Positions 1 to 34,248 of a stretch of DNA of 34,248 nucleotides are shown one piece after another; position 1 is the stretch's first letter; each line of letters opens with the position of its first letter. Under the pieces are notes generated by a model, which had not been told where the DNA came from, ran no database searches, and was given only the letters and a program-made list of their open reading frames with translations. The DNA lies in assembly GCA_035536535.1 (NCBI GenBank), contig DATLNZ010000005.1:1-34248 (forward strand), given 5' to 3'. Source of the stretch: Actinomycetota bacterium. Lineage in GTDB: Bacteria; Actinomycetota; JAICYB01. Made by a program: the position numbers and the translations under genes.

Positions 1-213
1 CCTGACCGAGGGCGGGCCGGCAGCCTCCAGGGACACCTCTCCTACCGTGGGCCCGGGAAGGCCAAACCTTTTGCGTCCGTCCATGGTGGCATCGCTGTCA
101 AATCTAGAGCCAACGCAGCTGAGCTTTACAGTCCTCCAGAGCGGGAGTAGGCTTCGACGCGAAGGGGCCCCGCCGTGCCCACGCCGTGCCCGAGCCCCCG
201 GGGATCGCAGACG
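1..213. other. Left-edge intergenic region
   Basis: This is non-coding sequence upstream of the HTH regulator. I see no convincing -35/-10 pair, tRNA or terminator. On the minus strand a frame is open from an ATG at 84 to the window edge (28 codons), so a divergent gene could start here, but 28 codons without family identity prove nothing. In several actinobacteria the SufR-like regulator lies divergent to membrane-transport genes, which would fit, but this cannot be checked inside the window. Confidence 0.3.
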
Positions 214-936
214 ATGGAACCGACGACACCTTTCTTCGAGCCTCAGGACACCGACCGGATCTCGGCGGTACTGGGCGACCCCACCCGGCGAGCCATGTAC
301 CTGCACGTCAAGCAGCGGCACTCACCCCTGACGGTCAACGACATCGCCGAGCACTTCGGGATCCACCGCAACGCGGCCAAGTTCCACCTCGACAAGCTCC
401 TGGCGGCCGGACTGCTCCGCGCGGAATTCCGCCGCGTGAACGGCAAGCGGGGGCCGGGGGCCGGACGCCCCTCGAAGCTGTACTCGGCCTCCGACCAGGA
501 GGTTTCCTTTTCAGTGCCGGACCGCCACTACGACCTGCTGGCGCACCTTCTGCTGAGGGCGCTGACGTCGGGGGCCGGCCTGGAGTCGGTCGGCCGCGAG
601 TTTGGCAGGCAGATGGCGGCGTCGATGAGGCCGCACACGTCCGGATCCGGAGCCGACTGCGTCCGCGACGTCCTGGAACGGCTGGGGTTCGTCCCTTCGG
701 TGGAGCAGGACGCCGACGGCTCCGTCTGGATCACCACCGACAACTGCCCCTTCGGGCGGGTGGCGATGGAGGCCCCCAACCAGGAGGTGTGCCGCCTCGA
801 CAGGGCCATCATCCAGGGGATCCTCGAAGAGTTCGACCTCAAACCCCGGACCGTCAGGGAGCACGCCTCCAAGGCCCACGGCCACGACGTGTGCATCCGC
901 GAGGTCGCGACGGCCCCCTCCGCGGCCTCCGAGTAG
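214..936 (+). CDS. SufR/ArsR-like HTH transcriptional regulator with C-terminal Cys cluster
   Basis: This is a probable DNA-binding regulator of 240 aa. The N-terminal third is a winged HTH: DPTRRAMYLHV (about residues 22-32), then the recognition region DIAEHFGIHRNAAKFHLDKL, then a basic wing (GKRGPGAGRPSKLY). The C-terminal half resembles the sensor domain of SufR-type repressors, with a DNCPF motif and Cys at 149, 178, 193 and 227 plus a nearby His-rich stretch (HASKAHGHD). In SufR such cysteines bind an Fe-S cluster that controls repression of suf genes. No suf gene lies downstream here, so the target is unknown. I chose the ATG at 214; a GTG at 175 with AAGGGG seven bases upstream is a credible alternative and would add 13 low-complexity residues. 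The HTH call is firm; Fe-S sensing is inferred from the Cys pattern. Confidence 0.8.
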   Translation: MEPTTPFFEPQDTDRISAVLGDPTRRAMYLHVKQRHSPLTVNDIAEHFGIHRNAAKFHLDKLLAAGLLRAEFRRVNGKRGPGAGRPSKLYSASDQEVSFSVPDRHYDLLAHLLLRALTSGAGLESVGREFGRQMAASMRPHTSGSGADCVRDVLERLGFVPSVEQDADGSVWITTDNCPFGRVAMEAPNQEVCRLDRAIIQGILEEFDLKPRTVREHASKAHGHDVCIREVATAPSAASE

Positions 937-1005
937 CTCCCTCCCCAGTTCCTCGCTTCCCCGCCGTCTGGCCGCTAGTGTCGGCGCGACCCGGCGAGGA
1001 CGCCT

Positions 1006-1539
1006 ATGCACAATTCCCTTTCATCCAGAAGCTGGTTCTCCGGTGGTTCCTGGCAGGCCTGGATCCAGACCTTCAGGGGTCCCCTTACGGCCAGCGGTGT
1101 ATTCGGAGTGGTGCTGCTGGCTGCGTCGGTCCTGGCGCCCGGACGCGCCTCCGACGTCCCGGCCCGTCCCGAGGCGCCCGCGGCATCCGCTCAGCCCGCG
1201 ACGAATACCTGCACGGCGTGCGGCGTGGGCTACACGTGCGACTCCAAGTCCGGTCAGTGCGTGCTGCTCAAGCCCCGCAGACCCGACTGCGTGGACGGGT
1301 CGCGCTACGACATCAAGGAGGGGTTCTGCGTCCCGTCGGGCGGCCAGCGGCCCCTGGGCAACCCGGCGCCGCAGCGCCCGGGCCCTGTGGCGGCCGTGGC
1401 GAGGGCAACCGTCTCCCCCACTGTGACCCCGGAGTCGTCACCCGAGGACCGGTCGCCACACCCCACCTCGACGAGGGCCCCCGCACAGACACCGCCGGAC
1501 GACGACCATGAGCAGGAACAGGGCCAAACGGGCGACTGA
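1006..1539 (+). CDS. Small Cys-rich secreted or anchored protein, unknown function
   Basis: This 177-aa protein belongs to no family I recognise. A hydrophobic segment at about residues 30-46 (GVFGVVLLAASVLAP), preceded by a long polar N-terminus, could be an uncleaved anchor or a long signal peptide. It is followed by an Ala/Pro linker and a compact six-Cys region (C69, C72, C78, C85, C95, C108) with spacing like a small disulphide-bonded domain. The rest is Pro/Thr/Ser-rich, ending in an acidic Asp/Glu/Gln tail, as in a wall-spanning or flexible extracellular stalk. GAGGA lies six bases before the ATG. It is convergent with korB, the two stops being six bases apart. Secretion is well supported; no function can be assigned. 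Confidence 0.6.
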   Translation: MHNSLSSRSWFSGGSWQAWIQTFRGPLTASGVFGVVLLAASVLAPGRASDVPARPEAPAASAQPATNTCTACGVGYTCDSKSGQCVLLKPRRPDCVDGSRYDIKEGFCVPSGGQRPLGNPAPQRPGPVAAVARATVSPTVTPESSPEDRSPHPTSTRAPAQTPPDDDHEQEQGQTGD

Positions 1540-1545
1540 ATCCGG

Positions 1546-2637
1546 TCAGGCGACGACGTCCCAGGTGTCCCCGGACCGCAGTAGCCGGTTGAGATCGCCC
1601 GGGCCCTTCTGCCTGGCCTGGGCCACCTGGCGGTCGAGCAGTTCCTCGTAGGTGGGGCGGTCCACCTGCCGGAACATCCCGATGGGGGTCGGTCCGGTCG
1701 GGGTGTGGGACAGCCGCGACAGCGCGAACGCGTGCGCCGCGTCCAGAGCGCGTTCGTCGTGGATGACCAGCCGGTCCTCCCCGACCTCCTCGACGTCGAC
1801 GATTCTCAGCGTCCCGTCGTGGCTCGCCGTCACGCCGCGCTCGTTGTTCGGACCGAAGCGCACGGGCTTGCCGTGCTCCAGCCGGATCTGGTTGAGCTTT
1901 TTGGTGTCGCGTCCGGTCAGGGCGATGAAAGCGTCGTCGTTGAAGATGTTGCAGTTCTGGTAGATCTCGATGAACTTGGTCCCCTTGTGCTTTGACGCCT
2001 TGCGCAGGATCTCGGTCAGGTGCGCCCGGTCTGAGTCGATGGTCCGGGCGACAAACGAGCACTCGGCCCCCAGGGCCAGGGACACCGGGTTGAACGGGTA
2101 GTCGGCGGACCCGAACGGTGTCGACTTCGTCACCTTGCCCAGCTCTGAGGTCGGCGAGTACTGGCCCTTGGTGAGGCCGTAGATCTGGTTGTTGAACAGA
2201 AGGATCGTGAGGTTGACGTTTCGGCGCATCGCGTGGATCAGGTGGTTGCCGCCGATGGACAGGGCGTCGCCGTCGCCGGTCACGACCCACACGTCGAGGT
2301 TCGGCCTGGTGACGGAAAGCCCGGTGGCGATCGCGGGGGCCCTGCCGTGGATGGTGTGGAACCCGTAGGTCTCCATGTAGTACGGGAACCTCGAAGAGCA
2401 CCCTATGCCTGAGATGAAAACGGTGTTCTCACGGGGAATCCCCAGTTCCGGCATGAACGTCTGGACGGCCGCGAGCACCGCGTAGTCACCGCAGCCGGGG
2501 CACCACCTGACGTCCTGATCGGACGTGTAGTCCTTTTTGGTCAGCGGCAATGTGACCGCGCCCTGAGCGGTTACGGCGCGATCGCCGGTCCCGTCACCGA
2601 TGCCGGTCCCGTTGGGGTGTCCGTTGCCTTCGCTCAA
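1546..2637 (-). CDS. korB: 2-oxoacid:ferredoxin oxidoreductase, beta subunit
   Basis: This is the thiamine-pyrophosphate-binding subunit of a 2-oxoacid (probably 2-oxoglutarate) ferredoxin oxidoreductase, 363 aa. It decarboxylates the oxoacid and passes electrons through a [4Fe-4S] cluster to ferredoxin, giving the acyl-CoA. The sequence shows WCPGCGDYAVL (C46, C49), GIGCSS (C80) and a fourth cysteine at C193, the expected cluster ligands. The TPP/Mg motif is GDGDALSIGGNH (residues 121-132), followed by NNQIYGLTKGQ. The gene starts within the last bases of korA (4-base overlap), so the two are translationally coupled. About 30 Gly/Thr-rich residues precede the conserved domain. Substrate assignment to 2-oxoglutarate rather than pyruvate rests on family resemblance. 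Confidence 0.93.
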   Translation of the reverse strand: MSEGNGHPNGTGIGDGTGDRAVTAQGAVTLPLTKKDYTSDQDVRWCPGCGDYAVLAAVQTFMPELGIPRENTVFISGIGCSSRFPYYMETYGFHTIHGRAPAIATGLSVTRPNLDVWVVTGDGDALSIGGNHLIHAMRRNVNLTILLFNNQIYGLTKGQYSPTSELGKVTKSTPFGSADYPFNPVSLALGAECSFVARTIDSDRAHLTEILRKASKHKGTKFIEIYQNCNIFNDDAFIALTGRDTKKLNQIRLEHGKPVRFGPNNERGVTASHDGTLRIVDVEEVGEDRLVIHDERALDAAHAFALSRLSHTPTGPTPIGMFRQVDRPTYEELLDRQVAQARQKGPGDLNRLLRSGDTWDVVA

Positions 2638-4499
2638 CTCGCTCCTCCCAGGTGGTGCAGCAGCACCGACTCGAGCTCTCCAGCCTTAAAGGGGGCCCCG
2701 GTCACCTTCTGGTATCCGTGCGCGTCTACGAGGTACTCCGCGCGGACCAGCCGCAGGAGCTGTCCGAGGTTGATCTCGGGGATGACGACGCTGCTGTAGG
2801 AACGCAGGACGTCGCCCAGGTTCGCCGGGAACGGGTTCAGGTGGCGCAGGTGCAGCTGCGCCACCTTGTGGCCCTTGGTGCGGACGCGCCGGCAGGCCGC
2901 GCGGATAGGCCCGTAGGTGGAGCCCCACCCGAGCACGAGCACATCGGCGTCGGCGTCGCCGGTGACCTCGGCGGCGGGGATGTCGCGGGCGATCCCGGCG
3001 ATCTTGGCCGCCCGCAGCCGCACCATGCGGTCGTGGTTGTCCGGGTCGTAGCTGATGTCGCCGCGGCCGTCGGACTTCTCCAGGCCCCCGATCCGGTGCT
3101 CCAGTCCGGGGGTCCCCGGGATCGCCCAGGGCCGCGCGAGCGTCACGGGGTCGCGCAGAAAGGGCCAGAACTCCCCGGACTCGTGGTTGGACGCGGTCGT
3201 GAACTCGAAGACCCGGCTGAGGTCGGGCAGCTCGTCCACGTCCGGCAGCTTCCACGGCTCGGCCCCCGTGGCCAGAAACGCGTCGGACAGCACGATGACC
3301 GGGGTCCGGTACTTCAGGGCGATCCTCGCCGCCTCCAGGACGATGTCGAAGCAGTCCGAGGGACTGCGGGGGGCCAGGATCGGCAGCGGCGACTCGCCGT
3401 GGCGTCCGTACATCGCCAGCATCAGGTCGGCCTGCTCGGTCTTGGTCGGCATGCCGGTGGACGGCCCGGCCCGCTGGATGTCGAACACCAGCATGGGCAG
3501 CTCCACGGAGATGCCGAGGCTGATCGTCTCAGCTTTCAGGTCCAGGCCCGGGCCGGAGGTGATCGTTACCCCCAGCGACCCCCCGAACGATGCGCCCAGC
3601 GCCGCGCCGGCGGCCGAGATCTCGTCTTCGGCCTGCATCGTCTTGATGCCGAACGATTTGTGCCTGGACAGCTCGTGGAGCACATCGGAAGCCGGGGTGA
3701 TCGGGTAGCCGGCGAGGAAGACCTGCACCCCTGACCGCTCCCCCGCGGCGACCAGCCCGTAGGCCAGCGCCGTGTTCCCGGTGACGTTGCGGTACGTGCC
3801 CGGCGCCAGCTTCGCGGGCTTGATCGAGTAGCTGTGGGTGAAGACCTCTGTCGTCTCGCCGAAGGCGTAGCCGGCGCGGAACGCCTTGACGTTGGCCTCG
3901 GCGATCTCCGGACGCGACCCGAACTTGCGGGACACCCAGTCCTCGGTGCCCTCGACCGGGCGCGAGAACATCCAGGACAGAAGGCCCAGGGCGAACATGT
4001 TCTTCGAGCGCAGGGCCTCCTTCTGGCTGAGGCCCTTGATCCCCTCGAGGGCGCCCAGGGTGAGCTTGTTGAGGGGCACCTCGAAGAGCTGGTAGTCCTG
4101 CAGGGTCCCGTCCGTCAGCGGGTTCGACGTGTACTCCGCCTTGGCGAGGTTGCGGTCTTCGAAAGCGTCGGTGTTGGCGATGACGATGCCGCCCGGCAGA
4201 AGGTCGCCCAGGTTGGTCTTGAGTGCCGCCGGGTTCATCGCGACCAGCACATTCGGCGAGTCGCCGGGAGTGAGAATGTCGTGGTCCGCGAAGTGCAGCT
4301 GAAATCCCGACACACCGAACAGAGTCCCGGCCGGTGCGCGGATCTCGGCCGGGAAGTCGGGCAGCGTGGCGAGGTCGTTGCCCAGGACCGCGGTCGCGTT
4401 GGTAAAGCGGTCTCCCGTCACCTGCATTCCGTCGCCGGAGTCTCCGGCGAGGCGGATGACGACCTTGTCGATCTCCTGGACGGTCTTGGGGGCGGCCAT
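2634..4499 (-). CDS. korA: 2-oxoacid:ferredoxin oxidoreductase, fused gamma-alpha subunit
   Basis: This is the large subunit of the Kor complex, 621 aa. The N-terminal ~190 residues are the gamma-type domain (VIRLAGDSGDGMQVTG, then FPAEIRAPAGTLFGVSGFQ). After a linker comes the alpha domain with GYPITPASDVLHEL, QAEDEISAAGAALGASF and SGPGLDLKAE. The last ~120 residues are the C-terminal alpha/II domain (VLGWGSTYGPI). Gamma-alpha fusion is usual for actinobacterial Kor. The start is the ATG at 4499 with CAGGAG six bases upstream; an in-frame ATG 14 codons earlier lacks such a site. The complex is cytoplasmic, oxygen-tolerant in several actinobacteria, and supplies succinyl-CoA or runs in reverse for CO2 fixation. 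Confidence 0.93.
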   Translation of the reverse strand: MAAPKTVQEIDKVVIRLAGDSGDGMQVTGDRFTNATAVLGNDLATLPDFPAEIRAPAGTLFGVSGFQLHFADHDILTPGDSPNVLVAMNPAALKTNLGDLLPGGIVIANTDAFEDRNLAKAEYTSNPLTDGTLQDYQLFEVPLNKLTLGALEGIKGLSQKEALRSKNMFALGLLSWMFSRPVEGTEDWVSRKFGSRPEIAEANVKAFRAGYAFGETTEVFTHSYSIKPAKLAPGTYRNVTGNTALAYGLVAAGERSGVQVFLAGYPITPASDVLHELSRHKSFGIKTMQAEDEISAAGAALGASFGGSLGVTITSGPGLDLKAETISLGISVELPMLVFDIQRAGPSTGMPTKTEQADLMLAMYGRHGESPLPILAPRSPSDCFDIVLEAARIALKYRTPVIVLSDAFLATGAEPWKLPDVDELPDLSRVFEFTTASNHESGEFWPFLRDPVTLARPWAIPGTPGLEHRIGGLEKSDGRGDISYDPDNHDRMVRLRAAKIAGIARDIPAAEVTGDADADVLVLGWGSTYGPIRAACRRVRTKGHKVAQLHLRHLNPFPANLGDVLRSYSSVVIPEINLGQLLRLVRAEYLVDAHGYQKVTGAPFKAGELESVLLHHLGGAS

Positions 4500-4555
4500 G
4501 CGGGCTCCTGACGGGGAGAACGGGGGCCGGGCACACTGCAAGAGCCCGTGACACC

Positions 4556-4561
4556 AGTATA
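4556..4561 (-). promoter_or_regulatory. Candidate -10 element for korAB
   Basis: A TATACT hexamer on the minus strand lies about 57 bases before the korA ATG. CTGAGG, a weak -35 match, sits 16 bases further upstream and falls inside the tail of the preceding hairpin. This is pattern-based only. Confidence 0.35.
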
Positions 4562-4572
4562 GGGGCGCGCGG

Positions 4573-4598
4573 AAAAACCTCAGCCCGGGAGGCCGGGC
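4573..4598 (-). terminator. Hairpin plus T-run after the Excalibur gene
   Basis: On the minus strand, GCCCGG and CCGGGC form a 6-bp GC stem around a 4-base loop, followed by TGAGG and then TTTTT, 14-40 bases after the Excalibur stop codon. This fits an intrinsic terminator with the U-tract set back by five bases. It lies immediately upstream of the putative korA -10. Confidence 0.5.
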
Positions 4599-4611
4599 GG
4601 GTTAAGCCTGG

Positions 4612-5220
4612 TTACCTGCGGACGCGGCCCCTCAGCCAGGGAGGCGGCGTCGTCCGGGACAGCCGCCCGGACAGCAGCAGGAGCCCCCAGCCTGCCTCCA
4701 GGGCCGCAAGCCCGAACAGCGCGATCCACACCGTGTTGGATCCGCTGCGGGGCAGGCCGTCGGTCTTGGCTGCCGCAGCGGCGGGTCGCACGGGCGCCGG
4801 GGATGCGGCTGCCGCCGCGGTCGTGCGGCCGGCGGCGGCGAGGTTGTCGCACGCCTTGCCGTTGCGGTCTGCGTCCAGCCCGTGGGGGTCCTGGGCCGGT
4901 CCCCCTTCCTCCTCAAAGAAGGCCTGAGCCTCCGCCTGGCTGTCGAAGTCGGTGCACTCGGCGTCGTCCAGCTGCGGAAGGTCACCGCCCCCGCCCTCGC
5001 CTTCGCTCTCCCGCGGAAGCTGGTCGCAGGCCCGCCCGTTTTTGTCGGGGTCCAGCTGCTGCGGACGGCCGTTGGAGTCGTAGTAGTCCTGGGCCTCCTC
5101 CTGGGTCTCGAAGGAGTCACACGAGATGTCTTCCACCTGCGCCAGAGCGGGCGACCCCCCCGACAGCACGAGTGCGGCGGTCGCGGCAAAGCAGGCGAGC
5201 AAGCGGAGCACACGGGCCAT
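4612..5220 (-). CDS. Secreted protein with two Excalibur domains and a sortase-like tail
   Basis: This 202-aa surface protein has a signal peptide at residues 1-28 (ending SPALAQ). Two Excalibur calcium-binding repeats follow, each with an EEAQ/AEAQ helix and a calcium-loop-like core: LDPDKNGRACDQL and LDADRNGKACDNL. An acidic Gly-rich linker separates them. After an Ala-rich stretch the C-terminus has LPRSG, a hydrophobic helix and a basic tail, resembling an LPxTG sorting signal with Ser for Thr. Excalibur domains are found in cell-surface and nuclease-associated proteins; no catalytic domain is present here. GGAGG lies six bases before the chosen ATG. A hairpin terminator follows the gene. 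The domain call is firm; sortase anchoring is inferred, since the tail after the helix is longer than usual and no sortase is in the window. Confidence 0.85.
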   Translation of the reverse strand: MARVLRLLACFAATAALVLSGGSPALAQVEDISCDSFETQEEAQDYYDSNGRPQQLDPDKNGRACDQLPRESEGEGGGGDLPQLDDAECTDFDSQAEAQAFFEEEGGPAQDPHGLDADRNGKACDNLAAAGRTTAAAAASPAPVRPAAAAAKTDGLPRSGSNTVWIALFGLAALEAGWGLLLLSGRLSRTTPPPWLRGRVRR

Positions 5221-5302
5221 CAAATCCTCCGGTGGTCTGGAAGTGGTGCCGGCACACTTTGCCATGGCCGCTGGCTTCGCGCCAACAGGCGACCAGGCAG
5301 CG

Positions 5303-6115
5303 CTACTGGGGAGGCAGGAATCCGAGTCCCTGCAGGATCGCCTGGCCCCGCTGCGACAGCACGAAACCCGTGAAGGACTGGGCCGCCGCGAGGTTCTTCG
5401 TCGCCTTGAGCACCGCCATGGGGTAAATGACCGAGGTCGGGGGCTGAACCTCGACCGCCGACACCTTGTTGCCGGCGGCCTTCACGTCGGAAGCCCAGGC
5501 CAGGCCCGCATCCATCGAGCCCTGGGCGACCTTGTTGACCACGGACTTCGAGTCGGGCTCCTGGAAGTCCGGCGTGATCTGCTTGCCCGACTTGGCCACG
5601 GCTTCGGCCGCCGCCTTGCCCGCCGGCACCCGCGCCACTGCCCACCCGGCCCGGATGGGTTCGTTCGCCAGATCCGCAAGACCCTGGACCTTCTTCGGGT
5701 TGCCCGGCCGCACCACGATCTGCAGCTTGTCGCGCGTGAAGGCGCGGGACCGGTCCGATATCAGGCCGGCCTGCTCCAGCGTCTTCATGTCCGCCTCGTC
5801 GGGGGTGGCGAACACGTCGGCGGCCGTCCCGTGTCGCATCTGGGAGGCAAGCTCCGAGGACACACCGAGCTTCAGCTCCACCTTCACCTTCCGGTTCTCG
5901 TCCTCGTAGGCCTGCTCCAGCTGCTTCATCGCGTCGGTGAGAGGAGCGGCCGCTGCGACGGTGATGGTGCCTTCCAGGTTCATCGACGGAGGACCGGTGA
6001 CGTTGAGCCTCGGGTCCGGCGTGACCTTCGGCTTTAGCTCGGCGTCGCCACATGCCGTCGCGACGACGGCCAGGACGGCCGCGGCCAGCAGCCGACGCAG
6101 CAGGTGTGGAGTCAT
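5303..6115 (-). CDS. ModA-like substrate-binding lipoprotein (orphan)
   Basis: This is a periplasmic-type binding protein of the molybdate (ModA) family, 270 aa. The N-terminus is a lipoprotein signal (VVATAC, acylated Cys22). ModA landmarks are PLTDAMKQLEQAYE, GVSSELASQ, ADVFATPDEADM, VPAG (163-166) and the C-terminal AILQGLGF. Two positions that contact the oxyanion in E. coli ModA look changed: the Ser of the AAASL motif aligns with Pro58, and the Tyr of the GIVY motif aligns with Trp207. No ModB permease or ModC ATPase is nearby, so the ligand may not be molybdate. The ATG at 6115 has no Shine-Dalgarno, but a CACAAT element ends exactly six bases upstream, consistent with a leaderless transcript. 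Family membership is firm; substrate is open. Confidence 0.82.
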   Translation of the reverse strand: MTPHLLRRLLAAAVLAVVATACGDAELKPKVTPDPRLNVTGPPSMNLEGTITVAAAAPLTDAMKQLEQAYEDENRKVKVELKLGVSSELASQMRHGTAADVFATPDEADMKTLEQAGLISDRSRAFTRDKLQIVVRPGNPKKVQGLADLANEPIRAGWAVARVPAGKAAAEAVAKSGKQITPDFQEPDSKSVVNKVAQGSMDAGLAWASDVKAAGNKVSAVEVQPPTSVIYPMAVLKATKNLAAAQSFTGFVLSQRGQAILQGLGFLPPQ

Positions 6116-6121
6116 CGAGGG

Positions 6122-6127
6122 ATTGTG
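6122..6127 (-). promoter_or_regulatory. Candidate -10 for a leaderless modA-like transcript
   Basis: CACAAT on the minus strand is separated by six bases from the ATG at 6115, so transcription would begin at or next to the start codon. There is no purine-rich ribosome site between them, and the -35 region is weak. Leaderless mRNAs are common in actinobacteria. Confidence 0.35.
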
Positions 6128-6155
6128 CCACTGATCCACGTCCAGAAGACACTCC

Positions 6156-6170
6156 ACCTGCCGGGCAGGT
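6156..6170. promoter_or_regulatory. Perfect 15-base palindrome in the divergent promoter region
   Basis: ACCTGCC-G-GGCAGGT is an exact 7-1-7 inverted repeat between the divergent modA-like and LVIVD genes. Its size suits a dimeric repressor site. No regulator is known for it. Confidence 0.35.
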
Positions 6171-6179
6171 CGGGGAGCC

Positions 6180-6193
6180 GGTTCCGGCGAACC
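6180..6193. promoter_or_regulatory. Inverted repeat upstream of the first LVIVD gene
   Basis: GGTTC-CGGC-GAACC lies just before a GATACT (-10-like, 6201-6206) on the plus strand and covers the place a -35 would occupy. It could be an operator; the evidence is only the symmetry and position. Confidence 0.3.
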
Positions 6194-6245
6194 CATCTGC
6201 GATACTTGGACGTCCCCTGAATCGCCCGGAGCCAAAGGCCGCCAA

Positions 6246-7490
6246 ATGACCCTGCAGCGCATCGTGTGCCTGCTAGCCGCGCTGGCGATCGCCACCACGG
6301 CCAGCGCTACGGCGGCCTCGCGCCGGCAGCCCCCCGCTCTCCTGGACCGGCCGACGGCCGCGGGGACGACGGCAGCCCAGAGCAGCAGCCTCGAGCACGT
6401 CGCGCAGGTCGAATACTCCGGAGGCAGTGACTTCGAGTTCGCCACGCTCGCCGGTCGCCGCTACGCCTTCGCGGGCAGGCTCAACGCGCCCGTGCAGGTG
6501 ATCGACATCTCCGTCCCCCATCAACCCAGGGTCGTGGCGCAGGTGCCGTGCTGGCTGAACCAGAACGACGTCCAGATCAGGGGAACGACTCTTGTCATGG
6601 CGGCCGACAGCCGTGGGACCTGCGTCATGTCCGACGGATCAAGCAGGCAGTTCATAGGCTTCGCCACCGCGGACGTCTCCGACCCCCTCAACCCGAGGGT
6701 GATCGGCATCGCCAACGTGCCACGGGGGGCGCACAACGTGACCCTGCACCCCGGGGGCCGATACGTCTACGTGTCCAACGCCGACTTGAGCGGGGTCAAG
6801 GCGTACATCCACATCTGGGACATCGCCGACCCGGCCCAGCCGAGGCTGGTCCAGAACTGGTTCTACATGCCGGGCACGCAGCCCCACGACATCACCTTCA
6901 GCGCGGATGGGCGGCGCGCGTACGTGGCCGCGATAGGACACACGGACATCGTCAACACCGAGGATCCGGAGCGCCCGGTGCTGGTGACGACGCTCGCACA
7001 CCCCGAAATCGAGATCTCCCACCAGGCCGACCCGACCCCCGACGGCAGGTACCTGCTGGTCTCCGACGAGGTCGGCGGCGGGGTCGTGGGCCCGGCGTGC
7101 CCGGGAGGCGGAATTCACGTTTACGACATCTCCGTGGAGCAGGCGCCGGTGAAGGTGGGAGTCTTCTGGGCGGATCCGACCTACGTGCGGGAGGGCGTAC
7201 GGCAGGGATGCACGTCGCACGTGTTCCGGATCAACCCCGACGGCAGAACGCTGGCCGTCGCCTGGTACACCGCGGGGGTCCACGTCATCGACTTCGGCGA
7301 CCTGCTGCGCGTCGGTGCCGCCGGAACGGGCGCCGCCACGGGGGCCGGAGCGCGCACCATCGCCTCCCACAAGCCCGCCAACGCCGACACTTGGGCGGCG
7401 AAGATGTGGCCGGAGGCGTTTCCCGGCTACGTGTTCGCAAACGACATGAGCCGCGGCTTTGACGTCTACAGGCTCACACCCGCCGCCTAG
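6246..7490 (+). CDS. Secreted LVIVD-repeat beta-propeller protein
   Basis: This 414-aa exported protein is made of LVIVD-type repeats, predicted to fold as a beta-propeller. A signal peptide covers residues 1-24 (ending TASATA). Blade strands of the form VQVIDISVPHQPRVV, IHIWDIADPAQPRLV and IHVYDISVEQAPVKV recur. Four successive blades open with a histidine: AHNVTL (H163), PHDITF (H214), SHQADP (H259) and SHVFRI (H325), so these side chains may line the central channel. No catalytic motif is recognised. AAAGG stands seven bases before the ATG. It is a divergent relative of the tandem pair at 20797-23471 but lacks their conserved C-terminal tail. It is followed after five bases by hsp20, although a functional link is not evident. 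Confidence 0.78.
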   Translation: MTLQRIVCLLAALAIATTASATAASRRQPPALLDRPTAAGTTAAQSSSLEHVAQVEYSGGSDFEFATLAGRRYAFAGRLNAPVQVIDISVPHQPRVVAQVPCWLNQNDVQIRGTTLVMAADSRGTCVMSDGSSRQFIGFATADVSDPLNPRVIGIANVPRGAHNVTLHPGGRYVYVSNADLSGVKAYIHIWDIADPAQPRLVQNWFYMPGTQPHDITFSADGRRAYVAAIGHTDIVNTEDPERPVLVTTLAHPEIEISHQADPTPDGRYLLVSDEVGGGVVGPACPGGGIHVYDISVEQAPVKVGVFWADPTYVREGVRQGCTSHVFRINPDGRTLAVAWYTAGVHVIDFGDLLRVGAAGTGAATGAGARTIASHKPANADTWAAKMWPEAFPGYVFANDMSRGFDVYRLTPAA

Positions 7491-7495
7491 AGGTC

Positions 7496-7966
7496 ATGGT
7501 CAGGCACATCAGGCGCACCGGCGACGGCTCCGACCACCTGGAGAGGCACTTCGAGGAGGTCATAGACCATCTGCTGCGCCAGTCCGGACCCCGATCGCGC
7601 CGCCGGACCTGGGCTCCCAACGTCGACGTCTATGACTGTCCAGAGGAGTACGTCGTGGTGGTGGACCTGGCGGGCATAGACCCCGAACGGGTGACGGTGG
7701 AGGTGGACCAGAACGACGTCGCCATCATGGGCGAGCGCGGACTGCCCGCAGACCGGGTGAACGGGTGCCGGGAGGGGGCGCCACTTCAGCTCGAGATCCC
7801 CTTCGGCGCCTTTGAGCGCCGCCTGCGACTGCCGCAGCCGATCGACTCGTCGGCCTCCAAGGCCACCATGGACTCGGGTCTGCTCACTATCAGGTTCCGC
7901 AAGGTCCCCCGGATTGCCAAGAGGGTCCAGATCGAAAGCCCCAAGGGGCCGGGCATCGCCGGATGA
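7496..7966 (+). CDS. Hsp20/alpha-crystallin family small heat-shock protein
   Basis: This is an ATP-independent holdase chaperone of 156 aa that binds unfolding proteins in the cytoplasm. The alpha-crystallin domain spans about residues 38-148, beginning PNVDVYDCPEEYVVVVDLAGI and reaching the conserved final strand motif SGLLTIRFRK. The N-terminal arm (HLERHFEEVIDHLLRQ) is short. A C-terminal I-x-I anchor is not clear. The GAGGT before the ATG overlaps the end of the upstream gene's stop region. The stop overlaps the lon start by four bases (ATGA), so Hsp20 and Lon are translated together; a holdase would hand damaged proteins to the protease. Confidence 0.9.
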   Translation: MVRHIRRTGDGSDHLERHFEEVIDHLLRQSGPRSRRRTWAPNVDVYDCPEEYVVVVDLAGIDPERVTVEVDQNDVAIMGERGLPADRVNGCREGAPLQLEIPFGAFERRLRLPQPIDSSASKATMDSGLLTIRFRKVPRIAKRVQIESPKGPGIAG

Positions 7967-10449
7967 CGCCGCCGGAACCAAAGCAGCGGCCGAAGGTCCG
8001 GGTCGTGGACAAGCGGCGGACGGAGGCGCCCTCCGCACCGACCGCACCGACCGCACAGGTCGAAGAGCTGCCCGTCCTGCCCCTGCAGGAGTCGGTGCTG
8101 TTCCCGGGACTGGCCCTGCCGGTGACCGTCGCGCGCGAAGCGTCGCTTCGCCTTATCGAACAGGTCGCCGGCGGCGACAGGATGCTGGCCACCGCCACGC
8201 TCAAGGCCCCCCTGACCCCCGATGCGGAAGGACCGGCGTCGCCCGAAGCGCTTTTCGAGGTGGGGACTTCCGCGCGCATCGCGGAGCTGCTGCGTCTGCC
8301 GACCGGCGCGACACAGATCGCGGTTCAGGGGCTGACCAGGGTCCGCTTTATCGAGTGGGTGAGCCGGGATCCGTTTTTGGTGGCGCGCGTGCAGCCGCTG
8401 GAGGAGACGCCGCCCACGGAGCGGGCGCAGGCGCTTCTCAGGACCGTGCTGACCACGTTCCGCAGGGTGGCCGAGATGGCGCCCTACATACCTCCGCAGT
8501 TCGCCGTGGCCGCCATGAACGTGCGCGACCCCGGTGACCTGGCCGACCTGCTCTCGGCGAACCTCAACATCGCGATTGGCGACAAGCAAAGGCTGCTCGA
8601 GGAGCTGGACGTCGAGCGGCGGCTGGAAGAGCTGGACTCCCTGCTCAACCAGGAGCTGGGCCTGCTGGAGCTGTCGATCAAGGCCCAGCAGGAGCTGTCC
8701 CAGGACGTGCAGCGGATGCAGCGCGAGCAGTTCCTGCGCCGCCAGCTGGAGGTGATCCGCAAGGAGCTCGGCGAGACCGACGAGCAGTCCGGGGAGATCG
8801 AGGAGCTGCGACAGAAGGTGCGGGAGTCCGGCATGCCGGACTCAGCGTGCGCGGCGGCCGAGCGTGAACTGGCTCGGCTGGACCGGATGCAGCGGGGGTC
8901 TCCCGAGGAGACGGTCACCAGGACATACATCCAGTGGCTGGTGGACGTCCCGTGGACGAAGCAGACCACCGACAACGGCGACCTCGACCACGCCAAGACC
9001 GTCCTGGACGCCGACCACCACGGGCTGGACAAGGTCAAGGACCGTATCCTCGAGTACCTGGCCGTCACGAAGCTGCGTCCGGACCGCCGCAGCCCGATCC
9101 TGTGCTTCTCGGGGCCCCCGGGGGTGGGAAAGACGTCGCTGGGACAGTCGATCGCCAAGGCGCTCGGGCGGTCGTTCGTGCGGATGTCGCTGGGCGGGGT
9201 CCGGGACGAGGCCGAGATCCGCGGCCACAGGCGCACCTACGTCGGCGCGCTGCCGGGACGCATCGTCCAGGGGCTGCACAAGGCCGGGTCGATCAACCCC
9301 GTGATGATGCTCGACGAGATCGACAAGCTCGGGGCGGACTTCCGCGGCGACCCCTCCGCCGCGCTGCTCGAGGTGCTGGACCCCGAGCAGAACCACTCGT
9401 TCTCGGACCACTACCTGGAGGTCCCGATCGACCTATCCCGGGTGATGTTCATCTGCACGGCCAACTTTCTGGACGCCATCCCCGGCCCCCTTCGCGACCG
9501 CATGGAGATCATCGAGCTGCGCGGCTACACCGAGCCCGAGAAGCTGGACATCGCCAAGCATCACCTGCTGCCCAGGCAGCTCGTCGACCACGGGCTGACC
9601 CCCAAGCGCGCGGCCGTGTCCGACGACGCGCTTCGCAGGCTGGTACGCGAGTACACGTCCGAGGCGGGGGTCCGGAACCTCGAAAGGCAGATAGCGTCGG
9701 TGCTGCGAAAGGTCGCTCGCCGCATCGCGGCCGGAGAGACCAAAAAGGTCACGGTCCGCGGCAAGGACCTGGACGAAATGCTGGGGCCGCCGCTCATCCG
9801 CGGCGACATCGTGTCCGGGCGCGATGAGGTCGGGGTGGCGACCGGACTCGCCTGGACCCCCGTCGGCGGCGACATCCTGTTCGTCGAGGCGGTGCTGGTG
9901 CCGGGCAAAGGCAGCTTCGTGCTCACCGGCCAGTTGGGTGACGTGATGAAGGAGTCGGCAAGGGCCGGGCTCACATACGCCAGGTCACGCTCCGCTCAGA
10001 TCGGGGCGCCGGAGAACTGGTACGACGACTACGAGGTCCACGTCCACGTGCCCGCCGGGGCGATCCCGAAGGACGGTCCGTCCGCCGGGGTGACGATGGT
10101 CGTGGCCATGGTGTCGGCGATCACGCGCAATCCGGTCCGTCGGCGGGTGGCCATGACCGGCGAGATAACGCTGCGCGGGAAGGTCCTGCCGGTGGGTGGA
10201 ATCAAGGAGAAGGTCATCGCGGCGCACCGGTCCGGCGTGAAGACCGTGATCCTGCCGCGCGACAACGAACCGGACCTGCGCGACGTCCCGGACCTGGTCC
10301 GCAAGGACCTGCGGTTCGTGCTCGTTGAGCACATGGACGAGGTCCTGCGGGAGGCTCTGGTGAAGCCGGTCACCGCCCTGAAGCCGGCGGAGTTGGTGTC
10401 GCCGTCGGGAACGGTCGCGCTCCGGGGCAGAGCCTCCGCCAAGGCCTGA
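7963..10449 (+). CDS. lon: ATP-dependent protease Lon (La)
   Basis: This is a full-length Lon, 828 aa, a hexameric cytoplasmic AAA+ serine protease that degrades damaged and regulatory proteins. After a ~40-residue variable start comes the LON N-terminal domain (LPVLPLQESVLFPG), a long coiled coil (around residues 200-290), and the ATPase domain with Walker A GPPGVGKT (residues 384-391) and the MMLDEIDK Walker B. The protease domain has the catalytic Ser in KDGPSAG (S707) and catalytic Lys in GGIKEK (K750), the expected 43 residues apart. Nothing is truncated. The start codon overlaps the hsp20 stop. No HAIR or CIRCE site was found upstream of the pair. Confidence 0.97.
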   Translation: MTPPEPKQRPKVRVVDKRRTEAPSAPTAPTAQVEELPVLPLQESVLFPGLALPVTVAREASLRLIEQVAGGDRMLATATLKAPLTPDAEGPASPEALFEVGTSARIAELLRLPTGATQIAVQGLTRVRFIEWVSRDPFLVARVQPLEETPPTERAQALLRTVLTTFRRVAEMAPYIPPQFAVAAMNVRDPGDLADLLSANLNIAIGDKQRLLEELDVERRLEELDSLLNQELGLLELSIKAQQELSQDVQRMQREQFLRRQLEVIRKELGETDEQSGEIEELRQKVRESGMPDSACAAAERELARLDRMQRGSPEETVTRTYIQWLVDVPWTKQTTDNGDLDHAKTVLDADHHGLDKVKDRILEYLAVTKLRPDRRSPILCFSGPPGVGKTSLGQSIAKALGRSFVRMSLGGVRDEAEIRGHRRTYVGALPGRIVQGLHKAGSINPVMMLDEIDKLGADFRGDPSAALLEVLDPEQNHSFSDHYLEVPIDLSRVMFICTANFLDAIPGPLRDRMEIIELRGYTEPEKLDIAKHHLLPRQLVDHGLTPKRAAVSDDALRRLVREYTSEAGVRNLERQIASVLRKVARRIAAGETKKVTVRGKDLDEMLGPPLIRGDIVSGRDEVGVATGLAWTPVGGDILFVEAVLVPGKGSFVLTGQLGDVMKESARAGLTYARSRSAQIGAPENWYDDYEVHVHVPAGAIPKDGPSAGVTMVVAMVSAITRNPVRRRVAMTGEITLRGKVLPVGGIKEKVIAAHRSGVKTVILPRDNEPDLRDVPDLVRKDLRFVLVEHMDEVLREALVKPVTALKPAELVSPSGTVALRGRASAKA

Positions 10450-10476
10450 CCGGCCGTTCGTACGTCCCGGCCGTTC
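10450..10476. repeat. Short direct repeat CCGGCCGTTC, two copies
   Basis: The 10-mer CCGGCCGTTC occurs at 10450-10459 and 10467-10476, starting right after the lon stop and just upstream of the putative ECF promoter. The spacing of 17 bases puts the copies on nearly adjacent helical turns. It may be chance in GC-rich DNA. Confidence 0.25.
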
Positions 10477-10484
10477 AGACTCGC

Positions 10485-10509
10485 GAACTTTTCGGCCTCC
10501 CGTCTCGTC
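10485..10509 (+). promoter_or_regulatory. ECF-type promoter candidate before the sigma factor gene
   Basis: GAAC (10485-10488) and CGTC (10506-10509) are separated by 17 bases, the GAAC-N17-CGTC layout typical of many ECF sigma promoters. Transcription would start about 30 bases before the ribosome site GGGGAGG (10532-10538). This would make the sigma factor self-activating. Confidence 0.4.
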
Positions 10510-10542
10510 GTCCCTGGTGACGGCAAACCGCGGGGAGGCAAT

Positions 10543-11100
10543 GTGTACGCCGTGGACCAGATCCGGACTCAGATGGACGAAGACGATCTGGACCCCTTGG
10601 CGGCCCGGGCCGCCGGGGGTGACCTGGACGCGTTTGAGCAACTCGTTCTGATGCTTCAGGGGCCGATGCGCTCGCTGTGCCGGCGGATCCTGCGCGACGA
10701 CCAGCTGGGCGACGATGCGGCGCAGGAGTCCCTCGTTCGGATGTGGCGCGGGCTCGGCGAACGCGACACCTCCGGGAGGTTCGTCGCCTGGGCCTTCACC
10801 GTGGCGCGCAACACGAGTGTGGAGATGCTGAGGCGGGAGGTTCGCCGTCCGGTCCCGGTAGACGAGGTGCCGGTGGCGGGAGATCCGACCGATGCACTGG
10901 ACCTGCGGCATGCGGTGCAGGCCGCGGTCGCCGCCCTCGAGGATCCCTTCAGGACGACCTTCGTGCTCCGCGAAGCGGGGATGTCCTACGAGGAGGTGGC
11001 CGAGGCAGAGGGATGTCCGGTCGGGACCGTCCGCTCCCGGTTGCACGAGGCCCGCCGCCGGCTGGCCGAGTCGCTGTCCCCATGGATGTTCGAAAGGTGA
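10543..11100 (+). CDS. ECF-family RNA polymerase sigma factor
   Basis: This 185-aa sigma-70 of the extracytoplasmic-function class has only regions 2 and 4. Region 2 runs about residues 25-95 (DAFEQLVLMLQGPMRSLCRR, DDAAQESLVRMWRGL, FVAWAFTVARN). A short acidic linker leads to region 4 (about 120-175) with the HTH MSYEEVAEAEGCPVGTVRSRLHEARRRL. It directs polymerase to a stress regulon in the cytoplasm. The start is GTG at 10543, four bases after GGGGAGG; a GTG at 10552 and an ATG at 10573 are alternatives. The stop lies just upstream of the membrane protein that occupies the anti-sigma position. No C-terminal SnoaL-like extension is present. A GAAC-N17-CGTC promoter candidate lies upstream. 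Confidence 0.92.
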   Translation: MYAVDQIRTQMDEDDLDPLAARAAGGDLDAFEQLVLMLQGPMRSLCRRILRDDQLGDDAAQESLVRMWRGLGERDTSGRFVAWAFTVARNTSVEMLRREVRRPVPVDEVPVAGDPTDALDLRHAVQAAVAALEDPFRTTFVLREAGMSYEEVAEAEGCPVGTVRSRLHEARRRLAESLSPWMFER

Positions 11101-11105
11101 ACGAG

Positions 11106-12035
11106 ATGATTGACGAAAGGCTTGACTCTCTTCTGCGCAGGGCACGACCCGAAGACCCGTCCGACGACGGCTTCACGGACTCGGTGATGCGCCGGGTCAG
11201 CCGGCAGGACCGGGGGCACCCCAGGTTTGGACGCGCGGCGGCCATCGCCATGGCGACGGTCGTCATGGCTGCGGGAGCCGCGGCGGCCATGCGCTCCACG
11301 CCCCCGGCGTCCGCGCCCAAGGCGACCTCTGCGCCGGCCCTGTCGGCGCCGTCACTGCCGGGCAGCCCGCTGCCGGACCCGCGCCGTGCGGTCGGCGCGG
11401 TCCGGCGCGAGGTGGAGGATCGCGCCCGGGACGCTGGGATTCTCCCGACCCCCTCCGGCTCGCCCAGCCGGGACGGCCGGCTGGACCACGGATACTCGTC
11501 ACCGCACACGGCGTGGGTCCAGCACCCTTCGGGGCTGCGGCTGGAGACCGAGACCCACGCCAACGAGCACTCCGGGGCACATCCGCTGCGCGTGACACTG
11601 TCACTCGAGAACCGCTCTTCGTCACCGCTGAAGGTCTGGACCTACACCGACTGCCCGGTGGGTGCGATGGCGTTGCTTCACGACCGGTCGTCGCCGGCCA
11701 GAGAGTTCCAGTGCACGGCTCCGGAGCAATCGCCGGACCACTCGTTTTCGATGGGACCCGGTCAGCGCCTGAGCTTCGACGTCCAGCTGGACCCGCGCCA
11801 GCCGGGCAACTGGGAGGTCATCGGCGGGTGCGCGTGCGGGACGGAGCAGGCGCCGGTCTGGACGCCGGCTCCCCGGCCGACGCCCATGGATCAGCGAGAC
11901 CCGCAGCGGTCGCCGTCGCTCGACCCCTTTCCCACGAAGCCGCCGCCCACCTACCGGCCGGCTCCCTCTCCGGACGACTCGAGCCGCGGGCCGGGGGGGC
12001 TGCGTACACCGCCGATCAGGCTGGTCGTGCGCTGA
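11106..12035 (+). CDS. Putative anti-sigma factor with extracellular BsuPI-like domain
   Basis: This 309-aa single-span membrane protein directly follows the ECF sigma gene. Residues 1-43 are a short cytoplasmic region (ERLDSLLRRARPED, FTDSVMRRV) of the kind that clamps sigma, but the HxxxCxxC zinc motif of ZAS anti-sigmas is absent. The membrane helix is residues 44-62. Outside is a Pro/Ala/Ser stalk, then a beta-rich region (LRVTLSLENRSSSPLKVWTY, GQRLSFDVQLDP, GNWEVIGGCACGT) that resembles BsuPI-type inhibitor domains and holds four cysteines, followed by a Pro-rich C-terminus. AAAGGTG sits about eight bases before the ATG; a GTG at 11097 overlaps the sigma stop and is an alternative. The anti-sigma role is inferred from position and topology. 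Confidence 0.6.
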   Translation: MIDERLDSLLRRARPEDPSDDGFTDSVMRRVSRQDRGHPRFGRAAAIAMATVVMAAGAAAAMRSTPPASAPKATSAPALSAPSLPGSPLPDPRRAVGAVRREVEDRARDAGILPTPSGSPSRDGRLDHGYSSPHTAWVQHPSGLRLETETHANEHSGAHPLRVTLSLENRSSSPLKVWTYTDCPVGAMALLHDRSSPAREFQCTAPEQSPDHSFSMGPGQRLSFDVQLDPRQPGNWEVIGGCACGTEQAPVWTPAPRPTPMDQRDPQRSPSLDPFPTKPPPTYRPAPSPDDSSRGPGGLRTPPIRLVVR

Positions 12036-12043
12036 CGCGGACG

Positions 12044-12078
12044 CACGAGGCGCGGCCGCAATGCGGCCGCGCCTCGTG
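12044..12078 (+). terminator. Perfect 16-bp hairpin terminator
   Basis: CACGAGGCGCGGCCGC and its exact complement flank an AAT loop, nine bases after the stop of the anti-sigma-like gene. It is followed by TACTTTGG rather than a full T-run. Very stable GC stems with poor U-tracts are usual terminators in high-GC bacteria. It isolates the sigma unit from the tRNA. Confidence 0.7.
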
Positions 12079-12093
12079 TACTTTGGCCTCCTC

Positions 12094-12167
12094 GGGGACG
12101 TGGTGCAGCCTGGTTAGCACGCAGGCCTTTCACGCCTGAAACGCGGGTTCGAATCCCGTCGTCCCTA
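12094..12167 (+). tRNA. tRNA-Glu (anticodon UUC)
   Basis: A complete cloverleaf of 74 bases: acceptor GGGGACG pairing with CGTCCCT, D-stem GTGC/GCAC with a GG-containing loop, anticodon stem CAGGC/GCCTG around CTTTCAC (anticodon TTC), a 4-base variable loop, and T-arm GCGGG-TTCGAAT-CCCGT. The U11-A24 pair and missing base 47 match glutamate identity. G1-U72 and A73 also occur in other bacterial and plastid tRNA-Glu. CCA is not encoded. Confidence 0.95.
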
Positions 12168-12198
12168 CGGCGGCCATTTCGAGGGCGAGGACGGTCGA

Positions 12199-13227
12199 GT
12201 GCGAGTCGGCTTCGGCCTGATCACGTGTCAAAGGCACCCGGGCGACACCCGGTCCGACGCCGACGTCTACCGCGAGGCGGTGGAGCTGTCCGTGCTGGCG
12301 GAGAAGTCCGGGTTCGACTCCGTGTGGACGTCCGAGCACCACTTCCTCGACGACGGCTACATGCCCTCGCTGCTGGTCCTGTCGGCGGCAATCGCCCAGG
12401 CCACGCAGCGCATCACCATCGGCACCGGCGTCCTGCTGGCCCCGCTGCACCACCCGCTTCGGCTCGCCGAGGACGCCGCCACGGTCCAGCTTCTGTCCGG
12501 CGGCCGCCTGGTTCTCGGGATCGGGGCGGGGTGGCGTCCGGAGGAGTTCGAGGTGCTGGGGGTGCCGCTGGGCGAGCGCGCTTCGAGGCTGCGCGAGACG
12601 GTGGCGATCCTGCGCGGCGCCTGGGGGCCGGGAGCCTTCTCGCATGAGGGCCGGCACTGGCGCCTGGACCGGGTCAACGTCACGCCCAAGCCCCACGTCC
12701 CGATCCCGCTGTGGATAGGCGGCTTCGCCGAGCCGGCAATACGACGCGCCGGGCGCATCGCCGACGGGTTCCTGGGGTCTTCGTCCGGGACGTCCGGCAT
12801 CGACGGGTTCCGGCGGGCGCACAAGCTGGCGATGGAGGGACTCCGGCAGGCCGGACGCGATCCCTCCGACTTCCGCTTCGGACTGCACGTTCCTGTGTTC
12901 GCGTGGGACGAAGGCGACGCGTGGGAGTTGGTGAAGCCGTGGTACCACTACCTGCGCTGGAAGTACCCCGACATGGGGGCCGCCCGGGGCTCCGATACCG
13001 CGGCGTCGCCCCCGCCGCTCACCGCCGACGAGGAGGCACAGTTGCGGTCGACGATCATCTGCGGGACGCCGGAACAGGTCGTCGAGGAGCTGAAGCAGTT
13101 TCGGGACGCTCTGGGCGACGACGTCCACTTCATCTGCAGGTCCTACTTCTCCGGCATGCCGCTGGACGTCCAGTCGCGGGCTGTCGAGATCATCGGCTCC
13201 CGCGTGATCCCGGCCCTGAGGTCCTGA
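12199..13227 (+). CDS. LLM-class F420-dependent oxidoreductase (luciferase-like)
   Basis: This is a 342-aa TIM-barrel flavin/F420 enzyme of the bacterial luciferase superfamily. It begins VRVGFGLITCQRHPGD and shows FDSVWTSEHHFLDDGY, ITIGTGVLLAPLHHP, a GGRLVLGIGAGWRPEEFEVLGV segment and PLWIGGFAEPAIRRAGRIADG, all typical of the family. These enzymes transfer hydride to or from coenzyme F420 (or FMN) on diverse small substrates; substrate cannot be read from sequence. The start is GTG at 12199 with GAGG eight bases upstream. The next gene follows after two bases. F420 use fits the actinobacterial assignment. Confidence 0.88.
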   Translation: MRVGFGLITCQRHPGDTRSDADVYREAVELSVLAEKSGFDSVWTSEHHFLDDGYMPSLLVLSAAIAQATQRITIGTGVLLAPLHHPLRLAEDAATVQLLSGGRLVLGIGAGWRPEEFEVLGVPLGERASRLRETVAILRGAWGPGAFSHEGRHWRLDRVNVTPKPHVPIPLWIGGFAEPAIRRAGRIADGFLGSSSGTSGIDGFRRAHKLAMEGLRQAGRDPSDFRFGLHVPVFAWDEGDAWELVKPWYHYLRWKYPDMGAARGSDTAASPPPLTADEEAQLRSTIICGTPEQVVEELKQFRDALGDDVHFICRSYFSGMPLDVQSRAVEIIGSRVIPALRS

Positions 13228-13229
13228 GC

Positions 13230-13589
13230 ATGTTTCGCGCGTTCCACGGCGTCTGGGCCTACGTGGTGGTTGCGGTCAACCTCGCCGTCGGGCTCTGGGG
13301 CCTGGGATGGGTCCGAAAGCGGATGCCACCACCGAGGACGTTCTGGAAGGCCGTGGTCGCCGGCCAGGCGGTGCTGGCGGTTCAGGTGGTCGCGGGCGTG
13401 ATCCTGCTCAACCAGCTGGGGGCCGAACCCGGATTCCACGTCTTCTACGGCTTTGTAGTGCTGATCGCGGCTGCACTGTCGTGGGCATTTCGGGGGGACT
13501 CACCGAGGAGGGCGGTCACGGTGGCCTCGATCGTGGCCCTGTTCGTGGGTGCGGTGTCGGTGCGCGCGATGCTCACAGCTGGCCGCTGA
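13230..13589 (+). CDS. Small four-helix integral membrane protein
   Basis: This 119-aa protein is predicted to have four membrane helices: about residues 9-28 (WAYVVVAVNLAVGLWGLGWV), 38-60, 70-88 (HVFYGFVVLIAAALSWAF) and 97-115. Short basic loops (RKRMPPPR, RGDSPRRA) suggest both ends are cytoplasmic or nearly so. I do not recognise a functional motif. It starts two bases after the oxidoreductase stop and ends 10 bases before the HAD gene, so it belongs to that operon. It resembles small helical-bundle membrane proteins with His and Gly in the helices, but no cofactor site can be claimed. Confidence 0.75.
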   Translation: MFRAFHGVWAYVVVAVNLAVGLWGLGWVRKRMPPPRTFWKAVVAGQAVLAVQVVAGVILLNQLGAEPGFHVFYGFVVLIAAALSWAFRGDSPRRAVTVASIVALFVGAVSVRAMLTAGR

Positions 13590-13599
13590 AGGCAGACAG

Positions 13600-14346
13600 A
13601 TGATCCGCGCCGTCACCTTCGACTGCTGGGGCACGCTTCTCACCGACCGCGACTACACGTGCGTCTCGTCCACCCGCGTGCGGGCGCTGGCGGAGCACAG
13701 CGGAGGCAAACTGACGGTGGCCGACGCCCGTGAGCTTCTGGACCGCGCCTGGCGCACCCACTACGACTCTTGGGTCTCCGGCTGCCACTACGGCTCGGAG
13801 GGCATGGCTGATTTCTGCGTCCGAGAGCTCGGGGGCCCGGAGGAGCTGTCGGCCACCCTGTGCGCCGCGTTCGAGGACGCCGCTCAGGAAGGTGACGTCG
13901 AGGCGCTGCCGGGGGCCGTGGAATCCCTGAAGCTGCTGCGTGAGGCAGGTATCCGTACGGCTCTGGTCTGCGACACCGGCTTCACCCCGGGACGGGTCGT
14001 CCGGCGGTTCATGGAGCAGCTGGGGCTTGCCGGGCACCTGGAGTTCTACGCGTTCTCCAACGAGGTGGGCGTGCCCAAGCCGGACAGGCGCATGTTCCTG
14101 GCGGCGCTGGACGGGCTGGCGGTCTCACCGGCGGAAGCCGTGCACGTCGGCGACCTGCTGCGCACGGATGTCACCGGCGCCCGCGGCGCGGGGATGAAGA
14201 CGGTGAGGATCACCGCCCTCCGGGGGTCCGGCTCCCCGATCTTCGCCAAGTCAGAGTCAGACGACGCCGGGGACGAGGCCGATGAGGTCGTGTCGACGCA
14301 CTGGGAGCTTCCCGACGCCCTGCGCAGGCTGGGCGTGGCTGTCTAG
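13600..14346 (+). CDS. HAD-superfamily hydrolase
   Basis: This is a 248-aa cytoplasmic HAD-fold hydrolase. Motif I is FDCWGTLL with nucleophile D8; the usual second Asp is replaced by Trp (DxWGT), as in dehalogenase-like and some uncharacterised HADs rather than classic phosphatases. Motif II is the Thr in VCDTGFTPG, motif III the Lys in GVPKPDRRMF, and motif IV VHVGDLLRTDVTGARGAGM. A helical cap lies between motifs I and II. GAAGG stands seven bases before the ATG, ten bases after the membrane-protein stop. The substrate is unknown; phosphatase versus dehalogenase cannot be settled from the sequence. Confidence 0.88.
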   Translation: MIRAVTFDCWGTLLTDRDYTCVSSTRVRALAEHSGGKLTVADARELLDRAWRTHYDSWVSGCHYGSEGMADFCVRELGGPEELSATLCAAFEDAAQEGDVEALPGAVESLKLLREAGIRTALVCDTGFTPGRVVRRFMEQLGLAGHLEFYAFSNEVGVPKPDRRMFLAALDGLAVSPAEAVHVGDLLRTDVTGARGAGMKTVRITALRGSGSPIFAKSESDDAGDEADEVVSTHWELPDALRRLGVAV

Positions 14347-14425
14347 GCACCTCTGGGGGGCGTCCGGCAGGATGCGAGGCCCCCGCGTCGAAGGGTCTAA
14401 GGACCGGACGAGCGAAAGGCCGCAG

Positions 14426-15574
14426 GTGAGGATCCGCGCGGTTCGTGTGGCGATGGCTGTGTCGGCCATGGCTCTGGTGATGTCGCTGGCCCCTGCTCCC
14501 GTGGGTTCTCAGGTCCCGGTTCCCGTGCCGCTTCTGCGTCTGACGCCGGTCGCCACCCTCCAGATGCCGGTCGCCACGGCGACCCGGCCCGGGGACAACG
14601 CCCTTTACGTGGCAGAGCAGACGGGCCGCGTCATGGCCATCCACGATGGGGTCGTGGACCCGGCTCCCGCGCTGGACCTCACGGGCCAGATCTCCTCGGG
14701 CGGTGAGCGGGGACTACTCGGCCTGGTCTTCTCCCGGGACGGATCCCTGATGTACGTCAACTTCACCGACCCTGCGGGGGACACACGGGTGTCGGAGTTC
14801 CGGATGTCGGGGGGCCGGGCCGATCACGCTTCCCGCCGCGACCTTCTGTTCATCGACCAGCCCTTCGCCAACCACAACGGGGGGGCCCTGGCCTTCGGGC
14901 CGGGCGGCCACCTGTACATCGCGACCGGCGATGGGGGCAGCGGCGGCGACCCGCAGAACAACGGCCAATCGCTCAACACGCTTCTCGGAAAGATCCTGCG
15001 GATCGACCCCCGCCCTTCCGGGACGGCCGCCTACACCATCCCGGCGGGCAACCCGTTCGTGGGCGTGGCGGGGGCGCGTCCGGAGATCTGGTCGTACGGG
15101 CTGCGCAACCCGTGGCGGTTTTCCTTCGACAGGGTCACCGGCGACATCTGGATCGGCGACGTGGGACAGAACCTGTGGGAGGAGATCGACTACCGGCCCG
15201 CCTCCAGCCTCGGAGGCGAGAACTACGGCTGGCGTCAGATGGAGGGCACGCACCCCTACAACGGGGGGACGGAACCGCCCAACCACGTGCCGCCCATCCA
15301 CGAGTACGCAAACGACCGGGGGACGTGCGCGGTGACCGGGGGCTACGTGTACCGCGGCACGCGGATTCCGTCGCTTCAGGGCACCTACGTCTACTCGGAC
15401 TACTGCCTCGGAACGCTGCGGGGCCTGCGCCAAGTCGCCGGGACGAAGGTCTCCGATGCGGACCTGGGGGCCGCCGCTCCCCTCGTGGCTTCGTTCGGAG
15501 AGGACGGTTCCGGCGAACTGTACGTCCTGTCGCTCGGGGGCCCGGTGTTTCGCATCGACCCGGTACTCGTCTGA
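14426..15574 (+). CDS. Secreted PQQ-type glucose/sorbosone dehydrogenase family protein
   Basis: This 382-aa exported beta-propeller belongs to the GSDH (soluble glucose/sorbosone dehydrogenase) family. A signal peptide covers about residues 1-28. Family landmarks include GERGLLGLVFSRDG, NHNGGALAFGPGGHLYIATGDGG, SLNTLLGKILRID, WSYGLRNPWRFSFD, WIGDVGQNLWEEID, GENYGWRQMEG and VYRGTRIP. Known members oxidise aldose sugars at the periplasm using PQQ and calcium; whether this one binds PQQ is unproven. The start is GTG at 14426 with AAAGG six bases upstream. The TGA stop is embedded in CTGA, where the downstream acyltransferase frame probably begins. Confidence 0.87.
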   Translation: MRIRAVRVAMAVSAMALVMSLAPAPVGSQVPVPVPLLRLTPVATLQMPVATATRPGDNALYVAEQTGRVMAIHDGVVDPAPALDLTGQISSGGERGLLGLVFSRDGSLMYVNFTDPAGDTRVSEFRMSGGRADHASRRDLLFIDQPFANHNGGALAFGPGGHLYIATGDGGSGGDPQNNGQSLNTLLGKILRIDPRPSGTAAYTIPAGNPFVGVAGARPEIWSYGLRNPWRFSFDRVTGDIWIGDVGQNLWEEIDYRPASSLGGENYGWRQMEGTHPYNGGTEPPNHVPPIHEYANDRGTCAVTGGYVYRGTRIPSLQGTYVYSDYCLGTLRGLRQVAGTKVSDADLGAAAPLVASFGEDGSGELYVLSLGGPVFRIDPVLV

Positions 15575-16503
15575 CGCCCAGGGGCTTTCCCTCGCCCGAG
15601 AGGCTGGGTGAGGAGCTGTCGGCGCTTGGGTTCGCAGAGGCGGATGGTCGGGCCGTCCTCGACTCGCTGCCTGCCAGCGACGACCATGAACTGCTCGCGG
15701 CGCGCGATGAGTTCGTGGCCGGATTGGCGGATCGAAGCGATGCGCAACGGCCGCTCCCCGTGTCGCCGGGGCGGCCGCTGTTCGCAGTCCACGTGATCCT
15801 GGCCGCCCTGGACGAAATTCGGACTGCGCACCGAGCCCTGGGAATCCCCGACGACGTCTCGACGGCGACGTTGTCCTGGTTGGGCTCCGAAGTGGCCCGG
15901 CATCGCGGGGAGCATGGTTCTGCCGGGCTCGAAGTTGGTTGGTGGGACTCCATGCGTTTCTCAGGACTGCTGTACCAGGCCGGCCCCCTTACCGTGATCC
16001 CCTATCGGCTCTGCGTCCATCCCGAAGCCGGACCGCTCTTCTGGTACGACGAGCAAGCGGCAGATGCGTTAGGGCCTGGCTTCCGGCGTGGCGACGCGGC
16101 GCTCTCACAGCATGTCCCGCGGGGCGCCTCGCTCTCGGCCGAGGCTTGCGACCTCGCCTTCGAGCTGATGAGCCAGGCGTTCACGCGGTACTTCGCCGAT
16201 CAAGTCCCGCGCGTCGTAACGTGCACGTCGTGGCTGCTCGACGAGCAGCTGGCCGAGTATCTCCCGGCGTCCTCGAACATCATCGGCTTTCAGCGACGCT
16301 TCGAGGTGGTCCCGGGAGGCCGCGACGACGCCGAGGAGATACTCACGCATGTATTCGGACCGGACCGTCCGGGCGACCTGTCGCAGCTTCCCGAGGACAC
16401 GACGCTCCAGCGAGCGGTGCTGCAGCATCTGCGGGCGGGCCGAAACTGGCGCGTGAGGACGGGTTGGATCGCCCTGCCCCCAAGCGGCGAGCCGTCGGTG
16501 TAG
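15571..16503 (+). CDS. Acyltransferase-domain protein (NAT_N/GNAT_C type)
   Basis: This ~310-aa protein matches actinobacterial acyltransferases with an N-terminal NAT_N-like helical domain followed by a GNAT-like C-terminal domain. The N-terminal half has LGEELSALGF and RPLFAVHVILAALDEIRTAHRALGIPDDVS. The C-terminal half has VGWWDSMRFSGLLYQAGPL, HVPRGASLSAEACDLAF, VVTCTSWLLDEQLAEYLP, SNIIGFQRRFEVVPG and GRNWRVRTGWIAL, the most conserved parts of the family. No ATG, GTG or TTG lies near the expected start. The CTG at 15571 overlaps the upstream TGA as CTGA, an arrangement like ATGA coupling, so I begin there; the next GTG (15715) would remove 48 residues of the N-terminal domain. The acyl donor and acceptor are unknown. 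Confidence 0.75.
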   Translation: MTPRGFPSPERLGEELSALGFAEADGRAVLDSLPASDDHELLAARDEFVAGLADRSDAQRPLPVSPGRPLFAVHVILAALDEIRTAHRALGIPDDVSTATLSWLGSEVARHRGEHGSAGLEVGWWDSMRFSGLLYQAGPLTVIPYRLCVHPEAGPLFWYDEQAADALGPGFRRGDAALSQHVPRGASLSAEACDLAFELMSQAFTRYFADQVPRVVTCTSWLLDEQLAEYLPASSNIIGFQRRFEVVPGGRDDAEEILTHVFGPDRPGDLSQLPEDTTLQRAVLQHLRAGRNWRVRTGWIALPPSGEPSV

Positions 16504-16649
16504 AACGACTCGCGGCCGCTGAGTCTCAGGCGGAAGCTATCGAGAACACCTGCGGGCTTCGAGATTCCCGGTTTCTCCAGTGGTGTCTGCATCCCTGCAC
16601 ATGGCAGGCTTAACAGCATCCTGACGCAGGCAGGCTTGAGGGGGACCCG
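16504..16649. other. Intergenic region before hicB
   Basis: This 146-base gap is too short for a HicA toxin gene and has no recognisable ORF. It holds a small CCTGC-ACATG-GCAGG inverted repeat and two copies of GGCAGGCTT close to the hicB ribosome site. A promoter for hicB-acs may lie here but no clear -35/-10 was seen. Confidence 0.35.
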
Positions 16650-16862
16650 ATGAGGTACCTGGTGATCGTGGAGGAGACGGAGACTGGATTCTCCGCCTAC
16701 TCACCCGATCTGCCCGGATGCATCGCCACAGCAGCGTCTCTTCTGGAACTGGAACGGGAGATGACTGAGGCCATTCGATTCCACATCGAGGGATTGCGCC
16801 TCGAAGGATCCGAGGTTCCCGGACCCCGCAGTTCTTCGACCTACGTCGACGTCCCCGCCTGA
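16650..16862 (+). CDS. Solo HicB-like protein
   Basis: This 70-aa protein has the partial RNase-H-like fold of HicB antitoxins: RYLVIVEETETGFSAYSPDLPGC, followed by the helix LLELEREMTEAIRFHIEGLRLEG and a short VPGP tail. HicB normally neutralises the mRNA-cleaving toxin HicA and autoregulates the pair. No HicA is adjacent on either side, and no C-terminal HTH or RHH DNA-binding domain is present, so this is a solitary copy. A GAGGGGGA ribosome site stands before the ATG. It sits 52 bases upstream of acs on the same strand and could be co-transcribed with it. The fold assignment is solid; a working toxin-antitoxin system is unlikely in this place. Confidence 0.82.
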   Translation: MRYLVIVEETETGFSAYSPDLPGCIATAASLLELEREMTEAIRFHIEGLRLEGSEVPGPRSSSTYVDVPA

Positions 16863-16914
16863 GCTGACGAGGGCTCCGGCGGTAGCCTTGTCCCTCTGAC
16901 CTGAAGGGGAGGAC

Positions 16915-18882
16915 ATGGCCGACGAGACGCAGATCGACGCGCTGCTCACCGAGCAGCGGACCTTCGAGCCGCCGGCTGCCTTCCGCGACGCAGCGGTGGT
17001 GCGCTCGCCGGCCGTGTATGAGGCGGCCGAGGCCGGCTTCGAGGAGTTCTGGGCGGAGCAGGCGACCGAGGTCGTCACGTGGTTTGAGCCGTGGGACAAG
17101 GCCCTGGACTGGAAGCCGCCCTTCGCCAAGTGGTTCGTGGGAGCCCAGCTCAACGTGTCCTACAACTGCCTGGATCGGCACCTGGACGCCGGGTTCGGCA
17201 ACAAGGTCGCCTACTTCTGGGAGGGCGAGCCCGGTGACACCAGGACGATCACCTACCGCGACCTGTACGAGGAGACCTGCCGCGTCGCCAACGCCCTGAA
17301 AGAGTTGGGGGTCGGCAAGGGCGACCGGGTCGCGATCTACATGGGGATGGTCCCGGAGCTGCCGGCGGTGATGCTGGCCTGCACGCGGATCGGCGCGCCC
17401 CACACGGTGGTGTTCGGGGGCTTCTCCGCCGAGGCGCTGTCAGGAAGGATCAACGACGCGAAGGCGTCGGTGCTGGTCACGGCCGACGGGGCGTGGCGGC
17501 GGGGCGAGACGGTCCCCCTGAAGCGCAACGCCGACGAGGCGCTGAAGGACACCCCGAGTATCCAAAAGGTCCTGGTGCTGAAGCGCACGGAGAACGACGT
17601 CGAGTTCACCGAAGGACGTGACGTCTGGTACCACGACATAGTCCCTAGGCAGGAACCGGCGTGCCCCCCCGAGCACGTGGATTCCGAGCACCCGCTGTAC
17701 ATCCTTTACACCTCCGGCACCACCGCGAAGCCAAAGGGGATCCTGCACACCACCGGCGGCTACCTCGTGGGAGTGGCGACGACGCACCGGTGGGTGTTCG
17801 ACCTAAAGCCGAATGAGGACGTCTACTGGTGCGCAGCCGACATCGGCTGGGTCACCGGGCACAGCTACATCGTCTACGGCCCCCTGTGCAACGGCGCGAC
17901 CTCAATCCTGTACGAGGGCGCGCCGGACTGGCCGGAGCGCGACCGGCTGTGGGCGATCGCCGACCGGTACAAGGCCACGATCCTGTACACGGCCCCCACC
18001 GCGATCCGGGCCTTCATGAAGTGGGGCACGAAGTACCCCGAGGCGCACGACCTGTCCTCGCTGCGGCTGCTGGGTTCGGTCGGTGAGCCGATCAACCCCG
18101 AAGCCTGGGTCTGGTACCACAAACACATCGGCGGGGGCCGGTGCCCCGTCGTGGACACCTGGTGGCAGACCGAGACGGGGGCGATCATGATCACTCCCCT
18201 GCCGGGGCTGACGAAGCTCAAGCCGGGGTCGGCCACCCACCCGTTCCCCGGGATCGAGGCCGACGTCGTCGACGGCGAGGGACGGTCGGTGCGGCTCGGC
18301 GGCGCCGGGTACCTGGTCCTGAAGCGTCCATGGCCGTCGATGCTGCGAACCATCTACGGCGATGACCAGCGCTATGTGGACACCTATTGGTCGAAGTTCA
18401 AGGGGATGTACTTCGCCGGTGACGGAGCCAAGCGCGATACAGAGGGCTACTTCTGGCTCCTGGGACGCGTGGACGACGTGATGAACGTCGCCGGACACCG
18501 CATCTCGACCTACGAGGTGGAGAGCGCCCTGGTGGACCACCCCTCAGTCGCTGAGGCCGCCGTGGTAGGACGCGTGGGAGACGACCGGGCCGAGCACATC
18601 GTTGCCTTCGTGACGCTGAAGTCCGATGCTCCGGGCGACGAAGGGATCCTGGCCGCCCTGCGGGAGCACGTGTCGGACAAGATCGGCAAGATCGCGCGTC
18701 CGGCGATGATCGTGCTGACCGACGACCTGCCGAAGACCAGGTCGGGAAAGATCATGCGGCGGCTGCTGCGCGACGTAGCCGAAGGCCGGCCACTCGGCGA
18801 CGTCACGACGCTGGCCAACGAGACGGTCGTCGAGGAGATCAGGGAGAAGGCTTCGGCGCGGGCGGGGGCCGACGAGGACTAG
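16915..18882 (+). CDS. acs: Acetate--CoA ligase (acetyl-CoA synthetase)
   Basis: This 655-aa AMP-forming synthetase converts acetate, ATP and CoA to acetyl-CoA in the cytoplasm. Family length is about 650, so it is complete. The P-loop motif YTSGTTAKPKG is at residues 265-275; TWWQTETGAIMITPLPG contains the conserved acetate/AMP-pocket WWQTE; GRVDDVMNVAGHRIST is the hinge region; and the C-terminal PKTRSGKIMRRLLR carries the catalytic Lys612, the residue acetylated in regulated homologues. GGGGAGG precedes the ATG. The stop TAG overlaps the ABC ATPase start by one base (TAGTG). Propionate or another short acid as substrate cannot be excluded from sequence alone. Confidence 0.95.
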   Translation: MADETQIDALLTEQRTFEPPAAFRDAAVVRSPAVYEAAEAGFEEFWAEQATEVVTWFEPWDKALDWKPPFAKWFVGAQLNVSYNCLDRHLDAGFGNKVAYFWEGEPGDTRTITYRDLYEETCRVANALKELGVGKGDRVAIYMGMVPELPAVMLACTRIGAPHTVVFGGFSAEALSGRINDAKASVLVTADGAWRRGETVPLKRNADEALKDTPSIQKVLVLKRTENDVEFTEGRDVWYHDIVPRQEPACPPEHVDSEHPLYILYTSGTTAKPKGILHTTGGYLVGVATTHRWVFDLKPNEDVYWCAADIGWVTGHSYIVYGPLCNGATSILYEGAPDWPERDRLWAIADRYKATILYTAPTAIRAFMKWGTKYPEAHDLSSLRLLGSVGEPINPEAWVWYHKHIGGGRCPVVDTWWQTETGAIMITPLPGLTKLKPGSATHPFPGIEADVVDGEGRSVRLGGAGYLVLKRPWPSMLRTIYGDDQRYVDTYWSKFKGMYFAGDGAKRDTEGYFWLLGRVDDVMNVAGHRISTYEVESALVDHPSVAEAAVVGRVGDDRAEHIVAFVTLKSDAPGDEGILAALREHVSDKIGKIARPAMIVLTDDLPKTRSGKIMRRLLRDVAEGRPLGDVTTLANETVVEEIREKASARAGADED

Positions 18883-19730
18883 TGGCGGCCCCCGCGATCG
18901 AAGTCGACGGACTTCACAAGCACTACAAGGACGTACGCGCGCTGGACGGCGTCTCGTTCGGGGTGGAGGCGGGCGAGATCTTCGGCCTGCTGGGGCACAA
19001 CGGCGCCGGCAAGACCACGACGATCAGGATCCTCACCGGGCGGGCGCGTCCGACTCAAGGGCGGGCCCGCGTGGCGGGACACGACCCATGGACGGATCGG
19101 GCCCTGGTTCGCCCGCTGGTGAACGCGGTGTTCGAGGACCAGAACCTCTACGAGCGGCTGACCGGCAAGGAGAACCTGGCCGTGTTCGCCGACCTGTACG
19201 CGCAGCCGCGATCGCGGGTGGACGAGCTTCTGGAGCTGGTCGGGCTGACGGAGTCCGGGGGCCGGAAGGTGAAGTCCTATTCGACGGGCATGCGCCAGCG
19301 CCTCCTCGTGGCGCGCGCGCTGGTGAACCGTCCGAAGATCCTGTTCTGCGACGAGCCGACCAGGGCGCTTGACCCCGTCTCGGCGCGGGAGGTGCGCGAC
19401 CTGCTGTCCCAGCTGGCCGCCGAGGGGACGACGGTGCTGCTTACCACCCACGACCTGGAGGACGCCGACACCCTTTGCAGACGGGTGGCCTTCATCAGCC
19501 AGGGCCGGATAGTCGCCTGCGACACGCCCCGGGACCTCAAGCTGCGATACGGGGAGCGGACCGCGACCGTGCTGCTCGAGGACCGCACCGAGCACGTCCT
19601 GGATTTGGCCGCCTCCGCGGACGCGCGGCGGCTGGGGACGTGGATGCGCGCGGGACAGGTGCTGTCCCTTCACTCCAACGAAGGCACCTTGGAGGACGTT
19701 TTCCTGGCTCTGGCGGGCAGGCCGCTGTGA
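18882..19730 (+). CDS. ABC-2 type transporter, ATP-binding protein
   Basis: This 282-aa ATPase powers an ABC-2 exporter. Walker A is GHNGAGKT (38-45), the signature is STGMRQ (134-139) in place of LSGGQ, Walker B is ILFCDEPT (D157, E158), and the switch His lies in LLTTHDLEDAD. STGM-type signatures are common in ABC-2 and drug-export ATPases. The C-terminal ~70 residues are a regulatory or dimerisation extension. The start is a GTG sharing a base with the acs stop, and the stop overlaps the permease start by four bases (GTGA), so all three genes form one transcript. Substrate unknown. Confidence 0.93.
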   Translation: MAAPAIEVDGLHKHYKDVRALDGVSFGVEAGEIFGLLGHNGAGKTTTIRILTGRARPTQGRARVAGHDPWTDRALVRPLVNAVFEDQNLYERLTGKENLAVFADLYAQPRSRVDELLELVGLTESGGRKVKSYSTGMRQRLLVARALVNRPKILFCDEPTRALDPVSAREVRDLLSQLAAEGTTVLLTTHDLEDADTLCRRVAFISQGRIVACDTPRDLKLRYGERTATVLLEDRTEHVLDLAASADARRLGTWMRAGQVLSLHSNEGTLEDVFLALAGRPL

Positions 19731-20800
19731 ACCCGCGGCGCGTGCTGGCCATCGCCCTCAAGGACCTCAAGGACGTCGTGCGCGACGTCCGGATCCTGCC
19801 GTTGATCCTGGCGACCCTCATCCCCGCCCTGCTGTTCCGGGCCGATCAGACGCCGGTGGCATCGGTCGCCTACGCGGCTGCCGACGAGACGAAGCTGCCC
19901 GACACGCTCAGGCAGGCTACCCGCGGAATCAAGCTGAAGTTCGTGAAGGCCGAGGATGCCTCGGAGGTGAAGTCGCTGGTCCGCCGGGACAAGGCGGTCG
20001 TGGGGTTTGCCACCGGCGCCGGCTTCGACGCCCAGCTCGCCGCCGGGCAGGCTCCCGAGCTGGTGATTGTCACGCGCGAGGACTCCGGTTTCCGGGCGTC
20101 GGCGCTCGTGACCGCCTTGGACGCCACGGTCCGCGCCCTGGCGGGGCAGCGGCCGGCGGCAACCATCCGTCCCGAGGTCATCCCGTCGAAGGAGACGGGC
20201 CCGGACCGCATCTTCCGTGAGCTGGGGGTCGAGACGTTCATGCGCGTGGCTTTCACGATCCTGCTCGTGCTCATGGTCGCCCTGAGCATCGTGCCAACCA
20301 GCGTCACGGAGGAGTCCGAGCGCAAGACCCTCGACGCCCTGCTGCTCGCGGCCGCCCGCCGGGAGGTGATCGCGGCCAAGGCGATGGTAGGTCTCGTCCT
20401 TACGGCGGTGGGAGTGCCGGTGCTGGCGGCGGTGTCGGGGCTGAAACCGGCACAACCTTTCGCCTATTTCGCCACGTGCGCCTTGTTGGCGGTCTCGATG
20501 GTGGGCGTCGGACTTCTAGTAGGCGGATTGATGAAGTCGCAGGCCGCTTTGAACGCATGGAGCCCCTTCCTCGTGCTGCCGTTGTCGGGGACGGCCTTCG
20601 CGGCGGCGTTCGACCTGCCGGCGCTGGTGCGGCCGGTCATCCAGGCGCTGCCCACCAGCCACGCGATGCGGCTTGCGTCCAACTTCGCCAGCGGCAAGCA
20701 GGTGTTCGGGGGCCAGGCACTCTCGCTGGCCGTGCTGGCGGTTTGGGCGGTCGGTGCGTACGTGGTGCTGGGCCTGCGCCTTCGGACCCGCGAGACTTAG
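19727..20800 (+). CDS. ABC-2 type transporter permease
   Basis: This 357-aa permease pairs with the ATPase just upstream (4-base overlap). One N-terminal helix (about residues 22-35) is followed by a large extracytoplasmic domain of ~145 residues. Five or six helices then cover the C-terminal half, including FMRVAFTILLVLMVALSIVPTS, VLTAVGVPVLAAVSG, LLAVSMVGVGLLVGG and the final LAVLAVWAVGAYVVLGL. The cytoplasmic loop ESERKTLDALLLAAARREVIAAK is the coupling-helix segment typical of ABC-2 permeases. Its stop codon overlaps the stop of the convergent LVIVD gene. The substrate could be a drug, lipid or ion; nothing in the sequence decides. Confidence 0.9.
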   Translation: MNPRRVLAIALKDLKDVVRDVRILPLILATLIPALLFRADQTPVASVAYAAADETKLPDTLRQATRGIKLKFVKAEDASEVKSLVRRDKAVVGFATGAGFDAQLAAGQAPELVIVTREDSGFRASALVTALDATVRALAGQRPAATIRPEVIPSKETGPDRIFRELGVETFMRVAFTILLVLMVALSIVPTSVTEESERKTLDALLLAAARREVIAAKAMVGLVLTAVGVPVLAAVSGLKPAQPFAYFATCALLAVSMVGVGLLVGGLMKSQAALNAWSPFLVLPLSGTAFAAAFDLPALVRPVIQALPTSHAMRLASNFASGKQVFGGQALSLAVLAVWAVGAYVVLGLRLRTRET

Positions 20801-22137
20801 AGCGGGGTGATCACGCAGAACAGCGTGTTCTCCATTTTCCGCTCCCTGGTCCGGACCGGGCGATCCGGCAGGACGGGCGGCATAAGCCTGGACGTCATGT
20901 CCACGCGGGGGCCGGTCAGCTTCGCGGCCGGGAGGGTGCCCTCCGAGACTCCGGTCACCGACAGGACTTCCATGCCGAGGAACTTGTCGTTGACGTAGAT
21001 GCGGTCCCGGTACCAGTGGGCCGTGTAGGCCAGGCCGTCGTCCGGCATGTAGGAAGCAACCAGCTCGGGGAGCAGCGGGTTCGTGATGTCGTGAACCGTG
21101 GTGCCTCCGGTGAACCAGGAGGAGACGACCAGGTTCGTTCCCGGCACGAAGTTGTAGTTGTGCGCCGTGCACCAAGTGCCGACGTACTCCACGTAGTTGC
21201 CGACTCCCGAGCGGGTGGCCGGCGGGGCGATCCGGCCCGCCAGGACCGGAGCCTCCGGCACCCGGATGTCGTAGATCCACAGGGACCCATACAAGCTGGT
21301 GCCGGTCGTGCAGTCGTGGATGCCGAAGGCCTCATCGTTGACGACCAGTTTGTCTCCCGATGGGCTGACGACCGCGTTGTGGGGGAACTGGATGGCCGGG
21401 TTCATGATCCGCCCGATCGTGACTGGGTTCACCGGGTTGCTGACGTCCCAGGTCTGGATCTCGCCGGCGCCCGCACAGAACGCCAGCTGGCGCTGCTGCG
21501 TGAGGTGGAACGACATGTCGTGGCAGCCTGTGACGCTCGGCAGGAATCTCGACGCAACGAACGGCCGCGACGGATCCGAGACGTCCACCACCGTCTGCCA
21601 CCCGTTGTCGTTGGCGAGCCCGCCCGGGGAGACGTAGATGAAGTCCCCCGTTGGGTGCACGGTCAGGGTGTGGGCGCTGGGGATCGCGAGCTGGGAGATG
21701 ACCCGGGGCTGCCGCGGGTTGCTGACGTCAGCCAGGTAGATCCCGTTGCCGCCCCTGGCCGCGAAGTTGCAGCGGCTGCGGTGGTGCGAGATGGCCAGCA
21801 GGCCCGGCCTGACCACCATGACGTCGTTGTCGTTGCCGGGGCACGACAGCTCCCCGACCTTCGTGAACTCCCCGTCGGAGACGTCGAAGATCAGAACGCC
21901 GCCCTGGTTGTCGTACCCTCGTTCGTCCCTGTAGATCCGGCCGTTGATGTACCCGGCATAGACATAGTCGCCATCGAAGGTGATCTCGGAGCCACCCACG
22001 TACGGGTACGACGCCGTGCGGGTCACGTTGGGGGTCTTGACCGGCTCGGCGGCACCGGCCGACATCTGACCGGCCGCAGCTAGCACCGCGACCAGAGCCG
22101 CTGCGGCCCTGGCTGCCGCCGTCCGCGTGCGCCTCAC
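20797..22137 (-). CDS. Secreted LVIVD-repeat beta-propeller, tandem copy 2
   Basis: This 446-aa exported protein is closely related to the gene immediately upstream. A signal peptide covers about residues 1-30 (ending AGA). Repeats such as GVLIFDVSDGEFTKVG, IQTWDVSNPVNPVTIG and LWIYDIRVPEAPVLAG mark propeller blades. Histidine-led blade starts (SAHTLT, GCHDMSF, FPHNAVV, TAHNYNF) and conserved Cys (CPGNDND, RSRCN, AFCAG, GTWCT) recur. The last ~40 residues, ending ENTLFCVITPL, are almost identical in both copies. The GTG start overlaps the upstream stop by four bases. Its own stop overlaps the convergent permease stop. Function unknown. Confidence 0.82.
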   Translation of the reverse strand: MRRTRTAAARAAAALVAVLAAAGQMSAGAAEPVKTPNVTRTASYPYVGGSEITFDGDYVYAGYINGRIYRDERGYDNQGGVLIFDVSDGEFTKVGELSCPGNDNDVMVVRPGLLAISHHRSRCNFAARGGNGIYLADVSNPRQPRVISQLAIPSAHTLTVHPTGDFIYVSPGGLANDNGWQTVVDVSDPSRPFVASRFLPSVTGCHDMSFHLTQQRQLAFCAGAGEIQTWDVSNPVNPVTIGRIMNPAIQFPHNAVVSPSGDKLVVNDEAFGIHDCTTGTSLYGSLWIYDIRVPEAPVLAGRIAPPATRSGVGNYVEYVGTWCTAHNYNFVPGTNLVVSSWFTGGTTVHDITNPLLPELVASYMPDDGLAYTAHWYRDRIYVNDKFLGMEVLSVTGVSEGTLPAAKLTGPRVDMTSRLMPPVLPDRPVRTRERKMENTLFCVITPL

Positions 22138-23471
22138 AGAGGCGTGATCACGCAGAACAGCGTGTTCTCCATCTTCCGCTCCTTCGTCCGGACCGGGCGG
22201 TCCGGCAGGACGGGCGGCATCAGCCGGGACGTCATATCCACGCGGGGGCCGGTCAGCTTGGCCGCCGGCAGCGTCCCCTCCGACACCCCGTCGATCGACA
22301 GGACCTCCATGCCGCGAAGCATGTCGTTGACGTAGACCCTGTCCTTGTTCCAGTGGGCGGTGTAGGCAATGCCGTCGTCCGGCTTGTAGGAGGCCACGAG
22401 CACCGGCAGCAGCGGGTCGGTGATGTCGTGGACGGTGGTGCCGCCGGTGAACCAGCCTGTAACGACCAGGTTCGTACCCGGGACGAAGTTGTAGTTGTGG
22501 GCCGAGCACCAGGACTCGGTCCAGCCGCCGTACCAGGGCAGGTCCGACCGGCTCGTGGATGGGGCGATCCTTCCAGCGAGGACCGGAGCCTCGGGGATCC
22601 TGATGTCGTAGATCCACAGGGAGCCAAACAGGCTCGTGCCCGTCTTGCACTCGTGGACCCCGAAGGCCTCGTCGTCCACGACGAGCTTGTCGCCGGACGG
22701 GCTGACGACCGCATTGTGGGGGAACTGGATTGCGGGGTTGACCGTGTGCCCGATCGTCACGGGCGCGATCGGGTTGCTCACGTCCCAGGTCTGGATCTCG
22801 CCGGCTCCCGCGCAGAACGCAAGCTGCCGGTCACCGGTCGTGAGGAAAGACATGTCGTGGCAGCCGGCCTGGTTGGGCTTGAACCGCGCCACCTGTCTCG
22901 GGTTCGCCGGGTCCCGGACGTCAACGATGGACTGGTATCCCGCGTCGGTGGCCAGGCCGCCGGGCGAGACGTAGACGTAGTCCCCGGACGGATGCGCGGT
23001 CAGGGTGTGGGCGCTGTAGGTCTCCGTGCCCCCAACGACCCGGGGGTTTGCCGGGTCGGAGACGTCCACGAGGTAGATCCCGTCGTGGGCGGTCGCCGGG
23101 TTGCACCGCGTCGCGTGGTGGGAGATCGCCAGGAGGCCGGGGCGGACCAGCGCCACGTCGTTGTCGGTTCCGGGACAGTAAAGCTGTCCCGCGAGCCGGA
23201 AGTCGCCCCCGGACGTGTCAAAGATGAAGACGCCGCCCTGGTCGGGCACTTCCCCCCGGTGCGTACGGCCGTTGGTCTGTCCGGCGTAGACGAAGTCGCC
23301 GTCGAAGGCGATCTCACCGCCGCCCCAGTAGGGCTTGTGCGCGGTGCGGGTGACGTTCGGAGTCTTCTCGGGCTCCCCGGCGTAGGCGGGAACGTTGCCG
23401 GCAAGCATGAGCACGGCAAGCGCTGCCGCAACGCCCCCCAGGCGCGCGTCATCCCACCGGCTTCGGGTCAT
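22134..23471 (-). CDS. Secreted LVIVD-repeat beta-propeller, tandem copy 1
   Basis: This 445-aa protein is the first of a tandem pair and matches copy 2 along its whole length. The signal peptide ends near AYA-GE (about residue 31). Blades include GVFIFDTSGGDFRLAG, IYLVDVSDPANPRVVG, IQTWDVSNPIAPVTIG and LWIYDIRIPEAPVLAG. The same His-led blade starts and cysteines are kept (SAHTLT, GCHDMSF, FPHNAVV, SAHNYNF, YTAHW). Best conserved is the C-terminus PRVDMTSRLMPPVLPDRPVR. The ATG is at 23471; GGGGAG lies about 12 bases upstream, rather far. The pair probably forms one transcript from the 147-base divergent region. LVIVD proteins have no settled biochemical role. Confidence 0.83.
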   Translation of the reverse strand: MTRSRWDDARLGGVAAALAVLMLAGNVPAYAGEPEKTPNVTRTAHKPYWGGGEIAFDGDFVYAGQTNGRTHRGEVPDQGGVFIFDTSGGDFRLAGQLYCPGTDNDVALVRPGLLAISHHATRCNPATAHDGIYLVDVSDPANPRVVGGTETYSAHTLTAHPSGDYVYVSPGGLATDAGYQSIVDVRDPANPRQVARFKPNQAGCHDMSFLTTGDRQLAFCAGAGEIQTWDVSNPIAPVTIGHTVNPAIQFPHNAVVSPSGDKLVVDDEAFGVHECKTGTSLFGSLWIYDIRIPEAPVLAGRIAPSTSRSDLPWYGGWTESWCSAHNYNFVPGTNLVVTGWFTGGTTVHDITDPLLPVLVASYKPDDGIAYTAHWNKDRVYVNDMLRGMEVLSIDGVSEGTLPAAKLTGPRVDMTSRLMPPVLPDRPVRTKERKMENTLFCVITPL

Positions 23472-23618
23472 CGTGTATGGGTTCTCCCCGAAGCCTCCAG
23501 TTCCTTCCTCGAAGAGCCGGCTCGCCCGACCGGACCGCCCCCGGGGATTGGCACAACCGAGCTCCGATGCCCGACAGTCCAGGCGAGGAACAGATCCCTA
23601 GTCACCGCGGGGGTGTAA
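23472..23618. other. Divergent intergenic region
   Basis: This 147-base gap separates the divergent LVIVD pair and the DinB-fusion gene and must contain both promoters. I see no strong hexamer pair, hairpin or palindrome. A G-rich stretch (23609-23613) close to the plus-strand ATG may serve as its ribosome site. Confidence 0.4.
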
Positions 23619-24899
23619 ATGAAGCGCAGGGAGAAGCTCGTTGCCGCACCGCTGGAAGGCTACGAGCCGGAGGTGGGAGCGGCCCTCTGGAGGCTTGACG
23701 AGGGTCGCGAAAGAACCCTGCGCGTCCTGGAGGACCTGCCTGAGGGCTGCCTCGACGCGGAATCAGGGGGCAACACCATCGGGACCGTTCTGTACCACGT
23801 CGCCTTGATCGAGGCGGACTGGCTGTTCGTGGACATCCTCGAGCAGGCCATCCCGCCGGAGCTGCAACGCGTGCTCCCGGCAGACGACCGCGATCACCAG
23901 GGAGTCCTGACTGCGGTCCGCGGCGAGTCCATCGATCAGCTCCTGTCGCGTCTGGACCTGGTCCGCGGGACGCTGCGGACGCGCCTGCGCGGGATGACGC
24001 AGGACGACTTCCACCGACCGCGGGCGTGCCCGAACTACGACGTGTCACCGGCGTGGGTATTGCACCACCTGGCCCAGCACGAAGCCGAGCACCGCGGCGA
24101 GATCGGGTCCATCATCTCGCGGGTCGCCCAGGCGACGTCCCGGGAGGTCGTTCGGTCGGAGGGGTTCTCCCTGGACGAGATGGTGGCTGCGGTCCGGCGG
24201 GCGTCGGGTCAGTTCGTCGGGCTGGTGCGGTCGCTCACCCCCGAGGAGGGACAACTGCCGGTACCGGCGATGGACTGGAGCGTGTCGCAAACGGCTTCGC
24301 ACCTCATCGGCATCGTCATGCGCGGCACAGGCGACCGGCGCCGCGCTGCCTCCGTCGAGGCTCTCGGGCAACTGAATCGTCAGCAGATCGACGAGCTCGC
24401 CATGAGCGACCCGGCAGAGATCGCCGACCGGCTCGAGGCGCGGCTGGAGACGCAGCTGGGCCTGCTGTCAAAGGCGACCGGGGACGAGGCCTTCGAGCTG
24501 CACGCCGGCCTGGTCACCGACGTCCGGACGGCGCTGTCCTACGAGCTGTGCGACTTTCTGCTCCACGGCTTGGACATCGCTCGCGCGACCGGACGCCCCT
24601 GGACGATCGACCCGGCCGACGCGGCCCTGGACCTGCGGGCGCTGCTGCCCGCGCTTGAGCCTTGGGTCCGTCCGGAGGTCCACTCGGGCAAGGCTCAGGA
24701 AGCGGAGTTCTCGTTCCCGGGCCCGGACCGCGCGATCTGCATCGAGGTCGGTGGGGGCCTGTACCGGGTGACGACGAAGCCCGCGGACGGCTCGGCCCCC
24801 GAGGTCGATCCCGTCGAGCTGCTCTTGGCCGTGTCGAAGCGCGGGAAGGGGTCGGACCCAACCGTCGCCGCGATCGCCTCCTGGTACAAGCCGACTTGA
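23619..24899 (+). CDS. DinB - MDMPI (mycothiol-type) tandem fusion protein
   Basis: This 426-aa protein joins two DinB-fold helical bundles. Residues 1-170 are DinB-like with a likely metal triad: H60 (LYHVALIEAD) plus H154 and H158 (QHEAEHRGEI). Residues about 175-340 resemble the N-terminal domain of mycothiol-dependent maleylpyruvate isomerase-type proteins: DEMVAAVRRASGQFVGLV, DWSVSQTASHLIG and FLLHGLDIARATGRP. The last ~80 residues (FSFPGPDRAICIEVGGG, VDPVELLLAVSKR) look like the SCP2-like C-terminal domain of that family. Such proteins usually carry one bundle and act as thiol-dependent transferases or isomerases. No substrate can be named. The gene stands alone, divergent from the LVIVD pair and convergent with the VOC gene. 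Confidence 0.75.
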   Translation: MKRREKLVAAPLEGYEPEVGAALWRLDEGRERTLRVLEDLPEGCLDAESGGNTIGTVLYHVALIEADWLFVDILEQAIPPELQRVLPADDRDHQGVLTAVRGESIDQLLSRLDLVRGTLRTRLRGMTQDDFHRPRACPNYDVSPAWVLHHLAQHEAEHRGEIGSIISRVAQATSREVVRSEGFSLDEMVAAVRRASGQFVGLVRSLTPEEGQLPVPAMDWSVSQTASHLIGIVMRGTGDRRRAASVEALGQLNRQQIDELAMSDPAEIADRLEARLETQLGLLSKATGDEAFELHAGLVTDVRTALSYELCDFLLHGLDIARATGRPWTIDPADAALDLRALLPALEPWVRPEVHSGKAQEAEFSFPGPDRAICIEVGGGLYRVTTKPADGSAPEVDPVELLLAVSKRGKGSDPTVAAIASWYKPT

Positions 24900-24906
24900 A
24901 CGCGCT

Positions 24907-25293
24907 TCAGGCCTCCGGGGGGCCCGGCGCCTCGTGGAGTTCGACCATGCGGCCGTCGGGGTCGGTGAGGTAGGCGCTGCGACCCCAGTCGTAGTCCTGG
25001 GGTCCCACGACCTCCACTCCCGCCTCCCGCATGCGCGCGCATGCAGCCTCCAGGTCCTCCACCGCGAAGGCGACGTGGTCGCGCGAACCGGGGTCCAGTG
25101 GGTCGGAGGGGTCCGGTTCGTAGGCTTCGTGGACAAGCAGCTTCACGTCCCCGACCTGGAACTCCGTGTGCCCGGGCCCGGCGCTGACCGGGGAGACCTG
25201 CAGCAGGCGCTCGTAGAACCCGGCCGCGGCGACGACGTCCGAGGAGAACCTGGCCACCTCCGTCACCCGCGGGCCGTCAGGCGCCGCAGGCAC
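24907..25293 (-). CDS. VOC (glyoxalase/bleomycin-resistance) family protein
   Basis: This 128-aa protein is a single vicinal-oxygen-chelate unit with two beta-alpha-beta-beta-beta modules: TEVARFSSDVVAAAGFYERLL, FQVGDVKLLVHEAYEP, RDHVAFAVEDLEAACARMREAG and SAYLTDPDGRMVELHEAP. The glutamate in MVELHE and the His in RDHVAFAV sit where metal ligands usually do. Members include glyoxalases, dioxygenases and antibiotic-binding proteins; the substrate is unknown. The GTG start at 25293 overlaps the end of lipA by 17 bases; a GTG at 25266 avoids the overlap and also preserves the whole domain. It is the last gene of the lpdA-lipA run. Confidence 0.82.
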   Translation of the reverse strand: MPAAPDGPRVTEVARFSSDVVAAAGFYERLLQVSPVSAGPGHTEFQVGDVKLLVHEAYEPDPSDPLDPGSRDHVAFAVEDLEAACARMREAGVEVVGPQDYDWGRSAYLTDPDGRMVELHEAPGPPEA

Positions 25294-26194
25294 GTCCGGC
25301 CTGTTCCTGCTCGCGGGCGTGGTAGGACGACCGAACCAGCGGTCCGGACTCGACGTGAGCGAACCCCAGCCCCCGGGCGAACTCCCCCAGCTCGGCGAAC
25401 TCGTCCGGGTCCACGTAGCGGTCCACCTGGGGGTGCGCCCGCGAGGGGGACAGGTACTGCCCCATCGTCACCAGGTCCACCTGCGCGTCGCGCAGCTCCA
25501 CCAGCGAGTCCCGGACCTCGCCGATGGTCTCGCCCATCCCGAGGATCATTCCGGCCTTGGTGACCTGCTGGGGGCGGAAGATCTTGGCCAGGCGCAGGAC
25601 CTCGAGCGACCTGTCGTAGTCAAACCCCTTGCGGACCGTCCGGTGCAGGCGTCGGACCGTCTCAAGATTGTGCGCGAACACGTCCGGCTCGGCCTCCACG
25701 ACGGCGCGGACGGCGTGCGGCATGGCGCGGAAGTCGGGGGTCAGGACCTCGACGCCGCAGGCTGGGTTGTGCCGCCGGATGGCCCGGATCGTCTCGGCCC
25801 AGATGGACGCCCCTCCGTCTAGACGGATGTCATCGCGGGCGACGCCGGTCACGACCGCGTACTTCAGCCCCACGGCGGCAACCGCCTTGGCAACACGCTC
25901 GGGCTCCTGCTCGTCGAGCTCGGGGGGGCGGCCGGTGATGATGTCGCAGAACGTGCATCGCCGGGTGCAGACGTTGCCAAGGATCAGGAAGGTCGCCGTC
26001 CGCTGCTCCCAGCACTCGTAGATGTTGGGGCAGGGTCCGGACTCCTCGCAGACGGTGTGCAGGCCGTGCTCGCGCATAAGGCGCTTGAGATCCAGGTAGT
26101 TGGGCCCGGTGCGGACCTTGACCTTCAGCCACTCCGGCTTGGGCTGGGGGCCGAGGGCACGTCCCTCGCGCAGGCGGGCCCGGGTGCCGGACAT
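25277..26194 (-). CDS. lipA: Lipoyl synthase
   Basis: This ~305-aa radical-SAM enzyme inserts two sulfurs into octanoyl-lysine on E2 or GcvH to make lipoyl groups. The radical-SAM motif is C76-x3-C80-x2-C83 (CTRRCTFC). The auxiliary-cluster motif is C49-x5-C55-x5-C61 (CEESGPCPNIYEC); the usual spacing is Cx4Cx5C, so one residue is inserted between the first two cysteines. The RSSYHA serine that completes the auxiliary cluster is present near the C-terminus. I chose the ATG at 26194 because it gives the family length; an ATG at 26221 is nearly as good, and neither has a clear ribosome site. It lies downstream of lipB, its pathway partner, after 115 bases. Confidence 0.93.
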   Translation of the reverse strand: MSGTRARLREGRALGPQPKPEWLKVKVRTGPNYLDLKRLMREHGLHTVCEESGPCPNIYECWEQRTATFLILGNVCTRRCTFCDIITGRPPELDEQEPERVAKAVAAVGLKYAVVTGVARDDIRLDGGASIWAETIRAIRRHNPACGVEVLTPDFRAMPHAVRAVVEAEPDVFAHNLETVRRLHRTVRKGFDYDRSLEVLRLAKIFRPQQVTKAGMILGMGETIGEVRDSLVELRDAQVDLVTMGQYLSPSRAHPQVDRYVDPDEFAELGEFARGLGFAHVESGPLVRSSYHAREQEQAGRACGA

Positions 26195-26309
26195 CCTGCC
26201 GGCGCCGGACGCGCACCCCATGCCGCCGCGGGGCGCATCGGTGGCGGGAGCACCGGCCGAGGAAACGTCGAGCGGCCGTCTCAAGCGCGCACCTGGAGAG
26301 CGGGCCTGG

Positions 26310-26978
26310 TCAAGCGGATACCTCCAGAGCCGAGCGTGGACGGAGCTGGTACACGAAGACGTCTGCGAACGAAGCGGCCACCGCGTCTCCGACCGCGTTC
26401 GCATCCGGTGCGGCCCCCGTCAGCTCCTGAATCGACGTCACCCCGCGGTCGGTGATCCCGCAGGGGACGATCCCGCCGAAGTAAGAGAGGTCGGTGGACA
26501 CGTTGAGCGCGTAGCCGTGCTTTGTGACGCCGCGGCTGACCTTCACGCCGATCGCGCCGATCTTCCGGGTGCCGATCCAGACCCCCGACCTGCCCTGCAC
26601 CCGCTCGCCGGTGACACCGAACCCGGCCAGGGCATCGATCAGCACCGCCTCCAGGTCACGGACGTAGCGCTCCAGGTCGGGCGTCGGGCCGAGGTGGACG
26701 ATCGGGTAGCCGACCAGCTGTCCGGGGCCGTGGTAGGTGACCATGCCGCCGCGGTCCGCCTCGTGGACCTCCACTCCCCGCTCCGCGAGCGTCGCCTCGT
26801 CCCACAGGACGTCGCCTCGCGTGCCCCGGCGTCCGATCGTGAACACGCTGGAGTGCTCCAGCTGCAGCAGCGTGTCCGCAGCCTCGTCTCGCTGGCGCGA
26901 TTCGTGGAGGCGCGATTGGAGGCCGAGGGCGTCTGCGTAGGGGACGGTCCCGAGCCAGACGGCGTCGAGGCTGCGCAC
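26310..26978 (-). CDS. lipB: Lipoyl(octanoyl) transferase
   Basis: This 222-aa enzyme moves octanoate from acyl carrier protein to the target lysine of lipoyl domains, the step before LipA. The family signature RGGMVTYHGPGQLVGYPIVHL-type stretch is at about residues 76-96, the catalytic Lys is in RKIGAIGVKV (K139), and the catalytic Cys in GIVPCGIT (C173). The start is a GTG that shares one base with the E2 stop (TAGTG), so lipB is coupled to the gene whose product it modifies. Length is typical and no key residue is missing. Confidence 0.94.
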   Translation of the reverse strand: MRSLDAVWLGTVPYADALGLQSRLHESRQRDEAADTLLQLEHSSVFTIGRRGTRGDVLWDEATLAERGVEVHEADRGGMVTYHGPGQLVGYPIVHLGPTPDLERYVRDLEAVLIDALAGFGVTGERVQGRSGVWIGTRKIGAIGVKVSRGVTKHGYALNVSTDLSYFGGIVPCGITDRGVTSIQELTGAAPDANAVGDAVAASFADVFVYQLRPRSALEVSA

Positions 26979-28498
26979 TACGGCTGCACCACCTCGCGCG
27001 CGAAGTCCCACGTCTCGAGGTTCTCCTTCAGACGGGCCAGGAACCTCATCGCGTCGGAGCCGTCCAGCAGGCGGTGGTCCCAGGACATCGACAAAAACGT
27101 CCGGTGGCGAATCGCGATCATCCCGTCCACCACGGCCACGCGCTGCTCCACGGCCTCCGTGGACAGGATCGCCACGTTGGGCTGGTTGATCACGGGCACC
27201 GACAGGTAGGACCCGAACGGCCCGGGGTTGGTGATCGTGAACGTGGATCCCCCCACGTCGTCGGGGGCCAGGGACTTGTTGCGCGCCTTGTTCGCGATGT
27301 CGGCGATAGCCCTGGAGATCCCGACCACCGTCATCGTCTCGGCCCCCTTGACCACAGGGACGATCAGCCCGTAGTCGGTGGCCACCGCGACGCCGACGTT
27401 CACGTAGTGGTGCAGCGTCGCCTCGGTAAGGTCGGCGCTGACGCTCGCGTTGACCATCGGGACGTGTGCCAGCGCGTCCACGCAGGCCCGGACGATAAAC
27501 GGCAGGTACGTCAGGGACATCCCCTCGCGCTTTTTGAACTCCGGGTTCACCTGGGCACGCAGCCGGGCGATGTTCTCCATGTCCACCTCGACGGCGTTCC
27601 AGGCGCGCGCCGATGTCTGCAGCGACTTGACCATGTGCTCGGCGATCCGCTTGCGGATGTGCGTGAGCGGCTGCACCTCGTCGCGCTCGCCGGCGGCCTG
27701 CCGGACCGCGGGCGGCGACTGCTGTCCGGGGCGTCCCGGTTGGGCCGCGGGCGCCTGGGGCGCAGCCGGCGGCGCCGCGGGGGCCGAGCCGCGTCCGTCC
27801 GCGTGGTCGATGACGTCCTGCTTGGTGATGCGGCCTCCGGGTCCGGACCCCCGGACCTGGGACAGGTCCACGTCGTGCTCGCGCGCCAGTCGCCGGACGA
27901 GCGGTGACAGCTGCCCGCCCGGACGGCCCTCGCCGCTCCTGGTGGGGGGACCGCCGCGCGAAGGCGAGCTGACAGCCGGGGCCCGGGGCGGGTTCGACCC
28001 GGGCGACTCCGGGTGGGGCTCGCCGCTGGGGTCGGTGTCCGTGGACTCCGACTGCTCGACGGGGTCGGATCCCGCTCCCGTGGACTGTGCGGCGGGGACC
28101 CCGGACGGCGCAGCGGCCTTCTGCCCGTCGCCACTGGCGGCCACCTCGCGATCCGTTCCGCCCGGCGAGGCCTGCGCGGCCTCAGAGCCGCCTTCGCTGG
28201 ACTCCGAGCCCGCCTCCTCGCTGGTGGTGGTACCGGCCTCGGCACCACCGGCGGCCTCACCGCCTTCGTCCACCTCGCAGATGGTGGTTCCCACCTCCAC
28301 GGAGGCCCCCTCCTCGACGAGGATCTTGGTAAGGACGCCGGCCACGGGCGACGGAATTTCTGTGTCCACCTTGTCGGTGGACACCTCGACCAGCGCGTCG
28401 TCTGCGTCAACCTTGTCGCCTTCGGACTTGAGCCACTTCAGGATCGTGCCCTCGACGACGGACTCTCCCATCTGGGGCATACGGACCGCAGTCGCCAT
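26978..28498 (-). CDS. 2-oxoacid dehydrogenase E2 (dihydrolipoyl acyltransferase)
   Basis: This 506-aa core subunit of a 2-oxoacid dehydrogenase complex carries acyl groups on lipoate and transfers them to CoA. One lipoyl domain (residues 1-80) has its modified Lys in STDKVD (K43). A ~120-residue Ser/Gly/Glu/Pro-rich linker follows, then the E1/E3-binding domain (LSPLVRRLAREHDVDLSQV), a second linker, and the catalytic domain ending in SWDHRLLDG (H475, D479). Sequence style (MPQMGESVVEGTI) favours a 2-oxoglutarate (SucB) or branched-chain type over pyruvate. AAGGGGG lies about 10 bases upstream. It follows lpdA after 14 bases. No E1 gene is in the window. Confidence 0.9.
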   Translation of the reverse strand: MATAVRMPQMGESVVEGTILKWLKSEGDKVDADDALVEVSTDKVDTEIPSPVAGVLTKILVEEGASVEVGTTICEVDEGGEAAGGAEAGTTTSEEAGSESSEGGSEAAQASPGGTDREVAASGDGQKAAAPSGVPAAQSTGAGSDPVEQSESTDTDPSGEPHPESPGSNPPRAPAVSSPSRGGPPTRSGEGRPGGQLSPLVRRLAREHDVDLSQVRGSGPGGRITKQDVIDHADGRGSAPAAPPAAPQAPAAQPGRPGQQSPPAVRQAAGERDEVQPLTHIRKRIAEHMVKSLQTSARAWNAVEVDMENIARLRAQVNPEFKKREGMSLTYLPFIVRACVDALAHVPMVNASVSADLTEATLHHYVNVGVAVATDYGLIVPVVKGAETMTVVGISRAIADIANKARNKSLAPDDVGGSTFTITNPGPFGSYLSVPVINQPNVAILSTEAVEQRVAVVDGMIAIRHRTFLSMSWDHRLLDGSDAMRFLARLKENLETWDFAREVVQP

Positions 28499-28512
28499 TT
28501 GCCAAAACCCCC

Positions 28513-29895
28513 TTAGCCGTGCAGCGGACGTCCAATGGCGGCCAGCGCGGCTTCGCCGACCACCTCCGAAAGAGTCGGGTGCGGGTGGACCAGCCCGGCC
28601 AGCTCCGACGGGTAGGCCTCCCACCCGACGGCGAGCAGGATCTCGGACAAAAGCTCGGTGACGCGCGGGCCGATGATGTGCAGGCCCACGATGCGCCCGC
28701 CCTTCTCGGCCACGATCTTGGCGAACCCTCGCGGCTGGTGAAGGATCTGCGCCTTCGCGATGCCGGTGAAACCGTGCTTGTGCACCTCCACGTCCATCCC
28801 CCGCTCCCGCGCCGCCTCCTCCGTGAGGCCGACGGAGGCGATCTCGGGGTTGCAGTAGGTGGCGTGGGGGACGTCCCGGTCGTAGTCGAGCATCACGGGG
28901 GTGCCGCCGGCGATTCGCTCGGCGACGGAGAACCCCTGCGCAAAGGCGACGTGGGCGAATTGCGGCGACATGGCCACGGCGTCGCCGACCGCCCACACCC
29001 CGTCACCGGCGAGGTAGGTGTCGTCGGTGAGGATGTAGCCGCGCTCGGACTTGATCCCCCATGAATCGAGGTCCAGGCCGTCGGTGGACGGTCCCCGGCC
29101 TACGGCGACCAGGACCTGCTCCACGTCCACGCTGGCGGTCTTGTCCCCCTTGCTGAAGGTGACCTTCAGCAGGTCCTTGGAGCGGTCGATGTCCTGGACC
29201 TTGGCTCCAGCATGGACGGCGATCCCGCGCTTGCCGAACGACGCCGTCAGCTCCTTGGACACGTCCGCATCCTCAAGCGGGACGATGCGGGGCAGCGCCT
29301 CGATGACGGTGACGTCCACACCGAAGGAGCGGTAGACGGACGCGAACTCCACGCCGACCGCGCCGGCGCCGATGATCGCGATGCTGCGGGGCAGCGTCTC
29401 GCGAGTCAGGGCGTGGTCGGAGGTGATGACACGCTCGCCATCCGGCTCCATGCCCGGGAAGTACCTGGCGTAGGAGCCGACGGCCAGGATCACTTGTCGG
29501 CCCGTGACGTCCTTGTCGCCGGCCTTGATCGTCCCCCGGGGGCCGAGCTTGCCGTCCGCGTTGACGAGGTCGATCTTGCGCGCCTTGATCAGCGACGACA
29601 GTCCGGAGTGGAGCTTTTTGATGGGCTCGGACTTGGACTTCTGAACCGCCGCCCAGTCGAACTCGGGCTCGTTGACCGTGATCCCGTAGGTCTTGGCGTC
29701 GCGGATCGTGTCCAGCACCTCGGCCGCATGCAGGAGACCCTTGGTGGGGATGCATCCCCGGTGCAGGCAGGTCCCGCCGACCTTGTCCCGCTCCACGATC
29801 GCCACCTTCTGGCCCAGCAGGGCCGCGCGCAGAGCCGCGGCGTAGCCACCGGGACCCCCACCGAGGACGACGACGTCGTAAGACCCGTTGCTCAT
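28513..29895 (-). CDS. lpdA: Dihydrolipoyl dehydrogenase (E3)
   Basis: This 460-aa FAD flavoprotein reoxidises dihydrolipoate on E2 and reduces NAD+. The FAD motif is LGGGPGGYAAALRAA (11-25). The redox-active disulphide is C43/C48 in GGTCLHRGCIPTKG. The NAD-binding motif is IIGAGAVGVEFASVYRSFG, a second FAD motif is YLAGDGVWAVGD, and the C-terminal HPHPTLSEVVGEAAL holds the catalytic His-Glu pair. The ATG at 29895 has AAGGAG about nine bases upstream; an in-frame ATG 22 codons earlier would overlap the neighbouring gene. It leads the lpdA-E2-lipB-lipA operon. Confidence 0.95.
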   Translation of the reverse strand: MSNGSYDVVVLGGGPGGYAAALRAALLGQKVAIVERDKVGGTCLHRGCIPTKGLLHAAEVLDTIRDAKTYGITVNEPEFDWAAVQKSKSEPIKKLHSGLSSLIKARKIDLVNADGKLGPRGTIKAGDKDVTGRQVILAVGSYARYFPGMEPDGERVITSDHALTRETLPRSIAIIGAGAVGVEFASVYRSFGVDVTVIEALPRIVPLEDADVSKELTASFGKRGIAVHAGAKVQDIDRSKDLLKVTFSKGDKTASVDVEQVLVAVGRGPSTDGLDLDSWGIKSERGYILTDDTYLAGDGVWAVGDAVAMSPQFAHVAFAQGFSVAERIAGGTPVMLDYDRDVPHATYCNPEIASVGLTEEAARERGMDVEVHKHGFTGIAKAQILHQPRGFAKIVAEKGGRIVGLHIIGPRVTELLSEILLAVGWEAYPSELAGLVHPHPTLSEVVGEAALAAIGRPLHG

Positions 29896-29924
29896 CGGCT
29901 CAGCTCTCCTTGGTCGGCGAGAGA

Positions 29925-31175
29925 TCAGTCTATGGCCGCCGGGGGGGCCTGCTTCAGCCACAGGGACACGTGCGCAGGCTGGACCGTCTCGCTCGTCGCC
30001 CGGACCAGCTCCCGGGTGAGGGTGTCCAGGTCGATCTGGTCGCGCAGCCGGGAGCCGAAAGCCTCGATCGTCCGGGTGGCGTCGTAGGTCCGGCGGTAGA
30101 AGCGCCGGTTGACGAAAGCGCGGATCCGAGACAGGGCGGGGCGGAACATCGCCGCCACCGCCAGGGTGGACCCGGCCACCGCGAGATCAGACCTGCCGGT
30201 GAACGGAGCCGTCAGACGCTGAAGCAGGATCACGGCCCCGGCATAGAACCCCGCCATCGAGAGGGTCAGGATCGTGTAGACGACCGCGCGGTTGATCACC
30301 CGGTCGATGTCGTACAGCCGGTAGCGCAGGATCGCGAAGCCCACCGCCACCGGGATCCCTGCAAACGAGATCGTGACGAGGTCCTGGGCGACCTGCATGA
30401 ACACCGGAGTGGGCCCCTCCCCCATGAGCATCGCGCCCGTTCCGGCGAAACCGAACAGCACCGCGACGAAAACCGCCGCCGTCGCCACCCACTTGAGCTG
30501 CTGGCGCTGCTCCGAAGGCGCACGGCGGTAGCGGACGACCAGGGAAGCCATCGAAGCGATGAACGTGACCGGCATGAGCAGCGCAAGAACGCCCAGTACG
30601 GGCATCAGCGGCCGGATCGCGTCGATCGCGTATGGGTTCTCGATCGCCACGTCGGCCAGGGTGCCGGGCGTGAGCGCCTCCGTTAGGGACATAGTCAGGA
30701 TGGAGAACGCGGGAACCCACCCGAACCAGCGCCAGCGGTGCGACGGAAGCCTGCCATCGGGGAACAGCAGGACGAGATAGGACCCGATCAGCCCCGTCCA
30801 CAAGGCCCAAAGCCAGTTCGAGAGCCACGCCGCCGTGACGGCGCCGGGCAAGGCTCCTCGCTTCACGTCGAAGCCGTACACCGCCCACGCCGTGGCCGCG
30901 AGGTTGACGCCGATCGACAGGCCGATGAGCAGACAGATCCACCCGATGGCGTTCGACGGCTTCCGGGTGGCGACGAGCAGCCCGACCACCGGAAAGGCCA
31001 CGAAGGCCAGGAGCCATACGAACTCGGCCCTGCCCGTCCCCCACTCCGATGTGGTCTGGCGCGAGCCGACCGACACCATGACGACGACCGTCGCAGCGTA
31101 GGTGGCCAGGGTGGCCGCCGCCGTGGCCCAGGCCACCGCGGCCTTCCATCCACCTCGTGTGCTCGCGGCCCGCAT
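29925..31175 (-). CDS. Stand-alone membrane sensor module without kinase domain
   Basis: This 416-aa protein has about ten predicted membrane helices, for example AVAWATAAATLATYAATVVVMV near the start, LLAFVAFPVVGLLVATR, TGLIGSYLVLLFPDG and AVFVAVLFGFAGTGAML. The tail (FVNRRFYRRTYDATRTIEAF, then LVRATSETVQPAHVSLWLK) is the segment that in many actinobacterial and Chloroflexi sensor histidine kinases joins the membrane part to the GAF or kinase part. Here the protein stops at that point, with no H-box or ATPase domain. It may pair with a separate protein or sense something else. It ends 29 bases before the lpdA start. No clear ribosome site precedes the ATG. Confidence 0.72.
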   Translation of the reverse strand: MRAASTRGGWKAAVAWATAAATLATYAATVVVMVSVGSRQTTSEWGTGRAEFVWLLAFVAFPVVGLLVATRKPSNAIGWICLLIGLSIGVNLAATAWAVYGFDVKRGALPGAVTAAWLSNWLWALWTGLIGSYLVLLFPDGRLPSHRWRWFGWVPAFSILTMSLTEALTPGTLADVAIENPYAIDAIRPLMPVLGVLALLMPVTFIASMASLVVRYRRAPSEQRQQLKWVATAAVFVAVLFGFAGTGAMLMGEGPTPVFMQVAQDLVTISFAGIPVAVGFAILRYRLYDIDRVINRAVVYTILTLSMAGFYAGAVILLQRLTAPFTGRSDLAVAGSTLAVAAMFRPALSRIRAFVNRRFYRRTYDATRTIEAFGSRLRDQIDLDTLTRELVRATSETVQPAHVSLWLKQAPPAAID

Positions 31176-31231
31176 GACGTGCCATTCTTACCCTTCGGCC
31201 CCCGACTCGGTTCTCTCACGGAGGTTGTCCG

Positions 31232-32665
31232 GTGACGGAAGTACGAACGAACGGCGCCACGGACGCGGAGGTGCGCGTGGAGCGGGACACGATGGGCGAG
31301 GTACAGGTCCCGGCATGGGCGCTGTGGGGAGCCTCCACACAACGCGCGGTGGACAACTTCCCCGTCTCCGGGATCCGTTTTTCGCGGCCGTTCATCCGCG
31401 CGCTGGGGCTGGTGAAGCAGGCTTCGGCTGAAGTCAACGCCGGCCTCGGCCACCTGGACGCCGAAATCTCACGGCTGATCTCCGCGGCGGCCGGACAGGT
31501 GGCGGACGGCGGGTGCGACGTCCACTTCCCTCTGGACGTCTTCCAGACCGGCTCCGGCACCTCCACCAACACCAACGCCAACGAGGTCATCGCCAACATC
31601 GCCAACCGGCAGGCGGGGTCGCCGCTGGGGACCAAGACGCCCGTGCACCCCAACGACCACGTGAACTTCGGGCAGTCGTCCAACGACGTGATCCCCACCT
31701 GCATCCACATTTCTGCGCTGGATGTGATCGACCGCGAGCTGCTGCCCTCGCTCGGGCGCCTGCAGGCGTCGCTGGAGGCCAAGGCGGCCGCGTTCGACGA
31801 CGTCGTCAAGACGGGCCGGACCCACCTCATGGACGCGACCCCGGTCACGCTCGGACAGGAGTTCTCCGGCTACGCCAGGGCCATCGAGCTGGGCATCGAC
31901 AGGGTGAGGACGGCGATACCGAGGCTGGGCGAGCTTGCTCTGGGCGGAACCGCGGTCGGCACCGGCATCAACACCGACCCCGACTTCGCCAAACGCGTGA
32001 TCTCGCTGCTCGCGGAACGGACGGGGCTGGACCTGCGGGAGGCGACCAACCATTTCGAGGCCCAGGGGGCCCAGGACGCTTGCGTGGAGATGTCCGGCGC
32101 GCTGAAGACGGTCGCCGTTTCGCTGACCAAGATCGCCAACGACCTGCGCTGGATGAATTCCGGTCCGAAGGCGGGGCTGTCCGAGATCCGGCTCCCGGAC
32201 CTGCAGCCCGGCTCGTCGATCATGCCGGGAAAGGTGAACCCGGTCATCTGCGAAGTAGTCGTCCAGGTCGCGGCGCAGGTCGTCGGAAACGACGCCGCGA
32301 TCACGTTCGCCGGGTCGATGGGCAACTTCGAACTCATCGTCATGCTGCCCGTGATCGGCCACAACCTCCTCCAGCAGGCGAGCCTGCTGTCGTCGTCGTC
32401 CCGGCTGCTTGCGGACAAGTGCGTGGACGGGATCGAGGCCGACGCCGCGCGGTGCCGTTCGACCGTCGAGTCCACGGACATCCTCGTCACCTCACTGAAC
32501 GCCGTAATCGGCTACGACCGCGCAGCGGCGATACTGAAGACCGCCCGCGCCACCGGCCGCACGATCCGCGAGGTCGCCTTGGACGAGCGGGTGCTGCCGC
32601 CGGAGGAACTCGACCGCGTGCTGGACATCTCGAGGATGACCCGAGGGGGCATCCCGGACAGGTAG
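31232..32665 (+). CDS. fumC: Fumarate hydratase, class II
   Basis: This 477-aa cytoplasmic enzyme interconverts fumarate and malate without an Fe-S cluster. Family signatures are [32 protein letters not shown] (active-site HPNDHVN), [19 protein letters not shown] with the catalytic His, and [11 protein letters not shown] (327-337) with the catalytic Ser loop. Length is slightly over the usual ~460 because of a short N-terminal extension. The start is a GTG with GGAGG eight bases upstream. The gene is divergent from the membrane sensor module across only 56 bases, and the M1 peptidase follows immediately. Confidence 0.95.
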
Positions 32666-32673
32666 GAGGACAG

Positions 32674-34248
<1,575 letters not shown>

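Follow-up and report, generated by a model that had tools for sequence, protein, structure and literature searches.

The window analysed here, a stretch of 34,248 nucleotides, encodes three proteins that, to judge from sequence and predicted models, are probably exported propeller metalloenzymes with a site homologous to the binuclear centre of Sb-PTE, the haloalkylphosphorus hydrolase of Sphingobium. Taken together, homology, residue identity, and residue position are best explained by a metal site like that of Sb-PTE. We regard metal binding by the window propellers as highly probable and metal-dependent catalysis, argued partly by analogy, as likely; phosphoester hydrolysis in particular is a tentative suggestion, also drawn by analogy. 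The most likely role would be that of a secreted metal-dependent hydrolase. The title of a 2016 paper (listed among the references of PMC11656708) gives Sb-PTE of Sphingobium sp. TCM1 seven propeller blades and a binuclear metal centre. This kind of propeller is already known from Sb-PTE, and the proteins described below would be a divergent, widespread branch of it.

The first of the three proteins, P0001, has 414 residues and is encoded on the forward strand at positions 6246 to 7490 (6246-7487 for the residues themselves), as read from the open reading frame and its translation. Its signal-peptide-like N-terminus is followed by a seven-bladed propeller (approximately residues 46-413), based on an AF2 model and a profile match to the PDB. 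The model, for which the input was an alignment of 28 sequences, has a mean pLDDT of 84.6 and a pTM of 0.83. Many blocks of the core reach at least 96, and the block around Glu275 has a lower mean (73). DSSP applied to the model gives seven inner strands, starting near residues 60, 109, 164, 213, 257, 324, and 382. All three window proteins are probably exported. A periplasmic location, as put forward in the first-pass annotation, is doubtful because the nearest named relatives are actinobacterial.

The same annotation had singled out four histidines of P0001, each opening a blade, and all are present in the frame: H163 (GAHNVTL), H214 (QPHDITF), H259 (ISHQADP), and H325 (TSHVFRI). In beta-propellers, the central channel is lined by the first strand of each blade, and the argument from this topology that the four residues should sit on inner strands, at the channel, holds in the model of P0001. 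Blades 3-6 have predicted innermost strands at 164-167, 213-218, 257-263, and 324-329; each histidine lies at, or no more than two residues from, the point where its strand begins, and placement on outer strands or loops is not seen. As a rough indication, since the slot was chosen post hoc, the binomial probability that at least four of seven blades carry a histidine in a three-residue slot at the inner-strand start is ∼0.003, taking histidine as 3.5% of residues 46-414.

Free variation of these histidines among homologues is likewise not observed. The alignment comprised 58 rows, 53 after removal of five near-identical duplicates, and the denominators below exclude gapped or truncated rows; it includes loci from Bacteroidota and Gemmatimonadota as well as two Sphingomonadales proteins. 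His163 (6732-6734; this and the following codons are all on the forward strand) is found in 51 of 51 rows, His214 (6885-6887) in 52 of 52, His259 (7020-7022) in 52 of 53, and His325 (7218-7220) in all 53. The sole row without His259 in its column (L006) has a histidine one residue earlier (LHN). Conservation extends beyond the four residues named in advance, to Glu275 (7068-7070; 53/53), the final residue of the second strand in blade 5, to Asp108 (6567-6569; 46/49), just before the inner strand of blade 2 (109-112), and to Asp215 (49/52). The other nine of the 13 histidines in P0001 are conserved in at most 32 of 53 rows, so the four named beforehand are the four most conserved, an outcome with one chance in 715. 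The ring histidines and the glutamate are near-invariant while overall identity among homologues falls to 22%-30%.

Among solved structures, the profile search found a single homologue, haloalkylphosphorus hydrolase. A profile of 31 homologues from the phylum, searched against all PDB sequences, matched 5hrm (E = 2.2e-21) and 5ioj (E = 4.9e-21), both haloalkylphosphorus hydrolase, and the remaining two matches had E values of 0.67 and 0.72. With P0001 alone as the query, the same enzyme was recovered at E = 1.7e-9, and the third match was a periplasmic gluconolactonase (E = 1.5e-5) over one blade region. For the full Sb-PTE sequence, we used an almost identical copy carried by a plasmid of Sphingobium xenophagum, in which the letters E201, H258, H317, H389, E407, H475, H545, C411, and C443 all agree. 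The 31-sequence profile aligns with this copy over 308 columns in hhalign (E = 4.6e-17), and in this one profile alignment H163 pairs with H258, H214 with H317, H259 with H389, E275 with E407, and H325 with H475. We take the metal ligands of Sb-PTE to be E201, H258, H389, E407, and H475, and we assume a role for H317 as well. Asp108 falls two columns from Glu201 and is its probable counterpart. The correspondence is not perfect: His545 in blade 7 of Sb-PTE has no clear counterpart in P0001, blade 7 of which carries Trp383 (placed by MAFFT on Trp531 of Sb-PTE), and when P0002 leads the profile, the pairs of blades 3 and 4 are retained but the alignment then slips by one blade, bringing H325 onto His545.

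Structural comparison gives the same first match. Foldseek with the P0001 model returned 5hrm first (E = 6.1e-14; next entry 7.0e-10), and 5hrm was also the top match in VIA, both for P0001 (Z 33.9, 340 residues, 24% identity) and for P0002 (Z 32.6, 357 residues, 17% identity). The alignment of the predicted P0001 model runs full circle, with residues 40-414 against 88-575. The fold itself proves little, because WD40 propellers approximately tie with Sb-PTE by Z for P0001 (33.7 vs. 33.9). The window proteins thus resemble Sb-PTE as their best and only strong sequence relative among solved structures, as the top structural match of the P0001 and P0002 models, in having seven blades, and in the alignment of five ring residues and of Cys285 with Cys411; they differ from it in their low identity (∼24% over the 340 structurally aligned residues of P0001) and in long insertions. 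The window proteins are not known to share the phosphotriesterase activity of Sb-PTE. The metal-site idea of the first-pass annotation is therefore well supported, by the inner-strand starts, the near-invariance, and the alignment to the histidines and glutamate of Sb-PTE, but the right comparison is with Sb-PTE rather than with the selenium-binding protein and methanethiol oxidase propellers to which it had been likened.

Two cysteine pairs accompany the ring. Cys285 (7098-7100, forward strand) and Cys322 (7209-7211, forward strand) are predicted disulfide partners and covary: of 58 rows, 50 have the two together, six lack the two, and two have just one, the latter being Sb-PTE and its Novosphingobium relative. 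Cys102 and Cys126 occur together in 44 of 53 untruncated rows and are both missing from the other nine. The two pairs are likely, from this covariation, to form two disulfides. The disulfide of Sb-PTE is presumably Cys411-Cys443; Cys411 shares the column of Cys285, and Cys443 and Cys322 fall in different columns.

The other two proteins of the window are products of a tandem gene pair on the reverse strand and are propellers of the same superfamily. P0002 (22,134-23,471; 445 amino acids) has ring residues D105, H155, H205, H252, E268, and H325, and P0003/P0005 (20,797-22,137; 446 amino acids from a GTG start) has D101, H152, H202, H249, E265, and H322 in the numbering of P0003 (add four for P0005). 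The motifs SAHTLT, GCHDMSF, FPHNAVV, and AHNYNF, previously noted along with fixed cysteines, were found in both frames, together with the common cysteines. The GTG start of the second gene (22,137-22,135) overlaps the stop of the first as GTGA (22,134-22,137, reverse strand), so the two are probably translationally coupled. Both proteins close with a near-identical tail of ∼45 residues (encoded at 20,797-20,931 and 22,134-22,268, reverse strand), which in P0002 (residues 402-445) is modelled with very low confidence.

Of 198 genomes from the phylum, 20 encode a relative of P0001 at E ≤ 1e-10, including the source genome, which also encodes a second tandem propeller pair (62%-63% identical to P0001) and one distant paralogue. 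The second pair (L002 and L003, on contig 132 of the source genome; also L067) is followed by laminin-G-type and SpoIIE-type proteins. In a tree of 62 rows, P0001 and P0002/P0003 belong to different clades, each with support. The branch leading to Sb-PTE is long and its placement unsure, and the origin of Sb-PTE cannot be read from this tree for that reason.

For gene context, we collected 105 neighbouring proteins, drawn from all but one of 21 loci (at L044, the crude gene caller, based on G+C at third positions, returned no propeller). When 103 of these proteins were scanned together against Pfam (the other two are a SpoIIE-type protein and an aminotransferase), no family among the best 25 of 137 occurred in more than three, in a scan to which partners outside Pfam are invisible. 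The P0001-type protein seems to work alone, given that the neighbours at 20 loci have no common family beyond three of 103 proteins. Elsewhere in the window are a pair of genes with matches to domains of 2-oxoacid:ferredoxin oxidoreductase (POR, POR_N, PFOR_II, and TPP_enzyme_C; 1546-4541, reverse strand), a glucose/sorbosone dehydrogenase-type protein (PF07995; 14,282-15,571, forward strand), and a cluster of lipoyl synthase-like, 2-oxoacid dehydrogenase acyltransferase, and pyridine nucleotide-disulfide oxidoreductase genes (25,277-29,961, reverse strand).

The label "LVIVD," under which all three proteins had been placed, fits only in part. P0002 (27.7 bits) and P0003 (31 bits) pass the Pfam LVIVD cut-off (PF08309; 20.2 bits), but P0001 gives no match to this model at E ≤ 1. 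All three match the choice-of-anchor B model (TIGR04312) weakly, at 30.0, 37.1, and 27.3 bits, each below the 100-bit cut-off. "LVIVD propeller" is thus a loose name for the window proteins, because P0001 misses the Pfam family and the choice-of-anchor B scores are below cut-off. As a control, we sampled LVIVD proteins from other genomes, taking one open reading frame per locus by a DVSDP-type motif, which yielded 26 frames from 34 loci (L085-L118); three of them (L116, L117, and L118) had been picked up with the choice-of-anchor B model rather than with PF08309, and the proteins were grouped by eye. The ring is complete in 11 of the 26, eight of them in register (L100, L106, L107, L110, L113, L116, L117, and L118) and three with a one-column shift of His259 and in some also of the glutamate (L098, L108, and L109). 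It is partial in three (L103, L111, and L114) and absent from 12 (L085, L086, L087, L088, L089, L090, L092, L093, L094, L095, L099, and L105), so that it is nearly all-or-none in this sample. In L111 and L114, HENRPG replaces the motif at the blade 6 histidine, so that the ring is partly altered, possibly as a further variant. The 12 ringless proteins are mostly arrays of similar blades, and one of them (L085) has E at the Glu275 column. LVIVD proteins built of near-identical repeats (12 of the 26 sampled) thus lack the histidine ring, unlike the window proteins. Because so many control proteins are without it, the ring marks one propeller subfamily rather than LVIVD proteins in general, and it is not needed for the fold.

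These results bear on the possibility that the metal serves stability or ligand binding rather than catalysis, as it might in an adhesin at the cell surface or in a binding protein. Two papers place LVIVD proteins at the surface and give their function as unknown (PMC10210494; PMC2447325), and the lack of a conserved gene neighbourhood in the Pfam scan of 20 loci would fit such a role. However, the histidines and glutamate at the predicted channel mouth remain near-invariant at 22%-30% identity, the homologous enzyme Sb-PTE has the same residues, and tandem-repeat LVIVD propellers do without the ring, so the fold does not need it. We consider a purely non-catalytic role unlikely.

Somewhat less probable still, in our judgement, is that the window proteins hold a single redox metal such as copper and are oxidases working in the manner of the selenium-binding protein and methanethiol oxidase propellers. 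SELENBP1 has copper-dependent thiol oxidase activity, and its model is a propeller of seven blades whose cavity contains His, Asp, and Glu (PMC10362175); the window proteins do show weak sub-threshold matches to the models for such proteins. Their best scores are nevertheless far under the cut-offs (16.2 of 34 bits for SBP56, PF05694; 11.9 of 650 bits for MtoX, NF052453), and a profile of seven actinobacterial SBP56 proteins (from seven of 12 loci in the phylum) aligns over 74 columns only, out of register. Moreover, the conserved and copper-binding residues of SBP56 (HH, HxxH, D, and E) appear to differ from the P0001 ring in order and in blades, whereas Sb-PTE fits at all five ring positions. 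On the strength of the low scores and the short, out-of-register alignment, we rejected the selenium-binding/methanethiol oxidase family as the closest relative. What is shared with it is a seven-bladed propeller and, in its case, a cavity metal site of histidines and acids (PMC10362175); the parallel is one of general design, without backing from alignment.

It is very improbable that there is no metal at all, with the histidines structural or hydrogen-bonding elements of the blade motif and the Sb-PTE match a reflection of blade ancestry only, for although the fold by Z does not part Sb-PTE from WD40 proteins, the histidines are confined to blades 3-6, Glu275 is invariant yet lies elsewhere, and 12 of 26 relatives keep the blade motif without these histidines.

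Under the preferred explanation, the seven-bladed propeller would bind one or two divalent metal ions where its central channel opens, in a site like that of Sb-PTE. The predicted ligands in P0001 are His163, His214, His259, Glu275, and His325 (plus Asp108), with counterparts in P0002 and P0003, in a site that would be homologous to the binuclear centre of the Sphingobium enzyme. An ester substrate could enter via the funnel above the metal site and, by analogy, be attacked by a metal-activated water or hydroxide, the ester most likely being a phosphoester. What the analysis shows is homology in sequence with Sb-PTE, conservation of the residues that align, and a position of these residues where inner strands begin in a predicted model; metal binding, the number and kind of ions, hydrolysis, the substrate class, and secretion are inferred.

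The link between these proteins and Sb-PTE may be absent from annotation because the Sb-PTE copy scores 16.2 bits against Pfam LVIVD, under the 20.2-bit cut-off, and matches no NCBIfam model at E ≤ 0.01. Our literature search, which left subscription journals mostly outside its scope, found no paper joining LVIVD or choice-of-anchor B with Sb-PTE, nor LVIVD together with phosphotriesterase or haloalkylphosphorus. Copies of Sb-PTE that are 95%-99% identical over the queried stretch occur on Sphingobium and Sphingopyxis plasmids (L034 and four further records), where they are annotated merely as hypothetical protein. In L034 (S. xenophagum plasmid p3), an IS6100 transposase lies close to the copy.

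Phosphotriesterases that attack flame retardants are of recent appearance, and to our knowledge the family of origin of Sb-PTE has not been settled. We tentatively propose that secreted metallohydrolases with seven propeller blades and the Sb-PTE metal site may make up a family, both large and old, that was the source of the flame-retardant phosphotriesterase. Such a family could span Actinomycetota, Bacteroidota, Gemmatimonadota, and Pseudomonadota, hidden under "LVIVD" and "choice-of-anchor" names. LVIVD-labelled proteins would divide into two sets, only one of which has a predicted active site. For a conserved family of secreted propellers, the link to Sb-PTE provides a testable activity and concrete residues to mutate, and it suggests a place to look for more enzymes that degrade organophosphates.
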